64,000 bases of DNA from an uncultured Acetobacteraceae bacterium (GTDB lineage: Bacteria; Pseudomonadota; Alphaproteobacteria; Acetobacterales; Acetobacteraceae): the NCBI GenBank assembly GCA_903918315.1, contig CAIXEA010000203.1, positions 1 through 64,000 of the forward strand. The letters are read 5' to 3'. How positions within the stretch are numbered: position 1 is the stretch's first letter; every line of letters starts with the position of its first letter. The notes beneath the pieces are model-generated. The model did not search any database. It saw only the letters and a list, made by a program, of their open reading frames with translations, and was not told where the DNA came from. The position numbers were made by a program, and so were the translations under genes. Positions 1 through 64,000 of the stretch are shown here, piece by piece.

Positions 1-4
1 AGCC

Positions 5-36
5 GCTTTGTGCCGGGCCATGGCCCGGCACAAAGC
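5..36. repeat. 32-bp perfect palindrome
   Basis: Sixteen bases pair exactly with the next sixteen, centred between positions 20 and 21 (outer GCTTTGTGCC, inner GGGCCA/TGGCCC). The transcript would form a long GC-rich hairpin. It lies before the first gene with no T-run after it, so it may be the terminator of a gene off the left edge or part of a mobile-element end. Confidence 0.75.
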
Positions 37-46
37 ACGAACGAAG

Positions 47-90
47 CGGACAGATCATGAGCTACATAAACCGGACAGATTGATTAGCTA
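47..90. repeat. Two imperfect direct repeats (CGGACAGAT...AGCTA)
   Basis: CGGACAGATCATGAGCTA (47-64) and CGGACAGATTGATTAGCTA (72-90) are 25 bp apart and sit between the palindrome and the first gene. Short repeated units of this kind occur at the ends of some insertion sequences. No transposase is visible here, so an insertion-sequence remnant or end is only a guess. Confidence 0.4.
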
Positions 91-161
91 GCGACAGCAA
101 GGGGGTGGCGCGCCCGGCGGTTCGGCGCGACACTCGCCCGTCCAGGAAGAGAACAACCGCG

Positions 162-1664
162 ATGTCGGAAACCACGAGCGTCCCGGATCGGGCGTTGATC
201 ACAGCCTCGGCTATGCTGGCGATGCTGATGCAGACCCTGGATTCCACCATCGCCAATGTGGCGCTGCCTTATATGCAAGGCAGCATGTCGGCCTCCCGCG
301 ATGAGGTCACCTGGGTTCTGACCTCCTACGTCATTGCCGCCGCCATCATGACCGCGCCCGTCGGCTGGATGGCGGTGCGGTTCGGTCGGCGGCGGCTGTT
401 CATTGGCTGTATCGCGGGGTTCACGGTCACTTCGATGATGTGCGGCGCCGCGCAGACGCTGAATCAGCTGGTGGTGTTTCGTCTGATGCAGGGCATGTGC
501 GGTGCCGCGCTCGCGCCTTTGTCGCAGGCGACCATGCTCGATATTTACCCGTTTTCCCGCCGGGCGCAGGCGATGGCAATCTTTTCCATGGGCGTGACCA
601 TGGGACCGATCATGGGGCCGACATTGGGCGGGTACCTGACGGATTTATACAGTTGGCGCTGGGTGTTTTACGTGAACCTACCGTTCGGCATCCTGGCGAT
701 GACCGGGCTGGCGCTGTTCATGCCGGCGTCCCCCGCGAAGCCGGAGCTGAAATTCAGCTGGTACGGATTCGCCATGCTGGCGCTCGGCGCAGGCGCCTTA
801 CAGATCATGCTCGACCGCGGGCAGGAACTGGACTGGTTTTCGTCCCAGGAAATCTGGATCGAGGCGACTTTGGCCGGTCTGGGCTTCTATCTGTTCATCG
901 TGCATATGTTCACTGCGGACAAGCCGTTCCTGTCACCGGGCCTGTTCAAGGATCGTAATTTCACCTCTGGCATGGTGATGGTGTTCTGCGTGTCGTCGGT
1001 CATGTTGTCGACGGCGGCCTTGCTGGCGCCTTACCTGCAAAATTTGGCAGGATACCCGGTCTATGACGCGGGCCTCGCGCTGGCACCCAGGGGGCTCGGG
1101 ACGATGGTTTCGATGTTCGTGGCCAGCCGGTTGGGCATGAAGGTCGATCAGCGCAAGATCATGGCCGTGGGGCTGCTGACGCTCGGTTGGGCGATGTATG
1201 AAATGAGCAACTGGACTCCTGACGTCACCCAGGCCGAGATGATGCTGGCGCTGGTGCTGCAGGGCTTTTCAATCGGGCTGGTGTTCAACCCGATGTCGGT
1301 GATGGCTTACACTACCCTGTCCCCGACCCTGCGCGGGGAGGGCACGGCCCTGCAATCGCTGTCGCGCAATATTGGTGCCGCGATTGGGATTTCGGTGACA
1401 TCAACCACGCTCACCCGGGGCATTCAGGTGACGCACGCGGATCTGGTGGCGGGGATCACCCCGTTCGATCGGGCATTGCAGGCGGGGGACGCCGCGGGCC
1501 GGGTGCTGGACCCCACGACACGGCATGGGGCGGCGATGTTGGATTCCATGATCAACCACCAGGCGCAGATCATCGCGTTCAATAATGATTTCCGCATGAT
1601 GACGCTGACGATCGTGCCGCCGCTGCTGTTGCTGTTCCTGATGCGGCGGCATGCGCGGGGGTAG
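162..1664 (+). CDS. MFS transporter, DHA2 (EmrB/QacA-like) drug exporter
   Basis: Predicted inner-membrane proton-coupled exporter of 500 residues, the usual length for 14-helix DHA2 carriers. Visible family marks are a first helix with the LDSTIANVALP motif (about residues 24-34), the A-loop VRFGRRR, and the proline/glycine-rich segment GVTMGPIMGPTLGG (antiporter motif C). The start at 162 opens directly on this core, and GGAAGAG lies upstream; a longer reading from 105 adds an arginine-rich tail with no family support. No EmrA-type membrane-fusion partner is adjacent, so export may stop at the periplasm. Substrate unknown. The gene is transcribed away from the left-edge palindrome. Confidence 0.9.
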   Translation: MSETTSVPDRALITASAMLAMLMQTLDSTIANVALPYMQGSMSASRDEVTWVLTSYVIAAAIMTAPVGWMAVRFGRRRLFIGCIAGFTVTSMMCGAAQTLNQLVVFRLMQGMCGAALAPLSQATMLDIYPFSRRAQAMAIFSMGVTMGPIMGPTLGGYLTDLYSWRWVFYVNLPFGILAMTGLALFMPASPAKPELKFSWYGFAMLALGAGALQIMLDRGQELDWFSSQEIWIEATLAGLGFYLFIVHMFTADKPFLSPGLFKDRNFTSGMVMVFCVSSVMLSTAALLAPYLQNLAGYPVYDAGLALAPRGLGTMVSMFVASRLGMKVDQRKIMAVGLLTLGWAMYEMSNWTPDVTQAEMMLALVLQGFSIGLVFNPMSVMAYTTLSPTLRGEGTALQSLSRNIGAAIGISVTSTTLTRGIQVTHADLVAGITPFDRALQAGDAAGRVLDPTTRHGAAMLDSMINHQAQIIAFNNDFRMMTLTIVPPLLLLFLMRRHARG

Positions 1665-1793
1665 CGCCGTTGGACGCGCCACTGCTACGGTGTGAGCGTC
1701 TACGTCTGAAGACAGACACGCTCCCGGGGCGTTTGACGTGCAATTTCACCGGATTGCTGATCGTTGCGCGATTCAGCCTAAACCGGTAAAGCT

Positions 1794-1925
1794 CTAAAGG
1801 CAGAATACGCCGGCCGCGATGCCATACAAATCCATCAGGATCGCGGTCCCGCGCACCGCCCATAGGTAGGTCCCGCCCAATACCAGCACGCTCACCCCGC
1901 CCCAGATACACAGCCGGGGTGTCAT
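1794..1925 (-). CDS. Small membrane protein, 43 residues
   Basis: A short open frame encoding MTPRLCIWGG, a hydrophobic segment with VSVLVLGGTYLWAV, then GTAILMDLYGIAAGVFCL at the C-terminus. It would make one or two short membrane helices. It lies 43 bp downstream of the MFS gene at 1969-3180 on the same strand, so it may be translated from the same transcript. No convincing Shine-Dalgarno is seen. The hydrophobic make-up, intact frame and position between real genes support a gene; I do not recognise a named family and assign no function. Confidence 0.5.
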   Translation of the reverse strand: MTPRLCIWGGVSVLVLGGTYLWAVRGTAILMDLYGIAAGVFCL

Positions 1926-1968
1926 GCCGGACAGCCGGACCGTTGATCCGCCCTTCTCACCCAACCCG

Positions 1969-3180
1969 TCACTCCGCCGCCGCGACCAACATCCGCGCCA
2001 CCGGCCGCTCTTTGATCGGCCAGTTGAACGCCGCCGCTATCAGTCCGAGGCCGGAAGATATCCACCACATCGCATCGTAAGAATGCGTCGCGTCATACAG
2101 AATCCCCGCCATGTACAGCCCCAGGAACGACCCCAACTGGTGCGAAAGGAACACGAAGCCGAACAGCATCGACATCCAGCCCGTGCCGAAGAACGTCGCC
2201 ACCATCGATGAGGTTAGCGGAATGGTTGACAGCCAGAACAGGCCGAGCGTCGCCGAAATCCCGATCACCGTGACCGGCGTCACCGGCATGAAGACAATGG
2301 CGGCGAACAGCACGGCGCGGGCGAAGTAGATGAAGCTCAGCCCCATCCGCTTCTGCATATATTTGCCGGACTTCCCGGCCAGCCAGGTCCCGATGATGTT
2401 CGCGATCCCCACCGACATCAGCGCCCAGACGGCGACCCAGGCGGGTAGGCCCTTGTCCTGCACGTAAGCGGGGAGATGGACGGAATAGAATGATACGTGG
2501 AACCCGCACACGAAGAAGCCAGTGGTCAATAGCCAGAAGCTGGGGAGGGAAAATGCCTCCCGAAAGGCATCGGGCAGGGTCTGGGTGCGCACCACGCCAT
2601 CAGCGCTGACGGGCTTGCCGCGCAGCACCACCGCCATCGGCACCATCGCGGTGCCGGTGATGGCCAGGGCGATCAGGCTGGTTTTCCAGCCCAGCGCCTC
2701 AATCAGCAGATGCGCATAGGGGAAGGCGAGGAAGCCGCCGATCCCGGCGGACATCCCGAGGGAGGCGATGGCGGCGGTGCGCCTCTCCGCCGGCACCGCG
2801 CGGCTGACCGCGCCCACCAAAGCAGTGATGCCGGTGCCGCTGACGCCGAGGCCCAGCAACACGCCGCTCACCATCAGTCCCGTGCTGCTCTGTGCCATGC
2901 CCATGACGACAAGGCCCGCTAGGGTGCAGAGCGCGGCGGAGGCGATCACCCGCCCGGCGCCATACCGATCCGCGATTGCGCCCGACAAGGCAGCGCCCAG
3001 GCCCCAGACGAGATTGGCAAGACCCATGGCGTTGGAAAACGGCTCCCGTCCGATGCCGAGGTCCTGCGTGACCGGGCGCAGATAGAGGCCCATGACCTGA
3101 CGCAGCCCCATCGCCATGCCGACGATACAGCCGGCTGCCAGCAGAATCAGCCAGACTGGCCGCGGTTTGGTTGGGTTCAT
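1969..3180 (-). CDS. MFS transporter, 12-helix (OFA/monocarboxylate-like)
   Basis: A 403-residue secondary transporter predicted in the inner membrane. Its N-terminus (WLILLAAGCIVGMAMGLRQV) is the first helix, followed by GLANLVWGLGAALSGAIADRYGAGRV, the conserved MFS loop. General layout recalls carriers of carboxylates such as the oxalate/formate group, but no substrate residue can be read. The gene diverges from the MarR-type regulator at 3236 with only 55 bp between starts, and an inverted repeat lies in that gap, so regulation by that protein is plausible. Confidence 0.85.
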   Translation of the reverse strand: MNPTKPRPVWLILLAAGCIVGMAMGLRQVMGLYLRPVTQDLGIGREPFSNAMGLANLVWGLGAALSGAIADRYGAGRVIASAALCTLAGLVVMGMAQSSTGLMVSGVLLGLGVSGTGITALVGAVSRAVPAERRTAAIASLGMSAGIGGFLAFPYAHLLIEALGWKTSLIALAITGTAMVPMAVVLRGKPVSADGVVRTQTLPDAFREAFSLPSFWLLTTGFFVCGFHVSFYSVHLPAYVQDKGLPAWVAVWALMSVGIANIIGTWLAGKSGKYMQKRMGLSFIYFARAVLFAAIVFMPVTPVTVIGISATLGLFWLSTIPLTSSMVATFFGTGWMSMLFGFVFLSHQLGSFLGLYMAGILYDATHSYDAMWWISSGLGLIAAAFNWPIKERPVARMLVAAAE

Positions 3181-3201
3181 GATCGGGACTCCCGGATGTT
3201 G

Positions 3202-3216
3202 ACGGGTTGGACCCGT
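3202..3216. promoter_or_regulatory. Inverted repeat in divergent promoter, candidate MarR operator
   Basis: ACGGGT-TGG-ACCCGT is a perfect 6-bp inverted repeat with a 3-base spacer, midway between the divergent starts of the MFS gene (3180) and the MarR gene (3236). MarR proteins usually bind such palindromes in shared promoters. The assignment is by position only. Confidence 0.4.
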
Positions 3217-3235
3217 GGGTGAATAATAAGGGCAT

Positions 3236-3865
3236 ATGAGTGTAAATCAACCAACCTCTCCAGGGCTTCCACCGCTGGAACCACGGATGCCGAACGACGT
3301 GGCCGAGGACCCTGTTGTGGCGGCCGTTCCTCTGCCCACCCGCCATTTGAACCCACGCGTTCGTTCCAACCCCGTCAGCCAAGGCGTGGGTGTGGACCTG
3401 TTTCAGCAGGGCCGTACAGCCAGCCTTCCCCCAGCGACCGTCGCATCCCCCTGCAATTGCCACGCACTGCGCCAAGCTGTGCGCCGCGTGACGCAGTTGT
3501 ACGACCATGCGCTCGCCCCCACCGGCCTGCGGGTCACCCAATTCTCTCTGCTGGCGCATCTCCGCGACTCCGGACCGATCACCCTGAAGGCCCTGGCGGG
3601 ATTGCTGGTGATGGACCGCGCGACCATCGGCCATAATCTGCGTCCGCTGGAAGCGCAGGGCCTGATCGCCCTGACCGTTGGCCCCGACCGCCGCAGCCGA
3701 CTCGTGCAACTGACGGAGGACGGTATGGCCCGCCTGCGCGCGGCCCGCCCCCTTTGGAAACAGGCGCAGACCCGGTTCGAAACCGCCTATGGTACCGAAG
3801 CGTCCTCAGCCCTGCGGGAGACCATGGTCAACATCGCCCATACCGATTTCGGGGTGCCCGCCTGA
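3236..3865 (+). CDS. MarR-family transcriptional regulator
   Basis: Winged-helix DNA-binding regulator. The MarR core runs from about residue 72 (CNCHALRQAVRRVTQLYDHA) through the recognition region LLVMDRATIGHNLRPLEAQG and the wing VGPDRRSRLVQL to the C-terminal dimer helix. MarR proteins are usually 140-170 residues; here the first ~70 residues are proline-rich with no family match. The frame can start at 3236 (AAGGG upstream), at ATG 3287, or at GTG near 3386/3392, so the true N-terminus is uncertain. The CNCHALRQA opening with two cysteines is seen in several MarR proteins and could sense oxidants, which is inference. Likely controls the divergent MFS gene. Confidence 0.82.
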   Translation: MSVNQPTSPGLPPLEPRMPNDVAEDPVVAAVPLPTRHLNPRVRSNPVSQGVGVDLFQQGRTASLPPATVASPCNCHALRQAVRRVTQLYDHALAPTGLRVTQFSLLAHLRDSGPITLKALAGLLVMDRATIGHNLRPLEAQGLIALTVGPDRRSRLVQLTEDGMARLRAARPLWKQAQTRFETAYGTEASSALRETMVNIAHTDFGVPA

Positions 3866-3932
3866 TCTTCCCGTTGCACGTCCGGCGTGAAGCAAGTACG
3901 CAGGCAGGGACCGCTGGGATACCGGAGCAAGC

Positions 3933-5078
3933 ATGGATCAGTCCCTCGCCGACAGGCTGACGGCATGGCGCCGCCATCTGCACGCCAATCCCGAACTGAC
4001 CTTGCAGGAGGCAAACACATCATTGTTCGTGCAGGAGAAACTGCGCGAACTGGGCGTGCCCTTCGTCGCCGGCGTCGGCGGGCATGGTGTGGTCGCGACC
4101 ATCGCACGTGGGTCGTCGAACCGCAGTGTCGGGCTGCGCGCCGATATGGACGCGCTCCCCATCCTGGAAACCTCGGGCGCGCTGCATAGCTCGCGCAATC
4201 CCGGGGTGATGCATGCCTGCGGCCATGACGGTCACACTACCTCGCTGCTAGGCGCGGCCGCGCTGCTGAGCCAGGATCCCAACTGGTCCGGCACGGTGCA
4301 ACTGGTCTTCCAGCCGGCCGAAGAAGGCGGCGGCGGCGCCAAGAGCATGATCGCCGACGGCTTGTTCGAGCGTTTTCCGATGGAGCGCATTTTCGGCTAC
4401 CATAATTGGCCCGGTCTCGATGCCGGCGCCGTGGCGGTGCATAACGGCCCGGTCATGGCCGCCGGCAACAGGCTGATCTTCACGATTACCGGCCACGGTG
4501 GCCACGCCGCGCTGCCGCATCTGACCCGCGACCCGATGATCGCGGCGGCGCATCTGACTCTGGCGCTGCAATCCATCGTCTCACGCAATGTCGATCCGCT
4601 CGACAGTGCTGTCATCACCATCGGCATCATCCAGGCCGGCACCGCCGCCAATCAGGTGCCCGGCGAAGTGCAGATGCGCGGCACCATGCGCACCCTGAGT
4701 GATGGCGTCCGCGATGCCGTCGAAGCGGCCATCCACCGTGTCGCCGCCGGGGTCGCGTTGACCTGCCAGGTCGAGATCGACGTCCAGATCCCCCGCGGCA
4801 ATCCCGTGACCCTGAACACCCCGGCCGAACGTGAGATCGCTGCTGAAGCGGTCCTCGAAGCCGGCCTGCCGCTCCGTCGCGATATGCTGCCCGCCATGAC
4901 CGGGGAGGATTTCGCCTGGTATCTCCACCGCCGCCCCGGCGCCTTCGTCTGGATCGGTAATGGTTCCGCCGCCGGCGGGCAGGAATTGCATAACGCCAAC
5001 TACGATTTCAACGACGACATCCTGCCGGCCGCTTCGGGCTTCCTGGCCGGGGTGGCGAAGCGCGCCTTGCGCGACTGA
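3933..5078 (+). CDS. M20 metallo-amidohydrolase (hippurate hydrolase/AbgB-like)
   Basis: Cytosolic zinc- or manganese-dependent amidohydrolase of the M20D group, which removes acyl groups from amino acids or cleaves similar amides. At 381 residues it has full family length. Motifs include GLRADMDALPI (residues 68-78), HACGHDGHT with the metal-ligand cysteine C96 and H98, and PAEEGGGGA with catalytic E130/E131; the dimerisation domain starts near residue 185 (GHGGHAALPH). It is followed by a GC hairpin (5083-5105) and then argC. Substrate is not readable; an indole-acetyl, benzoyl or N-acetyl amino acid is possible. Confidence 0.9.
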   Translation: MDQSLADRLTAWRRHLHANPELTLQEANTSLFVQEKLRELGVPFVAGVGGHGVVATIARGSSNRSVGLRADMDALPILETSGALHSSRNPGVMHACGHDGHTTSLLGAAALLSQDPNWSGTVQLVFQPAEEGGGGAKSMIADGLFERFPMERIFGYHNWPGLDAGAVAVHNGPVMAAGNRLIFTITGHGGHAALPHLTRDPMIAAAHLTLALQSIVSRNVDPLDSAVITIGIIQAGTAANQVPGEVQMRGTMRTLSDGVRDAVEAAIHRVAAGVALTCQVEIDVQIPRGNPVTLNTPAEREIAAEAVLEAGLPLRRDMLPAMTGEDFAWYLHRRPGAFVWIGNGSAAGGQELHNANYDFNDDILPAASGFLAGVAKRALRD

Positions 5079-5082
5079 GCCC

Positions 5083-5105
5083 GCGCGGGGATAGCTGCCC
5101 CGCGC
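5083..5105 (+). terminator. GC-rich hairpin after the M20 gene
   Basis: GCGCGGGG (5083-5090) pairs with CCCCGCGC (5098-5105) across a 7-base loop, five bases after the M20 stop codon. There is no clear T-run, so it may be an imperfect intrinsic terminator or a transcript-stabilising hairpin. Confidence 0.45.
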
Positions 5106-5169
5106 CATTCCCCCCTTGCAAACGCGGACCCGGACTAACACCATCGGTGGTGCGAAAGGAGAGCCAATC

Positions 5170-6093
5170 ATGGCGCATGGAACGGTATTCATCGACGGCG
5201 AGTCCGGCACGACCGGCCTGGGGATCCGAGAGCGGCTGCTTGCCATTCCCGAAGTCACGCTGAAGAGCCTGCCGTCCGAGCGACGCCGTGATCCGGCCGC
5301 GCGCCGTGACCTCATGGCCGAAGTGGATTTGGTGGTGCTCTGTCTGCCTGATGACGCGGCCAAGGAGTCTTCCGCCATGGCGGCCAGCCTCGGCAATGCC
5401 GCGCCCAAGGTGCTGGACGCCAGCACTGCGCACCGGGTCGATCCGGACTGGGTCTATGGCTTCGCGGAGATGATGCCCGGCCAGGCTGAGCGTATCGCCG
5501 CGGCCAACAATGTCGCCAATCCCGGCTGCTACCCGACCGGTGGCATCGGCCTGATCCGGCCGCTGGTCGATGCGGGCGTTCTGCCGCTCGATTACCCCGT
5601 CACCATCAATGCCGTGTCCGGCTATTCCGGCGGCGGCAAGGCGATGATCCAGGATCACGAAAGCACCGGCGGCCCGGCCTTCGAACTCTATGGCCTGAAG
5701 CTGGAGCATAAGCATGTGCCGGAAACCCAGCTTTATGGCGGGCTGACCCGTCGACCGATCTTCGTACCGTCCGTGGGGCATTTTCGGCAGGGAATGCTGG
5801 TGTCGATTCCGCTGCACCTTGATACGCTCAACGGCAAGCCGACGGGTGCGGATCTGCGGGCCATTCTGGAAGGGCGCTACGCCGGATCCCGTCTGGTCAA
5901 GGTCATGCCGCCGCAAGCCGATGGCAAGTTGGAGCCGGAGGCGCTGAACAACACCGACCTGTTGGAGCTTTATGTCCATGCCAATGAGACCCACCGCCAA
6001 GCCATCCTGGTCGCGCGGCTGGATAACCTCGGCAAGGGCGCGTCCGGCGCGGCGGTGCAGAATATCGGCCTGATGCTGGGGCTTGGGGCATGA
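5170..6093 (+). CDS. argC: N-acetyl-gamma-glutamyl-phosphate reductase (type 2 ArgC)
   Basis: Third enzyme of arginine synthesis: NADPH-dependent reduction of N-acetyl-glutamyl phosphate to the semialdehyde, in the cytosol. The 307-residue length and the [17 protein letters not shown] nucleotide-binding start mark the short type-2 form. The active-site cysteine is C120 in [18 protein letters not shown] and [10 protein letters not shown] follow. Start at 5170 is preceded by AAAGGAG; a start at 5116 would add an unrelated tail. The stop overlaps the next start by four bases, so translational coupling with the carbonic-anhydrase-like gene is likely. No other arg genes are in the window. Confidence 0.95.
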
Positions 6094-6644
6094 CCGACCT
6101 GCCTTATGGCGGGTTCGGCCCGATTTTCGAATATGAGGGCATCATCCCCAAGATTGCCCCCGATGCCTTCATCGCCCCCACCGCGGCGGTGATTGGCGAC
6201 GTCGAGGTCGGGTCCGAAACCGGCATCTGGTTTCACTGCCTGGTGCGTGGCGACATGGGCATCATCCGCATTGGCGCGCGCACCAATATCCAGGACGGTA
6301 CCGTGATCCATGTCGATTCTGGCGGCATGGACACCCATATCGGCGACGACGTGACCGTGGGCCACAACGCGGTAATCCACGCCTGCACCCTGAAAAACCG
6401 CGCCTTCGTCGGCATCAGCGCGACGGTGCTGGATGGCGCGGTGATCGAAGAAGGCGGCATGCTCGGCGCCGGTGGCCTGCTGACGCCAGGCAAGGTGATT
6501 GGCCCCAACGAGCTATGGACCGGTTCACCGGCGAAATTGCGCCGCGTGATGGATGCTGACGAGCAGGAAAAATTCGCCCGCAATGCAAGGGTTTACCGTG
6601 ATTTGGCGGTGCGATTCCGGACGCGGTTTCGGTCGGTGGAATAG
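6090..6644 (+). CDS. Gamma-carbonic anhydrase family protein (YrdA/CaiE-like)
   Basis: Left-handed beta-helix trimer protein of 184 residues built of hexapeptide repeats (for example [20 protein letters not shown]). The three zinc-ligand histidines of the gamma class are in place: H74 (VIHVD), H92 and H97 (GHNAVIH). Many relatives show weak or no CO2-hydrating activity, so the catalytic role is unproven. Start overlaps argC as ATGA, and joint transcription with argC is expected. It is followed at once by the repeat-bounded GxxExxY segment. Confidence 0.88.
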
Positions 6645-6666
6645 GTCGGGTTTGTGCGGTGGGATG

Positions 6667-6711
6667 TTTTTTTGACACTGATAAAAACCGATTAACACCG
6701 ACAAAAATCGA
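6667..6711. repeat. Left flanking repeat of the GxxExxY cassette
   Basis: A T7 run followed by loosely repeated GAT(A/T)AA...CCGAT units (CTGATAAAAACCGATTAAC...). The right-hand sequence 7083-7122, read on the minus strand, starts with the same T7 and has the same CACxGATxAA layout: I count 26 identical bases in a 39-base gapless alignment. The copies therefore face each other like terminal inverted repeats. Confidence 0.5.
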
Positions 6712-6730
6712 CGGTCCGCCGATGAGGGGC

Positions 6731-7108
6731 TCAGGCGGCTATCCGTTTTATTTCCAGCCGTGATTTGCCGAAATTTATGAGCATGCATAGCCGTTTATTG
6801 GTGGTTCTGAGGTAATTCAGGTATTGGGCTTGGTGTTCGGGGCCGAGGGCTTTGGCGGTTTTCAATTCGACAATAATCTGATCTTCGATCAGGAAATCGG
6901 CGACGAATTCGCCGATAATAATGTCATCATACGGCACACCCATCTTACGCTGCGCCATCACGGCCAATTCCGCCTCGCGTATCTCATGCGCCAGCGCATT
7001 GCCGTTAACCTTTTCCGGAAACCCCACGCCCAGCGTATCGGTCACCCTGAACGCGCAGCCGATGATACGCGCGGTCACACCGTTCAATCGATTCTTATCC
7101 GTGTTCAT
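6731..7108 (-). CDS. GxxExxY family protein (PD-(D/E)XK-like)
   Basis: A 125-residue protein of the GxxExxY family, a nuclease-fold group of unknown role. The naming motif is seen as GFPEKVN (residues 29-35), so the terminal tyrosine is asparagine here. A PD-(D/E)XK-like core is visible: D71 in VADFLI, then VELK with E81 and K83, then Q94 in AQYLNYL. The start at 7108 opens inside the right flanking repeat, so the first codons (MNTDKN) are repeat-encoded. The gene is flanked on both sides by related sequences in opposite orientation, is more AT-rich than its neighbours, and looks like a transferred cassette. Function unknown. Confidence 0.8.
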   Translation of the reverse strand: MNTDKNRLNGVTARIIGCAFRVTDTLGVGFPEKVNGNALAHEIREAELAVMAQRKMGVPYDDIIIGEFVADFLIEDQIIVELKTAKALGPEHQAQYLNYLRTTNKRLCMLINFGKSRLEIKRIAA

Positions 7109-7122
7109 CCGTGGTAAAAAAA
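7083..7122. repeat. Right flanking repeat of the GxxExxY cassette
   Basis: On the minus strand this reads T7, then ACCACGGATGAACACGGATAAGAATCGA, a tract with two CACGGAT units. It faces the related tract at 6667-6711. It also supplies the start codon and first residues of the GxxExxY gene. Confidence 0.5.
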
Positions 7123-7190
7123 TAGGCGGGTCCAAACGCAAGAACTGCGCCCAGACCCGCCCTTCCTCACCACAAACCGTAAGGCAACCG

Positions 7191-8345
7191 TTAACGCCCG
7201 ATAATCCGCCGCGCGATCGCCATCCGGTGCACTTCCGACGGGCCTTCATAGACCCGCATGGTGCGGACCTTCTGCGCCATCAATTGCAGGGGCAGCTCTT
7301 TTGCCACGCCCATCGCACCGAAAGACTGTTGCGCATGATCCACGATCTCCGTCGCCATTTCGGTGCCGTAGAGTTTGATCATCGACGCCTCGGTGCGCAC
7401 GTCCTTGCCAGCGTCGGCTTTCGCCGCGGCATCGTAGACCATCAGCCGGCAGGCATGGATCTTGGTCGCCGCATCAGCAATCCACCACTGAATCGCCTGC
7501 CGATCGGCCAAGCGTTGCCCGAAGGTGACGCGCTGCTTGGTGTGATCGACCATCATATCCAACGCGCGGCGGGACATGCCGATGCACCAGGCGCCCATCT
7601 GCAGGCGGCGCACCGTCAGGCGCAATTGCATCGGGGCGTAACCCTTGCCTTCCACGCCGAGGATCTGGGTGGCGGGGATGCGACAATCCTCGAACACCAG
7701 TTCGTAGGTGCGTTGGCCGCCGATCATGGGGATTTCGCGCTCGATGATGAAGCCTTTGGTACCGCGTTCGACGATGAAGGCGGTGACGCCGTCGGCGCGC
7801 TTGCCTTCGCCAGTGCGGGCCATGACGATGACGAAATCGGCTTTCGGCACCCGGCTGACCCAGATCTTGCGGCCGTTGATGACCCAGTCGTTGCCATCCT
7901 TCACCGCGCGGGTGGTCATCCCGGCGGGGTCGCCGCCGGCCCCGGGCTCGGAAATGGCGATGGCGGAATGCGCTTCACCGCGGGCATAGGGGTCGAGGTA
8001 TTTCTTCTTCTGCTCATCATTCGCCACTGCGATCAGCATGTGCAGGTTGGGGCTGTCGGGCGGGAAGGTGAAAGGCACGCAAGTGCGGCCCTGTTCCTCA
8101 TAGACGCCCATCAGCGCGGTATAGGGCAGGTTGGCGCCGCCATATTCTTCCGGGACGTCCAGGCCCCACAGGCCCAGTTCCTTGCACTTCGCGAGCAATT
8201 CCGCTTCCTGTTCCGCCGGTAGGCCGGACGACTGGCCCGACGCTTCGCGCGCCAGGGTCAGCTTTTCCAGGGGCATCACATCGCGTTCGATGAATTTGGC
8301 CACAAGCTCCTGCAGCATGCGGTGTTCTTCGGGGAGTTCGAACAT
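7191..8345 (-). CDS. Acyl-CoA dehydrogenase
   Basis: FAD enzyme that introduces a trans-2 double bond in an acyl-CoA and passes electrons to ETF. At 384 residues it is full length: N-terminal helices, the AISEPGAGGDPAGM flavin/substrate segment (residues 133-146), the VTFGQRLADRQAIQ helix, and a C-terminal RVYEGPSEVHR whose glutamate is the usual catalytic base. It starts 23 bp after the transglutaminase gene on the same strand, so it may be the last gene of the amidoligase operon, although its chemistry has no obvious tie to it. Chain-length preference cannot be read. Confidence 0.92.
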   Translation of the reverse strand: MFELPEEHRMLQELVAKFIERDVMPLEKLTLAREASGQSSGLPAEQEAELLAKCKELGLWGLDVPEEYGGANLPYTALMGVYEEQGRTCVPFTFPPDSPNLHMLIAVANDEQKKKYLDPYARGEAHSAIAISEPGAGGDPAGMTTRAVKDGNDWVINGRKIWVSRVPKADFVIVMARTGEGKRADGVTAFIVERGTKGFIIEREIPMIGGQRTYELVFEDCRIPATQILGVEGKGYAPMQLRLTVRRLQMGAWCIGMSRRALDMMVDHTKQRVTFGQRLADRQAIQWWIADAATKIHACRLMVYDAAAKADAGKDVRTEASMIKLYGTEMATEIVDHAQQSFGAMGVAKELPLQLMAQKVRTMRVYEGPSEVHRMAIARRIIGR

Positions 8346-8368
8346 CGTTTCGTCCTTCGTTAGATGGA

Positions 8369-9238
8369 TCAGACTGCCAGTAAATCCACGCTGACATCCA
8401 GCCTATGGGCGCCGCCGCCCAGAATCACGCCGCGCACCGGGCTCAGATCGCCATAGTCGCGGCCCCAGCCCAGCACCACATGCTCGTCACTGACGATCAG
8501 GTTGTTCGTGGGGTCGACATCCACCCAGCCGAAGGCCGGACCCAGCCAGCAACCCACCCAGGCATGCGACTGATCGGCGCCTCGGCGGCGGACCTGGCCG
8601 GGCGGCGGGCGGGTGCGGATATAGCCCGACACATAGCGCGCTGGCAGGCCGAGGCTGCGCAGGCCGGAGATCATCAGATGGGTGAAATCCTGGCACACGC
8701 CCGCGCGCTGGGCCATGACACGGCCGACCGGTGTGGCAATCGTGGTCACGCCGGCCTGGAAGGTGAAATCCGTGCGGATGCGGGCCAACAGATCGATCAA
8801 TCCGACCAGAATCGGTCGGCCAGGCGGGAAGGATTTCGCGACATAGACCGCAACGTCGCGATCAGCCGCGACCATGGGGCTGGCGAAGGTGAATTCGGCG
8901 GCCTGCCATTGGGCGGGGCCACCCTCGCGGGCGGTGGCGACCTGTTCCCAGGGCGGCGTACTGTCGGGGTCAGGGGGCGCTGGGAAGGCGACCTCCACCT
9001 CCGCATGCAGGGTGATCGTGAAATGCGGGTGAGCCTGGTCGAGGAACAGCCAGTTCACCTCATTGCCAAAATGATCGATGCCCTGTGACTGGCGTGCCGG
9101 AGTGGGTTCGGCGACGATGGCACGAGAAATCACGGTCTGATGCGGCAGCGCACGGGGCAGCAGATGCACCATGTGGCACGCCAGATCCACCGCTTCGGCA
9201 TAGGTGAAGGTAGTTTTGTGTTCGACCTGAAATCTCAT
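8369..9238 (-). CDS. Transglutaminase-like cysteine protein (COG1305)
   Basis: A 289-residue protein with an N-terminal bacterial transglutaminase beta domain (residues 1-90) and a transglutaminase/protease core. The triad is visible: C182 in AGVCQDFTH, H225 in QSHAWVG, D242 in VDVDPTNN. Members may hydrolyse or transfer amide bonds rather than cross-link. Its start overlaps the stop of the ATP-grasp/alpha-E fusion by four bases (ATGA), so it is translationally coupled to it. No signal peptide, so it is probably cytosolic. In this conserved neighbourhood it is proposed to cut or modify a peptide made by the ATP-grasp partner. Confidence 0.9.
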   Translation of the reverse strand: MRFQVEHKTTFTYAEAVDLACHMVHLLPRALPHQTVISRAIVAEPTPARQSQGIDHFGNEVNWLFLDQAHPHFTITLHAEVEVAFPAPPDPDSTPPWEQVATAREGGPAQWQAAEFTFASPMVAADRDVAVYVAKSFPPGRPILVGLIDLLARIRTDFTFQAGVTTIATPVGRVMAQRAGVCQDFTHLMISGLRSLGLPARYVSGYIRTRPPPGQVRRRGADQSHAWVGCWLGPAFGWVDVDPTNNLIVSDEHVVLGWGRDYGDLSPVRGVILGGGAHRLDVSVDLLAV

Positions 9239-11859
9239 ACGGTACCGCCGGTTCCGACGTTTTCTTCGCCCATGCCCAGGGTCTGCGCCATCGGCAGAAG
9301 CGCAAAATAATGGCGGGTGACGCGATCGGACAGCGTCGCGATATTGGCCGCGTGTTTATGCAGGATTTCGGGCAGAAGGCAGGCAGCCACAGCCTGATCC
9401 GGCGCTTCGGCGACGGTGTTCACCCTGGCCTGGATGTCGTCCAGCAACCCCCGCGCGATACCCGACAGGGCGCCATCGCCGGGCCCCGAGATCTGGTCCA
9501 GCAAATGCCCGATTGCCGCGAGTTGGAACGCCAAACCCCGCGGATTGCCGTCGTCAGCCAGCACGAGGTCGAGCACCGGCGCCGGTTGCAACACGGTCAG
9601 ATAGCGGGTCCGATAGGTGATCAGGGAATCGCACAGCTCCAGCACCAGCCGCAGCGCCGGCTCAATCCGGGCGGGGGACTGTTCGAGTGAGAACCCAACC
9701 TGCGAACAGATGGCCTGGGCGCGTTCCATGCGCCGGCCGAGTTCCAGGAACAACCAGCCGCCGCCGCGCACCATGTTCTCCGCCGCCAGACCCGCGACCG
9801 AGGCCGAGAAGCGTAGGATATCCACCATCACCACCGACAGCGCTTCCCAGCTATGGCTGACGTCCTGGGAGTCATGGCGGATCTGGCGGAGCGCGGTGGT
9901 GAAGGCGCTGTACATGTCGCCGGTCAGCCGATCGCGCACGGATTCCGTCAGCCGTGCGACGGTGTCGACGAGACCGGCGATGGAGCCGGGCGGCCAGCCG
10001 CGGCCGCGCAGGCTGGCCAGGAGGGCATGCGATAAAGCCTCCCCGCCGCCGGATACCATCTTCGCTTCGGCTGGAACCAGGTCCGCCGCGACCAGGCTGC
10101 GCGACAGGGCGGCGAGTTCAACGAGCTCCCGTGGCATGACCGCCCCGCGCGACAGGCGCAGGATCGTGGCCCGAACCAGGCGGGCGGAGCCTTCCAGCCG
10201 CTCGACATAGCGGCCAAGCCAGAACAGGTTATCGGCCACCCGGCTTGGCAGGTCGCCCGTGGTGCGGCGGATCGCGATCGGCATCACGGGCATCATCGGT
10301 GGACCGACGATGTCGTCGCGCTCATCGTTCAGGACCCAGACATCTTTCGACAGTCCTTCACCCGGCAAGGCGCCGCACATTTTCTCATCGGCTTCGAGCA
10401 CACGGGCCAACCCGCCTTCCATGGCGCGCCATTCCTCGCCATCGAAAACCATGTAGACGCGGAGGATGACCGGCTTGGGTTCCATACCGTTGGGGCCAAC
10501 GCAGGGCGCGACCGACGGTGCCAGGGCTGTCGTGGCGGCGTAGCGCCAAGGCTCCCGGGCGATATCCTCAAGCAGGGTCCGGCGCTCATCGGCGGTGAGG
10601 CGCGCCGGTTCGATCGCGGCGGAGCGGCCATTCACCGCTTCACGGATCATCCACCGCTCGGGACTGCGCCAGACCATCTCCCGCGCCTGGCGATCGCCCA
10701 GCCAAACCGTCGGGACACTGTCGATCTTCAGCTTTTCACCCAGCAGCCGGATCGCCAGTGTGGGAAGCCAGGCCGCGAAGGCTGGTGCCTCCATCACGCC
10801 GACGCCCGCATCATTGGTGACTCGGATGGCCCCTGAGCGTTCCGCATCCATCAGACCGGGCACACCAATCAGGCTGCCGGCATCCAGTTCCAGCGGATCG
10901 ATCATCCGCGAATCCAGCCGGCGGAGCAGCACATCGACGCGCTGCAGGCCCTTCAGGGTTTTCAGATAGACCGCACCGCCGCGAACCGTCAGATCACCGC
11001 CCTCGACCAAGGCGCAGGACAGCTCGCGGGAGAGCATCATGTGCTCAAACCAATGACGGCTGCCGGTGCCGGGTGTGAGCAGGGCGATTCCTGGATTGGT
11101 CAGGGAAGGGGTCGACAGATCCGCCAATGGCAATTGCGCCAATGGAAGCTGACCCTGTCCGACGCCGGGTGGCGGCGCGAAACGGGCGGCGGCGGCTCGT
11201 TCCTGCCCCATGCGTTGCAGAGCGCTTTGCCAGATTTCGAAGAAGGGCCGCAACTGCCGCATCTGCATGCCGCGGAAGGCTTCGGGAATGACGCGTGCCA
11301 GGGTCCGGCGGTTCTCGCGGGCGTAGGCGATGCCCGCCGCGCCAGCGGTCCGGTCCGCCAGCACCCGCCACGCCCCATCGGGTCCGCGGACCAGATCGGC
11401 GGCGTAGAAATCCATGAACCGGTGGCCGGGCTGGCGCCGTGCCGGGCCGCTCATGTGGCACGCCCGTAAATAGGCCTCATTGTCATAGACCAGAACCGGC
11501 GGCAGAACGCCCTCGGCCAGCAATTGCTGCGCGCCATAGACGTCCTGGAGCACGGCTTCCAGCAGCTCGGCCCGCTGCGCCAACCCATCCGCCAGATGCG
11601 CGAATTCGGTCGCGGGGATGGGCAAGGGCAATGGATCGCAGCGCCAGGACTGACGCCCCGTGCCCGGCAAAATCCCGGTCACACCCTCATCGTCAAAAGC
11701 GGCGTTGAGGCGCTTGGCATGCTCGGTCCAGCCCCCGTCGCCAAAGGCGGTGAAGGTGCTGACGAGCTGCCGCCAATGCGGGCGCAGACCGCCGATACCG
11801 TCCACCATCTCATCGACGCCGGGCGGCAGGAAGGATGGACGAGGCGGGGGAGCGTTCAA
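9235..11859 (-). CDS. Circularly permuted ATP-grasp fused to alpha-E domain
   Basis: An 874-residue two-domain protein. Residues 1 to about 530 align by eye with the stand-alone ATP-grasp at 15494 (shared DPLELDAGSLIGVPGL-type and LENR-type stretches); about 545 to 874 begin with LPSRVADNLFWLGRYVERLE, the start of an alpha-E domain, matching the separate protein at 16945. The family is predicted to form peptide bonds using ATP. Odd points: where the stand-alone copy has VLEDNLRTPSGVSY this one has VLADRTAGAAGIAY, and the lysine/glycine-rich KEVHGSGGYG loop is replaced by IREAVNGRSAA, so ATP use may be altered or lost. It lies between the DUF2126 gene and a transglutaminase. Confidence 0.88.
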   Translation of the reverse strand: MNAPPPRPSFLPPGVDEMVDGIGGLRPHWRQLVSTFTAFGDGGWTEHAKRLNAAFDDEGVTGILPGTGRQSWRCDPLPLPIPATEFAHLADGLAQRAELLEAVLQDVYGAQQLLAEGVLPPVLVYDNEAYLRACHMSGPARRQPGHRFMDFYAADLVRGPDGAWRVLADRTAGAAGIAYARENRRTLARVIPEAFRGMQMRQLRPFFEIWQSALQRMGQERAAAARFAPPPGVGQGQLPLAQLPLADLSTPSLTNPGIALLTPGTGSRHWFEHMMLSRELSCALVEGGDLTVRGGAVYLKTLKGLQRVDVLLRRLDSRMIDPLELDAGSLIGVPGLMDAERSGAIRVTNDAGVGVMEAPAFAAWLPTLAIRLLGEKLKIDSVPTVWLGDRQAREMVWRSPERWMIREAVNGRSAAIEPARLTADERRTLLEDIAREPWRYAATTALAPSVAPCVGPNGMEPKPVILRVYMVFDGEEWRAMEGGLARVLEADEKMCGALPGEGLSKDVWVLNDERDDIVGPPMMPVMPIAIRRTTGDLPSRVADNLFWLGRYVERLEGSARLVRATILRLSRGAVMPRELVELAALSRSLVAADLVPAEAKMVSGGGEALSHALLASLRGRGWPPGSIAGLVDTVARLTESVRDRLTGDMYSAFTTALRQIRHDSQDVSHSWEALSVVMVDILRFSASVAGLAAENMVRGGGWLFLELGRRMERAQAICSQVGFSLEQSPARIEPALRLVLELCDSLITYRTRYLTVLQPAPVLDLVLADDGNPRGLAFQLAAIGHLLDQISGPGDGALSGIARGLLDDIQARVNTVAEAPDQAVAACLLPEILHKHAANIATLSDRVTRHYFALLPMAQTLGMGEENVGTGGTV

Positions 11860-11944
11860 GGGATGGGTCTCAGCCTCAATTTAATCGGCCCCCCCCCATC
11901 ACCCGTATCGGCAATGGGGGTGGACGCAATCGGTGGTCATTGGC

Positions 11945-14900
11945 TCAGGCGAACCGCCGCAGGTCAAGGGTGCGGGGATGCTCCTTGCCGATACCCATGC
12001 GGGGCTCCGTCATCGCGCCCGGGGTGTGCCCAAACGGGAAAAACCGCGCCCGGCGGCGGGCTTCGGCGGCATTGGCGTTGACCGGCGCGGTCTCATCACT
12101 GCGCCCGCCCGGATGCACCACTTGATGCGTCATGCCGCCCAGGCTGCGCCCGCTCCAACGGTCATAGACATCGAACACCAGCGGCGCCTGCGCCTTGATC
12201 GTAGGATGCAGCGCGCTGGGTGGTTGCCAGGCTTTGAAGCGCACTCCAGCCACGTATTCACCCTGGCGCTCCGTCGGTTGCAGCGGCACCCCAACGCCGT
12301 TGCAGGCGAGGATGAAGCGCTCGTCCAGCCAGCCGCTGACCTTCACCTGCACCCGTTCGGCGGAACTGTCGACATAGCGGGCGGTGCCGCCGGCGGCCTG
12401 TTCCTCCCCCAGGACGTGCCAGGGCTCCAGCGCGTGGCGCAGTTCCAGATGCGAGTCGCGAATCGTGACCTCCCCGATCTTGGGAAAGCGGAACTCGATA
12501 TGCGGGGCAAACCAAGCGGGGTCGAGGGCGAAGCCGAACTGGTCGAGCTCGCCCAGCAGGTCGTGGAAGTCCTGCGTGGCATAATGCGGCAGCATGAATT
12601 CGTCGTGCAGGCGGGTGCCCCATCGGACCAGCCGGCGTTCATAGGGCGTCTGCCAGAAGGCGGCCACGGCGGAGCGGACCAGCAGCATCTGCGCCAGCGA
12701 CATTTCCGCATGCGGCGGCATTTCGAAGGCGCGGAATTCCACCAGCCCGCGGCGGCCGCCGCTGCTATCGGGGGAATACATTTTGTCGATACAGAATTCC
12801 GTCCGGTGCGCATTGCCTGTCATATCGACCAGGATGTTGCGCAGCATGCGATCGACCATCCAGGGCGGGGTCTGCTGATGCGGCGCGATCTGGGAGAAGG
12901 CGATCTCCAGCTCGTTGATGCTGTCCTGGCGTGCCTCGTCGATGCGGGGGTGCTGGCTGGTGGGGCCGATGAACAGGCCGCTGAACAGGTAGGACAGGCT
13001 GGGATGGTTGTGCCAGAAGCCCAGCAGCGATTTCAGCAGATCGGGGCGGCGCAGGAACGGGCTGTCGGTCGCTTCCGCGGAACCCATCACCACATGGTTG
13101 CCGCCGCCGGTGCCGACATGGCGGCCATCGATCAGGAATTTCTCCGATGCCAGCCCAACCTGACGCGCTTCCTCATAAAGCTGGGTCGTGCGCTCGACAT
13201 GCTTTGGCCAGGTGGTGGTTGGGTGGATGTTGACCTCGATCACGCCCGGGTCGGGGGTGACGGAGAAGTGCTGCAACCGGTGGTCGCTGGGCGGCAGATA
13301 GCCTTCCAGCACGATCTTCTGGCCGGTTTCGACGGCGGTCTGTTCAACCGCGGCGATCAGAGCCAGCCAGTCCTCGGCCGCGTAGAGCGGGGGGAAGAAG
13401 ACATGGATGATGCCGTCACGCGCTTCGACCGTTAAAGCGGTGCGGACCATATCGGCCTCACCGCGCTTGTTGTCCGGGCCAATCAGCGGGATGTCCTGCG
13501 GCACGGGGCGGAAGCGGTCGATGCCCGGGCCGGGATTGCGTTCGCTGCTGACGCGGCGGAAAGCCTGCGCCGGCGGGAAGGGCGGGCGGGGCGCGAACGG
13601 ATCGACCTCAATATCATGATCGATCGCATCCGGGTCGGCCCAGGGCAGAGTTTCCAGCGGCAGGCGGAAGCCAATGGGGCTGTCGCCAGGGATCAGGAAC
13701 ATCACCCCGTCGCGGAAGAACCACTTGCCGGACTGCCAACGCCGCACGCCATCGTCCAATACCCGGCGCAACGGCAGCACGCTGCCGACGGAGGAGGCCA
13801 GGCCCTGGTTGAACACACGCGCCATCCGGGCGCGCTCCAGCGGATCGCGGAGCTTGTTGTCCTCCACCACCACGTTGGCCGGCAGGCGGTGCTCTTTCCA
13901 TAAATAGTAGTGGATGTCCTCGTGCGCCGGCATCACCAGCGCCGGGTCGACCTGTAGCCGTTCGGCAAGGCTGGCGCAGAACCGCGCCGCGTCCGTGGCC
14001 GTTGCCGTGCCCGTGTCCTCATCGGAGGCGAACAGCGCCGGATCGGTCCAGACCGGCTGCCCATCGGTGCGCCAATGCGAATACAGCGCCCAGCGCGGCA
14101 ACTGCTCACCAGGATATTGCTTTCCCATGGCATATTGCAGCGCGTGCCCGGGGGACCAGAGCGTCGCCAGACGGCGAAGCAGCTTGCCGGCATAGCCGCG
14201 CTTGGTCGGGCCCAGCGCGTCGGTATTCCATTCCGCCGCGTCCAGATCCGTCGCGGCCACGAATGTCGGCTCTCCACCGAGGGTCAGGCGCACGTCGCCC
14301 TTCCACAGCGCCCGATCGACCCGCTGTCCGGCGGCCAGAATGTCCTGCCACTGCCGATCGGTGTAGGGCTTGGTGACGCGGGGGGTCTCGCTGATGCGAG
14401 TGACTTCCATGTGGAAGTCGAATTCTGTTTCGCAGTCGTCGATCAGGCCGGAGATCGGGGAGGCAGACCCCGGATCGGGGCTGGCGGCGAGGGGAATATG
14501 GCCTTCGCCGGCCATCAGGCCGGATGTGGCGTCGAGCCCGATCCAGCCGGCGCCCGGCAGATAGACTTCAGCCCAGGCATGCAGATCGGTGAAATCGGCG
14601 GTCGGACCTTCCGGGCCTTCCAGCGGTTTCACGTCGGCGACGAGCTGGATCAGGTAGCCCGACACGAAGCGCGCGGCATAGCCGAGATGGCGCAGCAGAT
14701 GGACCAGCAGCCAGGCGGAGTCGCGGCAGGAGCCTCGGCCTTCGCCCAGGGTCTGTTCGGGTGACCAGACGCCGGGCTCCATGCGTACAATATAAGCAAT
14801 ACGATCCGCGATCAGGCGGTTTAGCGCGACCAGCTTGTCCACATTGCGTATTTCGTCCCGCGGCACGCTGTCGATGAGCGACTGCAGCAGCGGTCCGGGC

Positions 14901-15265
14901 GGGTCGAGGCGGCGGAACGGCGCCAGTTCCTGATCCAGCACTGGGTCATAGGTGAAAGGCCAGGTCTCGGCTTCCGGTTCCAGGAAGAAGTCGAAGGGGT
15001 TCACGGTCGCCATGTCGGCGACGAGATCGACGGTCACATCGAAATGCGACACCCGTTCGGGGAACACGACGCGGGCCATGAAATTGCCCTGCGGGTCCTG
15101 AAGCCAGTTCAGAAAATGCGGCTGTGGCTCAACCTTGAGCGTGTAGGACAGAATGCCGGTGCGCGCATGGGGCGCCGGGCGCAGGCGGATGGTCTGCGGC
15201 CCGAGAGTCACCAGACGGTCATACCGGTAGGATGTGCGGTGGGTGAGCGCGGCGTGGATCGACAT
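11945..15265 (-). CDS. Transglutaminase-DUF2126 putative amidoligase
   Basis: A giant 1106-residue protein. Residues 1-90 are the bacterial transglutaminase N-domain (HRTSYRYDRLVTLGPQTIRL); the core has C180 (GRGSCRDSAW), H229 (DLHAWAEVY) and D245 (GLDATSG). From about residue 310 to the end is DUF2126, annotated in Pfam as a putative amidoligase, with the glycine-rich GTGGGNHVVMG near residue 760. It may pair amide-bond formation and cleavage in one chain. Start 15265 is preceded by AGAGGG; a longer frame to 15346 adds residues with no homology. First gene of the leftward operon, divergent from the ATP-grasp gene at 15494. A 7-bp inverted repeat (11893-11920) lies between it and the next gene. 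Confidence 0.92.
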   Translation of the reverse strand: MSIHAALTHRTSYRYDRLVTLGPQTIRLRPAPHARTGILSYTLKVEPQPHFLNWLQDPQGNFMARVVFPERVSHFDVTVDLVADMATVNPFDFFLEPEAETWPFTYDPVLDQELAPFRRLDPPGPLLQSLIDSVPRDEIRNVDKLVALNRLIADRIAYIVRMEPGVWSPEQTLGEGRGSCRDSAWLLVHLLRHLGYAARFVSGYLIQLVADVKPLEGPEGPTADFTDLHAWAEVYLPGAGWIGLDATSGLMAGEGHIPLAASPDPGSASPISGLIDDCETEFDFHMEVTRISETPRVTKPYTDRQWQDILAAGQRVDRALWKGDVRLTLGGEPTFVAATDLDAAEWNTDALGPTKRGYAGKLLRRLATLWSPGHALQYAMGKQYPGEQLPRWALYSHWRTDGQPVWTDPALFASDEDTGTATATDAARFCASLAERLQVDPALVMPAHEDIHYYLWKEHRLPANVVVEDNKLRDPLERARMARVFNQGLASSVGSVLPLRRVLDDGVRRWQSGKWFFRDGVMFLIPGDSPIGFRLPLETLPWADPDAIDHDIEVDPFAPRPPFPPAQAFRRVSSERNPGPGIDRFRPVPQDIPLIGPDNKRGEADMVRTALTVEARDGIIHVFFPPLYAAEDWLALIAAVEQTAVETGQKIVLEGYLPPSDHRLQHFSVTPDPGVIEVNIHPTTTWPKHVERTTQLYEEARQVGLASEKFLIDGRHVGTGGGNHVVMGSAEATDSPFLRRPDLLKSLLGFWHNHPSLSYLFSGLFIGPTSQHPRIDEARQDSINELEIAFSQIAPHQQTPPWMVDRMLRNILVDMTGNAHRTEFCIDKMYSPDSSGGRRGLVEFRAFEMPPHAEMSLAQMLLVRSAVAAFWQTPYERRLVRWGTRLHDEFMLPHYATQDFHDLLGELDQFGFALDPAWFAPHIEFRFPKIGEVTIRDSHLELRHALEPWHVLGEEQAAGGTARYVDSSAERVQVKVSGWLDERFILACNGVGVPLQPTERQGEYVAGVRFKAWQPPSALHPTIKAQAPLVFDVYDRWSGRSLGGMTHQVVHPGGRSDETAPVNANAAEARRRARFFPFGHTPGAMTEPRMGIGKEHPRTLDLRRFA

Positions 15266-15409
15266 ATTTAACCCTCTGGCGTTACCATCGGAAAGCCGGA
15301 ACTGCCTTATCACAGCCCGGCGGTGGCTACGACTGGTGCAGTGCACAAATTTAGGTCTGCGAAAAGGCTCAATAACCTATCAGCGGGATTGCCGACAGGC
15401 TAAACCCTC

Positions 15410-15424
15410 AGGCATGCTTCTTGC
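15410..15424 (+). promoter_or_regulatory. Sigma-54-like -24/-12 element
   Basis: AGGCATGCTTCTTGC matches the RpoN pattern TGGCACG-N4-TTGC at 9 of 11 fixed positions, including the essential GG and GC doublets at the right spacing. It lies about 70 bp before the rightward ATP-grasp gene. Chance matches are common and no enhancer-binding regulator is in the window. Confidence 0.35.
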
Positions 15425-15493
15425 GAAGTCGATCGTACCACAGGGGGGATTGGCTCCGTCGCCGATCATCACACCGAGGGGAGATGCCGTTTA

Positions 15494-16942
15494 GTGCTTA
15501 AAACCCAGGTCTATACGTCAGATGGTCAGTCGCCGTTTTTTGACGAGATGCTGCGGCCCGATGGGACGCCGCGGCCCGCTTATGCTGAAATCCTGAAATG
15601 GCTAGGCGGGCAGTCCCGTGCCTCCTTCAAGGCGAAGCAGGAAGAGGCTGATGCCATTTTCCGCCGGCTGGGCATCACTTTTGCTGTTTATGGCGCCGCG
15701 GAAGCCAATGAGCGGGTCATTCCCTTCGATCTGATCCCCCGGATCATCTCGGCCGCTGAATGGCGCTTTCTCGAGCGTGGGATCGAGCAGAGGGTCCGCG
15801 CGCTGAACGCCTTCCTGTATGACATCTATCATCGGCAGGAGATCGTGCGGGCCGGCAGGATCCCCTCGGCAATGGTCAATGAGAACGCGGCCTTCCTGCC
15901 GGAGATGATGGGTTTCGACCCGCCGGGCAATGTCTATGCCCACATCATTGGCGTCGATCTGGTCCGCACCGGGGAAAACGGTTTCTTCGTGCTTGAGGAT
16001 AATCTGCGCACCCCCTCGGGCGTGTCGTACATGCTCGAAAACCGTGAAGCGATGATGCATCTGTTCCCGGAATTGTTCGCCGCCCACCGCGTGGCTCCCG
16101 TGGAACGCTATCCGGAACTTCTGCGTCAGACCCTGGAAAGCATGGCGCCGCGGGAGTGTGACGGTGAACCGACCATCGCCGTCCTGACGCCTGGCGTGTT
16201 CAACTCGGCCTATTTCGAGCACGCCTTCCTGGCCGATCAGATGGGCGTCGAACTGGTTCAGGGCAGCGATCTGATCATTGAGGACGGGGCGCTCTATATG
16301 CGCACCACCCGCGGCAAAGAGCGGCTGCATGTGCTCTATCGCCGGCTGGATGACGCCTTCCTGGATCCGCTGAACTTCCGGCCCGATTCGCTGCTTGGCG
16401 TGCCGGGCCTGTTCGATCTCTATCGCGCTGGCAAAGTGACCATCGTCAACGCCCCCGGCACCGGTATCGCCGACGACAAGGCGGTCTATGCCTATGTGCC
16501 GGAGATCGTGTCGTTCTACACCGGCGAAAAGCCCATCCTGGACAATGTGCAGACCTTCCGCTGCTCGATCGATGATGAGCGGGGGCATGTGCTCGACAAG
16601 CTCGACGAACTCGTCGTCAAGGAAGTCCACGGCTCCGGCGGCTATGGCATGCTGATCGGGCCGCATGCGACCAAGAAGGAACTGTCCGACTTCGCCGAAA
16701 AGATCCGCGCCAATCCGGCCAATTATATCGCCCAGCCGACGTTGTCACTATCCACCTGCCCGGCCTTCTGCCCGGAAGGCGTCGCGCCGCGCCATGTCGA
16801 TCTGCGCCCCTTCGTGCTGGTCGGTGACCGCGTGCGGGTGACCCCGGGCGGGCTGACGCGGGTGGCCATGAAGAAGGGGTCCCTGGTGGTGAATTCCAGC
16901 CAGGGCGGCGGAACCAAGGACACCTGGGTGCTGGAGGACTGA
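15494..16942 (+). CDS. Circularly permuted type-2 ATP-grasp protein (COG2308)
   Basis: A stand-alone 482-residue ATP-dependent ligase-like enzyme predicted to form peptide or amide bonds. Motifs fit an intact active site: GVDLVRTGENGFFVLEDN (acidic metal ligands near residues 173-174), PSGVSYMLENRE, LDPLNFRPDSLLGVPGL, and KEVHGSGGYGMLIGP, the nucleotide-gripping lysine and glycine loop. GTG start with GAGGGGAG nine bases upstream; the next gene starts two bases after the stop. It is the first gene of the rightward operon with alpha-E and transglutaminase genes. Substrates are unknown in this family. Confidence 0.92.
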   Translation: MLKTQVYTSDGQSPFFDEMLRPDGTPRPAYAEILKWLGGQSRASFKAKQEEADAIFRRLGITFAVYGAAEANERVIPFDLIPRIISAAEWRFLERGIEQRVRALNAFLYDIYHRQEIVRAGRIPSAMVNENAAFLPEMMGFDPPGNVYAHIIGVDLVRTGENGFFVLEDNLRTPSGVSYMLENREAMMHLFPELFAAHRVAPVERYPELLRQTLESMAPRECDGEPTIAVLTPGVFNSAYFEHAFLADQMGVELVQGSDLIIEDGALYMRTTRGKERLHVLYRRLDDAFLDPLNFRPDSLLGVPGLFDLYRAGKVTIVNAPGTGIADDKAVYAYVPEIVSFYTGEKPILDNVQTFRCSIDDERGHVLDKLDELVVKEVHGSGGYGMLIGPHATKKELSDFAEKIRANPANYIAQPTLSLSTCPAFCPEGVAPRHVDLRPFVLVGDRVRVTPGGLTRVAMKKGSLVVNSSQGGGTKDTWVLED

Positions 16943-16944
16943 CC

Positions 16945-17889
16945 ATGCTGGGCCGCACTGCCTCCAACCTGTTCTGGATGGCGCGCTATATCGAGCGTGC
17001 CGAGAACGTCGCCCGCCTGACCGAAGTCGGGCATCGCCTGTCGCTGACCCCCGATGTCGGGTCTGGCTATCGGGAGGACTGGTATTCCACCCTCGCCGCG
17101 GCGGGCTGCCCCGATCAGTTCGGCAGTGGCCGCATGCCTCCGACCGCAGCCGCGGTTCAGAAATATCTACTGTTCGATCGGACCAACCCGTCCTCGGTCA
17201 GCGCCTGCCTGGAGGCCGCGCGCCATAATGGCCGGTCGGTGCGAACCGCGCTGACGCGGGAAGTGTGGGAGGCGCTGAACTCCACCTGGATCGAGTTCAG
17301 CAATTTTCAGCCGGACGACTTCGGGCCGGGCAAGCTGTCGGAATTGCTGGACTGGGTCCGCCAGCGGTCCATCTTGTTCCGCGGCGCCGTGCAAGGCACG
17401 CTGCTGCGCAACGAAGGCTACCATTTCATCGAAACCGGCACCTTCGTGGAGCGGTCCGATAACACCGCCCGTATCCTGGACGTGAAATACAACGTCCTGT
17501 TGCCGACGACCGGCACCGCGGGGGACGAACGCGGGATGCATCAGTGGGAGACGATTTTGCGCTCCGCCTCCGCGCATCGGTCGTACCGGCATGTCTATAA
17601 GGCGCGGTACCGCCCGGCGAATGTGCTCGATTTCCTGATCCTGCGTCCGGAAATGCCCCGCAGCCTGCGCTTCTGTCAGGATCGGATCGAATGGTCGATG
17701 GCGGCACTCGCCGCGGCGACCGGCGGTGGCGCGGCGAGCCAGTCGCTGGCCCGTGAAACCGGCCTCATCCTCCGCCAAAGCAAGATCGACTCCATCTGCC
17801 GGGTCGGCCTGCACGAGTATTTGACCGAATACCTGAGCCGCACCGCCGCGTTCGCCGACGCGCTGGCCGGCGATTTCCATTTCAACTGA
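16945..17889 (+). CDS. Alpha-E domain protein (COG2307)
   Basis: A 314-residue, mostly alpha-helical protein named for a conserved E in its first helix; here MLGRTASNLFWMARYIERAEN opens the chain. The domain occurs almost only beside or fused to circularly permuted ATP-grasp proteins, and its role is undetermined. Two bases separate it from the ATP-grasp gene and 30 from the transglutaminase, so the three are co-translated. It corresponds to the C-terminal third of the fusion protein at 9235-11859, which makes the two operons paralogous. Confidence 0.92.
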   Translation: MLGRTASNLFWMARYIERAENVARLTEVGHRLSLTPDVGSGYREDWYSTLAAAGCPDQFGSGRMPPTAAAVQKYLLFDRTNPSSVSACLEAARHNGRSVRTALTREVWEALNSTWIEFSNFQPDDFGPGKLSELLDWVRQRSILFRGAVQGTLLRNEGYHFIETGTFVERSDNTARILDVKYNVLLPTTGTAGDERGMHQWETILRSASAHRSYRHVYKARYRPANVLDFLILRPEMPRSLRFCQDRIEWSMAALAAATGGGAASQSLARETGLILRQSKIDSICRVGLHEYLTEYLSRTAAFADALAGDFHFN

Positions 17890-17919
17890 GTTCGCAGCCG
17901 CTTTCAGGATCCGCCCGCC

Positions 17920-18765
17920 ATGCGCATCGCCATCACCCATATCAGCGAATATCGCTACGACGGCCCGGCTGGTTCGGCGGTGCAGGCGCTGCGGCTGACG
18001 CCAGCACCGGTTAAAGGCCAGAGGCTGGTGTCGTGGACGATCGATGCGCCGGGGATCGACAGCGCGTGCTCGTACACCGATGGGTTCGGCAATCTGGTGC
18101 ATCTCGTCTCCCCGCCGGCAGATTCCACGGTGGTGCGGATCGCGGCCAGCGGCGTGGTGGAAACGACCGATACCGGCGGCGTCTCCGGCCTGACCGAGGA
18201 GGCGGTGGTGGCTGGCGCATTTTTGCGCACCAGCCCGATGACCGAAGCGGACGAGGCGATCGCGGCGATGGCAGAGGCGGCGCGCAGGGATGACCGCCTC
18301 GCGACCCTGCACGTGCTGATGGATGCGGTCAGCGAGCAGGTCGTCTACGAACCCGGAAGCACCCATGCCCAGACCACCGCGGCCGCGGCCTTCGAGGCCA
18401 AACGCGGCGTGTGCCAGGACCACGCGCATGTCTTCATCGCGGCTTGCCGGTTCCTGCGCATTCCCGCCCGCTACGTGACCGGCTACCTCCTGCTGGAAGA
18501 CGGCGCCGAGGCGCCAGCGCATCATGCCTGGGCGGAGGCCTATGTGGATGACCTCGGCTGGGTCGGGTTCGACGCGGCGAATGCTCTCTGCCCGACGGAT
18601 CGCTATGTGCGACTGGGCGCGGGGCTGGATGCGGCATCGGCGGCGCCGATTCGCGGCATCCGGCGCATGAACGGGGAGGAAAGCCTGACGGTCGATGTCG
18701 ACGTGCAGGCGATGGCGCAGAGCCAGTCCCAATCGCAATCCGGCGGGTCCCAGTCGCAGCAATAG
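17920..18765 (+). CDS. Transglutaminase-like protein with SQ-repeat tail
   Basis: A 281-residue relative of the gene at 8369. N-terminal beta domain (ITHISEYRYDGPAG), then the core with C165 (RGVCQDHAH), H202 (HHAWAEAYV) and D218 (VGFDAANAL). The last 14 residues are almost only serine and glutamine (SQSQSQSQSGGSQSQQ), absent from the paralogue. A Gln-rich tail on a transglutaminase-fold enzyme could be its own substrate or a flexible tether, which is inference. Third gene of the rightward operon; the AT-rich region after it ends the unit. Confidence 0.92.
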   Translation: MRIAITHISEYRYDGPAGSAVQALRLTPAPVKGQRLVSWTIDAPGIDSACSYTDGFGNLVHLVSPPADSTVVRIAASGVVETTDTGGVSGLTEEAVVAGAFLRTSPMTEADEAIAAMAEAARRDDRLATLHVLMDAVSEQVVYEPGSTHAQTTAAAAFEAKRGVCQDHAHVFIAACRFLRIPARYVTGYLLLEDGAEAPAHHAWAEAYVDDLGWVGFDAANALCPTDRYVRLGAGLDAASAAPIRGIRRMNGEESLTVDVDVQAMAQSQSQSQSGGSQSQQ

Positions 18766-18865
18766 GCTGCCTTTCCCCCAGATCACGTTGATCACTGACC
18801 GAATCCCAACGCACTCGCATGGTCCCGTCATGTCGATGCAGATCGGCGCGACCTGCGTATCAGTG

Positions 18866-18954
18866 AATTAGGCGTAATTTTAGGCTTTTATGGCAGAATA
18901 GCCTAATTAATAAACACACATATAAGGCAAAAGGCGTAATTATAGACGTATAAT
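18866..18954 (+). promoter_or_regulatory. AT-rich promoter region with repeated GGCGTAATT motif
   Basis: The 296-bp gap before the binding-protein operon contains a marked AT-rich patch. GGCGTAATTTTAGGC (18871-18885) is echoed as GGCGTAATTATAGAC (18933-18947), and AATTAGGC (18866-18873) is mirrored by GCCTAATT (18901-18908). A perfect TATAAT lies at 18949-18954, about 108 bp before the start codon, without a good -35, as expected for an activator-dependent promoter. The repeated half-sites suggest binding of an unidentified regulator. Confidence 0.5.
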
Positions 18955-19061
18955 TTAAACATCCGACAGACTTGCGCAAACTATCATCAAATGCATATGC
19001 TGCACCGCACAATGACGAGGGGCGTTGAGAATTTGCCCCATTTGCATGCAGGAGCGCGCGT

Positions 19062-20654
19062 ATGCCGTATCGTGGACCACGATCCACCCTCGCCACTCTG
19101 ATACTCGCCGCCGGGCTGATCGGGGCCGCCGCGCCATCTCAGGCTGAAAGCGTTCTCACCGTCGGCATGACCGCCGGGGACATCCCCGTCACCACCGGCA
19201 ATCCCGATCAGGGGTTCGAGGGTTTCCGTTTCGTCGGATACAATCTCTACGACTCCCTGGTGCTTTGGGATTTGTCCTCGGCCGACAAGGCGTCCGACAT
19301 CAAGCCGGGCCTGGCGACGAGCTGGGAAATCGACCCCGCCAACAAGAAGCGCTGGATATTCCATCTTCGCCAGGGCGTGAAATGGCACGATGGCTGCCCG
19401 TTCACCGCCGATGACGTGTTGTGGAACCTTGCCCGTGTCACGGACTCCAAGGCGCCGCAATATTTCACGCAGCAGATGGCGCTGTCGCGCACCTATGTCA
19501 CCAATTTCGAATCGGCCGAGAAGATCGACGACTCGACCGTCGCGATCAACACCAAGGTGGTCGAGTCATTGTTCCCTTATTCCATGAGCTACTTGCTCAT
19601 GGTCAGCCGCTGCCGGGCGGAGGAGCTGAAATACGACTGGAACGCCTATGCAGCGAATCCTTCGGGCACTGGCCCGTATCGGTTCAGCCGCATGGTCCCG
19701 CATGAGCGGCTCGAACTGCTGCCGAACAAAGAATACTGGAACAAGGATCGCATCCCCCGGCACGACAAGCTGGTGCTGCTGCCGATGCCCGAGGCCGCGA
19801 CCCGCGCCGCGGCGCTGATGACCGGGCAGATCAATTTCATCGAAGCGCCGGCCCCGGACACCATTCCGCGCCTGAAATCGGCCGGCATGCAGATCGTGAC
19901 CAACAAATATCCGCATAACTGGCCTTTCATCCTCAATTTCGAGCATGGGCCGATGACCGACATCCGGGTTCGCCGCGCCGCCAACCACGCGTTGAACCGG
20001 GCGGAATTCGTGGAATTGTTGAACGGTCTGGCGACCGAATCCTATGACACGATGCCGCCCAGCTCGCCTTGGTATGGGCATCCCATGAAATATGAGTTCA
20101 ACCAGGACAAGGCGAAAGCGCTGCTCAAGGAAGCCGGTTGCGTGCCGTGCAAGCTGACGCTGGCGATTTCCACCTCTGGCTCGGGCCAGATGCAGCCTCT
20201 GCCGATGAATGAATTGCTGAAATCGCAGCTCGAAGCGGTGGGCTTTCAGATCGAGTTCAAGGTCATGGACTGGAATTCGTTGATCGAAATCGCCCGCTCT
20301 GGCGTGCCGAAATATCCGAATATTGATGGCTACAACGGCTCCCGCGCGCTGCTGGACCCTCTGTCGGCGTTGATCAAACCGGTGTGGAAATTCCACTGGT
20401 CGCCGGCGGGCAGCAATTGGGGCCATTTCTTTAGCCAGGACGCGGAAGACCTGATCACCGCCATTCTCAACGAATTCGATGCCGACAAGCGCTTGGCGCT
20501 GCTGATCAAACTGCATGAGCTGCATGCCGAGCAGGCGTTGATGATCTTCGTGGTCCACGACCTCAATCCTCGCGCTCTGTCGCCGAAATTGAAGGGTTTC
20601 GTACAGGCACAAAACTGGTTTCAGGATCTGACGCCAATCGAGGTGATGCCATGA
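19062..20654 (+). CDS. ABC transporter substrate-binding protein, family 5 (peptide type)
   Basis: Periplasmic binding protein of the OppA/DppA class, 530 residues. A signal peptide (residues 1-28, ending APSQA) precedes the mature ESVLTVGMTAGD. The family-5 signature is the WIFHLRQGVKWHDGCPFTADD segment near residues 98-118, followed by GTGPYRFSR. AGGAG sits seven bases before the start. It shares long identical stretches with the binding protein at 24556, including an uncommon EAGCxPCK pair of cysteines and a GSGQMQPLPMNEL block. Its stop overlaps the permease start by four bases. Ligand unknown; a peptide or a small amine is possible. Confidence 0.93.
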   Translation: MPYRGPRSTLATLILAAGLIGAAAPSQAESVLTVGMTAGDIPVTTGNPDQGFEGFRFVGYNLYDSLVLWDLSSADKASDIKPGLATSWEIDPANKKRWIFHLRQGVKWHDGCPFTADDVLWNLARVTDSKAPQYFTQQMALSRTYVTNFESAEKIDDSTVAINTKVVESLFPYSMSYLLMVSRCRAEELKYDWNAYAANPSGTGPYRFSRMVPHERLELLPNKEYWNKDRIPRHDKLVLLPMPEAATRAAALMTGQINFIEAPAPDTIPRLKSAGMQIVTNKYPHNWPFILNFEHGPMTDIRVRRAANHALNRAEFVELLNGLATESYDTMPPSSPWYGHPMKYEFNQDKAKALLKEAGCVPCKLTLAISTSGSGQMQPLPMNELLKSQLEAVGFQIEFKVMDWNSLIEIARSGVPKYPNIDGYNGSRALLDPLSALIKPVWKFHWSPAGSNWGHFFSQDAEDLITAILNEFDADKRLALLIKLHELHAEQALMIFVVHDLNPRALSPKLKGFVQAQNWFQDLTPIEVMP

Positions 20655-21607
20655 TCAATCTGTTAATAAGGCGGATTTTTTACGCGGTTCCGATCGCGTT
20701 CGGGGTCAGTGTGGTGTGTTTCTCGCTGGTCTATCTGGCGCCGGGCGATCCTCTGCAGACCATTCTGCCATCGGATGCTTCGGCCGAGACGATCGCGCTG
20801 GTGAAGGCGGCCTACGGGTTCGATCAGCCCTTGCCGATCCAGTTTCTGAAATGGTTGGGACGGGTGATGCTGGGGGATTTCGGGCAGTCGATCGCCACCC
20901 GGCGCCCCGTGTCGCTGGAGGTGATGGGCGCGCTGCATAATACCGCGACGCTGGCGCTGTTCGCGGTGCCGATCGCGTTTTCGACCGGGTTTTCGATGGG
21001 GGCGATCGCGGGGTGCTTTCCGGGCTCCTGGCTGGATCGTCTGCTGACCGGCACGGCCGTTATCGGTGTCAGCCTGCCGAATTACTGGTTCGGCATCGTT
21101 CTGGTTATCCTGTTCGCAGTCGAAGCGATGGTGCTGCCGGCGACGGGTATGGGCGCCAATGGTTCTGACGGGTTCAGTATCTTTCGCTGGGCCGATGCGC
21201 GGTTCATGGTACTGCCGGTGATCACGTTGTCGATGGTGCCGATTGGGATCATCGCCCGCTCGACCCGCGCGGCCGTGTCGGAGGTGATGGGCCAGGACTT
21301 CGTCAGCACACTGCGCGCCAAGGGGCTGAGTGAGCCCGCGATCATCCGCCATGTGCTGAAGAACGCCTTGCCGCAGGTGCTGGCGGTGATGGGGCTGCAG
21401 TTTGGCTACCTCATGGGCGGCTCGATCCTGGTGGAGACGGTCTTCACCTGGCCCGGCAGTGGCTTCCTGTTGAGCAAAGCGATCATCAATCGGGATGTGC
21501 CGGTGTTGCAGGGCACGATCCTGATGCTCGCGTTGATTTTCGTGGCGACCAACCTGCTGGTCGATCTGGCGCAATCGCTGATCGATCCGCGCATCCGGCG
21601 GACCTGA
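20651..21607 (+). CDS. ABC transporter permease, DppB type
   Basis: Inner-membrane channel subunit, 318 residues with about six helices. The N-terminal helix and the YLAPGDPLQ motif are typical of DppB/OppB, and the cytoplasmic EAA-type loop is STRAAVSEVMGQDFVSTLRA, followed by KGLSEPAIIRHVLKNALP. Start and stop overlap both neighbours, so it belongs to one operon with the DppC-type gene. Works with the two ATPases downstream. Confidence 0.93.
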   Translation: MINLLIRRIFYAVPIAFGVSVVCFSLVYLAPGDPLQTILPSDASAETIALVKAAYGFDQPLPIQFLKWLGRVMLGDFGQSIATRRPVSLEVMGALHNTATLALFAVPIAFSTGFSMGAIAGCFPGSWLDRLLTGTAVIGVSLPNYWFGIVLVILFAVEAMVLPATGMGANGSDGFSIFRWADARFMVLPVITLSMVPIGIIARSTRAAVSEVMGQDFVSTLRAKGLSEPAIIRHVLKNALPQVLAVMGLQFGYLMGGSILVETVFTWPGSGFLLSKAIINRDVPVLQGTILMLALIFVATNLLVDLAQSLIDPRIRRT

Positions 21608-22503
21608 TGATGCCGAATACCATGACTCTCCCTACGTCCATGATCGAACCGGCGGCGCCGAAACAGCGGGGCTATTGGGGCTCTGTCGGCAACCGCCTGC
21701 GCTATGACCCGGTGACGGTGTTCTTCGGGCTCGTCGTGCTCGCGATCATCCTGGCGGCGGTCTTTGCGCCGCTGCTGGCCCCCTTCGATCCTTACAAGGA
21801 ATCGATCATCGGCCGCCTCAAGCCATTGGGCTGGAAGGGGCATTGGCTCGGTACCGACGAACTGGGCCGCGACATCCTGTCGCGTCTGATCCATGGCGGG
21901 CGGGTGTCGCTGCTGATGGGCGTAGTGCCGGTGGCGATCGCCACCCTTGTCGGCGGCACGCTCGGCGTTGTCGGCGGGTTTGGCGGGCGCAAGGTCAATA
22001 CGGCGATCATGCGCACGATGGACGTGTTCTATGCCTTCCCCTCGGTGCTGCTGGCGGTGGCGATTTCGGGTGCGATGGGCGGCGGCGCGACGAACGGCAT
22101 GATCGCCCTGTCGATGGTCTTCACCCCCGCGATGTGCCGGGTGGCGGAGACGGCGACGGCCCAGGTGAAAAATCTGGACTTCGTGGAGGCTGCGCGCGCC
22201 ACCGGGGCAGGGACCTTGACCATCCTGCGCTACCACATCCTCGGCAACGTGCTGGGACCGGTGTTCATCTACGCGTCGTCTTTGGTGAGCGTCGGCATTC
22301 TCCTGGCCTCGGGCCTGTCATTCCTCGGCCTGGGGGTGAAGCCGCCGACAGCGGACTGGGGCCTGATGCTCAGTACTTTGCGGCAATCAATCTACGTGAA
22401 CCCCGTTGTCTGCGCCCTGCCGGGGGCGGCGATTCTGATCACCTCGGTCAGCTTCAACCTGCTGAGCGACGGCATTCGCTCGGCGATGGATGTAAGGATG
22501 TAG
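21607..22503 (+). CDS. ABC transporter permease, DppC type
   Basis: Second channel subunit of the importer, 298 residues. The N-terminal cytoplasmic segment and [20 protein letters not shown] helix, the [20 protein letters not shown] motif and the [19 protein letters not shown] loop are standard DppC features. Its start lies in the last base of the upstream stop, and it is followed by an ATPase gene after two bases. Alternative starts at 21607 or 21610 cannot be told apart. Confidence 0.93.
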
Positions 22504-22505
22504 CC

Positions 22506-23537
22506 ATGGCCATGATCGATCCGGATCGGGGTGGGCCGGCGCAACCGCTGCTGATCGCGCGGGACCTGCGCAAGCATTTCAAGGTCAAGGGCGGCGCCCC
22601 GGGTGCGGTGGTGCGCGCGGTCGACGGGGTCTCGTTCAATGTCTTCAAAGGGGAGACCCTGGGCGTCGTCGGCGAAAGCGGTTGCGGCAAATCGACCCTG
22701 GCGCGGCTGCTGCTGCACCTGATCGAACCCGATGGCGGGGAGCTGGTGTTTGACGGTGATCCCGTGGGGGAGATCCGCGGCATCAGCGTCAATGCGCTGC
22801 GCCGGCAGGTGCAGATGGTGTTTCAGGACAGTTCCTCATCCTTGAATCCGCGCATGCCCGTGCGGGACTCCATCGCCTTCGGCCCGTACGTGCATGGCAA
22901 GACCAAGGCCGAGGCCGGCCGTATCGCGCGTGATGTGCTGGTGAAGGTGGGGCTGAAACCCGACCTGTTCGGGCCGCGCTATCCGCATGAGCTCTCCGGC
23001 GGGCAAAAGCAGCGCATCAACATTGCCCGCGCTCTGGCGATCGAGCCGCGGATGGTGATTTTGGATGAGGCAGTCTCGGCGCTCGATAAATCGGTTGAGG
23101 CGCAGGTGCTGAACCTGCTGCGGGCGTTGAAGGAGAACTTCAACCTCACTTATTTGTTCATCAGCCATGATCTCAGTGTGGTCCGCTACATCAGCGACCG
23201 GGTCCTGGTGATGTATCTGGGCGCGGTGGTCGAACTCGGGCCGGTGCAGGATATCTTTTCCCGCCCCAAGCACCCGTATACGACGGCGCTGCTGGCCTCC
23301 CGCCCGTCGATGGATCCGGCGCGACGGATCGAGGAGCCGCCGATAACCGGCGATCCGCCGAGCCCGATCAATCCGCCCTCGGGCTGCCGCTTCCGCACCC
23401 GCTGTCCGCACGCCGAGGCCGTCTGTGCCCAGACACAACCGGTGCTCGGGGCCTGGAACGACCAGGATTCGCATATCGCGGCCTGCCATATGCAGGTTCC
23501 CGAGTCCGGCCATTCCCTTGCGATAAGGACTCACTGA
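22506..23537 (+). CDS. ABC transporter ATPase, DppF type
   Basis: Cytoplasmic ATP-binding subunit of 343 residues. Walker [11 protein letters not shown]-loop [13 protein letters not shown], signature [15 protein letters not shown], Walker [13 protein letters not shown] and switch ISHDLSVV are all present. The C-terminal oligopeptide/dipeptide extension with [15 protein letters not shown] carries cysteines that hold a small Fe-S or disulphide motif in relatives. Start 22506 opens two bases after dppC; upstream extension in this frame overlaps the permease and is not real. Confidence 0.94.
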
Positions 23538-23538
23538 C

Positions 23539-24543
23539 ATGGATGGCGGCGTTGTTCCCACGCTCGCGCCGGCGCTGGTGTCGGTCGAGGATCTGACGGT
23601 TCGTTTCGTGACCCGTGATTCGACGGCGCATGCCGTCAATGGCGTGACGTTCAGCGTCCGGCCGGGGGAGGTCCTGTGCATCCTCGGTGAATCCGGATCC
23701 GGCAAAAGCGTAACCCTGCGGGCCCTGATGCGGTTGCTGCCGCCGGGCAAGACGCGGATTTCGGGCTCGATCACGGTCGATGGGCAGGATGTGCTGGCGC
23801 TGAACCCGGCTGCGTTACGGCGTCTGCGCGGCGGTTTGGTGTCGATGATCTTCCAGGAGCCCATGACGGCCTTGGACCCCGTCTACACCATCGGCGACCA
23901 GATCGCGGAAACGGTCATGCGTCACAAGGGCGTCAGCAAGACGGTGGCGTTGGCCCGCGCGCTGGAACTGCTGGAGCTGGTGAAAATCCCCTCCGCTGCG
24001 TCGCGGCTCAACAACTACCCGCACGAATTGTCGGGTGGCCTGCGCCAGCGGGCGATGATCGCGATGGCACTGTCTTGCGGTCCGCGGCTGCTGCTGGCCG
24101 ATGAGCCGACCACGGCGCTCGATGCGACGGTGCAGATTCAGGTGCTGATCCTGCTGCGCAAGCTGCAGAAAGAGATGGGAATGGGAACGATTTTCGTCAC
24201 CCATGATCTTGGTGTGGCCAGCGAAATCGCGGATCGGATCGCGGTGATGTACGCGGGACGGGTGGTGGAGGAGGGGCCGGTGGCCGACGTCCTGGCCAAT
24301 CCGCTGCATCCCTATACCCGGGGGCTGATGGCCTCGACCGTGCACGGTCAGGACCGGTCCCGCGATATCGATGCCATCCCAGGAAGCCCGCCGGATTTGC
24401 GGCAGTTGCCGCCCGGCTGTGCCTTCGCGCCGCGCTGTTCCCTGGCGGCCGGAGAATGCCTGTCCGCCGTTCCCGAGCCCCGTTTTCCTGCCCCCGGCCG
24501 CATGGCGCGCTGCGTGCGCCTCGGTGTGCCGGCCTTTGCCTGA
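23539..24543 (+). CDS. ABC transporter ATPase, DppD type
   Basis: Partner ATPase of 334 residues. Walker [13 protein letters not shown]-loop [13 protein letters not shown], signature [15 protein letters not shown], Walker [14 protein letters not shown] and [14 protein letters not shown] are intact; the C-terminal [15 protein letters not shown] is the peptide-importer extension. Starts one base after the DppF-type stop and is followed 12 bases later by a second binding-protein gene. It would pair with the DppF-type protein as a heterodimer. Confidence 0.94.
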
Positions 24544-24555
24544 TTGGAGTATGTC

Positions 24556-26148
24556 ATGAAGCGTGTTTCGACAGTGTTGGCCGCCGCGGCGTTGGCCGCC
24601 GCGGCGTTGGCCGCGGGGCTGAGCGGTCCAGCCTCGGCCGATACGACGCTGACCGTCGCGATGACGGCCGGTGATATTCCCATCACGACCGGCATTCCCG
24701 ACCAAGGCAGCGAAGGCGTCCGCTTCATCGGCTATTCGCTGTACGACGCCCTGGTCCTGTTCGACCTGTCGCGCTCGGACAAGGCATCCGATATCAGGCC
24801 GGGCCTGGCGACGTCGTGGAATATCGATCCCGCCAACCAGAAGCGCTGGATCTTCCATCTTCGTGAGGGTGTGAAATGGCACGATGGCTGCCCCTTCACG
24901 GCCGAGGACGTCGTATGGAACTTCCAACGCATCCTGAACAAGGACTCGCCGCAGTTCGACGCCTTCCAGTTCGCGCTGGGCCGCACGTATGCCGGCAATG
25001 TGCAGAGCGTGGACAAGATCGACGACCACACTGTGGCCTTCAATATGGACCGGGTGCATTCCCTGTTCCCCTATTTGCTGCCGCAGATCATGCTGATCAG
25101 CCGCTGCAATGCCGAAAAGCTGAGATATGACCGCAATGCGCTGATGTTCGCGCCGTCGGGGACCGGCCCCTATCGTTACAGCCGCATGGTCGCGCATGAG
25201 CGGCTGGAGCTGGATGCCAACAAGGACTACTGGGACAAGGATCGTATTCCCGGGCATGATCACCTGGTGCTGCTGCCGATGCCGGAAGCTTCCACCCGCG
25301 CGGCGGCGCTGCTGTCGGGGCAGGTGAACTTCATCGAGGCGCCGGTGCCGGATGCCATTCCGCGCCTGAAAGCGGCGGGGATGAACGTCATCACCAACAC
25401 TTATCCGCACAACTGGGCCTACCAGTTGAATTTCGTCAAAGGCCCCATGACGGATATCAAGGTGCGTCAGGCTGCGAATTACGCGATCAACCGCGATGAT
25501 GTGGTCGAACTGCTCGGCGGCACCGCCATCGCCGGCTACACCACCGCCCCGCCGGGCATGCCCTACTACGGCAATCCGGTGAAATATAAATACGATCCCG
25601 CCAAGGCGACGGCGCTGCTGAAAGAGGCGGGTTGTTACCCCTGCAAGATTAATCTGGCGATTTCCACTTCCGGATCCGGTCAGATGCAGCCTTTGCCGAT
25701 GAATGAGCTGGTGAAATCGCAGCTGGATGCAGTTGGGTTCGAAACCACTCTGACCAGTATGGACTGGAACGCACTGCTGAACATTTCCCGCGGCGGCGTC
25801 GATAAGTTCCCTGATTTCACCGGAGTGAATATCAGCCGTAATCTGGTCGATCCCTTCAATGGCATCGTCCGTCATGTCTGGACCGGGCAATGGGCCCCCG
25901 TCGGCGGCAACTGGGGACATTTCTCCTCCCCTGAAACTGAATCCTTGATCGGCCAGATCTTCGGTGAATTCGACGATGCGAAACGCATGGGCCTGCTCAC
26001 CCAACTGCATGAGAAAATGAGCGAGCAGGCGGTGATGATCTGGGTCGCGCATGACCTCAATCCGCGGGCCTTGTCACCAAAGCTCAAGGGCTTCGTGCAG
26101 GCGCAAAGCTGGTTCCAGGATCTGACCCGCATCACGGTTGAACCATAA
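24556..26148 (+). CDS. ABC transporter substrate-binding protein, family 5 (paralogue of 19062)
   Basis: A 530-residue periplasmic binding protein, clearly duplicated from the one at 19062: same TVGMTAGDIP/TVAMTAGDIP opening, EGVKWHDGCPFTAED, DKDRIPGHDHLVLLPMPEA, EAGCYPCK and HDLNPRALSPKLKGF. The signal peptide (about residues 1-29, ending GPASA) is extended by a 15-bp tandem repeat coding AAALA twice. The start at 24556 is preceded by GGAG; a TTG at 24544 is possible but less likely. It closes the transporter operon, so one channel seems served by two binding proteins with related, perhaps different, ligands. Confidence 0.93.
   Translation: MKRVSTVLAAAALAAAALAAGLSGPASADTTLTVAMTAGDIPITTGIPDQGSEGVRFIGYSLYDALVLFDLSRSDKASDIRPGLATSWNIDPANQKRWIFHLREGVKWHDGCPFTAEDVVWNFQRILNKDSPQFDAFQFALGRTYAGNVQSVDKIDDHTVAFNMDRVHSLFPYLLPQIMLISRCNAEKLRYDRNALMFAPSGTGPYRYSRMVAHERLELDANKDYWDKDRIPGHDHLVLLPMPEASTRAAALLSGQVNFIEAPVPDAIPRLKAAGMNVITNTYPHNWAYQLNFVKGPMTDIKVRQAANYAINRDDVVELLGGTAIAGYTTAPPGMPYYGNPVKYKYDPAKATALLKEAGCYPCKINLAISTSGSGQMQPLPMNELVKSQLDAVGFETTLTSMDWNALLNISRGGVDKFPDFTGVNISRNLVDPFNGIVRHVWTGQWAPVGGNWGHFSSPETESLIGQIFGEFDDAKRMGLLTQLHEKMSEQAVMIWVAHDLNPRALSPKLKGFVQAQSWFQDLTRITVEP
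24577..24606 (+). repeat. 15-bp tandem repeat in a signal peptide
   Basis: TTGGCCGCCGCGGCG occurs twice in perfect tandem (24577-24591, 24592-24606) and begins a third time. Each unit is five codons and lengthens the hydrophobic core of the binding protein's signal peptide, so copy-number change would stay in frame. Confidence 0.8.
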
Positions 26149-26221
26149 GGCGCGGAGCCGATTGCCCTCCGCCGCCTGTGCACTATCCTCGTGAGGACGC
26201 TCTGATCGAGGACCCACGACC

Positions 26222-27241
26222 ATGTTGACTCTGCGCAAATCCAAACCTGGCTTCGGCCTCGACCTGTTCGAAGGGGTCGAGGCCCCGGCTCCTGCGGCCG
26301 GGGATGTCACCGTTCGGGTTGAGCATGCGGGCATCTGCGGTTCCGACGTACACGCCTATGAGTGGACCGACGGCTACGGTTTCATGGTCCCCTATCTGCC
26401 CATCACCATGGGGCATGAATTCGCTGGATATGTGGTGCGCGCCGGCGCGGGGGTGACGATGGCCGAGGGCACGCGGGTCACGGTCATGCCGGGTGTCGAC
26501 TGCGGGGTTTGCGCCAATTGCCTTCGCGGCAATCAACGCAACTGCCTCCGGCGCACCGCCATCGGCCTCAGTCGCAATGGTGGGTTCGCCCGCTATGTCA
26601 CCGTGCCGGCTGGCAACTGCCTGGCCTTGCCCGATGCCGTGGATACCGAACTGGGCGCACTCACTGAGCCGCTCTGCGTGGGCGCGGAAGCCGTTCTGAC
26701 CGGTGGGGTTGGTCTGGGCGATACGGTCATGGTCATGGGCCCCGGTACCATCGGCCAGGCGGCCGCGCTGTTCGCGCGGGCCGCTGGGGCGGGAAAGGTC
26801 TTCGTCGTCGGAAAGGCGGACGGCCCCCGGTTCGATGTGGTGCGCGCGCTGGGCTTCGACCGCATCCTTGACGTGGCGGAGGCCCCGCTGGCGGAACTGA
26901 TGGGCGGGCTCAAGGCGGATGTGGTGATCGAAGCGACAGGTTACCCGCCCAGCGTGATCGACGGGTTGGGGGTACTGCGCAAAGGCGGGGTGTTGGTGGT
27001 GGCGGGCATTCACCCCGGGCCCCTGACGTTGCCGCTGACCGATTTCGTGCGCAACCGCCACCAACTGCGCGCCACCCATGGGTGCGATCGCCCGACCTGG
27101 GACAAGGTGCTGACCCTGCTCAGCCGTGATCCCGAGCGCTTCCGCCCGATGATCACCCATCGCCTGCCGCTGGAGCGGGGGATCGAAGGCTTCGAACTGG
27201 CCCGTCAGCGAGCGGCGTCGAAGGTCATGTTGCGTCCCTGA
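26222..27241 (+). CDS. Zinc-dependent alcohol/polyol dehydrogenase (MDR family)
   Basis: NAD(P)-dependent medium-chain dehydrogenase, 339 residues, related to sorbitol and threonine dehydrogenases. Catalytic zinc residues C39 (GICGSDVH), H65-E66 (MGHEFAG) and E149 (LTEP) are present, and so are the four structural-zinc cysteines C94, C97, C100, C108. A Rossmann loop VMGPGTIGQAAALF follows. Starts 73 bp after the binding-protein gene, so it may share the transcript. Substrate is not readable. Confidence 0.92.
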   Translation: MLTLRKSKPGFGLDLFEGVEAPAPAAGDVTVRVEHAGICGSDVHAYEWTDGYGFMVPYLPITMGHEFAGYVVRAGAGVTMAEGTRVTVMPGVDCGVCANCLRGNQRNCLRRTAIGLSRNGGFARYVTVPAGNCLALPDAVDTELGALTEPLCVGAEAVLTGGVGLGDTVMVMGPGTIGQAAALFARAAGAGKVFVVGKADGPRFDVVRALGFDRILDVAEAPLAELMGGLKADVVIEATGYPPSVIDGLGVLRKGGVLVVAGIHPGPLTLPLTDFVRNRHQLRATHGCDRPTWDKVLTLLSRDPERFRPMITHRLPLERGIEGFELARQRAASKVMLRP

Positions 27242-27307
27242 GCGGGGCAAGACTCACGCTGGGTTCCTGCTAATATGGGCGGGTTCGAGAAACGGAGGAA
27301 CCCAGTC

Positions 27308-27949
27308 ATGACCGACGAACCCGGCCTGTTCGATATCATTCAGACCACCCGCTCCATGCGCCGGCTGAAGCCGGATCCCGTGCCGGATGCGTTGATCCAC
27401 AAGATTCTGGAGGCGGGGTCCTGCGCCGCCAATGGCGGCAATACCCAGAAATGGCGCTTCCTGGTGGTCAAGGACCCCGCGATCAAGAAGGCGGTGCAGG
27501 TCTGGTATAAAAAGGCCTTCGATGAGGTTGTCGGCCCACGCTATGCGTCCAGCGCGCCCCCCCCGGGCGTGACGGGCGACAAATACCAGCGCCAGCACGG
27601 TGCGGTCGAATATCTGACCGAGCATTTTCACGAAGCGCCGGTCTGGATCGTGGCCTGCATTGACGAAGGCCCGAATCCGCCGCCGCGCTGGGCCGGTGCG
27701 TCCATCTACCCCGCCGTGCAGAACATGCTGCTGGCGGCGCGCGCCTTGGGCCTGGGGTCGACCTTGACGACCCGGCATCTGCTGTTCGAAGCCGAGACGG
27801 ACGGCGCGCTCGGCCTGCCGCCGGGCGTGCGGTCCTACGCGATCCTTCCCATCGGCTACCCCATGGGTAAATTCGGCCCCGTCGGCCGCGGCAAGCTGGC
27901 CGATTTCGTCTATCAGGATCGCTGGGGCCAGCCTTACCTCACGGAGTGA
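27308..27949 (+). CDS. Nitroreductase-family flavoprotein
   Basis: FMN-dependent NAD(P)H oxidoreductase of 213 residues. Family marks are the opening IIQTTRSMRRLKPDPVPD (FMN phosphate contact), AANGGNTQKWRFLVV and the C-terminal AILPIGYPMGKFGPVGR. Reduces nitro compounds or quinones in known relatives. The start at 27308 is preceded by GGAGG; a longer start at 27275 is not needed. It lies between a dehydrogenase and binding-protein genes in the same direction, which may indicate one catabolic unit. Confidence 0.9.
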   Translation: MTDEPGLFDIIQTTRSMRRLKPDPVPDALIHKILEAGSCAANGGNTQKWRFLVVKDPAIKKAVQVWYKKAFDEVVGPRYASSAPPPGVTGDKYQRQHGAVEYLTEHFHEAPVWIVACIDEGPNPPPRWAGASIYPAVQNMLLAARALGLGSTLTTRHLLFEAETDGALGLPPGVRSYAILPIGYPMGKFGPVGRGKLADFVYQDRWGQPYLTE

Positions 27950-28012
27950 CAATGTTGCGCCCGGACTGAAAATCGCGGACCGTCTCTTCCAAGAGCAAAA
28001 GGGGAGGCGGTC

Positions 28013-29605
28013 ATGCGCGGCCGGTTGGGATGGTATTTGTGTTTGGTCATTGGCGTTATGGGGCTGCTCTGTGGCGCTGCGCAGGCCCAGAAGCGCGGCG
28101 GCGTGCTGACCATGCCGCTGCTGGACTCCCCCGCCAGCCCATCCCTGCATGAGGAAGCGACTGTGACGGTGGTCGTGCCGTTCATGGGGCTGTTCAACAA
28201 TCTGATCGTTTACGACCAGCACAAGCCGCGCAATGAGGATTCGACGATCATCCCGGACCTCGCGACCCAGTGGTCGTGGGACGTGACGCGGACCAGGCTC
28301 ACCTTTCTGCTGCGCGATGGCGTGACCTGGCACGACGGCAAGCCCTTCACCTCGGCTGACGTAAAATGCACCTGGGACATGGTCTCCGGCCTCACGCCCG
28401 GGAAGATCCGCAAGAGTCCGCGCAAAGAATGGTTCGCCAATCTTGAGAGCATAACGGTCAATGGCCCGTTGGAGGTGACCTTCAACCTCAGGCGGCCGCA
28501 ACCGTCGATGCTGGCGATGCTGGCGTCCGGCTATTCGCCGGTTTATCCGTGCCACGTCTCATCGGCCGACATGCGCACGAGGCCCATCGGCACCGGTCCG
28601 TTCCGCTTCGTGGAATACAAGATGAACGAGATCATCCGGCTGGAGCGCAATCCCACTTATTGGAAGCCCGGCCTGCCGTATCTGGACGGGATCGAGGTGC
28701 CGGTGGTCACGAGCCGGGCGACGCGCATGCTCGGTCTCGTATCCGGTAAATACGACATCAGTTTCCCCACCGACCCGACGGTGGGGCTGGTGCGCGACCT
28801 CAAGCAGCAGGCCCCGGCGGTGCAATGCACGATCCGGCCGATTGGCAATTCCAATCTGATCATCAACCGTGATGCGCCGCCCTTCGACAATGCCGATATC
28901 CGCCAGGCCCTGGCGCTGACGCTGGACCACAAGGCCTTCAACACCATCATGAACGAAGGCGTCGACGGCATTGGTGCCTCCATGCTGTTCGAACCCGATG
29001 GGATCTGGGGGGTGCCGCCGGCGATGCTGGCGACGTTCCCGGGCTATGGCTCCGATATCGTGGCTTCGCGGGATCGGGCCCGGGCCTTGATGGCCAAGGC
29101 CGGCTACGGGCCGGACAAGCGACTGGCGGTAAAGATTTTCACGCGCAATTTGTCGACGTTCCGCGATCCGGCGCTGATCCTGGCCGATCATCTGAAGGAA
29201 ATATATATCGATGCGGAACTGGATGTGGTGGATACGCCGCAATTCTATAATCGTGTGTTCAAAAAGGACTACCAGATTGGAATGAACGCGACCGGCTATT
29301 CCCTGGACGATCCGGATCAGGTCTTTTACGAGAATTATGGCTGCGGCAGCATTCGCAACTATACTAATTACTGCAACCGCGACATCCAGGCGCTGTTCGA
29401 TGCGCAGTCACAGGAAGGGGATGTGACGAAACGCAAACAGATGGTGTGGGAAATCGAACGCCGCTTGCTCGAAGACGTGGCGCGCCCGGTGACCTATTAC
29501 GGGCAACAGGCGGGCTGTTGGCAATCATATGTCAAAAACTATAGTATCATGGTCAACAGTATCTACAATGGGTGGCGCTTTGAGGATGTTTGGCTTGATA
29601 AATAG
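28013..29605 (+). CDS. ABC substrate-binding protein, family 5 (no adjacent permease)
   Basis: Exported binding protein of 530 residues: signal peptide about 1-25 (ending AAQA), mature QKRGGVLTMPLLDS. Family-5 signature: TFLLRDGVTWHDGKPFTSAD around residues 98-117, and GTGPFRFVEYK. It is a different subgroup from the pair at 19062 and 24556, with no double cysteine motif. No permease or ATPase follows, so it either uses the importer at 20651-24543 or a system elsewhere. Start has AGGGGAGG upstream. Confidence 0.92.
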   Translation: MRGRLGWYLCLVIGVMGLLCGAAQAQKRGGVLTMPLLDSPASPSLHEEATVTVVVPFMGLFNNLIVYDQHKPRNEDSTIIPDLATQWSWDVTRTRLTFLLRDGVTWHDGKPFTSADVKCTWDMVSGLTPGKIRKSPRKEWFANLESITVNGPLEVTFNLRRPQPSMLAMLASGYSPVYPCHVSSADMRTRPIGTGPFRFVEYKMNEIIRLERNPTYWKPGLPYLDGIEVPVVTSRATRMLGLVSGKYDISFPTDPTVGLVRDLKQQAPAVQCTIRPIGNSNLIINRDAPPFDNADIRQALALTLDHKAFNTIMNEGVDGIGASMLFEPDGIWGVPPAMLATFPGYGSDIVASRDRARALMAKAGYGPDKRLAVKIFTRNLSTFRDPALILADHLKEIYIDAELDVVDTPQFYNRVFKKDYQIGMNATGYSLDDPDQVFYENYGCGSIRNYTNYCNRDIQALFDAQSQEGDVTKRKQMVWEIERRLLEDVARPVTYYGQQAGCWQSYVKNYSIMVNSIYNGWRFEDVWLDK

Positions 29606-29715
29606 CGGAATATCTGTCCGCTGGCGCGGGTGGGCGCTGGCCATACTCTAACAGCGATTGTATGTTCGATCGTTATCCGGGTATAAACCATTGCCATAAG
29701 GGAACACGAGATCCC

Positions 29716-31293
29716 ATGATACCGAATTGCCTCCGTCTTGGCGGCCTGATTTTCGCCGGGGCTTTCGCCGCACAGTCCGCCTCCGCCGCCACGCTGCGCT
29801 GGGCCAGCGATGGCGACGTGAACGCCATGGACCCAACCACACGGCAAGAAACCGTGCAGTTGTCCTTCCTGGCCAATATTTACGAACCGCTCGTGCGGCG
29901 GAACCGGTCCTTGGGACTGGAGCCGTCATTGGCGGTGTCCTGGGAACAAACCAGTCCGACCGTCTGGCGGTTCCATCTGCGGCCCAACGTGAAATGGCAG
30001 GACGGGTCTGCCTTCACAGCCGATGACGTGGTGTTTTCGCTCAAGCGCATCCAGGAGCCGAGCTCATCCATGCGGGCGCCGCTGTCGCCGGTGAAGGAGG
30101 CGCGCAAGATCGATGATCTGACGGTCGAATTCGAAACCCATCTGCCGGATCCGATTTTCGTGCAGGAACAGACCAATTTCATGATCATGTCCAAGGCGTG
30201 GTGTGAGGCGCATAACGCGACCGTCCCCGCGACCATCGGCAAGGAGGACAATTACGCATTGCATAACGCGATGGGGACCGGGCCGTTCCGGCTTCTCTCC
30301 CGCGAACCGGATCGCAAAACCGTGCTCGAGCGGAACCCGGGCTGGTGGGACAAGCCGGAACATAATCTGGATCGGGTCGAGTTCAATGTGATCTCAAGCG
30401 CCCCCACCCGCGTCGCGGCGCTGCTGTCGGGAGAGGTCGATGTCGTCTACAGCGTGCCGCCGCAGGATCTGGCGCGCATCCGGCAGACCGCGGGTCTGAA
30501 AGTGTTCGAAACCCCGGAATTGCGCACGATTTATCTGGGCTTCAATCAATCGCGTGACGAACTCCCGTCGTCCGACATCAAGGGCAAGAATCCGTTCCGG
30601 GATGTGCGCGTGCGCCAGGCGATCAGCCTCGCGATCGATGAGCCGGCCATCGCGTCCAAGGTCATGCTGGGTTTGGGGCATCCCACCGGGCTGATGTGGG
30701 GGGCGGGGATTAATGGGTATGATGCCAAGCAGGATGTACACCCAAAGGCAGACCCGGCTCGCGCCAAGGAACTGCTGACCGAGGCTGGCTATCCCGAAGG
30801 ATTCAAGGTCGGTCTTGATTGTCCCAATGACCGCTACATCATGGACGAGCAGATCTGCACCGCGGTCGTGCCGATGCTGGCCCGGATCGGGATCAAGGTG
30901 AACCTGACCGCGCAGACCAAGACCAAGTTCTTCACCCAGATCCTCAATCCGAATTACAATACCGATTTCTGGATGCTGGGTTGGACGCCTTCGACCTATG
31001 ACGCGCACAATGCCCTCTACACCTTGCTGGGCACGCGCGACGGCAAGCGGGGGGAGGTCAATGTCGGCGGCTATTCCAATGCAGCGCTTGATGATCTGAT
31101 CACGAAAATCGGTGTCGAAACGGATCAGGCGAAGCGCACGGATATGATCCGCCAGGCGGCGGTCATCGTGCAGACCGACGTGGCGACCTTGCCGTTGCAT
31201 CAGCAGGTGGTGGTCTGGGCCGCCAAAGAGGGGATTGATCTGGCACAGCTCGCCGACAACACCTTTCCCTATCGCTATGTGAAGATGAAATAG
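29716..31293 (+). CDS. ABC substrate-binding protein, family 5 (second orphan)
   Basis: Fourth family-5 binding protein in 12 kb; 525 residues with a signal peptide of about 25 residues (LIFAGAFAAQSASA). Signature WRFHLRPNVKWQDGSAFTADD and GTGPFRLLSREP are clear. Start 29716 is preceded by AAGGGAA; an upstream start at 29662 would add residues that do not look like a signal peptide. The gene stands apart by 110 bp and may have its own promoter. No permease adjacent; ligand unknown. Confidence 0.92.
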   Translation: MIPNCLRLGGLIFAGAFAAQSASAATLRWASDGDVNAMDPTTRQETVQLSFLANIYEPLVRRNRSLGLEPSLAVSWEQTSPTVWRFHLRPNVKWQDGSAFTADDVVFSLKRIQEPSSSMRAPLSPVKEARKIDDLTVEFETHLPDPIFVQEQTNFMIMSKAWCEAHNATVPATIGKEDNYALHNAMGTGPFRLLSREPDRKTVLERNPGWWDKPEHNLDRVEFNVISSAPTRVAALLSGEVDVVYSVPPQDLARIRQTAGLKVFETPELRTIYLGFNQSRDELPSSDIKGKNPFRDVRVRQAISLAIDEPAIASKVMLGLGHPTGLMWGAGINGYDAKQDVHPKADPARAKELLTEAGYPEGFKVGLDCPNDRYIMDEQICTAVVPMLARIGIKVNLTAQTKTKFFTQILNPNYNTDFWMLGWTPSTYDAHNALYTLLGTRDGKRGEVNVGGYSNAALDDLITKIGVETDQAKRTDMIRQAAVIVQTDVATLPLHQQVVVWAAKEGIDLAQLADNTFPYRYVKMK

Positions 31294-31308
31294 GCTTCAC
31301 ACGTCCTC

Positions 31309-31334
31309 CCGGCTGGACGGCGTCACGCCGCCGG
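31309..31334 (+). terminator. Possible terminator hairpin
   Basis: CCGGC and GGCG (left) pair with CGCC and GCCGG (right) around a TCA loop, with a 5-base bulge on the left, 16 bp after the binding-protein stop. No T-run follows, so termination would be weak. Confidence 0.3.
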
Positions 31335-31373
31335 CTGGGTGGATCGCGACTTTGCGGGCGGCTGAAAGCCGGA

Positions 31374-31391
31374 GTATCGTGATCACGATAC
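31374..31391. promoter_or_regulatory. 18-bp perfect palindrome before the sirtuin gene
   Basis: GTATCGTGATCACGATAC is a perfect palindrome ending 22 bp before the sirtuin ATG. An even, spacerless palindrome of this length in a promoter is typical of a dimeric repressor site. A second small inverted repeat, AGCGG-AGAT-CCGCT (31398-31411), covers the ribosome binding site and could fold over it. Confidence 0.6.
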
Positions 31392-31413
31392 CCTCGCAGC
31401 GGAGATCCGCTTC

Positions 31414-32166
31414 ATGCCAATCGATGAAGAATTGGAATATTTCGCCCGTCTGATCCGTCAGTCCCGCCGAACCGTGGTGTTCACCGGCGCCGGTATCAGT
31501 ACGGAGTCGGGCATTCCGGATTTTCGGAGTCCCGGCGGTGCCTGGACCAAAATGAAACCAATCGATTTCTCGGATTTCATGCGCTCCGACGCGGCGCGGC
31601 GGGAAACGTGGCGGCGCCGGTTCGATATGGAGCCGCAATTCCGTCAGGCCACGCCCAATCGCGGCCATCGCGCCGTGGCGGAGTTGATCCGATCGGGCAA
31701 AGCGTCGTCGGTCATCACCCAGAATATTGACGGATTGCATCAGGATTCCGGAATCCCCGACGACAAGGTGATCGAACTGCACGGCAACACCACCTACGCC
31801 CATTGTCTTGATTGCGGGCAACGATATTCCATCGCCTCTCTTCAGGTGGATTTTGAGCGGGACAGCATCGTGCCAAGCTGTGCCTGCGGCGGTTGGGTCA
31901 AGACCGCGACGGTGTCGTTTGGGCAGTCGATGCCGGTGCGGGAAATGACCCTTGCGCAGCGCGAGGCTTTGGCTGCGGATCTTCTGATCGTCGTAGGCTC
32001 GTCCCTGGTGGTTTACCCGGCGGCGGGATTTCCCGAACTGGCGAAGCGCCACGGCGCCGCCCTGGTGATCCTGAACCGCGATCCCACCGGCTTGGATGAG
32101 ATCGCCGATCTGGTGCTGAATCGTCCGATTGGGGAAACATTAGGGGGTGTTGTCGGGGTCGACTGA
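31414..32166 (+). CDS. Sirtuin, NAD-dependent protein deacylase
   Basis: Removes acyl groups from lysines using NAD, releasing nicotinamide and O-acyl-ADP-ribose, in the cytosol. The 250-residue protein has GAGISTESGIPDFRS (residues 25-39), TQNIDGLH (102-109), catalytic H123 in ELHGN, and zinc cysteines C131, C134, C156, C158 (the second pair spaced CxC rather than CxxC). GSSLVVYP follows. It has its own promoter region with an 18-bp palindrome and is convergent with the DUF35 gene. Acyl specificity cannot be told. Confidence 0.94.
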   Translation: MPIDEELEYFARLIRQSRRTVVFTGAGISTESGIPDFRSPGGAWTKMKPIDFSDFMRSDAARRETWRRRFDMEPQFRQATPNRGHRAVAELIRSGKASSVITQNIDGLHQDSGIPDDKVIELHGNTTYAHCLDCGQRYSIASLQVDFERDSIVPSCACGGWVKTATVSFGQSMPVREMTLAQREALAADLLIVVGSSLVVYPAAGFPELAKRHGAALVILNRDPTGLDEIADLVLNRPIGETLGGVVGVD

Positions 32167-32190
32167 CTGTCCGGCCTGGGCGGCTGCCGG

Positions 32191-32604
32191 TCAGGAAGTG
32201 ACCCGCTCAAACACCGGCAGCGTCAGATCGTCCTTGACCTTGTCATAGCCAATTTTCACCGCCAGCCCCACCCGCAGATCAGCCTGCGTGATGCCGCGCA
32301 CCTGGGCGTTCATGCGCACATCTTCATCGAGGTCCACCGTCACCAGGATATAGGGCAACTCGCCCTTGAAGCCGGGATGAAACGCGTAATGGGTGATGGT
32401 CCAGCTATGAACCTTGCCCCGGCCCGAAGCCTCGACCCATGTCACGTTCATGGAATAGCAGGAATCGCAGACCGGCCGCGGATAATGCCGCACCTTGCCG
32501 CAATCGGCACAGGCTTGCAGGCACAGCCGCCCCTCTTGCAGACCGGTCCAGTAGGGCTGGGTGTCGGCGGTGGGGGAGGGGACGAGTTTCTCGTAGTCAG
32601 ACAC
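32191..32604 (-). CDS. DUF35 OB-fold protein with zinc ribbon (thiolase partner)
   Basis: A 137-residue acyl-CoA-binding-like protein of the DUF35/COG1545 family. A rubredoxin-like zinc ribbon is seen as CADCGKVRHYPRPVCDSC (four cysteines), then an OB-fold domain. GTG start, with GGAGGGG eight bases upstream, four bases after the thiolase stop, so the pair is one transcriptional unit. In steroid degraders such proteins form a complex with a thiolase-like partner that acts as an aldolase; by analogy a heteromer is expected with the protein at 32609. The frame can be read further upstream into the thiolase gene, but that is unlikely. Confidence 0.9.
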   Translation of the reverse strand: MSDYEKLVPSPTADTQPYWTGLQEGRLCLQACADCGKVRHYPRPVCDSCYSMNVTWVEASGRGKVHSWTITHYAFHPGFKGELPYILVTVDLDEDVRMNAQVRGITQADLRVGLAVKIGYDKVKDDLTLPVFERVTS

Positions 32605-32608
32605 AGCC

Positions 32609-33754
32609 TCAACCCCTCCGCATGATGGCGACGGACCCGTCGCCCATATCGCCGTAACCTGTAACCAGTCCGATCTCGGCATCGGTGACCTGGGCGGCCG
32701 CTTCGCCGCGGAGCTGGCGGGCGAGTTCGACGATATGGTTCATCCCCGCCATATGCGCCTGTGACAGCAGCCCGCCATGGGTGTTCACCGGCAGGCGGCC
32801 GTTCAGGCCGAGCGCGCCGTTCTCCACGAAGCCGCCGCCTTCGCCTTTTTTGCAGAAGCCGAGGTCCTCGAGCTGACACATCACGATATAGGTGAAGCAG
32901 TCATAGACTTCGGCCACATCGATATCGCCCGGGGTGATGCCCGCCATCGCGAAGGCTTTTGGTGCTGCTTTGGCCAGGCCAAGCGTCGTCAGGTCCGGCC
33001 GCTGCGTGATCGCCGACGGCGAGTCCGGATGACCCTCCGCCACGCCCATCACCATGATCGGCCGCTTGGCCAGGTCACGGGCGATATCCGGGGCGCTGAT
33101 CACCACCGCTGCGCCGCCGTCGCTTTCCAGCGAGCAATCCAGCAGCCGCAGCGGGTCGGAGATCATGCGCGATGACTGATGATCCTCGATCGTCATCGGG
33201 TTCTTCATCGTCGCATTGGACTGAAGGGAGGCATGATAGCGCGTGGTCACCGCGACTTCCGCCAACTGGCGGGAGGTGGTGCCGTATAGCTCCATATGCC
33301 GGCGCGCCATCGGGGCATAAAGCTGCGCCGGGGCGATGGCACCGAGCGGCATCTCAAACTCACCGATGGTGCGGAACTGCGGCATCTGCTGCACGCGGGT
33401 GCCGATGCGCCCCCCGGAATAGCCGGTCCGCCCAAGGGAGATCAGCACGTGCTTGCAGATGCCGGCATCGATCACCGCCAGCGCGCACTGTATAGCGGCG
33501 ACGGCCGAGGCGCCGCCCATCGGCGTGGTGGCGGAAAAGCGCAGGTCCTTGATGCCAAAATTGGTGATGAAGTCCTCGGCCACCGCGCCATGGCCGTAGG
33601 GGATCAGGCCGTCGATGTCGGTGGGCTTGAGACCGGCGTCACGGATCGCGTTCAGCGAGGCCTCAAGTTGGAACGACAGCGCCGTGCGGTCGGTGCCGCG
33701 CAGGTATTTCGTTTCACCGACGCCGGTAACGGCGCCTTTTTCATATAATGACAT
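32609..33754 (-). CDS. Thiolase-like protein (SCPx/Ltp2 type)
   Basis: A 381-residue member of the thiolase superfamily. The C-terminal PVNTHGGLLSQAHMAGMNH fits the family's active-site loop, but the spot for the nucleophilic cysteine reads TTPMGGASAV, without cysteine, so ordinary thiolysis is unlikely. Such proteins with DUF35 partners are known as retro-aldolases in sterol side-chain breakdown. Start ATG 33754 follows GGGAGC. It pairs with the DUF35 gene downstream and with a second such pair at 57809-59366. Substrate unknown. Confidence 0.88.
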   Translation of the reverse strand: MSLYEKGAVTGVGETKYLRGTDRTALSFQLEASLNAIRDAGLKPTDIDGLIPYGHGAVAEDFITNFGIKDLRFSATTPMGGASAVAAIQCALAVIDAGICKHVLISLGRTGYSGGRIGTRVQQMPQFRTIGEFEMPLGAIAPAQLYAPMARRHMELYGTTSRQLAEVAVTTRYHASLQSNATMKNPMTIEDHQSSRMISDPLRLLDCSLESDGGAAVVISAPDIARDLAKRPIMVMGVAEGHPDSPSAITQRPDLTTLGLAKAAPKAFAMAGITPGDIDVAEVYDCFTYIVMCQLEDLGFCKKGEGGGFVENGALGLNGRLPVNTHGGLLSQAHMAGMNHIVELARQLRGEAAAQVTDAEIGLVTGYGDMGDGSVAIMRRG

Positions 33755-33796
33755 CGGCCGTTGCTCCCGGGCATTCCTCGTGCTCGGGAGTGTCGG

Positions 33797-34384
33797 TTAC
33801 CCGAAGTCGGTCGTCAATTCAGCGCGCACGGCCTCGGTGATGATCGCCATATGCCCGTAGTTGCGGTGGTTGAAGCCGATGACCACCTCCGCCCCCGGGC
33901 TGCAGAATGCCGCGATCTGATCTGCGGTGAAGGGGAAGTGCACGAATTGCACCGACGATGCTTTGCCGTCTTCGCGGGTGCGGTCCTGATCCGCCTCGGC
34001 CACGCCCTTGATGGTTTCCCCACCGACACGCAAGAAAGCGGCTTCCTCGATCCCCCCGAGCCCGTCGAGCACCCGCTTGCGGCGGATGGGGTCGTCGATT
34101 TCGATCATGAAGGTGGCCGTGAGTTCGGACCCATTGGGGATCAGCGGATTATAGGCTTCCAACTCGCCCGGTATCTGCTCGGCGCCGCCTTTTTCGATGT
34201 AGATCATCTCCTGTATCTGGTGCCACATGGTGTCGTAGCATTCGAAATAGAAGGTGACATGCGGCCCGACCTCGATGCGGCGGTTGCGCTTTTTGGCGGT
34301 GATGTCGCGGCGCATCTGGGCACGGTTCTTCGCGTATTCGGCGGCCGGGATGATGTCCGCTGCGGTGATCGCGTGTTTGGGCAT
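33797..34384 (-). CDS. DUF3501 family protein
   Basis: A 195-residue protein with the family start ADIIPAAEYAKNRAQMRR and the conserved core GPHVTFYFECYDTMWHQIQEM. No enzymatic residue set is known. DUF3501 genes are regularly found with rubrerythrin and an Fe-S oxidoreductase, as here: the Fe-S gene ends 23 bp upstream. Start at 34384 has GGAGACGAAC upstream; a start at 34411 would overlap the Fe-S gene. Likely part of an oxidative-stress module; molecular role unknown. Confidence 0.88.
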   Translation of the reverse strand: MPKHAITAADIIPAAEYAKNRAQMRRDITAKKRNRRIEVGPHVTFYFECYDTMWHQIQEMIYIEKGGAEQIPGELEAYNPLIPNGSELTATFMIEIDDPIRRKRVLDGLGGIEEAAFLRVGGETIKGVAEADQDRTREDGKASSVQFVHFPFTADQIAAFCSPGAEVVIGFNHRNYGHMAIITEAVRAELTTDFG

Positions 34385-34407
34385 GTTCGTCTCCTGATGA
34401 TCCGGGT

Positions 34408-35748
34408 TCATCCGCCCAATCCATAGGCGCGGGCGATGAGCTGGATGGGATGTGTCACCAGCTCCGGCTTCGGGGCATCGCCGCCCAGGGCGTCAATCCC
34501 CTGCACGATATGCACCCCGGCCAGAGGGCATTCCGACATCACGAAGCCGGCGCCGTTGCGGGCGGCCTGCTGCGCGACCGGCTTGCCGACTTTCATCGCC
34601 ACCGGGAACCATTCCTCCTTGAAACCCCAGGATCCGCCGTGCCCGGAGCAGCGCTCGATCACCTTAACGCTCGCTTTGGGGATCAGGCGCAGCATTTCGG
34701 CACCCTTCTGGCCCATGTTCTGGGCCCGGGCGTGGCAGGCCATGTGCAGGGTCAGGGTGCCACCGATGTTTTCCATCCCGGGGGCCATGCCCTGCTTCTT
34801 GGCGATATCAACGACATATTCGCTGATATCGAAGGTGGCGCGGGACAGCAGGGCGACGTCGGGGTCGTCGGGCAGGATCAGGGGCCATTCCGATTTGAGC
34901 ATCAGCCCGCAGGACGGGACCAAAGCGATGATGTCATAGCCCTTCTCGATCCAGGGCTTCATCTCCGCCGCCACTTTCTTCGCGTTGGCGGCGACGTCGG
35001 CGATACGGCCTTGTTCGAGCAGGGGCATGCTGCAACAGCTGGGATAGACGATCTGGGTCTCAACCCCGTTCATCGCCAGCACCTGGCGGGCGGCGATGCC
35101 GACATGGGGTTCGTTGAAGTTCACGAAACAGGTGGCATACAGCACCGCCTTGCGCCCGAAGGCCGGTGCTTCGGCATTGACCGCGGGGGCATCGTAATCC
35201 TGCCGCTCAAAGCTGTGGCTGGCGTATTTCGGCAGTTCCGCGTCCTTGTGCAGCCCGGCGACCGCGCGCAGGACCCGTCCCGCCGTCGCATTGCCCCGCT
35301 TGGTGGTCCAGTTCGCGATGGGGGCGACGATGGTTGCCAGCGCCCCGTTGCGGTCGGTTTCCGCCAGTTGCTTGTCCGCGAATGGGGTCTTGCCTTCCTT
35401 ATGCTCCAACGCGCGGTAGCGCAGCATCAGATGCGGGAAGTCGAGGTTGAACTCGTGCGGCGGCACATAGGGGCATTTCGTCATGTAGCACAGGTCGCAC
35501 AGCGTGCAGGCATCGACGACGGATTTGAAATCCTTGCTGTCGACGCCATCGAGTTCCTCGGTGGGGGAGGCATCGACGAGGTCAAACAGGCGCGGGAATG
35601 AATCGCACAGATTAAAGCAGCGGCGGCAGCCGTGGCAGATGTCGAACACGCGGCGCAATTCGAGCTCGATTTCCGCGGGGTCGTAGAAGGATTCATCCTG
35701 CCAGGGGATCGGATGCCGGGTCGGGGCTTCAAGGCTGCCTTCGCGCAT
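34408..35748 (-). CDS. Fe-S oxidoreductase, GlpC/HdrB-like
   Basis: A 446-residue protein with two [4Fe-4S] motifs at the N-terminus (C38, C41, C44, C48 in CHGCRRCFNLC; C81, C84, C87, C92 in CTLCDLCYMTKC) and two CCG-type cysteine-rich domains (YPSCCSMPLLEQG; LHMACHARAQNM with ERCSGHGGSWG). Such proteins pass electrons to quinone or a partner enzyme. Start can be ATG 35748 or GTG 35757; TATAGTAACG occurs twice just upstream (35761-35786). It stands between rubrerythrin and DUF3501, suggesting it feeds electrons to the peroxidase. Confidence 0.9.
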   Translation of the reverse strand: MREGSLEAPTRHPIPWQDESFYDPAEIELELRRVFDICHGCRRCFNLCDSFPRLFDLVDASPTEELDGVDSKDFKSVVDACTLCDLCYMTKCPYVPPHEFNLDFPHLMLRYRALEHKEGKTPFADKQLAETDRNGALATIVAPIANWTTKRGNATAGRVLRAVAGLHKDAELPKYASHSFERQDYDAPAVNAEAPAFGRKAVLYATCFVNFNEPHVGIAARQVLAMNGVETQIVYPSCCSMPLLEQGRIADVAANAKKVAAEMKPWIEKGYDIIALVPSCGLMLKSEWPLILPDDPDVALLSRATFDISEYVVDIAKKQGMAPGMENIGGTLTLHMACHARAQNMGQKGAEMLRLIPKASVKVIERCSGHGGSWGFKEEWFPVAMKVGKPVAQQAARNGAGFVMSECPLAGVHIVQGIDALGGDAPKPELVTHPIQLIARAYGLGG

Positions 35749-35798
35749 CGCCTGCACTTTCGTTACTATATCGCGGCGTTACTATAAACGGGTAGAAA

Positions 35799-35829
35799 CC
35801 CCCTCCGCCCGGCGGGCCGGGGGAGGGGG
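35799..35829 (-). terminator. Terminator hairpin after rubrerythrin
   Basis: On the plus strand CCCCCTCC-g-CCCGG pairs with CCGGG-GGAGGGGG across a CGGG loop: 13 base pairs with one bulged base. Read from the rubrerythrin side it is followed by TTTC, so it can act as an intrinsic terminator or attenuator between rubrerythrin and the Fe-S gene. Confidence 0.6.
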
Positions 35830-35839
35830 ATCGTAAGCC

Positions 35840-36259
35840 TTAGCCCAGCTCGTTCAGAGCCTTCTGGAAGCGGCCAGCGTGCGAACGCTCGGCCTTCGCC
35901 AGGGTCTCAAACCAGCCGGCGATCTCGTCGAAGCCTTCTTCACGCGCGGTACGCGCCATGCCCGGGTACATGTCGGTGTACTCGTGCGTCTCACCGGCCA
36001 CGGCGGCGGCGAGGTTGTCGCTGGTCGCGCCAATCGGCAGACCGGTCGCGGGATCGCCCGACTCTTCGAGGTATTCGAGGTGGCCGTGCGCATGCCCGGT
36101 CTCACCTTCGGCGGTGGAGCGGAACACGGTGGCGACGTCGTTGTAGCCTTCGACGTCGGCCTTCTGAGCGAAATAGAGGTAGCGGCGGTTCGCCTGGGAT
36201 TCACCAGCAAACGCGGCCTTCAGATTGTCTTCGGTCTTGCTTCCCTTGAGCGCGGCCAT
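35840..36259 (-). CDS. Rubrerythrin (short form, no rubredoxin domain)
   Basis: Di-iron peroxidase that reduces hydrogen peroxide in the cytosol. The 139-residue four-helix bundle has the ligands E20 ([12 protein letters not shown]), E53 and H56 ([10 protein letters not shown]), E90/E93 (GETHEY), E124 and H127 ([10 protein letters not shown]). The rubredoxin domain of full-length rubrerythrins (~190 residues) is absent, so electrons must come from a partner, plausibly the Fe-S oxidoreductase next door. RBS AAAGGAAC lies before the start. Encoded upstream of, and on the same strand as, the Fe-S and DUF3501 genes. Confidence 0.93.
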
Positions 36260-36496
36260 GACGGGTTCCTTTCAGCTTTCAGGACGATGGATCAGCGCAG
36301 CGTGTCACCCCCGGCGGATGCCGTCGGTCCCGCCCGCTTTCCAACGCCCGCAACCTAGTCCAAGTGCCATTTGAATTGAAGTTCACGGGATCATGAAATT
36401 TTTCGATCACCATTTGCGGGTCGAGCGATCATACCCGCTCATGGATCCTGATCGCGGGATTCAGACTTTCGGTGAGTCTACCTCCGGTCATCCCGC
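36260..36496. other. Intergenic region, rubrerythrin promoter side
   Basis: 237 bp with no coding frame supported. A weak hairpin, GCGGGT (36416-36421) with ACCCGC (36433-36438) and an 11-base loop, may mark the end of the deacetylase operon. The part at 36350-36400 is AT-richer and should hold the rubrerythrin promoter, but I cannot point to a clear -10/-35 pair. Confidence 0.35.
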
Positions 36497-37417
36497 TCAG
36501 AGCTGCGCTCGGGCCTGTTTCGCCAGCGCGTCCGTGGTGGTGCGCCACACGCCGCTCTTGCCGAGAATCCGCGCCAAAGCCTCCCGCAGCCAGCGGATGC
36601 GTTGCGGTTGGCCGGTGATCCAGGGGTGCAGCGTCAGATTGAAGACCCCGCCGCCCTCCGCGTGCAGAACGGCGAAGGCTTCAGCCACGTTGTCCGCCCA
36701 GACCGGTGAGGTGACGCCGCGCAGGCGGATGCATTCCAGGTCGTTCCATTCCGGCTGCGGTGGCAGGGACACGAGCGAACCGTCCAGCAGGTAAGGCCGA
36801 TCATCGTTGGCCCAGTCGGTGGTGTAGTGGAAGCCGGCTTCGAGGAGGCGGGCCGGCGTGTCGAAGGATTCGTTGAAATCCTGGCCGCACCAGCCCGTCG
36901 GCACGTCCCCCGTGGCGGACGCGACGGCGTCGCGGGCCTGGATGATGAAGGCGCGCTCTTCGTCCTCCGTCATCTTGCTGCTGATGCGCCGGGTGGCAAA
37001 ATCGCCATGCGCCATGAAGCAGGCATCGCGGCGGATCAGCCCGTCGACCAGCTCCGGACACAATGCCGCGGCCCCCGCGCCCAGCGCGACCGAGGGCACG
37101 ATGCCAGCTTGATCCAGCACGTCCAGAATCCGGAAGATGCCGACACGGGTGCCATAGGCGCGCTGGCTCCAGGTTAGCCAATCGGGGAAAAATTTACCCA
37201 GGGGGGAGACGATGCGCGGATCCGCCGTCGCCTCGGCGGGTGGGGTGAGTTCCCAATGATCCACCATCACCGTGACGGTCAGCGCGATGCGGGCCCCGTC
37301 CGGCCAGACGAAGCGCGGTGCCTCGGGTAAAATACGGAAGGGGTAATGGGCATGGTCCATGCCAGGCGCGCGCGCCTCGCCGATCGGCGGGACCTTGGTG
37401 GGGACAAATTCAACCAT
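36497..37417 (-). CDS. Polysaccharide deacetylase family protein (PuuE-like), copy 2
   Basis: A 306-residue NodB-fold hydrolase of the PuuE/cyclic-imide group rather than a true chitin deacetylase. Seen: the first-strand VTVMVDHWELTP, SQRAYGTRVGIFRILDVLD, FMAHGDFATRR and CGQDFNESFDTPARLLEAGF. Its start overlaps the stop of the preceding copy by eight bases, so both are made from one message. In known relatives it opens allantoin or other cyclic amides; the substrate here is unknown. A longer frame to 37531 lies within the upstream gene. Confidence 0.88.
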   Translation of the reverse strand: MVEFVPTKVPPIGEARAPGMDHAHYPFRILPEAPRFVWPDGARIALTVTVMVDHWELTPPAEATADPRIVSPLGKFFPDWLTWSQRAYGTRVGIFRILDVLDQAGIVPSVALGAGAAALCPELVDGLIRRDACFMAHGDFATRRISSKMTEDEERAFIIQARDAVASATGDVPTGWCGQDFNESFDTPARLLEAGFHYTTDWANDDRPYLLDGSLVSLPPQPEWNDLECIRLRGVTSPVWADNVAEAFAVLHAEGGGVFNLTLHPWITGQPQRIRWLREALARILGKSGVWRTTTDALAKQARAQL

Positions 37418-38336
37418 TGGCGGCCTCCCGCGCGGCAAGATGCGATTCCAGGGCTGGCAGATGGTTGGCGTTGAACCAGTCCACGATCTCCGCCCCCCGG
37501 GCCAGCCAGACGCCGGAATGGGACAGCACATATTCCAGCGCGGCGCGCACGGCCCGGATGCGGTGCGGCTGTCCGACCCAGTAGGGGTGCAGGGCGATGC
37601 ACATCACGCGACCTTGTTCGGCACCCTCGGCATAGACGGTGTCGAAGTAGTCGCGGATCTGGCGGCCAAATTCCTCCGCTTCTTCACCGCGCCGGTGCGA
37701 CAGCACGTCATTGAGTTCCGTGGTGTAGGGCAACGACACCAGCTTGCCCGTCTTCACCCGCAGCGGGAACGGCTGATCGTCATGATACAGATCGGCCGTA
37801 TAGGAATAGCCGCACGCGGCGGCCAGGTCGAAGGTGTTCAGCGTGTTGGTGATCGCGGGGCTGAACCAGCCCTTCTGTTCCCGTCCCGTCAGCTTGCGGT
37901 GGATTTCGCGGGATTCGAGCATGGCCGCGCGCTCTTCCTCCGGCGTGAAGTTCCAGTGGTAGCGGGTGTTGTAGATGCCGTGGGACATCAGTTCCCAGTT
38001 CCGCTTTTCCATCGCTTCCAGGATGGCGGGGAAATGCTGGATCACCGTCATCGACAGGCTGACCGTGCAGGGAATGTTCAGATCGTCCGTCAGTTCCAGC
38101 ATCCGCCAAAGGCCGACCCGGTTGCCGTAGTCGCGGGTGGAATAGCCGAGGATGTCGGGATGCGGGCTGCGCGGCCAGGGATCGCGGGTGCGCACGAACT
38201 TCGGCTGATACTCGTAATGCTCGATATTGGGCACGACCCAGAGCGCGACCCGCGCTCCGTTGGGCCATCGCAAGGCCGGGCGGTGCATGATGGGGGAATA
38301 GGGGACGAGGCCGGAGTCCATGGCGTGCTCCATCAA
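37410..38336 (-). CDS. Polysaccharide deacetylase family protein (PuuE-like), copy 1
   Basis: A 308-residue paralogue of the next gene, with RWPNGARVALWVVPNIEHYE at the N-terminus, YSTRDYGNRVGLWRMLEL, LMSHGIYNTRYHWN and the C-terminal LHPYWVGQPHRIRAVRAAL. PuuE-type allantoinases have this layout. The tandem paralogues could form a hetero-oligomer or act on two related ring amides. It starts 15 bp after the MFS gene and leads into copy 2; the trmO-MFS-deacetylase run is probably co-transcribed. Confidence 0.88.
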   Translation of the reverse strand: MMEHAMDSGLVPYSPIMHRPALRWPNGARVALWVVPNIEHYEYQPKFVRTRDPWPRSPHPDILGYSTRDYGNRVGLWRMLELTDDLNIPCTVSLSMTVIQHFPAILEAMEKRNWELMSHGIYNTRYHWNFTPEEERAAMLESREIHRKLTGREQKGWFSPAITNTLNTFDLAAACGYSYTADLYHDDQPFPLRVKTGKLVSLPYTTELNDVLSHRRGEEAEEFGRQIRDYFDTVYAEGAEQGRVMCIALHPYWVGQPHRIRAVRAALEYVLSHSGVWLARGAEIVDWFNANHLPALESHLAAREAANG

Positions 38337-38351
38337 TGGGATGCACGCAGC

Positions 38352-39494
38352 CTAAACCGGTTGTCGCAGCCGGGCATAGGCCAGCACGCACAGCACCGCC
38401 AGGGCGCAGAATCCGGCCCCCACCACGATGGGGGCGGCGGCGCTGGCGGCGGCGTCACCCGCCACGCCCGCCAGAGGCGGCAGCAGCGTCATCCCGCCAT
38501 AATAGACCGCGTAGAGCAGCCCCATCCCCAGCGCGCGGTGCCGTGGTGCCAGGATCTCCCCCGGCAAGGTCATGATCGGTCCGGCACACAGGCCGAGGCC
38601 CACCGCCGTCAGCAGCAGCATCGGCAATGGCGCCAGCCCGGCCGCCAGGGCCAACAGCGCCGCGGCCATGGTCAGCAGGCACAGCCCGATCGCGGTCAAC
38701 GGCCAGCTGAGCCGCCCCGTCACCCAGCCCCCCACCGGGGTCAGCACCACCGTCACGAAGGCGCCCACGCTGGTCAGCGCCCCCGCCGCGGCGGCGGCCA
38801 TGCCATGCTGGACAAAGAAGGCCGGCGCGAAGCCCAGCATCACCGCGTAGCCGGCGTTGAGGAAAGTCCAGGTCAGCGCCACGACCATCAAGGGCACCAG
38901 CATCCCCGGCCCCAGGCGGGTCGGTGCCGCCGTTTGCCCTGTGCCGCTGGCTTGCCCCGGCGTGAAGCAGGCGGCTACCAGGCCCAGCGCGCTCAACAAC
39001 GCCGGCGCCGCCATCGCCACCCGCCAGGAGCCGAGTGTTGGCAGCAGCATCAGCCCGAGCCCGATGCCCAGTGGATAGGACGACATCAGCCCCCCCATCG
39101 CCGCCGGCAGCGCCGCGCCGGTGAAGCGATCCATCACAATCTTTGGACCGACGACCCCGATCAGCAGGCTGCCGGCCCCGGCGGCGGACCGCCCGGCCAG
39201 TGCCACCCCGAAGCCCGGCGCCACCGTCAGCAGTGCCCCCCCGGCCACCATCAGCGTCAGGCCCGCCAGCATGACCCGCCGATCCCCGAAGCGCCCGATG
39301 AGCCAGCCCGCGGGGATGGCCAGAAACATCCCCAGCGTCGAATAAGCCCCCAACAGCGTCCCCAGATCGGCGTAATTGAGATGCAACTCGGCCATCATGG
39401 CCGGACCGACCGCGCCAACGGATTGATATTGCATCCCGAAGGCGGTGCGCCCCAGGATCAGGACGGCCAGAATAGCCCAGGGATTGGTCAGCAC
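38352..39494 (-). CDS. MFS transporter (CynX/NarK-like)
   Basis: A 380-residue, 12-helix carrier. GRTAFGMQYQSVGAVGPAMM forms the first helix region and AGWLIGRFGDRRVML the conserved loop. Substrate cannot be read; followed on the same strand by the two PuuE-like deacetylase genes, it may import their substrate. The start is GTG at 39494, six bases after the trmO stop, with no clear ribosome binding site, so translation may depend on coupling to trmO. Confidence 0.85.
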   Translation of the reverse strand: MLTNPWAILAVLILGRTAFGMQYQSVGAVGPAMMAELHLNYADLGTLLGAYSTLGMFLAIPAGWLIGRFGDRRVMLAGLTLMVAGGALLTVAPGFGVALAGRSAAGAGSLLIGVVGPKIVMDRFTGAALPAAMGGLMSSYPLGIGLGLMLLPTLGSWRVAMAAPALLSALGLVAACFTPGQASGTGQTAAPTRLGPGMLVPLMVVALTWTFLNAGYAVMLGFAPAFFVQHGMAAAAAGALTSVGAFVTVVLTPVGGWVTGRLSWPLTAIGLCLLTMAAALLALAAGLAPLPMLLLTAVGLGLCAGPIMTLPGEILAPRHRALGMGLLYAVYYGGMTLLPPLAGVAGDAAASAAAPIVVGAGFCALAVLCVLAYARLRQPV

Positions 39495-39500
39495 ATGCGT

Positions 39501-39971
39501 TCAGCCGCGCCGCGCCGTGGCATGCGGTGACAGCCAGCCCATCGTCGCCGCCGGCTCGCTGTCGGTGGTCGGCAGATAGGGTTTGATGTCGAGCAGCGGC
39601 GTGCCATCGACGCAGTCGAGGTAACGGACCTTCAGCGTGTCGGCCCGTTCAAACCCATCGAAGGCCACCACCGACAGGCCGATGGGATTGGGCCGCCGCG
39701 GGCCACGGGTGGCGAAGACGCCGCGCGGGGTGGGATCGAAGGGGGGCGTGAAGACCAGCTCGGTCGGGCCGGCGAGGTCCAGCCAGTAGGTGAGGATGAG
39801 GTGCGAAAACCCCTCCAGGCTGCGGAGTCCCTCGATAAAGCCGGCGAACACCCGAACCCGGCAGATCGGCGCGGGATCAGGCTGACGCCCGTTGCGCGGG
39901 CAGTCCGCGATGCTGCGCCAGGGGGTGTGGATGGTGCCGATGGGGCGGAGTGTGAGTTCAGACTGTGGCAT
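39501..39971 (-). CDS. trmO: tRNA (adenine(37)-N6)-methyltransferase TrmO (TsaA)
   Basis: Methylates the threonylcarbamoyl-adenosine at position 37 of some threonine tRNAs using SAM. The 156-residue protein is the single-domain form. Family blocks: IGTIHTPWRS (residues 11-20), RGVFATRGPRRPNPIGLSVV near 88-107 and DGTPLLDIKPYLP near 121-133. The start at 39971 gives the right length; a longer frame to 40076 is not supported. First gene of a leftward run with an MFS carrier and two deacetylases. Confidence 0.92.
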   Translation of the reverse strand: MPQSELTLRPIGTIHTPWRSIADCPRNGRQPDPAPICRVRVFAGFIEGLRSLEGFSHLILTYWLDLAGPTELVFTPPFDPTPRGVFATRGPRRPNPIGLSVVAFDGFERADTLKVRYLDCVDGTPLLDIKPYLPTTDSEPAATMGWLSPHATARRG

Positions 39972-40351
39972 GGGTGGGAGTTTAGCGGATCGGGGGCTGG
40001 CTTGCACGTGGAGGTAATCTCTGCCGTCCGCGGCGGTACATCCCGGTCTCATCCCCGCCAGCCCGCGAGGCGGCACTGGTTCCGCCGTCTGTCTCCGGAA
40101 AACCCTATACGCCGTGAGAATGCTGCTGCGTCAGCCGCGCAACTCCGCGTCGAACGGGCGGCACGTAGCTCAAACCACGACCTGCGCTGCCGCGGCAAGC
40201 TCACGTTCAGGTCGGGCAGCGGAAGCCGGCATGAACCCCCGATGTGCCATTAGCCGCCCAAGGTCCCCGATACAGCCCACCTTGACTCCCGCCCGCCCCT
40301 GCCCGTTCATCGCAGCAGATGGAAACGGGCAGGGGGCCCTGCGACACCAAG
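39972..40351. other. Intergenic region, no gene seen
   Basis: 380 bp between divergent trmO and the CoA-transferase genes. Open frames here are short and do not resemble any family. It should hold both promoters; no convincing boxes or repeats were found. Confidence 0.4.
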
Positions 40352-41092
40352 ATGGCACTCAAATCCAAACAGGTCGGGAGTTTCCGCGAAGCGATCGCGG
40401 ACATCCCTGACGGTAGCACTATCGGCTTCGGCGGCTTCGCCATGCCGGGGGTGGCGTTCAACCTCATCAAGGCGTTGCTGGATCAGGGCGCCAAGCGCCT
40501 GACGCTTGTCGGCAACACCACCGGCGGCGCCGCCGTGCCGCGCATGCCCGACATGGGCATGCTGGTGGAAAACGGGCAGGTCGCGAAGGTCATCTGCGCC
40601 TTCACCGCCGCCACCCGCCCCACCGACGTGCTGCCCTTCACCAAATACTACGAATCGGGGGAATGCGAGGCCGAACTCGTGCCCCAGGGCACCCTGGCCG
40701 AACGCCTGCGCGCCGCCGGCGCCGGCATCCCGGCCTTCTTCACCCCCACCGCCGTCGGCACCGAACTCGCCGAGGGCCGCGAAACCCGGGTGATCAACGG
40801 CCGCGAATACCTGCTGGAATACGCGCTGCCGCTGGACTACGCCTTCATCCGCGCCGCGCGCGCCGACACTTTCGGCAACCTGCAGTTCCATCGCGCCCAG
40901 CGCAATTTCAATCCGGTGATGGCCATGGCCGCCCGCACCACGATCGTGGAAGTGGATGAGCCGATCGTGCCGGTGGGCGGGATTGATCCGGATCAGGTGC
41001 ATTGCTCGGGCATTTTCGTGAAGCGCCTGGTGCAGGTGCCGCCCGAACCCGAGGGAATCTGGCCAACCCGCCGGCAGGAGCGCCGCCGATGA
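40352..41092 (+). CDS. 3-oxoacid CoA-transferase subunit A
   Basis: Class-I CoA-transferase alpha subunit of 246 residues. The glycine-rich DGSTIGFGGFAMPG (about residues 20-33) binds CoA, and LVPQGTLAERLRAAGAGIPAFFTPT is the family signature. Catalysis needs the B subunit encoded next, whose start overlaps this stop by four bases. It moves CoA from a donor such as succinyl-CoA to an oxo acid. Start 40352 gives the family N-terminus; ATG 40319 is an alternative. No typical Shine-Dalgarno is close to either. Confidence 0.9.
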   Translation: MALKSKQVGSFREAIADIPDGSTIGFGGFAMPGVAFNLIKALLDQGAKRLTLVGNTTGGAAVPRMPDMGMLVENGQVAKVICAFTAATRPTDVLPFTKYYESGECEAELVPQGTLAERLRAAGAGIPAFFTPTAVGTELAEGRETRVINGREYLLEYALPLDYAFIRAARADTFGNLQFHRAQRNFNPVMAMAARTTIVEVDEPIVPVGGIDPDQVHCSGIFVKRLVQVPPEPEGIWPTRRQERRR

Positions 41093-41769
41093 GCGATACC
41101 AAAGGACTGAACCGCCAGCAGATGGCGGACCGCATGGCGCTGGAGTTCCAGGACGGCTGGATCGTCAATCTGGGTGTCGGCATTCCGACCATGTGCTCGA
41201 ACACCGACCTCGGGGACGTGGATTTCACCTATCACTCCGAAAACGGGATCATCGGCTACGGCCCGGTCGCGGCGTCGGGGGAGGAAGACCTCAACCTCGT
41301 CAATGCCGGCGGCCAGAACGTGACCATGAAGCCAGGCGGCTCGGTCGTGCATCATGCCGACAGCTTCGCCATCATCCGCGGCGGCCATATCGATGCCACC
41401 GTGATGGGTGCCTATCAGGTGTCGATGACCGGCGATTTCGCTAACTGGAAGCTCAAGGGCCAGAAGGGCGGCGGGATTGGCGGGGCGATGGACCTCGCAG
41501 CCTGTGCCAGGCGGGTGTTCATCATCCTGGAACATGTCACCCGCAAGAACGAGCCGCGTTTGGTCACGGCCTGCGATCTGCCGGTCACCGCCCGCGGTGT
41601 GGTGACGCTGGTATCCACCAATTACGGCCTGTTCGAACCCACAGGCATCGGCTTCCTGCTGCGGGAAATCGCACCCGGCCTGACGGTCGATGAGATCCGC
41701 GCCACCACCGGCGGGGTGCTGACGGTGGCCGATAATCTGCGGTCCGTGCGCCTGGCTGGATCGAATTAG
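41089..41769 (+). CDS. 3-oxoacid CoA-transferase subunit B
   Basis: Catalytic beta subunit, 226 residues. The active-site glutamate is in YHSENGIIGYGP (E52 by my count), and VNLGVGIPTMCSN and KPGGSVVHHADSF follow the family. ATGA overlap with subunit A supports equal production. It is followed 15 bp later by an M20 peptidase gene and then a long run of same-strand catabolic genes. Acceptor acid not known. Confidence 0.92.
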   Translation: MSDTKGLNRQQMADRMALEFQDGWIVNLGVGIPTMCSNTDLGDVDFTYHSENGIIGYGPVAASGEEDLNLVNAGGQNVTMKPGGSVVHHADSFAIIRGGHIDATVMGAYQVSMTGDFANWKLKGQKGGGIGGAMDLAACARRVFIILEHVTRKNEPRLVTACDLPVTARGVVTLVSTNYGLFEPTGIGFLLREIAPGLTVDEIRATTGGVLTVADNLRSVRLAGSN

Positions 41770-41784
41770 GAAGGGCCGCAACCC

Positions 41785-43185
41785 ATGGCATCCCGCGAAA
41801 CCGCCATCGCCCGCGCCCTCGACGTTTTCGACACCAACCAGTTTCGTGACCAACTCGCGAAACTGGTCGCGATCCGCAGTACGTCCCAGGATCCGGGAGC
41901 GGCGGATGAGGTGCGGCGGTATCTGACCGACGCCATCCAGCCCTGGCTGGAACGCCTGGGTTTCAGCGTCGCGATCCATTCCAACCCAGCCGAGGGGTTT
42001 GGGCCGATCCTGACGGCGGAACGGATCGAAGACCCGGCAGTGCCAACCGTCCTGACCTATGGCCATGGCGACACGGTGCGCGGGCTGGAGGATCAGTGGC
42101 GTGTCGGCCTTGATCCCTGGACGCTGACCGAAGAAGGCGACCTTTGGTATGGCCGCGGCACGGCCGACAACAAGGGTCAGCATGCGGTCAACCTCTCGGC
42201 GCTGGAAGCGGTCCTGACGGAACGGGGCGGCCGTCTCGGCTACAACATCAAGATGATCCTCGAAACCAGTGAGGAACGCGGTTCCACCGGCCTGAAGGCC
42301 TTTGTGGCCGAACGGGCCGAGGCGCTGAAAGCCGATGTGCTGATCGCCAGCGACGGCCCGCGCGTGATGCCGGAGGTGCCCACGATCGCCACGGGCACGC
42401 GCGGCACCTTCCACTTCGACCTCGTGCTGGAGCTGCGGGCGGGCGGGGTGCATTCCGGCCATTGGGGGGGGCTGACGACCGACCCCGCCGTGCTGCTGAC
42501 CCATGCCATCGGCTGCATCATTGACCGTCGCGGCAAGATCCTGGTGCGCGACTGGCTTCCCCGGAACGGAGTACCGGCCTCGGTGCGCGCCGTGCTGGCC
42601 GGTTGTCCGGTGGGCGGCGGCGGGGAATCGGCGACGATCGACCCGGACTGGGGCGAGCCGGGCCTGACCTCGGCCGAGAAGATCTACGGCTGGAACAGCT
42701 TCATCGTGCTGGCCATGACATCGGGCAAGCCGGACAACCCGGTCAACGCCGTCGCCCCGAACGCGCGGGCGCATTGCCAGATCCGCTATACCGTTGACAC
42801 CGATCCCGCTGATTTCGCCCCCGCCTTGCGCCGGCATCTGGATGCGGAGGGATTCACCACTGTTCGGATCGAAAATGCCGGCCTGCGCATGCCCGCCAGC
42901 CGCACCGATCCCGGCGATCCCTGGGTGCGCTGGGCGGTCACGAGCATGGAAAAGACCCTGGGCAAGCATGTGCAGGTGATTCCCAACGCCTCCGGCGGGT
43001 TGCCGGGTGATGTGTTCGTCGATCACCTCGGCGTGCCGCTGGTCTGGATCCCGCACAGTTACAATGGCTGCAAGCAGCACGGCCCGGATGAGCATTTCCT
43101 GCGCGGCCCGGCGCGGGAGGGCATCGCCGCATTCGCCGGCCTCTGGTGGGATCTGGGAGACGCCGGAACACCCCGGCCCCGGTAA
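41785..43185 (+). CDS. M20 family metallopeptidase (dipeptidase/ArgE-DapE group)
   Basis: A 466-residue di-zinc hydrolase that cleaves peptides or N-acyl amino acids. The metal sites are H94 and D96 (TYGHGDTV), D128 (RGTADNKGQ) and catalytic E163/E164 (ETSEERGSTG), with a lid domain from about residue 190 to 350. Length and motifs put it in the M20 dipeptidase branch, unlike the shorter M20D enzyme at 3933. It lies 11 bp upstream of a glycosyltransferase gene and may share its message. Confidence 0.9.
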   Translation: MASRETAIARALDVFDTNQFRDQLAKLVAIRSTSQDPGAADEVRRYLTDAIQPWLERLGFSVAIHSNPAEGFGPILTAERIEDPAVPTVLTYGHGDTVRGLEDQWRVGLDPWTLTEEGDLWYGRGTADNKGQHAVNLSALEAVLTERGGRLGYNIKMILETSEERGSTGLKAFVAERAEALKADVLIASDGPRVMPEVPTIATGTRGTFHFDLVLELRAGGVHSGHWGGLTTDPAVLLTHAIGCIIDRRGKILVRDWLPRNGVPASVRAVLAGCPVGGGGESATIDPDWGEPGLTSAEKIYGWNSFIVLAMTSGKPDNPVNAVAPNARAHCQIRYTVDTDPADFAPALRRHLDAEGFTTVRIENAGLRMPASRTDPGDPWVRWAVTSMEKTLGKHVQVIPNASGGLPGDVFVDHLGVPLVWIPHSYNGCKQHGPDEHFLRGPAREGIAAFAGLWWDLGDAGTPRPR

Positions 43186-43196
43186 GGATCGTCCCC

Positions 43197-44312
43197 GTGA
43201 CGTTACGGATTGGCCTGGATGCCCGTTGCCTGAACACGGGTTTCATCCGCGGCATGGGGGAATATGTCAGCGCGATCGCGTCCCGTATCCAGGCCGGCGG
43301 CGACGTGGATTGGGTCTTCTACGGCGCCCGGCCTGATCTGGCGTTTCATCGCCCGGATGGGTGCGAGGCGGCGAAGCTCGTCCTGGCGGACATTCCAGGC
43401 GACCGGTTCAAGACCTGGGAGCAGCTCGCGTTGCCGGCGCTGGCCCTGCGGGACCGCAGGCAGGTCTTGCATTGCACCGCCACGACGCTGCCGCTGTGGC
43501 AGCCGGTTCCGACGGTGGTGACCATCCATGACACCATCCCTTGGGATACCGGCGAATTTCTGCCGCCGGGCTTCTATCGCGATCGTCTGCTGCCCCTGGC
43601 CTATCGCCGCTGTGCCGCGGTCATCACGATCAGTGAGCATTCGAAGCGCGACATCCTCCGGCTCTGGCCCGCGCTGGCGCCGAAAGTGCGGGTGATCCCG
43701 CACGGTGTGGATGACGGGTTCCTGACGCAAACCCCCGGTGCTCTGCCGCCAGAACTGGCGGCACGGGGCATTGCCGGGCCCTATGTGCTCTATGTCGGTG
43801 GCACTACGGCGCGCAAGCGCCTGGACTGGGCGATCGCGCTGCATGGCGCCCTCAGCAACCCAGGGGTTCAGCTCGTGGTCTGCGGCGTGCCGCAATCGGC
43901 GCATGCGGGGCATATCGAAGCGCTGCCGCCGGCGCTGCGGGCCCAGGTGGTGTTCACCCCGTTTCTGCCGGCCGAGACGATGCCGGCGCTCTACCAGAAT
44001 GCCCTCGTGGTACTATACCCCACGCTTTACGAAGGGTTCGGCTTCCCCGCGCTGAACGCACAGGCGGCGGGGACCCCGGTGCTGATGAGCCATGTCAGTA
44101 GCCTGGTGGAGCTGGCCGGCCCTGGTTCCATCGCGCTCGACCCCTCCGATGAGGCCGCATGGCTGGAGGCTTACCGCGCGACCGTGGCGCATCGTTTGAT
44201 GGCACCCGCGCCGAATCTGCAATCGCGTGCCTGGGCAAACCGCTTCGACTGGGCCCATTCCGCGCAAGCGCATCGCGCGGTTTACCAGGAGGCGGCGAAA
44301 CAGCCGGGCTGA
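43197..44312 (+). CDS. Glycosyltransferase, GT4 (GT-B fold)
   Basis: Transfers a sugar from a nucleotide donor, on the cytosolic face of the membrane. The 371-residue protein starts at GTG 43197 with AAGGAT upstream. The N-domain shows RIGLDARCLNTGFIRGMGEY; the C-domain has VLYVGGTTARKRLD and the donor-site PTLYEGFGFPALNAQAAGTPVL with the EX7E-type glutamate. It is unusual in a run of catabolic genes, with no other polysaccharide gene nearby. Sugar and acceptor unknown. Confidence 0.9.
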   Translation: MTLRIGLDARCLNTGFIRGMGEYVSAIASRIQAGGDVDWVFYGARPDLAFHRPDGCEAAKLVLADIPGDRFKTWEQLALPALALRDRRQVLHCTATTLPLWQPVPTVVTIHDTIPWDTGEFLPPGFYRDRLLPLAYRRCAAVITISEHSKRDILRLWPALAPKVRVIPHGVDDGFLTQTPGALPPELAARGIAGPYVLYVGGTTARKRLDWAIALHGALSNPGVQLVVCGVPQSAHAGHIEALPPALRAQVVFTPFLPAETMPALYQNALVVLYPTLYEGFGFPALNAQAAGTPVLMSHVSSLVELAGPGSIALDPSDEAAWLEAYRATVAHRLMAPAPNLQSRAWANRFDWAHSAQAHRAVYQEAAKQPG

Positions 44313-44357
44313 ACGGGTTTCTTTGCGTTTTCCCTACCCTGACCCACCCGAGGAACC

Positions 44358-45212
44358 ATGGAATACGAACTCATCACCTCCGTCCTGCATGGCACCACCG
44401 CGATCATCACCCTCAACCGCCCGGAGCGGCGCAATGCGCTGTCGGCGAAGCTGTTGCGGGAGCTCAACGCCGCGCTGATGGAGGCCGATGAATACAACCC
44501 CGTTCATTGCGTCGTCCTGCGTGGTGCCGGCCCGCACTTCTGCGCCGGCGCCGATCTGAACGAATATTCCGCCGGGCGCGGCCCGGATTATCGCGGTCGG
44601 CAGGAAATCGACGACGACATCTGGCGCTTGGAGCAAGGCCAGCGCCTGCGCATCCAGCTGTTCGACATGCACAAGCCCGTGATCGCCCAGGTCCATGGAA
44701 CCTGTATCGGCATTGGCACCGAACTCGCCTGGTTCTGCGACATGATCATCGTCGCCGACGACGCCCGCATCGGCTTCCCGCCGGTGCGGGATCTGGGGAC
44801 ACCGCCAGGGTCGATGTGGCTGTACCATTGTGGCCCGCAATGGGCGAAGCGGCTGCTGCTGACCGGCGACTGCCTGACCGGCAAGGACTGCGCCGAGATC
44901 GGTCTGGCCCTGAAATCCTACCCGGCGGCGGAGCTGGAGACGGAGGTCATGCGGCTGGCCGACCGGATGGGCCTGGTCGATCCGCATCTGCTTTCGGCCA
45001 ACAAGCGGATGGTCAATCTGGGGCTGGAACTGATGGGTGCGCGCACCATCCAGCGCATCGGCGCCGAAATCGATGCCCGCGGGCATCTTGCGCCCAAGGC
45101 GATGGCGTTCAAGGCGACGATGCGCCAGCACGGGGTGAAGCACGCCTTTCAGCAGCGGGACGCGGCCTTCGGGAGCGGGTATGCTGCGGTCCATGGCCGC
45201 GACCCCGACTGA
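44358..45212 (+). CDS. Enoyl-CoA hydratase/isomerase (crotonase) family protein
   Basis: A 284-residue crotonase-fold protein. The oxyanion-hole motif HFCAGADLNE (residues 60-69) and the first catalytic glutamate E122 (GIGTELAWFCD) are present, but the second position, normally glutamate in PE-x3-G, is V143 (PPVRDLGTPPG). Plain hydration is therefore in doubt; an isomerase, hydrolase or decarboxylase-like reaction is possible. Starts 45 bp after the glycosyltransferase; the pseudouridine synthase frame begins inside its end. Confidence 0.9.
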   Translation: MEYELITSVLHGTTAIITLNRPERRNALSAKLLRELNAALMEADEYNPVHCVVLRGAGPHFCAGADLNEYSAGRGPDYRGRQEIDDDIWRLEQGQRLRIQLFDMHKPVIAQVHGTCIGIGTELAWFCDMIIVADDARIGFPPVRDLGTPPGSMWLYHCGPQWAKRLLLTGDCLTGKDCAEIGLALKSYPAAELETEVMRLADRMGLVDPHLLSANKRMVNLGLELMGARTIQRIGAEIDARGHLAPKAMAFKATMRQHGVKHAFQQRDAAFGSGYAAVHGRDPD

Positions 45213-45894
45213 ACCCGTATTGCTGTACCGTGACCAGCGCTTCGTCGTGCTGGACAAGCCCGCCGGCCTGGCGGTGCACCCGGGCCCGCGCGGCGGACCG
45301 AGTGTGGAGGACTGGTTCCCCCGGCTCAGCCGCCGCAAGGACGGGCCCTGGCTGGCGCATCGGCTCGACGCCGATACAGCCGGTTGCCTGGTCGTGGCCT
45401 TGCGCAAGGCGGCTTTGATCGCGGCTCAGGCTGCCTTCGCCGAAGGCCGTGCGCGCAAGACCTATTGGGCCGTGGTGCGCGGGGGCCCAGCCACGGACAG
45501 CGGCATGATCGATGCGCCTTTGCGCCGCCAGGATAGTCAGGCCGGGTGGCGCATGGTCATCGGCCCGGGTGGTCAACGGGCGATCACCGATTGGCATGTC
45601 CTGGGCCGCGGCCCAGGCATCGCCTGGCTGGAACTGCATCCTCGGACAGGCCGCACCCACCAGATCCGGGTCCATTGTGCGTCGCTGGGATGCCCGATCC
45701 TCGGCGATCCGATCTATGGCGATGGCAAGGGGCCGCTGCATCTGCTGGCCCGCGCGATCGCGCTGCCCTTGGAGCCGCCCATCGCGGCACGCGCCGAGCC
45801 TCCGCCGGCGTTGCGCGCTGCCCTGCTGCGGTGCGGTTGGCGCGCGCCCTCGGATCAGGCACCATCCGGGGAAGCAACCGATCGTTCAGTCTGA
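45181..45894 (+). CDS. RluA-family pseudouridine synthase
   Basis: Converts uridine to pseudouridine in rRNA or tRNA. The 237-residue protein has catalytic D63 in AHRLDADTAG, KTYWAVVRG and the C-terminal HPRTGRTHQIRVH. No S4 domain precedes the catalytic core, as in the short RluA/RluE-like or TruC-like forms. Start 45181 has GGGAGCGGG upstream and overlaps the crotonase by 32 bases; ATG 45193 is an alternative. Target site unknown. Confidence 0.92.
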   Translation: MLRSMAATPTEPVLLYRDQRFVVLDKPAGLAVHPGPRGGPSVEDWFPRLSRRKDGPWLAHRLDADTAGCLVVALRKAALIAAQAAFAEGRARKTYWAVVRGGPATDSGMIDAPLRRQDSQAGWRMVIGPGGQRAITDWHVLGRGPGIAWLELHPRTGRTHQIRVHCASLGCPILGDPIYGDGKGPLHLLARAIALPLEPPIAARAEPPPALRAALLRCGWRAPSDQAPSGEATDRSV

Positions 45895-45946
45895 CCGCCC
45901 GCGCCGGTGCGCGGCCTGGCGCGTCCAGGCACAGGGGAGAAACATC

Positions 45947-47104
45947 ATGGTCCAATCAGGACGCGTCGCCTTTGGCAAAATGGAAGAGGTGCTGTTTGGC
46001 GTGAATGCCGCCGAGGCGGTTGCAGCGCAGGCCCGGGAACTCGGCGCGCATCGGGTGTTCCTGATGGTGAGCGGCACGCTTAATCGGGAAACCGATGAGA
46101 TCGCCCGGGTACGCGCGGCGCTCGGCAACCTCTGCGCCGGGGTGTTCGACAGGATGCCGGCCCATACGCCACGCCAGGCCGTGATCGCCGCCGCTAATCA
46201 GGCGCGCGCGGCCGATGCGGATCTGATCGTGACCATCGGCGGCGGCTCGATCACGGATGCGGCGAAGACGGTGCAACTCTGCCTCGGCAACGGGATCGAC
46301 ACGGCCGAGGCGCTGGACGCCTACCGCCCTGTCAAGGGCGCGCCGCCGCCGGGCAAGGCGCCCACCATCCGCCAGATCAGCGTGCCGACGACGCTCTCCG
46401 CCGGGGAGTTCAGCGCCCTGGCCGGCGTCACCGACGAGCGGACCCGGGTCAAGGAGCTGTTCGCGCATCCGATGATGATCCCGCGGACCGTGATCCTCGA
46501 TCCCGCGATGACGCGGCACACGCCGGAATGGCTTTTTCTCTCAACCGGGATCCGCGCGGTCGATCATTGCGTGGAAGGGTTCTGCTCGCAGGAGGCCAAT
46601 CCTTATGCCGATGCGCAGGCCCTGCGCGGCCTGTCGCTGCTCGCGCGCGGGCTGGCGCGGGTGAAGGCGGACCCCTCGGATTTGCAGGCGCGCCTGGATT
46701 GCCAGATCGGGTCCTGGCTTTCGATGGGTCCCCTGGCGAGCGGTGTGCCGATGGGCGCGAGCCACGGCATCGGTTACGTGCTGGGCGCGGTGTTCGACAT
46801 CCCGCACGGGCACACGTCCTGCATCATGCTCCCCGCGGTTATGCGCTGGAACAAACAAGCCAACGCCGATCGGCAGGCGGAGATCGCGGCGGCGATGGGC
46901 CATCCCGGGGAGGACGCGGGCGACGTGCTGGATGCGTTTATCGGCGGACTGGGCATGCCACGTAGCCTGGGTGCGGTGAATGTGGGGCCGGACGCGTATG
47001 TCCGGATATCCGAGCAGGCGATGGGCACGCCCTGGATCCCGCGCAACCCCCGCCGGATCGACGGCCCGGCGCATGTGCGGGAGATTCTGGCGTTGGCGGC
47101 CTAG
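45947..47104 (+). CDS. Iron-containing alcohol dehydrogenase (maleylacetate reductase-like)
   Basis: NAD(P)H-dependent, metal-using dehydrogenase of 385 residues. The nucleotide loop TIGGGSITDAAK and metal-ligand region with GIRAVDHCVEGF, GASHGIGYVLG and FDIPHGHTSCI are clear. Close family members include maleylacetate reductase, the last step of resorcinol and chloroaromatic breakdown, but no ring-opening dioxygenase is in this window. Start at 45947 follows GGGGAGA. Length is typical. Confidence 0.9.
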   Translation: MVQSGRVAFGKMEEVLFGVNAAEAVAAQARELGAHRVFLMVSGTLNRETDEIARVRAALGNLCAGVFDRMPAHTPRQAVIAAANQARAADADLIVTIGGGSITDAAKTVQLCLGNGIDTAEALDAYRPVKGAPPPGKAPTIRQISVPTTLSAGEFSALAGVTDERTRVKELFAHPMMIPRTVILDPAMTRHTPEWLFLSTGIRAVDHCVEGFCSQEANPYADAQALRGLSLLARGLARVKADPSDLQARLDCQIGSWLSMGPLASGVPMGASHGIGYVLGAVFDIPHGHTSCIMLPAVMRWNKQANADRQAEIAAAMGHPGEDAGDVLDAFIGGLGMPRSLGAVNVGPDAYVRISEQAMGTPWIPRNPRRIDGPAHVREILALAA

Positions 47105-47185
47105 GACTTTAAGCGCCGCTGGTAGCGCGTTCGGCCAATCCGGGTCATCATCGGTGGCAATAGAAACCTCCCGGAGGAACCCATC

Positions 47186-48382
47186 ATGTCCCAGGCCCTG
47201 ACCGGCATCCGCGTCATCGACATGACGCATAATCAGGCCGGCCCCGCCTGCGCCCAAATTCTCGGATTTCTTGGCGCGGAGGTCATTAAACTTGAAGAAC
47301 CCAAGGGCGGCGACGTCGCGCGCACCAATATGCGTGACATCGCCGACAGCGACAGCCTGTTCTTCCTGATCCTGAATGCCAACAAGCAGAGCCTGACGCT
47401 CAATCTGAAAACCGACGAAGGCAAGGCGCTGTTCAAACAGGTCATCGCCGAGTCCGACGTGCTGCTGGAAAACTTTGGCCCCGGCGCGCTCGATCGGCTC
47501 GGGCTGGGCTATGACATGCTGAAAGAGATCAACCCGCGGCTGATCTATTCCACCATCAAAGGCTTCGGCACCTACGGGCCTTACAGCAATTTCAAAAGCT
47601 TCGAGCCGATTGCCCAGGCGATGGGGGGCGCGATGTGCGTCACCGGCTATGCCGACGGGCCGCCCACCTTCAACTTCCCGGCCATTGGGGATTCCGGCAC
47701 CGGCATGCACATGGCCATCGGCATCCTGGCGGCGCTGCAGCAGCGCCACACGACCGGCAAGGGCCAGCACGTGGAAGTGTCGATGCAGGACGCGGTGGTC
47801 AATCTGATCCGCGTCAGCCTGCGCGACCACCAGCGCTATGGCCATCCGCCGGCACGATCGGGCAATCAGCTGGGCAAGACGGTGCCGGGGACGACGTTCC
47901 TCTGCGCGCCCGGCGGGCCGAACGACTATGTCTACATTTTCTGCCAGCCGCAGATGTGGAAAGGGCTGGTGGGCGTCCTCGGCCAGCCGGCGTTGCTGGA
48001 CGACCCGCGCTTCGCCACCCCCGATGCAAGGTGGGAAAACCGGGAGGCATTGGAAGCGATCGTCACCGCCTGGACCAGCGCACGGAGCAAGCATGAGGTG
48101 ATGCGCCTGATGGGCGACGCCGGCGTACCCTGCGGCGCCTGCCTCGACACCGGGGAGGTGCTGGCTGACCCGCATCTGCGGGAGCGCGATATGATCCTCG
48201 ACATCGATTACCCGACGCGGGGGACCTACCAGACCGTGGGTTCGCCAATCAAATTGTCGGATTCGCCGGTCGCGGTGACGCGGCCGCCGCTGTTGGGTGA
48301 GCATACCGAATCCCTGCTGGGCACTCTGTGTGGGGTCGATCCGGCGGCGGTGAAGGGCTTGCGCGACCGCGGCGTGGTTTGA
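47186..48382 (+). CDS. CaiB/BaiF (class III) CoA-transferase, formyl-CoA transferase-like
   Basis: A 398-residue class-III CoA-transferase, working through an acyl-Asp anhydride. The catalytic aspartate is D169 in IGDSGTGMHM, the same number as in oxalate formyl-CoA transferase, with which it shares HNQAGPACAQILGFLGAEVI, ENFGPGALDRLG and DAVVNLIRVSLRDHQR as I recall that protein. The oxalate partner oxalyl-CoA decarboxylase is not in the window, so the acid may be different. RBS GGAGG precedes the start. Followed by a TauD dioxygenase 29 bp later. Confidence 0.9.
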   Translation: MSQALTGIRVIDMTHNQAGPACAQILGFLGAEVIKLEEPKGGDVARTNMRDIADSDSLFFLILNANKQSLTLNLKTDEGKALFKQVIAESDVLLENFGPGALDRLGLGYDMLKEINPRLIYSTIKGFGTYGPYSNFKSFEPIAQAMGGAMCVTGYADGPPTFNFPAIGDSGTGMHMAIGILAALQQRHTTGKGQHVEVSMQDAVVNLIRVSLRDHQRYGHPPARSGNQLGKTVPGTTFLCAPGGPNDYVYIFCQPQMWKGLVGVLGQPALLDDPRFATPDARWENREALEAIVTAWTSARSKHEVMRLMGDAGVPCGACLDTGEVLADPHLRERDMILDIDYPTRGTYQTVGSPIKLSDSPVAVTRPPLLGEHTESLLGTLCGVDPAAVKGLRDRGVV

Positions 48383-48411
48383 CGGGCGGACGGCGATCAG
48401 AGGAGGGTACG

Positions 48412-49254
48412 ATGGCGATTACCTTCACCAAATTGGGCGGCCATATGGCGATCGCGGCAGAGGGGTTGGACCTGTCCACGCCCCCATCCGCCGAAGCGGC
48501 GGCTCAGCTTCGCCAGGCTCTGTGGGAGAACCAGATCCTGTGCATCCGCGGCCAGGCGATCGCGCCTGGCGCCTACCTCGCAACCATCAGCCTATTCGGG
48601 GAACCGCAGGTCCGCCCGGAAATCCCGCATGTCGAGGGGTTTCCAGCGGTGACCACGCTGTCGTCAGAAGACCGCGACCTCAAAGGCGACGGCAAGCGGC
48701 TGGTGGCGGGGGCGAACTGGCATTCCGACGACACGTTCATGGCGCGCCCCAGCGCCCTGACCGCGCTCTATGGCCTGATCGTGCCGGAGGTCGGTGGCGA
48801 TACCGAATACGCCAACATGTACGCCGCGTATGAGGCCTTGCCGCAAGCGCGGCGGCAGTATCTGGACACGCTGAAGGTGGTGCACGCCATGAAGCCAGCG
48901 CGGGAGGGGCTGGGCCGGACCCGGTCCATCGCGCCGGAGATCCTGGCGCAATGCCCGCCCTCTACCCATCCGCTGGTGCGCACCCATCCCCAAACCGGCC
49001 GCAAGGCGCTCTATGTCAGCCGCAACCGCATGGATCACATCGTCGGTTTGGAGCGCGAAGAGGGGCACCGGCTGATCGATGAACTGGTCGAGCATGCCAT
49101 CCAGCCGCAATTCACCTACCGCCATCGCTGGCGGCAGGGGGACATCGTGATCTGGGACAACCGCTGTCTGATGCACAAGGCCAACGGCGATTACCCCGAA
49201 GGCGCGCGCCGGTTCATGCAGCGGATCATCGTGGCGGGAGAGGTACCGGTTTAA
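48412..49254 (+). CDS. TauD/TfdA-family Fe(II)/2-oxoglutarate dioxygenase
   Basis: Hydroxylating enzyme of 280 residues. The iron facial triad is H104-x-D106 (NWHSDDTF) and H255 (RCLMHKANGD), with R267 for 2-oxoglutarate. Relatives open taurine, 2,4-D or other ethers and sulphonates; substrate is not readable. Start 48412 has GAGGAGGG upstream. It ends the rightward catabolic run and meets the thioesterase gene tail to tail, 28 bp away. Joint use with the CoA-transferase is likely from spacing. Confidence 0.92.
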   Translation: MAITFTKLGGHMAIAAEGLDLSTPPSAEAAAQLRQALWENQILCIRGQAIAPGAYLATISLFGEPQVRPEIPHVEGFPAVTTLSSEDRDLKGDGKRLVAGANWHSDDTFMARPSALTALYGLIVPEVGGDTEYANMYAAYEALPQARRQYLDTLKVVHAMKPAREGLGRTRSIAPEILAQCPPSTHPLVRTHPQTGRKALYVSRNRMDHIVGLEREEGHRLIDELVEHAIQPQFTYRHRWRQGDIVIWDNRCLMHKANGDYPEGARRFMQRIIVAGEVPV

Positions 49255-49282
49255 AAGCGCTTCGTCCTCAAACGGATACGCC

Positions 49283-49723
49283 TCAAGCTGGCACCCTGAT
49301 CGCCTCCAACAATGCCCGCGACGCGTCCGGGATCGCCACCGGCTTCTGCGAGCCCCGTTCGACGAACACATGGACAAAGTGGCCCTCGGCGGCGGCAACC
49401 GCGTCGTCGTTGCGAAACACCCCGATTTCATAGCGCACCGAGCTGCGCCCGATATGTGCCACCCGAATGCCGACAAGCACCCGGTCGGGGAATGCCAGGG
49501 AGCTGTGGTACCGGCACGCGACCTCCGCCACCACGCAATGGGTTGGCCCGTCCATCAACCCGACCACTTTTTCCGTCATCTCGTAATAGGTCACCGCGGT
49601 GTCGAAATAGGAGAAGTAGTTGACGTTGTTCACATGCTGGAAGACGTCATTGTCCATCCACCGCGTTGTGATGGCATGGAAATACCGGTAGTCGGCGCGG
49701 CGTCCGGGTGGCAGTCGGGTCAT
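49283..49723 (-). CDS. 4-hydroxybenzoyl-CoA-type thioesterase (hotdog fold)
   Basis: A 146-residue YbgC/4HBT-like acyl-CoA thioesterase. The motif RWMDNDVFQHVNNVNYFSYF holds the catalytic aspartate (D26 by my count). The C-terminal part, RNDDAVAAAEGHFVHVFVER, fits the fold's last strands. Start at 49723 follows GGAGG by 10 bases; a longer frame to 49870 is not real. Convergent with the TauD gene and divergent from copC. Natural thioester unknown. Confidence 0.92.
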   Translation of the reverse strand: MTRLPPGRRADYRYFHAITTRWMDNDVFQHVNNVNYFSYFDTAVTYYEMTEKVVGLMDGPTHCVVAEVACRYHSSLAFPDRVLVGIRVAHIGRSSVRYEIGVFRNDDAVAAAEGHFVHVFVERGSQKPVAIPDASRALLEAIRVPA

Positions 49724-49845
49724 GGGCGGGGTTCCTCCGTCAAAGATGCGGCCGTTCAACCGCATTCCCCCGCGCGCGTCCATATTGGACAGCGCTGGCG
49801 CCAGGCGGTAAACGCCCGCGCTCCGCGGCGCGCAGGAGAACCACC

Positions 49846-50235
49846 GTGCCCATTCGTCCCATTGTCTCACGCCGTCTCGTCAGCGCTGGCCTTTTGATGG
49901 GTTTGCTGGCGCCTCGCCTGGCCCATGCGCATGCCATCCTGGAGGAAAGCCTGCCGGAACCTGGTGGCAGCATTCCAGCGGGCACCGTGGCGCTGCGGCT
50001 GCGCTTCAACAGCCGCATCGACCTCACGCGGTCGCGCCTGACATTGATAGGGCCCAATCCAGTGGGATCCGACCAGGCGCAGACCACGCTCACCATCCTG
50101 CAAGGCGGCCCCCCGGATATCGTCGGCGCCAATCTGACCTTAAAGCCGGGTTCCTACAGTCTGCGCTGGCAGGTTCTGGCGATCGATGGCCATCTTACCC
50201 GCGGCGATGTCCGCTTCACCGTGACGGAGCATTAG
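49846..50235 (+). CDS. copC: CopC-domain periplasmic copper protein
   Basis: A 129-residue exported copper-binding protein. The signal peptide ends near LAHA, leaving HAILEESLPEPGGS, so the mature chain can start with histidine, the Cu(II) ligand of CopC. DGHLTRGDVRFTV near the end supplies a second histidine. GTG start with AGGAGAA upstream; a longer frame is unsupported. Four bases before copD, and the two act together in copper handling or uptake. Confidence 0.92.
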   Translation: MPIRPIVSRRLVSAGLLMGLLAPRLAHAHAILEESLPEPGGSIPAGTVALRLRFNSRIDLTRSRLTLIGPNPVGSDQAQTTLTILQGGPPDIVGANLTLKPGSYSLRWQVLAIDGHLTRGDVRFTVTEH

Positions 50236-50238
50236 GCG

Positions 50239-51903
50239 GTGGAACTCCTCATCGACCTGTTCGGCTATCTGTCGATCGTCGTGCATGGGCTGACCATCCT
50301 CGCGCAATCCATGGCGCTGGGTGGCGTGCTGTTCCTGATCCTCCTGGCCCGGCCCTTGGCAGCGCGTCTGGGGCCCGCGGGTGCGACCATCGCTGATCGC
50401 TGTGCGCGGGTCGCGGCCTGGAGTGCTGTGGCGCTGTTGATGAGTGAGGCCGCGACGGTCGCCCTGCAATCCGCCGTCCTGGTGGGGTCCATCGGCATCG
50501 GCCTTGAGGACGCGCTGGGCGCCAATTTCGCCATAGCGGGCCTCCTGAAAATGGCGGTAGCGGCGATTCTGTCCTTCCTGCTGTTCGCCCGGGGGCGCCG
50601 GGCCCCCGTGGTACCGTTGCTGGTTGGCGTGGTGATCGCGCTCCTGGCGGCGATCCTGACCACGCATGCGGTCGCCAGGCTCGATGACCGGGGGCCGCTG
50701 CTCGCGGCGGCCTGGCTGCACCAGGCCGGAGCCGCGCTGTGGATCGGCGGCATACCCTGCTTCCTGCTGGCGCTCGCGAACCTCCATGACGGCGCTGCCT
50801 GGCGGCTGGTAGGCACGCGCTTTTCCCGCATGTCGATGGCGGGTGTGTCTTGCATCGTGATCAGCGGTCTGATCATGAGCGTGCTGTATATCGGCGAACC
50901 CGAAGGATTCTATGGCACCGCCTATGGTGTCATGGTCGGGGCCAAGATCGCGATGTTCCTGATGCTGCTCGGCCTGGGCGGGCTCAATTTCCTGCTGGTG
51001 GAGCGGCTGCGTGCCAATCCCGCGACCCCGGTGACCCGGATGCGTCGCTTCGCGGAGGTTGAGCTTGGCATCGGGGCGGCCATCTTCTTCGCCGCCGCGT
51101 CGCTGACCTCTGTCCCGCCCGCGGTTGACCTGACCAAGGATCGGGTGACGATGGCGGAAATCATCGAGCGCAACACCCCGGTCTGGCCGCGCCTCAGCAG
51201 CCCAGACCATGACTCCCTGGCATTGCCGGCCCTGCAGGCCAAGCTGGACGCGGAGGCGGCGGCGAAAAAAGCGGCGCCGCAGGTTGCCTTTATCCCCGGC
51301 GCCGGGGAATTGCCGCCGCGCAATGCCGACGATATCGCCTGGTCGGAATACAATCACCATTGGGCCGGGCTGTTCGTGGTGGCGGTTGGCATCCTGGCCT
51401 TGATGAACCGGGCCGGCATTGGCTGGGCCCGGCATTGGCCCTTAGTCTTCCTGGGGCTGGCCGCGTTCCTGTTCGTGCGCTCGGACCCCGAGACCTGGCC
51501 GCTTGGCGACATCGGGTTTTTTGAGAGCTTCCGGGATGTGGAGGTCGCACAGCATCGCAGCTACGTCGTGCTGATCCTGGTCTTCGCCTGGTTCGAATGG
51601 CGGGTGCGGGCGGCGGGCTGGGCCAATCGCGGGGCCGCTTACGTCTTCCCCCTGCTATGCGCCGGCGGCGGCGTTTTGTTGCTGACCCATAGCCATGCCA
51701 TCGCCAACATTAAGGATCAGTTGCTGATCGAGCTAACCCATACGCCATTGGCACTGGCGGGGATCGTCGCGGGTTGGGCCAGGTGGCTGGAACTGCGGCT
51801 CGACCCGAAGGCGAATGCCACCGCATTGCGAGTCTCGAGTTGGGTGTGGCCCAGCGCGATCCTGTTTTGCGGCTTCGTCCTGTTGATCTACCGGGAAGCG
51901 TAA
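50239..51903 (+). CDS. copD: CopD-family copper membrane protein
   Basis: A 554-residue inner-membrane protein with many helices. The N-terminal part (about residues 1-300) matches CopD, with VVHGLTILAQSMALGG and WLHQAGAALWIGGIPCF, whose histidines probably bind copper. The C-terminal half (from about 370) is a further membrane domain that is fused in some alphaproteobacterial CopD. GTG start three bases after copC. Its stop is one base from that of the convergent kinase, so no terminator fits between. Confidence 0.9.
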   Translation: MELLIDLFGYLSIVVHGLTILAQSMALGGVLFLILLARPLAARLGPAGATIADRCARVAAWSAVALLMSEAATVALQSAVLVGSIGIGLEDALGANFAIAGLLKMAVAAILSFLLFARGRRAPVVPLLVGVVIALLAAILTTHAVARLDDRGPLLAAAWLHQAGAALWIGGIPCFLLALANLHDGAAWRLVGTRFSRMSMAGVSCIVISGLIMSVLYIGEPEGFYGTAYGVMVGAKIAMFLMLLGLGGLNFLLVERLRANPATPVTRMRRFAEVELGIGAAIFFAAASLTSVPPAVDLTKDRVTMAEIIERNTPVWPRLSSPDHDSLALPALQAKLDAEAAAKKAAPQVAFIPGAGELPPRNADDIAWSEYNHHWAGLFVVAVGILALMNRAGIGWARHWPLVFLGLAAFLFVRSDPETWPLGDIGFFESFRDVEVAQHRSYVVLILVFAWFEWRVRAAGWANRGAAYVFPLLCAGGGVLLLTHSHAIANIKDQLLIELTHTPLALAGIVAGWARWLELRLDPKANATALRVSSWVWPSAILFCGFVLLIYREA

Positions 51904-51904
51904 C

Positions 51905-52957
51905 TCACGCGGGAATGCGCAGGATCGCTGTTGTTCCGGCTCCGAGTTCGCTGTCGAAGGCGAGCTCGGCCCCCATTGCCAATGCGAGCCGGCGGCACAG
52001 TGCCAACCCGGTGCCTGTGCCGGTCAGAGGGACGAAGAATTCGCCCGGTTCCGGCGGCCTGCCCAGACGGTCGAGGATGTCGGGCGACATGCCCATTCCG
52101 GTGTCGCGCACCAATAACGCGATTTGGCCCCGCTCATGCTCGGTCGCCAGTTCGATCGTGCTGCCGGCGCGGGAGAATTTCACGGCGTTGGCGATCAGGT
52201 TTTCCAGAATGCGGCGCATCGCCCAGCGATCGGTGCGCGCCGTCAGGTCCGCCTGCCCGAAATCGAGGGCCAACGCGACCTGCCGTTCGGCCGCGGCCTG
52301 GCGGCTGGCGGCCGCGGCCTCCCGTACGACTTCGTTCACATCCACGGCTTCGTTGGTGATCGCGCGGTCGTCGATGGTGGTCAGGTCGATCAGGTTTTCG
52401 ATTGCCGCGAGCAGCCGCGCACCGTTGTTTTGCACCAAGGTCAAAGCCGGACGCTGATCGGGTCTGCAACTGGCCAGCATGACCGCGGACAGGCCGACAA
52501 GGGATTGTAGCGGGTTGCGCAATTCCTGACTGAGCGTGGTGAAGACCTCTGATTTTATGCGTTCAGCGGCCTCCGCCCGTTTGGTCTGGGCGGCCAGTTT
52601 TTCCCGAATCGTGCGGGCATGGCGGACCAATGCAGCGGTGATGAAGATCGCCATGACGGAAATCGCGCGGACGAAGACGCCATGTCCGACATGGGGCGCG
52701 ACAACCGGCAGGAAGAAGCCGACGACCACCATCGCCGTGGCAAGACAGGCCAGGTACCAGACACCACGTGGGTTTTTATGAAAGACCGCCGTGCAGATCA
52801 GCGGAATGTAAACCACGCCGAACGGGACATAAAATATTTCAACCGAGATGTCGGCGATGAAGGCGATCAGGCACCCAAGGTAGATCAGCGGAACGAGCCA
52901 CCGGGGCCAGGAGCCCCAGGCCGCTTCGGACAAATCGATCGGGCGGGTTCCGGTCAT
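51905..52957 (-). CDS. Histidine-kinase-like protein with H-box His replaced by Gln
   Basis: A 350-residue membrane sensor. Several hydrophobic helices lie in residues 18-110, then a coiled segment, the dimerisation helix (VFTTLSQELRNPLQSLVG, residues 138-155) and a HATPase_c domain with NLIANAVKFS (N-box), DTGMGMSPD (G1) and GTGTGLALC (G2). In the H-box the phospho-accepting histidine is Q144, codon 52526-52528 (CAG on the coding strand), so normal autophosphorylation should fail. ATP-binding boxes are intact, so it may be a non-phosphorylating regulator or have a partner. No response regulator is adjacent. Confidence 0.92.
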   Translation of the reverse strand: MTGTRPIDLSEAAWGSWPRWLVPLIYLGCLIAFIADISVEIFYVPFGVVYIPLICTAVFHKNPRGVWYLACLATAMVVVGFFLPVVAPHVGHGVFVRAISVMAIFITAALVRHARTIREKLAAQTKRAEAAERIKSEVFTTLSQELRNPLQSLVGLSAVMLASCRPDQRPALTLVQNNGARLLAAIENLIDLTTIDDRAITNEAVDVNEVVREAAAASRQAAAERQVALALDFGQADLTARTDRWAMRRILENLIANAVKFSRAGSTIELATEHERGQIALLVRDTGMGMSPDILDRLGRPPEPGEFFVPLTGTGTGLALCRRLALAMGAELAFDSELGAGTTAILRIPA

Positions 52958-52965
52958 ACCATGCG

Positions 52966-52994
52966 CCTGTAAAATATGCGGACCTGTAAAATAT
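52966..52994. repeat. Two 12-bp direct repeats before the kinase gene
   Basis: CCTGTAAAATAT occurs at 52966-52977 and 52983-52994, 17 bp apart, between the kinase start (52957) and the stop of the amidohydrolase gene (53003). The second copy also forms a small inverted repeat, CCTG...CAGG. May be a regulator site or part of the kinase leader. Confidence 0.55.
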
Positions 52995-53002
52995 TCAGGC
53001 CG

Positions 53003-54292
53003 TTACAACCCATATTCACTTGCCAGCCACGACGTTAGCACAGACGTGCCATCCAGGAAGTCATTTATCTCCATAGCTTCATAAGGATTGTGGCTGCCAT
53101 TATGGTTTTTGACAAAAACCATGCCGATCGGCACGCCGCAGGCCGCGAAGGCGGCACCGTCATGCGATGCTGGGCTGCCGATTTCGAGTGTGCTGATTCC
53201 CAGCCGGCTGGCGCACGCCGTCAGACCGGCCTTGATCGCAGGATCGGCCGGCCCGACCGCCGCCCGTGCCTTGGCGCCGGTACGGAAGGTCACCCCACGG
53301 CGTTGCGCGATCCCGGCCATGATCGCCGCGACCCGTGCATCAAGCGCCGCCAGCACGGCTTCGTCATAGGCACGCACGTCAAGGCTGAACTCGAATCGCC
53401 CGGGAACGACGGTTAGCCCGTGCTGCGCCGGGTCGGTGTGAAAGCGGCCAATAGTGCAGGCCATCGGGATGCCTTTCGCGTCGTATTCCTCCCATAGTGC
53501 GTCCAGGGCCATTGCGAATTCAGCGCCTGCCAGCGCCGCGTCGCGGCGAAACCGGCGGGGCAGGCCAACGTGATCATTCGCACCTTCGATACGGGCATTG
53601 GGATAACGGAAATTGCCGGGAATGCCGGTGCATAGCGCGACGGGCCGTCCAGCCTCCACCAGGCTGGGTGCCTGCTCGATGTGCAGTTCCACATAGGCGC
53701 GTATGCCGGCGGGATCGAGGTGCCGGGCCCCGGCCGCCAAGGCCGCGGGGTCGCCGCCGCAGTCCGTGATATGGTCCGCCAGCGTCCGCCCGGTATCGAT
53801 CCGGCGAACGTCCAGCGCACCGTCCGGCAGCGTGCCGAGCGCCCCTCGACTGCCGATATAAGAAACCTGAAACCAGATGCTTTCCTCGGCCCGGATGCCC
53901 ATCACCGTCAGATCGCAGGATGGCACGATGCCCAGGGTCTGAAAGGCGGTGACGGCGGCCAAACCCGCCAGGACCCCCGCGGCGCCGTCAAAATTCCCAC
54001 CATGCGGGACTGAATCCAAATGCGAGCCGACGATCACCCGCGGCGCGGTGCGATCCCGGGCGGGCAGCGTCATATAGAGGTTGGCCGCGGCATCGCTGCT
54101 GATCTCGAGGCCAAGGGCCCGGGCCGCGGCGGCCACCGTGGCATGGGCGCGTTGTTCTCCCGCCCCGTAGGGATCGCGCGACACGCCGGGCTCATCCAGC
54201 CCGTCGCGGCGTAGCTGATCAAACAAGGCCCCCATGGATTGGCGCTGCGCATCAATGGCGGCCTTGATCTCTTGCGCGGATACCGTGACCAT
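53003..54292 (-). CDS. M20 Zn-dependent amidohydrolase (allantoate/N-carbamoyl amino acid hydrolase)
   Basis: A 429-residue member of the M20C-like amidase/hydantoinase group that cleaves carbamoyl amides, releasing ammonia and CO2. Metal ligands are visible: H91 (GSHLDSVPHGGNFDGAAG) and D102, E136/E137 in IRAEESIWF, and SPASHDGAAFA near the C-terminus. Start 54292 follows AAAGGGCAG; a longer frame to 54622 overlaps the divergent acyl-CoA dehydrogenase and is not real. Could act on allantoate together with the PuuE-like enzymes of this window, which is inference. Confidence 0.9.
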   Translation of the reverse strand: MVTVSAQEIKAAIDAQRQSMGALFDQLRRDGLDEPGVSRDPYGAGEQRAHATVAAAARALGLEISSDAAANLYMTLPARDRTAPRVIVGSHLDSVPHGGNFDGAAGVLAGLAAVTAFQTLGIVPSCDLTVMGIRAEESIWFQVSYIGSRGALGTLPDGALDVRRIDTGRTLADHITDCGGDPAALAAGARHLDPAGIRAYVELHIEQAPSLVEAGRPVALCTGIPGNFRYPNARIEGANDHVGLPRRFRRDAALAGAEFAMALDALWEEYDAKGIPMACTIGRFHTDPAQHGLTVVPGRFEFSLDVRAYDEAVLAALDARVAAIMAGIAQRRGVTFRTGAKARAAVGPADPAIKAGLTACASRLGISTLEIGSPASHDGAAFAACGVPIGMVFVKNHNGSHNPYEAMEINDFLDGTSVLTSWLASEYGL

Positions 54293-54363
54293 GGTCTGCC
54301 CTTTCACGCTCTGATCGCCCGAAGCCAGTGTGGCATGTGGTGCGAAGGAAAACGATAACCGCC

Positions 54364-55437
54364 ATGCCCGCGATCGAACAAACCGACTCCATTGGCACGA
54401 TGCTGCGCGAAACGGCGGAGCGTGTCTTCCGCGAAAGCTGTGATACCGCGGTCCAGCGGTCCGCCGACACAGGGGCCTGGCCGGCCGCGGCCTGGGATGC
54501 GGTCGCGCAGGCCGGGCTGCATCGCGGGTTACTGCCGGAAAGCGCCGGCGGCTACGGCGTGGCGGTCGTTGATGCGCTGTCGCTGTTGCGTGTCGCCGCG
54601 GAACAGGCGCTTCCGCTCCCATTGGCGGAAACCATGCTGGCTCATTGGCTTCTCGCCGCGTCGGATTTGCCGATCCCGGACGGGCCGCTGACCGTTGCGC
54701 CCGTCGTGGCGCATGAGACGCTGACCTTCACGCCGGAGAACGGCGGTTTTCGCGTTCAAGGCAATGTGAGTCGTGTGCCCTGGGGCCGGTCGGTCGCGGC
54801 AGCGGCGGTGCTTGCGACGCATGCCGGAGAAACCTGGCTCGCTTTGGTGCCCGCCAGCGCATGGCAATGTGCACCGGGGGAGAATGTCGCCCGCGAGCCG
54901 CGCGATCAACTCGCCATTGACGGAATCGCGATCGCTGCCGCGCGGTGTTCGGTCAGCCCTGGCGCGCTCCGTGCGGCCGGGGCTGCGATGCGGACCCAGC
55001 AGATGGCGGGTGCCCTTACGGCGCTGACCGCGATGACCACGCAATACGCCCAGGACCGCATTCAATTTGGCCGCCCGATCGGCAAGTTCCAGGCTATACA
55101 ACAGAATATCGCGGTGCTGGCGGGTCAAACGGCAGCGGCCGTGGCCGCCGCGGATATCGCGGCGGATGCCTTTGCCGCATCCGGAGGCGAGGGGCTTCTC
55201 CCCATCGCCGCCGGCAAGGCGCGTGCCGGGGAGGCAGCGGGCATCGGCGCGTCAATCGCGCATCAGGTCCATGGTGCGATCGGGTTCACGCTTGAATACA
55301 ACTTGCAGTTTCTCACGCGGCGGCTGTGGTCCTGGCGCGACGAGTTCGGCAATGAATCGAGCTGGAACAGGCTTTTGGGCCAGCACATGGCGAAAGCCGG
55401 CGGCGATCGCCTATGGGCGGAGATTGTCGCTGCCTAG
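54364..55437 (+). CDS. Acyl-CoA dehydrogenase family protein
   Basis: A 357-residue flavoprotein with the acyl-CoA dehydrogenase fold: an N-terminal helical part (TAERVFRESCD), a middle beta domain, and RIQFGRPIGKFQAIQQ with HQVHGAIGFTLEY in the C-terminal helices. The usual catalytic glutamate loop (YEGTxE) is replaced by LWSWRDEFGNES, as in partner subunits of heteromeric enzymes, so it may need another subunit. Start 54364 is used because the upstream frame has no support. Divergent from the amidohydrolase gene. Confidence 0.88.
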   Translation: MPAIEQTDSIGTMLRETAERVFRESCDTAVQRSADTGAWPAAAWDAVAQAGLHRGLLPESAGGYGVAVVDALSLLRVAAEQALPLPLAETMLAHWLLAASDLPIPDGPLTVAPVVAHETLTFTPENGGFRVQGNVSRVPWGRSVAAAAVLATHAGETWLALVPASAWQCAPGENVAREPRDQLAIDGIAIAAARCSVSPGALRAAGAAMRTQQMAGALTALTAMTTQYAQDRIQFGRPIGKFQAIQQNIAVLAGQTAAAVAAADIAADAFAASGGEGLLPIAAGKARAGEAAGIGASIAHQVHGAIGFTLEYNLQFLTRRLWSWRDEFGNESSWNRLLGQHMAKAGGDRLWAEIVAA

Positions 55438-55486
55438 CGTCCGAACAAGACACTCTGATAGAGCGACCGGCCGCTCCCTGGTGCGA

Positions 55487-56248
55487 TCAGGTTGGGGCCG
55501 TTTCGTAATCCGCGTCGTTGTCGGGTAATGCGTAATTCCGCAGGCTGGCGATGTCGTGCAGGATCACCCGGGAGCCGTGGGTCTCGACGCCCAACCCGCG
55601 CAATGCGGCGAAGGCCCGTGACAGGTTTTCCTGCCGGCATCCGAGACGCGCCGCCAGAAGGCGTTTGTCGAACGGCAGTCGCAGATTGACCATGTTGCTG
55701 GCCGGATCGTTCGTGAGGTCCAGCAGGTAGCAGCCGAGCCGTTGCGCGGTCGTTCGTAGCTTGAGATCGCACACCTGGCGGACGATGGCGCCAAAATCCA
55801 ACGCCTCGGCTTTCAGCATGGCGGTTGCAAGAGAAATTTCCTTATGCAGAAGCTGGCGCAGCCCGTCCGCGTCAACCGCGATCAACTGCGCGCCCGTTAC
55901 GCTCCGCGCGCTCATGAGGTATGGCATGCCGCTCAGGACCGCGCTGAGCAGAAGATGGCCGCCAGCCGGGATCACTTCGACAACCGCGCTGGCCCCATTC
56001 GCTGTCGCGTTCATCAAGGAGATCTGCCCGTCCAGGATGACCAGCAATCGATTGGCGGGCGCGCCCTGGCGGCACAGCTCCGTTCCGGCCGGAACCGATA
56101 GCATCGCGGACATGGCGGCGAGTTGGTTCAGAACCGGTTCATCCAGTTCTCGGAATATCTGCGTCTGACGCAACTGTTCGACCGTTGGGGCCTGGATGGG
56201 CCGTTCCTGGCCAAGTGTCGTACTCGTCTCAAGCTGGGTAGCGGACAT
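55487..56248 (-). CDS. Crp/Fnr-family transcriptional regulator
   Basis: A 253-residue regulator with an N-terminal cyclic-nucleotide-like beta-barrel (about residues 30-140, with LLVILDGQISLMN) and a C-terminal winged helix (LPFDKRLLAARLGCRQENLSRAFAAL). No N-terminal four-cysteine cluster, so it is not a classical FNR. Start ATG 56248; a TTG at 56260 is possible. Converges with the acyl-CoA dehydrogenase gene and is divergent from the quinone oxidoreductase, whose promoter it may share. Signal unknown. Confidence 0.9.
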   Translation of the reverse strand: MSATQLETSTTLGQERPIQAPTVEQLRQTQIFRELDEPVLNQLAAMSAMLSVPAGTELCRQGAPANRLLVILDGQISLMNATANGASAVVEVIPAGGHLLLSAVLSGMPYLMSARSVTGAQLIAVDADGLRQLLHKEISLATAMLKAEALDFGAIVRQVCDLKLRTTAQRLGCYLLDLTNDPASNMVNLRLPFDKRLLAARLGCRQENLSRAFAALRGLGVETHGSRVILHDIASLRNYALPDNDADYETAPT

Positions 56249-56420
56249 CGGACCGACCAATCAAACTTTGTTCAAGGCACAGTTTTTTGACCAGATGATG
56301 GTAACCAGGGAATCTGCGGTATTCAACCCGCGATTGGCGGCCAGGGCGCCGGGGACTCCTCTCCGGCGCATGATTGCCCCACAATCACCGCGGAATCGCG
56401 CCGGCTGGTGGCGCCAAGGG

Positions 56421-56464
56421 GATGCCAGCGGGATGCCAGCGGGATGCCAGCGGGATGCCAGCGG
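56421..56464 (+). repeat. Four perfect tandem copies of an 11-bp unit
   Basis: GATGCCAGCGG is repeated four times without change, then followed by GAAAAAAGG and the start codon 20 bases later. It lies in the leader of the quinone oxidoreductase gene, next to its ribosome binding site. Eleven-base units are near one helical turn, and copy change would shift promoter spacing. Confidence 0.9.
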
Positions 56465-56483
56465 GAAAAAAGGAAACGAATGC

Positions 56484-57458
56484 ATGAAAGCCATGGTGTG
56501 CGAATCGTTCGGTGGGCCGGAGGTTCTGGCCTTGCGCGATCGGCCCGACCCGCCTCCGCCCGCGGATGGTGAAATACAGGTCCGGATCCGCGCCCGCGGC
56601 GTCCAATATGTCGATGTGCTGATGCTCCAGGGAAAATACCAGTTCCGGCCCGAACCCCCGTTCATCCCCGGTAGCGAGGCAGCCGGTGAGGTCATCGCAG
56701 TCGGACCGGGCGTCGCCGATTTCGCCATCGGTGACCGGGTCATGAGCCGCCATTCGCTGGGGGCCTGCGCTGAATTGGGCAATGCCAAGGCCGTGCTCTG
56801 CGACAAAATACCCGATGCCATGAGCTTCGAATCGGCTGGCGTGTTCCGCGGCGCCTATACGACCGCCTACCACGCTCTGCTCCAGCGCGGGCGTCTGGTG
56901 GCCGGTGAGTGGGTGTTGGTGCATGGCGCGGCCGGCGGCATTGGCATCGCCGCCATCCAGGTCGCCAAGCTGTTCGGCGCCAAGGTGATCGCCACCGCCA
57001 GCACGGACGCCAAGCGTGCGGCCTGCCTGGAAGAGGGCGCGGACCACGCGATCGATTACCGCGGCGGTTTTACCGATTCGGTCAAGGACCTGACGGGCGG
57101 GCGCGGGGTCGACATTGTCTACGATCCCATCGGCGACAAGGTGGCGGAAGAATCGCTGCGGTGCCTCGCCTGGGGCGGGCGGCTGCTGATTCTGGGTTTC
57201 CTGGGCGGCGGTCCGACCAATATTCGATCCAACTATCTGCTGATCAAAGGCATCGATGCCATCGGCGTGCGGATCGGTGGGTTGAATGAGGCCAATCCGG
57301 CGCTCGCTATCGCCAATATGAAAGCGCTGACCGAACTGGCCGGGCAGGGCAAGCTGGTGCCACGCATTTCGCATCGATTCCGGCTCGATCAGGCGGCGGA
57401 GGCGCTTCAGGCCGTGATCGACCGGGCCGTCACCGGCAAGGCCGTACTGGTCAGTTAA
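56484..57458 (+). CDS. Quinone oxidoreductase-like NADPH dehydrogenase (MDR family)
   Basis: A 324-residue zinc-less medium-chain reductase that reduces quinones or enones with NADPH. The N-terminus MKAMVCESFGGPEVL and the loop VHGAAGGIGIAAIQVAKLFGA mark the family; there is no zinc-binding cysteine cluster. AAGGAAA precedes the start. Directly upstream are four 11-bp tandem repeats. A 54-bp gap leads to a cupin gene. Substrate unknown. Confidence 0.92.
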   Translation: MKAMVCESFGGPEVLALRDRPDPPPPADGEIQVRIRARGVQYVDVLMLQGKYQFRPEPPFIPGSEAAGEVIAVGPGVADFAIGDRVMSRHSLGACAELGNAKAVLCDKIPDAMSFESAGVFRGAYTTAYHALLQRGRLVAGEWVLVHGAAGGIGIAAIQVAKLFGAKVIATASTDAKRAACLEEGADHAIDYRGGFTDSVKDLTGGRGVDIVYDPIGDKVAEESLRCLAWGGRLLILGFLGGGPTNIRSNYLLIKGIDAIGVRIGGLNEANPALAIANMKALTELAGQGKLVPRISHRFRLDQAAEALQAVIDRAVTGKAVLVS

Positions 57459-57512
57459 ACGCGCCCCCGCTAGCGTGTGGAACGCGCCGTTCCCCAGACA
57501 CCGGAGGATGTC

Positions 57513-57782
57513 ATGAACCGTTCGGACTTCGAAGCCGATCTGCTGCGTGAGGGCTACCGGATTTTTTACGGTGGATTGCGCGCCAGCGAAATCAACCCCG
57601 ATCATCGCCATGGGTGGGATGCCCGCATCATGGTCATCGCCGGCGAAATCACCATCACCCGCGATGGGAAGGCCGAAACCTTCCGTGAAGGCGAAAGCTG
57701 CATGGTTCCGGCCAATGACCCCCACGCCGAACATAGCGGCCCGCAGGGCGTGGCCTATATCGTTGGCCGCCGCGCCGTTTGA
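57513..57782 (+). CDS. Small cupin-domain protein
   Basis: An 89-residue single-cupin protein. Metal ligands likely are H31, H33 and H71 (INPDHRHGWDARI; PANDPHAEHSG). Such small proteins may be enzymes or sensors for sugars, amines or metals. Start 57513 has CCGGAGGA upstream. It lies between a quinone oxidoreductase and a DUF35 gene in the same direction. No function can be assigned. Confidence 0.88.
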   Translation: MNRSDFEADLLREGYRIFYGGLRASEINPDHRHGWDARIMVIAGEITITRDGKAETFREGESCMVPANDPHAEHSGPQGVAYIVGRRAV

Positions 57783-57808
57783 TTTCATTCTAACAGGAGA
57801 CGTACAAA

Positions 57809-58219
57809 ATGGCTGAACCAGGACGCGCCTTGCCGGCGCCAACGCCGGAGACCCAGCATTTCTGGGATGGCACCAAGGCGGGCGAATTACGCCTGCAACG
57901 CTGCGATTCCTGCGGCAAGAACTACTTCCCGCCACGCCCCTTCTGTCCCGTTTGCGCGTCCCGCAGCGTCAGCGTCTTCAAGGCATCCGGCAAGGCCGTG
58001 CTCTGGAGCTACGTGATCCATCACCGCCCCGTGCCCGGCTTCACGCCGCCTTACGCGATCGCCGTCGTGCAGCTGGCCGAAGGGCCGCGCATGATGACCA
58101 ACATCGTCGAATGCCCGCAGACGCCGGAAGCCCTGCAGCTCGATATGGAGCTTGAGGTCGTGTTCGAAGCGCAGAACGACAAGATCACGCTCCCCTTCTT
58201 CCGTCCGGCGAAAGGCTGA
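57809..58219 (+). CDS. DUF35 OB-fold protein with zinc ribbon (second copy)
   Basis: A 136-residue paralogue of the protein at 32191. The ribbon is CDSCGKNYFPPRPFCPVC, followed by the OB-fold domain with HHRPVPGFTPPYAIAVVQL. Probably binds the acyl-CoA and partners the thiolase-like protein encoded four bases downstream. AGGAG lies before the start. In the first copy the order is reversed (thiolase first), so the two operons were put together separately or rearranged. Confidence 0.92.
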   Translation: MAEPGRALPAPTPETQHFWDGTKAGELRLQRCDSCGKNYFPPRPFCPVCASRSVSVFKASGKAVLWSYVIHHRPVPGFTPPYAIAVVQLAEGPRMMTNIVECPQTPEALQLDMELEVVFEAQNDKITLPFFRPAKG

Positions 58220-58223
58220 ACCC

Positions 58224-59366
58224 ATGCGCAGAAATGCAGTCGCGGTCGTCGGCGCCGCGGAAACCACCCGTCTTGGCGTCATTCCGGAGCTGTCGCAGCT
58301 CGGTCTTCACGCCGATGCCGCCCTGAATGCGATGGCCGATTGCGGCCTGTCGCCCAAGGACATCGATGGCATCGCCACGGCGAATGAAACGCCGGTGCAA
58401 CTGGCCCATTACCTCGGCATCACGCCCACCTGGGTGGATGGGACGTCGGTGGGCGGATGCTCGTTCATGATCCATGTGCGGCATGCCGCCGCGGCGATCG
58501 AAGCGGGCCTCGCCAAGACCATCCTCATTACCCATGGTGAAAGCGGCAAATCGCGCGTTGGCAACCCGCCGCGCAGTGTGCATCCGCAGTCGCTGAACGG
58601 GCAGTTCGAGCAGCCATTCGGCCCGATGGGCCCGCCGTCGATGTTCACCATCCCGGTGCTGCGCTACATGAAGCGCTATGGCGTGACAGAGGAGCAGATT
58701 GCCCAGGTCAGCGTCGTGCAGCGCCAATGGGCTGCGATGCACCCGCGGGCCACGTTCCGCACCCCGATCACCACCGATGACGTTCTGAACAGCCGCATGA
58801 TCGCCTGGCCGTTCCGGCTGCTGATGTGCTGTCTGGTCACCGATGGCGGCGGCGCGCTGATCCTGACCTCAGCCGATCGGGCTAAGGATTTCAAAACGAA
58901 ACCGGTTTATATCACGGGCACCGGTGAAAGCGTCGAGACCCCAATGGTTTCGCAGATGGAGGATTTCACCTCGTCACGCGCTTTCCGCGTGGCTGGGCCG
59001 ACGGCGTTTCAGCAGGCCGGCATCAGCGTCAATGATGTCGATCACCTCATGATCTATGATGCGTTCGCGCATCTCCCGATCTACGGCCTGGAGGATCTGG
59101 GGTTCCTGCCGCGTGGGGAGGCAGCGGCGTTCATCGCGGCCGGCAACACCGCGCCGGGTGGCAAGCTGCCCTTGAACACGAATGGCGGCGGGTTGTCGTA
59201 TATGCATTCGGGCATGTACGGGATGTATGCGCTGCAAGAAAGCGTGCGTCAGATGCGCGGGACGTCTCCGGCGCAGATCAATGGTGCTAAGATTTCTGTC
59301 TGCCACGGCGTGGGCGGCATGTTCGCGGCATCCGGGACGATCATTTTCACCAACGACCCGGCGTAA
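58224..59366 (+). CDS. Thiolase-like protein (SCPx/Ltp2 type, second copy)
   Basis: A 380-residue thiolase-superfamily protein. The segment DGTSVGGCSFMIHVRHA has a cysteine but two positions from the usual N-x-C-A-x-G site, so I read the normal nucleophile as absent. The C-terminal PLNTNGGGLSYMHSGMYGM is the second active-site loop. With the DUF35 partner it may act as an aldolase, as Ltp2 does in steroid breakdown. Ends just before a strong terminator hairpin. Start 58224; an upstream frame is not real. Confidence 0.88.
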   Translation: MRRNAVAVVGAAETTRLGVIPELSQLGLHADAALNAMADCGLSPKDIDGIATANETPVQLAHYLGITPTWVDGTSVGGCSFMIHVRHAAAAIEAGLAKTILITHGESGKSRVGNPPRSVHPQSLNGQFEQPFGPMGPPSMFTIPVLRYMKRYGVTEEQIAQVSVVQRQWAAMHPRATFRTPITTDDVLNSRMIAWPFRLLMCCLVTDGGGALILTSADRAKDFKTKPVYITGTGESVETPMVSQMEDFTSSRAFRVAGPTAFQQAGISVNDVDHLMIYDAFAHLPIYGLEDLGFLPRGEAAAFIAAGNTAPGGKLPLNTNGGGLSYMHSGMYGMYALQESVRQMRGTSPAQINGAKISVCHGVGGMFAASGTIIFTNDPA

Positions 59367-59373
59367 TCGGGGT

Positions 59374-59400
59374 GTGTGGCCGGCTTCGTGCCGGCCACAC
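59374..59400. terminator. Bidirectional terminator hairpin
   Basis: GTGTGGCCGGC pairs perfectly with GCCGGCCACAC across a TTCGT loop: an 11-bp GC stem with a UUCG-type loop. It sits between the convergent thiolase-like and ABC ATPase genes and can stop transcription from both sides, although no T-run is present. Confidence 0.7.
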
Positions 59401-59403
59401 GGC

Positions 59404-60483
59404 CTACAACAATACGCAATGTTCCGGCAGGAACGACAAGGTCACCGCGCTCCCTTCCGCGTAATGCTCCGTCGGCGGGCGCCGGACGATCAACTGGCCG
59501 GCCGGCCAATCCACCACGTACTGAATGAAATCGCCGTGGAACATGCGGCGGTGGATCGTTCCTGCGACCGCGTTATGCGTCTCCGGCATCGGCGTCAGGT
59601 GGATATAGGATGTGCGCAGCGCCACCGTTGTGCCGCCACGGCCGTCGGGCGGGGCCTCGACTTCCAGTCTAATCCCGCCTTGCCCCTCGAACAGCAGCGT
59701 CCCGTTCGGGCCGGGACCGATCACCTGGCCCTGGATCATATTGGCGGCACCGACGAAATCGGCGACGAACAGGCTGCGGGGGCGGTTGTAGATTTCCTCG
59801 GGGGAGCCGATCTGCTCGATCTTGCCTTTGCTCATGACGATGACGCGGTCGGAGATGGCGAGGGCTTCTTCCTGGTCATGCGTCACATAAAGGGATGTGA
59901 TGTCGAGGCTGCGTTGGAGTTCGCGCAGTTCCACCCGCATCTCCGCGCGGAGCTTGGCGTCCAGGTTGGACAGCGGCTCATCGAACAGCAGCACGTTCGG
60001 CGCGAAGGCAATGGCACGGGCCACCGCGACGCGCTGCTGCTGGCCGCCGGACAGGTTCGACGATGGGCGATCCGCGTAGCTCTGCATCTGCACCATGTTG
60101 AGAACCCGGGCAACGGCGGTGTCGATCTCGGCCTTGGGGGCTTTGCGGACGCGTAACCCATAAGCGACGTTCTCGAACACCGTCATATGCGGCCAGATGG
60201 CGTAGGACTGGAACACCATCGACACGCCGCGCTTTTCAGCCGGAATGTTGCGACGCTCACTGCCGGAGAAGACCGTCTGACCGTTCAGAGTGATCGTGCC
60301 GCTATAGGGCGTTTCCAGCCCGGCAATGGATCGGAGCGTGGTGGTCTTGCCGCAGCCGGAGGGGCCGAGCAGGGTCACCAGTTCCCCCGGTGCGATGGCG
60401 AAGTCGATGTGGTCAACGGCGACGGCGTCGCCATAGCGCACGACCAGGTCCTTCACTTCGATCCTTGGTTGCACGCCGCTCAT
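59404..60483 (-). CDS. ABC transporter ATPase (PotA/FbpC-like)
   Basis: A 359-residue ATPase of a spermidine/putrescine-, ferric- or thiamine-type importer. Walker A GPSGCGKTT, Q-loop MVFQSYAIWPH, signature LSGGQQQRVAVARA, Walker B LLFDEPLSNLD, and a C-terminal TOBE domain from about residue 245. Start 60483 overlaps the permease stop by four bases (ATGA); a longer frame to 60783 is a shadow of the permease gene. It would power the permease and binding protein upstream in the same operon. Confidence 0.93.
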   Translation of the reverse strand: MSGVQPRIEVKDLVVRYGDAVAVDHIDFAIAPGELVTLLGPSGCGKTTTLRSIAGLETPYSGTITLNGQTVFSGSERRNIPAEKRGVSMVFQSYAIWPHMTVFENVAYGLRVRKAPKAEIDTAVARVLNMVQMQSYADRPSSNLSGGQQQRVAVARAIAFAPNVLLFDEPLSNLDAKLRAEMRVELRELQRSLDITSLYVTHDQEEALAISDRVIVMSKGKIEQIGSPEEIYNRPRSLFVADFVGAANMIQGQVIGPGPNGTLLFEGQGGIRLEVEAPPDGRGGTTVALRTSYIHLTPMPETHNAVAGTIHRRMFHGDFIQYVVDWPAGQLIVRRPPTEHYAEGSAVTLSFLPEHCVLL

Positions 60484-62156
60484 ACCGTCGTTCCCCCCAC
60501 GCGCCGCGCGACCCGGAACAGGATCGCCACGGCGATGAACACCATCACCGTTTGCATCAGTGCCATCGCCGCCGATAGCTCGGAGCTGGATGACAGCCAA
60601 GAATTCACGATCGCCGGCGCGATGACCTTGGAATTCGGCCCCATCAGGAACACCGACGCCCCGAGTTCGCGCACGCTGGCGATGAAGATCAGCAGCCAGG
60701 CGGCGATCAGGCCCGGGCGCAGCAGCGGCAGCGTCACTGTGCGCATCTGGTAGGTCCAACTGGCGCCGCAGACGCGGGCACATTCCTCCAGGCTTTTATC
60801 GACCTGCAGCACGACGCCGGCGATGGTACGCAGGCCCAGCGGCATGAACACCGTGAAATAGGCGATGCCGAGCAGCCAGAGCGTGCCGTAGATCGGGATC
60901 GGGATGTTGATCCAGGCCCAGAGCAGCCCGAGCCCGAAGACCAGCCGCGGCACCGCCTGCGGTACCATGATCAGGAACTCCATCGCGCCGCGGCCGGGCA
61001 TGCGGGACCGGTAGATGATCCAGGCCAGCACCCCGATCGTCGGCACGCCGATGCTGGATACAACGATGCCGAGCAGCAGGCTGTTGGCGAAGGCCGGGGC
61101 GAGCGACCCCATGGCCAAAGCGGTCTCGTAGTTCGCGAAGGTAAACTGCATCTGGTGCACGATGACGGTGGCGAAGCGCTCGAACGAGGTCAGCGTCAGC
61201 GCCATCAGCGGCAGGATGACGGCGACGATGATGTAGCCCCAGGCGATGGCCAGCAGCAGCCAGCGCAGCGCGCCCACCTCCATCGCCCGCGGCCGGAATC
61301 CCTTGCCGGAGATGGTGGCGTAGCTGCCCTTGCGCATGATGAATTTGGAAATGCCGAGGGTGATCACCATCGCCCCCGACAGCGACAGGCCCATCGCGGC
61401 GGCATGGCCGTAATCGGGGGGGAAGGACAGGGTCGCCTCCCAGATCGCGGTGGTGACGACGAAGAAGCGGCCGGGAATGCCCAGCACGAAGGCGGCGGCG
61501 AAGGAGCCCAGCATTTCCGCGAACACGAAAATAGTCGCCGACAGCACGCCAGGCGCGACCAGCGGCAGCGTCACCTTCAGCGCGGTGCGCATCTTGCCGG
61601 CGCCGAGCACGCGGGAGCTCTCCTCCAGCGACGGATCCATCGATTTCATGGAGGCCGATATCATCACGAAGGCGACCGTGCCCTCAAACAGCGCCATCAC
61701 CCAGGCGATGCCCCAGGGGGAATAGACGTTGAAGGCATCGCTGGAAAATCCCAGCGACCGCCAGGCCTGGTTGATCAACCCGGTCTTGGGCCCCAACAGC
61801 ACGCCCCAGGACAGGGCGCCGATGAGCGGGGTCATGTAGTATGGCAGTTGCATCAGCCGTTCGAGCCGCTCCCGCCCTGGAATGGCGGTGCGGGTCAGGA
61901 TCCAGGCCTGGATGAAGCCAAACAGCACCGCCATGACGGTGGCGAGGCAGGCGACGAACAGCGTGTTGAGGATGACCTTCGGCTCCTCGAACAGTTCGGC
62001 ATAGTTGCCGAACCCATATTCCTCGGGCGGGAAGGTCTGGGCATCGCCGATGTTGAGCGATTCGGTGACGAGATACACGAGCGGATAGAGGACAAGCACC
62101 CCGCAGACGAGCAGCAGCAGCGGCGCGATCCAGGCGCTGGAACCGGTGTGGCGCAT
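60480..62156 (-). CDS. ABC transporter permease, two-domain (FbpB/ThiP-like)
   Basis: A 558-residue permease with two homologous six-helix halves, so one chain forms the whole channel. Both halves carry an EAA-type loop: LEESSRVLGAGKMRTALKV and LEECARVCGASWTYQMRTV. This layout is usual for Fe(III), thiamine and some polyamine importers. It starts three bases after the binding-protein stop and overlaps the ATPase start. Ligand unknown. Confidence 0.93.
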   Translation of the reverse strand: MRHTGSSAWIAPLLLLVCGVLVLYPLVYLVTESLNIGDAQTFPPEEYGFGNYAELFEEPKVILNTLFVACLATVMAVLFGFIQAWILTRTAIPGRERLERLMQLPYYMTPLIGALSWGVLLGPKTGLINQAWRSLGFSSDAFNVYSPWGIAWVMALFEGTVAFVMISASMKSMDPSLEESSRVLGAGKMRTALKVTLPLVAPGVLSATIFVFAEMLGSFAAAFVLGIPGRFFVVTTAIWEATLSFPPDYGHAAAMGLSLSGAMVITLGISKFIMRKGSYATISGKGFRPRAMEVGALRWLLLAIAWGYIIVAVILPLMALTLTSFERFATVIVHQMQFTFANYETALAMGSLAPAFANSLLLGIVVSSIGVPTIGVLAWIIYRSRMPGRGAMEFLIMVPQAVPRLVFGLGLLWAWINIPIPIYGTLWLLGIAYFTVFMPLGLRTIAGVVLQVDKSLEECARVCGASWTYQMRTVTLPLLRPGLIAAWLLIFIASVRELGASVFLMGPNSKVIAPAIVNSWLSSSSELSAAMALMQTVMVFIAVAILFRVARRVGGTTV

Positions 62157-62159
62157 CGG

Positions 62160-63224
62160 TCAGCGCATGCCCGTGATTTTGTTCCACTCTTTGACGAACT
62201 GGCCGTGCGTTTTCAGGAACGCCTCCCAATCCTGTGGAAACAGCAGTTTCATCTCCGAGGGGCTGATCCCGCCCGGCGGCGGCGCGACGTCGGTGCGCAG
62301 GGAATTATACATCAGGTCCTGGCCATAGGCGTTCTGGCCGGGCTGGCCAATGAACCAGTCGACGAACAGCCGCGCGGCCTCGGGATGCGGGGCTTCTTTC
62401 ACCGCGCCCCAGCTTTCCGGCACCGCGATCAGCCCATCCGGCGGATACACATAAGCAATCGGCGCCCCCTTGGCCTTGGCCAGCAGGTAGCCGGAATATT
62501 GCGCGGTATGGATGATTTTCTCCTGCCCGCTGATGGTGCGGTCGTACTGCTGCACGTAGGAATCGAAGCCCTTGGGCGTCAGGGCAGCGAATTTTTCCCA
62601 ATAAGAATCGCCATAGAGCTGACGCAGCAAATACCACGTCATGTGCTGCATGCCGGAGGTCGAGGCCTTGCTGGTAATCGAGTCCTTCCAGCGCGGATCG
62701 ACCGCGTCGAGCCAGTTCTTCGGCGCCTGATCCGGCGGCACCGTCGTCGGGTTATAGGCGATGGCGGCGACGCCGATGGCGCCCCAGGTCCAGAACCCCT
62801 CCGGCTTGCTTTTCCATTCCGGCTTGAAATGCACCATTTCCGGGGACTGATATTCCATCCAGCCGTTATGCTTCTGGAAATCCAGCACCAGGCTCATGTC
62901 GGATAGCTGCACGATGTCGGCCAGATAGGCTTTGGCCTGGCGTTCTGAGGTCAGGCGCGCATAGAGCGCCCCGGCCTGCAGCCGCATGAAGGTCGTCTTG
63001 ATCGCCGGGAACATCTTGCGGAACCGCGCGAGCACCTTTTCCGAGCCATCTTCGGGGTCGGTGGAATAGACCACCAGCGCGCCCTCAGCTTCGGCCTTGG
63101 CGATATCGGCGCAGGTCTTGAACCCATCCATCTGCCTGGGATTGGCACAAAGGTCCGCGGCACGGGTCTCACTGGCGAACAGCATCGCGCCCAACAGGGC
63201 CGCGACCTTCAGGCATCGGCGCAT
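62160..63224 (-). CDS. ABC substrate-binding protein, family 1 (Fe(III)/polyamine type)
   Basis: A 354-residue exported binding protein: signal peptide about 1-22 (ending SETRA), then ADLCANPRQMDGF. The LVVYSTDPEDGSEKVLARF segment is the N-lobe opening of the FbpA/PotD-like family. First gene of the importer operon with permease and ATPase following. RBS AGGGAGG lies before the start. Neither iron-site tyrosines nor polyamine-binding residues can be assigned with confidence, so the ligand is open. Confidence 0.92.
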   Translation of the reverse strand: MRRCLKVAALLGAMLFASETRAADLCANPRQMDGFKTCADIAKAEAEGALVVYSTDPEDGSEKVLARFRKMFPAIKTTFMRLQAGALYARLTSERQAKAYLADIVQLSDMSLVLDFQKHNGWMEYQSPEMVHFKPEWKSKPEGFWTWGAIGVAAIAYNPTTVPPDQAPKNWLDAVDPRWKDSITSKASTSGMQHMTWYLLRQLYGDSYWEKFAALTPKGFDSYVQQYDRTISGQEKIIHTAQYSGYLLAKAKGAPIAYVYPPDGLIAVPESWGAVKEAPHPEAARLFVDWFIGQPGQNAYGQDLMYNSLRTDVAPPPGGISPSEMKLLFPQDWEAFLKTHGQFVKEWNKITGMR

Positions 63225-63309
63225 CGTTTGCCTCCCTCGGCAATCATTGCCGGGACTAGATCACACTGGCTCTGCGGAGGGAACCATACAGGGCAGCTTG
63301 TGTTAGCTA

Positions 63310-63342
63310 CAGACTGTCGTCGCAGACTGTCGTCACAGACTG
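63310..63342. repeat. 13-bp tandem repeat (CAGACTGTCGTC)
   Basis: CAGACTGTCGTCG (63310-63322), CAGACTGTCGTCA (63323-63335) and the start CAGACTG (63336-63342) follow one another. The run lies in the divergent promoter gap between the binding-protein and aminotransferase genes. Confidence 0.8.
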
Positions 63343-63404
63343 GCGAGGCCCGGCCTGATCGGGCAAGCTCACGCGGTCGCCCCTTCCGCCGCAGGAGCCT
63401 AGCT

Positions 63405-64000
63405 ATGTCCCGAGTCCTCCATCGCGGCGGAACCGCCCCGCCCATCGCCGTTCGTGGTGAGGGGATCCGCCTTTATACCGCCGATGGGCAGTCGATCATC
63501 GACGCCTCCGGTGGTGCCGCCGTCGCCGCACTGGGCCATGGCAACCGCCGGATCGCTGACGCCATCGGCCGCCAGGCCGTCACCATGGCCTATGCCCATA
63601 CCGGCACCTTCTCCAACCAGCCGGCCGAGGATCTCGCGGACCTTCTGCTCGCCGACGAACCCGGCGGGTTGACGCGGGCCTGGTTCTGTTCCTCGGGGTC
63701 GGAGGGCAATGAGGCCGCGTTGAAGCTCGCCCGCCAGTATTTCCTGGAAATCGGCCAGCCACAGCGCATCCACACCATCGCCCGCCGCCAAAGCTACCAC
63801 GGCACCACGCTCGGCGCCCTGGCGGCCGGCGGCAACATGATGCGCCGGGAGAAGTTCGTACCGATCCTGAGCCGGGTGCATGAGCTGGTTTCCCCCTGCT
63901 TTCCATACCGATTCAAGAATGATAACGAAACCGATGCCCAATACATCGACCGCCTCGCGGACGAGCTGGAAGCTGCGTTCCAGCGCCTCGGCCCCGATAC
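63405..64000 (+). CDS. Class-III aminotransferase (3' end outside the window)
   Basis: The first 198 residues of a PLP-dependent enzyme of the omega-transaminase/ornithine-aminotransferase class, cut by the window edge. The open frame starts at ATG 63405 (GCAGGAG upstream) and runs unbroken to the end. Seen are YTADGQSIIDASGGAAVAA, GHGNRRIADAI, the phosphate-binding WFCSSGSEGNEAALKLARQY and SYHGTTLGALAAGG. The lysine that holds PLP would lie beyond the window. Full proteins are about 440 residues. Divergent from the ABC importer operon, so an amine substrate of that importer is conceivable. Confidence 0.92.
   Translation, partial: MSRVLHRGGTAPPIAVRGEGIRLYTADGQSIIDASGGAAVAALGHGNRRIADAIGRQAVTMAYAHTGTFSNQPAEDLADLLLADEPGGLTRAWFCSSGSEGNEAALKLARQYFLEIGQPQRIHTIARRQSYHGTTLGALAAGGNMMRREKFVPILSRVHELVSPCFPYRFKNDNETDAQYIDRLADELEAAFQRLGPD

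Follow-up and report, generated by a model that had tools for sequence, protein, structure and literature searches.

GxxExxY nuclease genes and matched arms of short repeats as a probable chromosomal element system resembling RAYT/REPIN, with a putative relic in an Acetobacteraceae genome

Small genes of the GxxExxY family were found in many cases to lie between two facing arms made of repeat units of about 10 bp, and the coupling of the encoded protein and its arms is well supported. We consider it fairly probable that gene and arms together form a widespread chromosomal nuclease-plus-repeat element system, which would work in a RAYT/REPIN-like manner with a PD-(D/E)XK enzyme, and of which the unit described here would be a decayed member. 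This unit is located in a stretch of 64,000 nucleotides from an uncultured Acetobacteraceae bacterium (contig CAIXEA010000203.1), which was analysed as a whole and is referred to as the window. The features of the locus are listed in Table 1.

Table 1 Features of the GxxExxY locus and its neighbours in the window
Feature	Position	Strand	Remark
argC-like gene	5116-6093		precedes the carbonic-anhydrase-like gene
Left neighbour, gamma-carbonic-anhydrase-like hexapeptide protein	6090-6644	+	name from sequence reading
Downstream arm (left in the window)	6667-6711	+	T7, then units of about 10 bp: GACACTGATA / AAAACCGATT / AACACCGACA / AAAATCGA
GxxExxY / PDDEXK_3 gene, 125 aa	6731-7108	-	within a longer ORF, 6731-7249
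Upstream arm (right in the window)	7085-7122	-	T7-ACCACGGATG-AACACGGATA-AGAATCGA
Terminator-like hairpin, 3' end of the dehydrogenase-like gene	7125-7161	-	-35.2 kcal/mol, z -6.4
Right neighbour, acyl-CoA-dehydrogenase-like gene	7191-8345	-	name from sequence reading

Both ends of the unit at 6667-7122 begin, from the outside in, with T7 followed by CAC-GAT-AA units of about 10 bp, and 26 of 39 bases are identical between them in an ungapped comparison. The initial annotation, which had described a nuclease gene between such facing repeats, was thus accurate, and the gene is a member of both TIGR04256 (5e-36, 123.7 bits, cut-off 35) and PF13366 (4e-35, 121.1 bits, cut-off 22) by their curated cut-offs. 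It had also derived the start of the gene from the repeat, and indeed the upstream arm encodes the start codon and the first residues, MNTDKNR (ATG AAC ACG GAT AAG AAT CGA). At a spacing of 456, this unit alone among 63,544 places in the window reaches an identity of 26; four separate places reach it when spacings of 350-650 are allowed (19.1 million comparisons). A pair at 18297-18830 showed 28 of 39 identical bases, but it consists of GC-rich sequence that reads as coding and was taken as chance. In gapped local alignment, the arm score of the window copy was 25, compared to a 95th percentile of 26 at control sites. Because of this weak score, the window copy alone is no proof of an inverted-repeat element, and the comparison with other copies had to decide. 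The T7 at the outer end of the upstream arm is at the same time the T-run behind the terminator-like hairpin, which is predicted to be strong.

The window protein retains the aligned D, the ExK and the glutamate of GxxE, yet its GxxExxY motif reads GFPEKVN, in which G and E are kept and the tyrosine characteristic of the family motif is replaced by asparagine; in addition, one leucine is replaced by proline. The dN/dS ratio of this copy was 0.39 and 0.21 against two other copies (L142 and L014, respectively), with dS saturated. The upstream-arm array (7096-7113) holds the sole exact match to CRCRGATRNACRCRGATR in the window, and a single exact GAT-array match was counted in the whole genome of 5.04 Mb, the window arm being one. 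The same genome carries three full-length GxxExxY copies and two fragments, as well as one lone 33-bp piece that resembles the upstream arm (88% identical). Beside another of its GxxExxY copies, a contig end (L003, 1-130) consists of tandem TTATCAG heptamers. Taking the divergent arms, the change of the motif tyrosine to asparagine and the lack of another exact GAT array in the genome together, the window copy is probably a decayed relic.

The AlphaFold model predicted for the window protein is confident (pLDDT 96, pTM 0.88) and, among solved structures, comes closest to lambda-type exonucleases and to SSO0001, taken here as a Cas4 protein (Foldseek E values: LHK-Exo 8e-4, SSO0001 9e-4; VIA Z of 9.7 and 3.4 A over 98 residues for SSO0001). 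The resemblance to these proteins is evidence of a common fold and not of a function. No sequence relative of the window protein was detected in the PDB at E values up to 1. The invariant residues of the GxxExxY alignment fit the active site of the PD-(D/E)XK nuclease motif. A Pfam search with the window protein returned nothing but PDDEXK_3 and thus no known transposase family, and the TIGR04256 and PF13366 listings returned name neither a function nor repeats. Four proteins were compared with the PADLOC defence models; three matched no family, and one gave weak matches to Cas4 (E values of 0.006 and 0.008).

Matches to the GxxExxY family were present in 29 of the 33 genomes of the genus Rhodopila and in 3 of 26 outside the genus, the number in a genome ranging from 0 to 27 when fragments and copies with stops are counted. 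We scored the arms of each copy as the best inverted repeat between its 300-bp flanks and took false gene positions within these loci as controls. An arm score of at least 36 was obtained for 36 of 92 copies of the genus set. Among the controls, 1 of 321 sites reached this score, and among pairs taken between loci, 1.5% did; the other 56 copies had no matched arm pair at this score. These 92 copies, 91 from the genus and one from another family of the class (L011, score 19), remain from 103 HMM hits after exclusion of two that repeat the window locus, five that are partial and four whose flanks are short. L011 is also part of the genus set in the autocorrelation and CtrA-box analyses and falls below the score threshold of the covariation test described below.

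A second set consisted of loci from named records, the titles of which span about a dozen phyla, many of them metagenome bins. Here, a score of at least 30 was reached by 52 of 71 loci, whereas 3 of 445 false positions did so, as did 108 of the 1746 pairs taken between loci. Nine of the original 80 loci were left out, two from the same genus (L147 and L157) and seven with short flanks; one further genus member (L155) is counted among the 71, while it was excluded from the covariation, density, autocorrelation and CtrA-box counts. The packaging of one non-transposase gene between inverted repeats, as initially proposed for the window, is therefore real and general. Wherever a matched pair was found, both ends carried an agreeing unit, and the unit sequence varied by locus (ACGCAGATGA, CACGGAGA, CGCCAAGA, CACGAAGA and others). 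Across 77 loci of this kind, arrays were dense close to the gene (7.2 per kb up to 200 bp from it) and sparse farther out (0.25-0.39 per kb past 800 bp). They faced each other, with 77 forward and 21 reverse upstream, and 96 reverse and 19 forward downstream. Autocorrelation in the genus set had a local peak at lag 10 (0.305 near the gene, 0.259 far from it); elsewhere, the peaks were at lags 8-9 (0.308 and 0.313 near, 0.251 and 0.291 far), where lag 9 is partly the codon period. Of four copies examined from plasmid records, L343 had an arm pair, with a score of 45, and the others scored 24-26. In Sphingomonas parapaucimobilis, a GxxExxY gene is located between fabD and fabG (L346, 2971-3399); this copy has an array upstream only and no matching downstream arm (score 26).

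The arms were found to follow the protein. Among 38 copies of the genus, arm similarity correlated with protein identity (rho 0.63; 0 of 2000 permutations), also after removal of pairs more than 70% identical (rho 0.57; 0 of 2000 permutations). For 53 copies outside the genus the correlation was lower (rho 0.15; 1 and 5 of 2000 permutations). Within the genus, proteins of the GxGF..EK type (F-E-K) had 13 GAT arms, no AG arms and 6 others, whereas those of the GxGL..ES type (L-E-S) had 10 AG arms, no GAT arms and 3 others. This subgroup rule fails outside the genus, where arms are nearly all of the AG type whatever the motif (3 AG for F-E-S, 6 for L-E-K, 34 for L-E-S, and 8 other), and where one L-E-S protein, from a Bacteroides (L173), has GAT arms.

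Searching the genome and its relatives for the repeat ends with or without the gene, as the initial annotation had proposed, revealed arms that stand apart from any GxxExxY gene and are almost identical to gene-flanking arms of that genome. Searches with whole loci gave many additional hits to arms alone, many of which, when read directly, were gene-less arm pairs, and others single arms or tandem runs. We inspected 20 stretches around arm hits in two genomes, G030 and G018: 13 contained facing pairs of the type of one GxxExxY locus (L032) within 500 bp, one contained a pair 3.7 kb apart, four had single arms and one had four arms on the same strand; the remaining stretch, fetched for another arm type, had none. 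The widely spaced pair (L298, G030:C33, arms at 1717-1753 and 5420-5456) encloses other DNA, and it is possible that it represents a compound unit with cargo. In G030, gene-less pairs are commoner than gene-bearing ones. In its assembly, contigs C17 and C55 are broken at the position that corresponds to the L032 element, and repeats of this kind would be expected to fragment draft assemblies. Among the matches listed in a pattern search, which comprise 97 array clusters in 7 of the 33 genomes, 63 clusters had a partner on the opposite strand within 600 bp, which faced the cluster in 32 cases and was in outward order in 31; 2 clusters had a partner on the same strand, and 32 stood alone. Of the 31 clusters with an outward partner, 29 belong to G029, taken as Rhodopila globiformis. 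Fourteen outward doublets of this genome (L323-L335 and L337) have a core of about 95 bp in common, and the outer flanks are similar in several of them; they are a distinct sub-family. The spacing between two arms ranged from tens to hundreds of bases.

The exact GAT pattern occurred in 27 of the 29 genus genomes that carry the gene and in none of the 4 that do not (Fisher 3.7e-4), a comparison in which the latter group is only four, possibly related genomes, two of them 80-84% complete. The reversed control pattern was absent from all 33 genomes, and gene copy number was weakly correlated with the number of GAT arrays (Spearman 0.41, p 0.019). An AG-type pattern, searched in 59 genomes, was not cleanly linked to the gene (10 of 32 genomes with it, 3 of 27 without it). 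The three gene-less genomes (G034, G045 and G050) had one match each, and the reversed control gave 3 matches; therefore, only the GAT pattern was used for the association at genome level.

Fixed sites that are empty, filled or filled differently provide a further line of evidence. Two elements, L133 and L145, have different surroundings, and their homology ends at the arm ends (260 bp compared), while that of L029 and L103 extends some tens of bases past the arms. The left gene at the L023 site is also the left gene at L113. When this gene was inspected by eye in 16 genomes, six had elements of four kinds after it, which in two cases were doublets followed at some distance by a GxxExxY gene, and ten had no element in the approximately 450 bp read. 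The two flanks of the L029 site are 57 bp apart in G005, and in G010 other DNA is also inserted. At the L023 and L029 sites, the flanking genes are conserved and the intergenic DNA is too diverged for exact borders. A slot beside pyrH holds an element in G030, which is absent in G018, where the flanking genes are 91% identical and other intergenic DNA is present. In Parabacteroides distasonis, radA and the gene of an FAD-dependent protein lie 13 bp apart, which represents an empty slot; the same slot carries an AG-type element in Bacteroides finegoldii and B. neonati (proteins 75% identical), a GAT-type element in L173, and an unrelated gene in Phocaeicola massiliensis. Between L173 and the AG-type slots, the GxxExxY proteins are 54-56% identical, although the RadA proteins of L173 and B. 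finegoldii are 88% identical; a joint exchange of arms and gene would explain this most simply.

For the window copy itself, no empty counterpart on the argC side was found, the flanking genes being on different draft contigs in all 29 relatives that have both; the expectation of an empty site is thus borne out at other fixed slots and not at this one. In G032, the gene of window positions 8384-9192 stands in opposite orientation about 100 bp past the argC-like and carbonic-anhydrase-like genes. In G026, which has the highest identity at the window locus, the dehydrogenase-like gene adjoins the transporter of 105-1664, and the neighbourhood at 1665-7190 is rearranged relative to this genome. 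Due to such rearrangement in relatives, the history of the window insertion is not readable. The initial annotation had reported no target-site duplication, and none was seen by eye at any of the elements and slots inspected, the flanks of which are too diverged for a strict test. Likewise, neither an excision product nor an insertion polymorphic within a species was seen in the genomes examined. Mobility had been considered unlikely if relatives showed no empty sites and the flanks no similarity elsewhere; dispersed repeats and empty slots do exist. The suggestion of self-spread accordingly stands as far as gene-less repeats elsewhere and variably filled slots are concerned, and is not borne out by a target-site duplication or an excised form. 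On these data, movement of the element is putative and the best available reading.

Alternatively, the arms might be regulatory or recognition sites of a resident, non-mobile nuclease, serving autoregulation, a regulon or chromosome structuring, with vertical inheritance and frequent loss. Several observations are in line with this. In two orthologous gene-less pairs of G030 and G018, the arms are nearly identical while interiors and flanks have diverged; the pairs appear old and stable, a picture closer to prolonged vertical inheritance than to recent movement. The dN/dS ratio was 0.03-0.22 in 11 related gene pairs, well below 1, indicating that the protein is in use and that purifying selection acts on the gene in these pairs. 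The gene is nearly absent from mobile replicons: with one protein query, matches were found in 8 of 72,556 plasmid records, some of which carry core genes and resemble pieces of chromosomes; a different query matched none of 50,697 phage records, and an alignment search with a single peptide pattern gave no confirmed relative among viral contigs. This scarcity leaves spread from cell to cell unexplained. Moreover, the motif TTAA-N7-TTAA, presumably the CtrA consensus, was found within 160 bp upstream of many copies of the genus set (exact in 18 of 94, with at most one mismatch in 49 of 94), compared to 0 and 1, respectively, of 87 other ORFs. In other clades, it was exact in 0 of 71 and had one mismatch in 10 of 71 (background segments, 187 of 3223). 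However, a resident nuclease fits poorly with the range in copy number from 0 to 27 matches, with the same element in different surroundings (L133 and L145) and with slots that hold different elements or none, and autoregulation needs no matching downstream arm. We therefore regard this explanation as unlikely, though still to be taken seriously.

It appears improbable that the repeats mark the termini of MITE-like elements which an unrelated transposase mobilises, with GxxExxY as a repeatedly captured cargo. Such a scenario would account for the excess of gene-less over gene-bearing pairs in G030 and for the lack of a target-site duplication connecting the nuclease with movement, but not for arms that follow the protein subgroup in the genus, for a gene-arm association in records whose names cover about a dozen phyla, or for the four gene-less genus genomes without GAT arrays. 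We give little credence to a role of the arms in RNA, in which they would pair across the gene in the transcript and thereby act as terminators or processing signals of an operon-lodged gene: the arms are complementary, the gene lies between co-directional genes in Sphingomonas and Bacteroides, and one window arm adjoins a terminator-like hairpin, yet Rfam gave no match in the nine loci searched, doublets occur in outward order too, and protein-arm covariation has no simple place in it. Homing, in which cleavage of empty alleles by the nuclease would be followed by its copying through recombination between flanks, the arms being incidental, would explain presence and absence at fixed slots, but it is very hard to reconcile with the same element in different flanks and predicts neither gene-less doublets nor the match of both arms.

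The preferred reading, a nuclease-plus-repeat element, has its closest parallel in RAYT (TnpA-REP), a gene described as flanked by its own repeats, which are dispersed as inverted doublets (PMC3116915, PMC8266576) and co-evolve with it (PMC8266576). The likeness is threefold, since here, too, repeats of its own border one small nuclease-type gene, occur dispersed as inverted doublets that lack the gene, and co-vary with the protein. In contrast to RAYT, an HUH single-strand transposase, the GxxExxY enzyme is of the PD-(D/E)XK type; as it is not an HUH protein, the element falls outside RAYT/REPIN, which nevertheless is the closest system in its working. Further differences concern the arms, which are variable arrays of units of about 10 bp whereas REP is one short palindrome with a tetranucleotide tag, their variable spacing, and the high number of gene matches in some genomes. 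Insertion sequences have inverted terminal repeats around one gene, and their MITE derivatives have the same ends without the gene. The elements described here resemble them in both respects, but they encode no known transposase family, show no visible target-site duplication and have an arm sequence that shifts between subgroups. The open-access literature searched yielded neither the longer repeat strings of the arms nor a text combining nuclease with inverted-repeat terms, and those open-access passages that name GxxExxY or PF13366 are not about repeats.

In this reading, the gene of a small PD-(D/E)XK nuclease is enclosed by two arms that face each other. The low dN/dS ratios count in favour of such an element as well, and the CtrA-like motif upstream of many genus copies suggests that their expression may be timed by the cell cycle. 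With units of about one DNA turn, several protein monomers could line up on one face of an arm. We infer that the protein binds its own arms, that bound proteins may pair the two facing arms and that cuts would be made at or near them; host repair of such cuts could then copy or move gene-bearing as well as gene-less pairs.

On the broader proposal that GxxExxY proteins are enzymes of an undescribed repeat-mobilising class, with subfamilies that would each recognise a particular unit of about 10 bp in facing arrays and maintain gene-bearing and gene-less pairs in chromosomes across about a dozen phyla, and with a wiring to CtrA in Rhodopila, we are evenly divided. If true, a lone PD-(D/E)XK nuclease would do the job of a transposase and drive a repeat-spreading system parallel to REPIN/RAYT. 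This would also explain the short-period repeats beside these genes in many phyla and provide an orphan nuclease family with a testable role.
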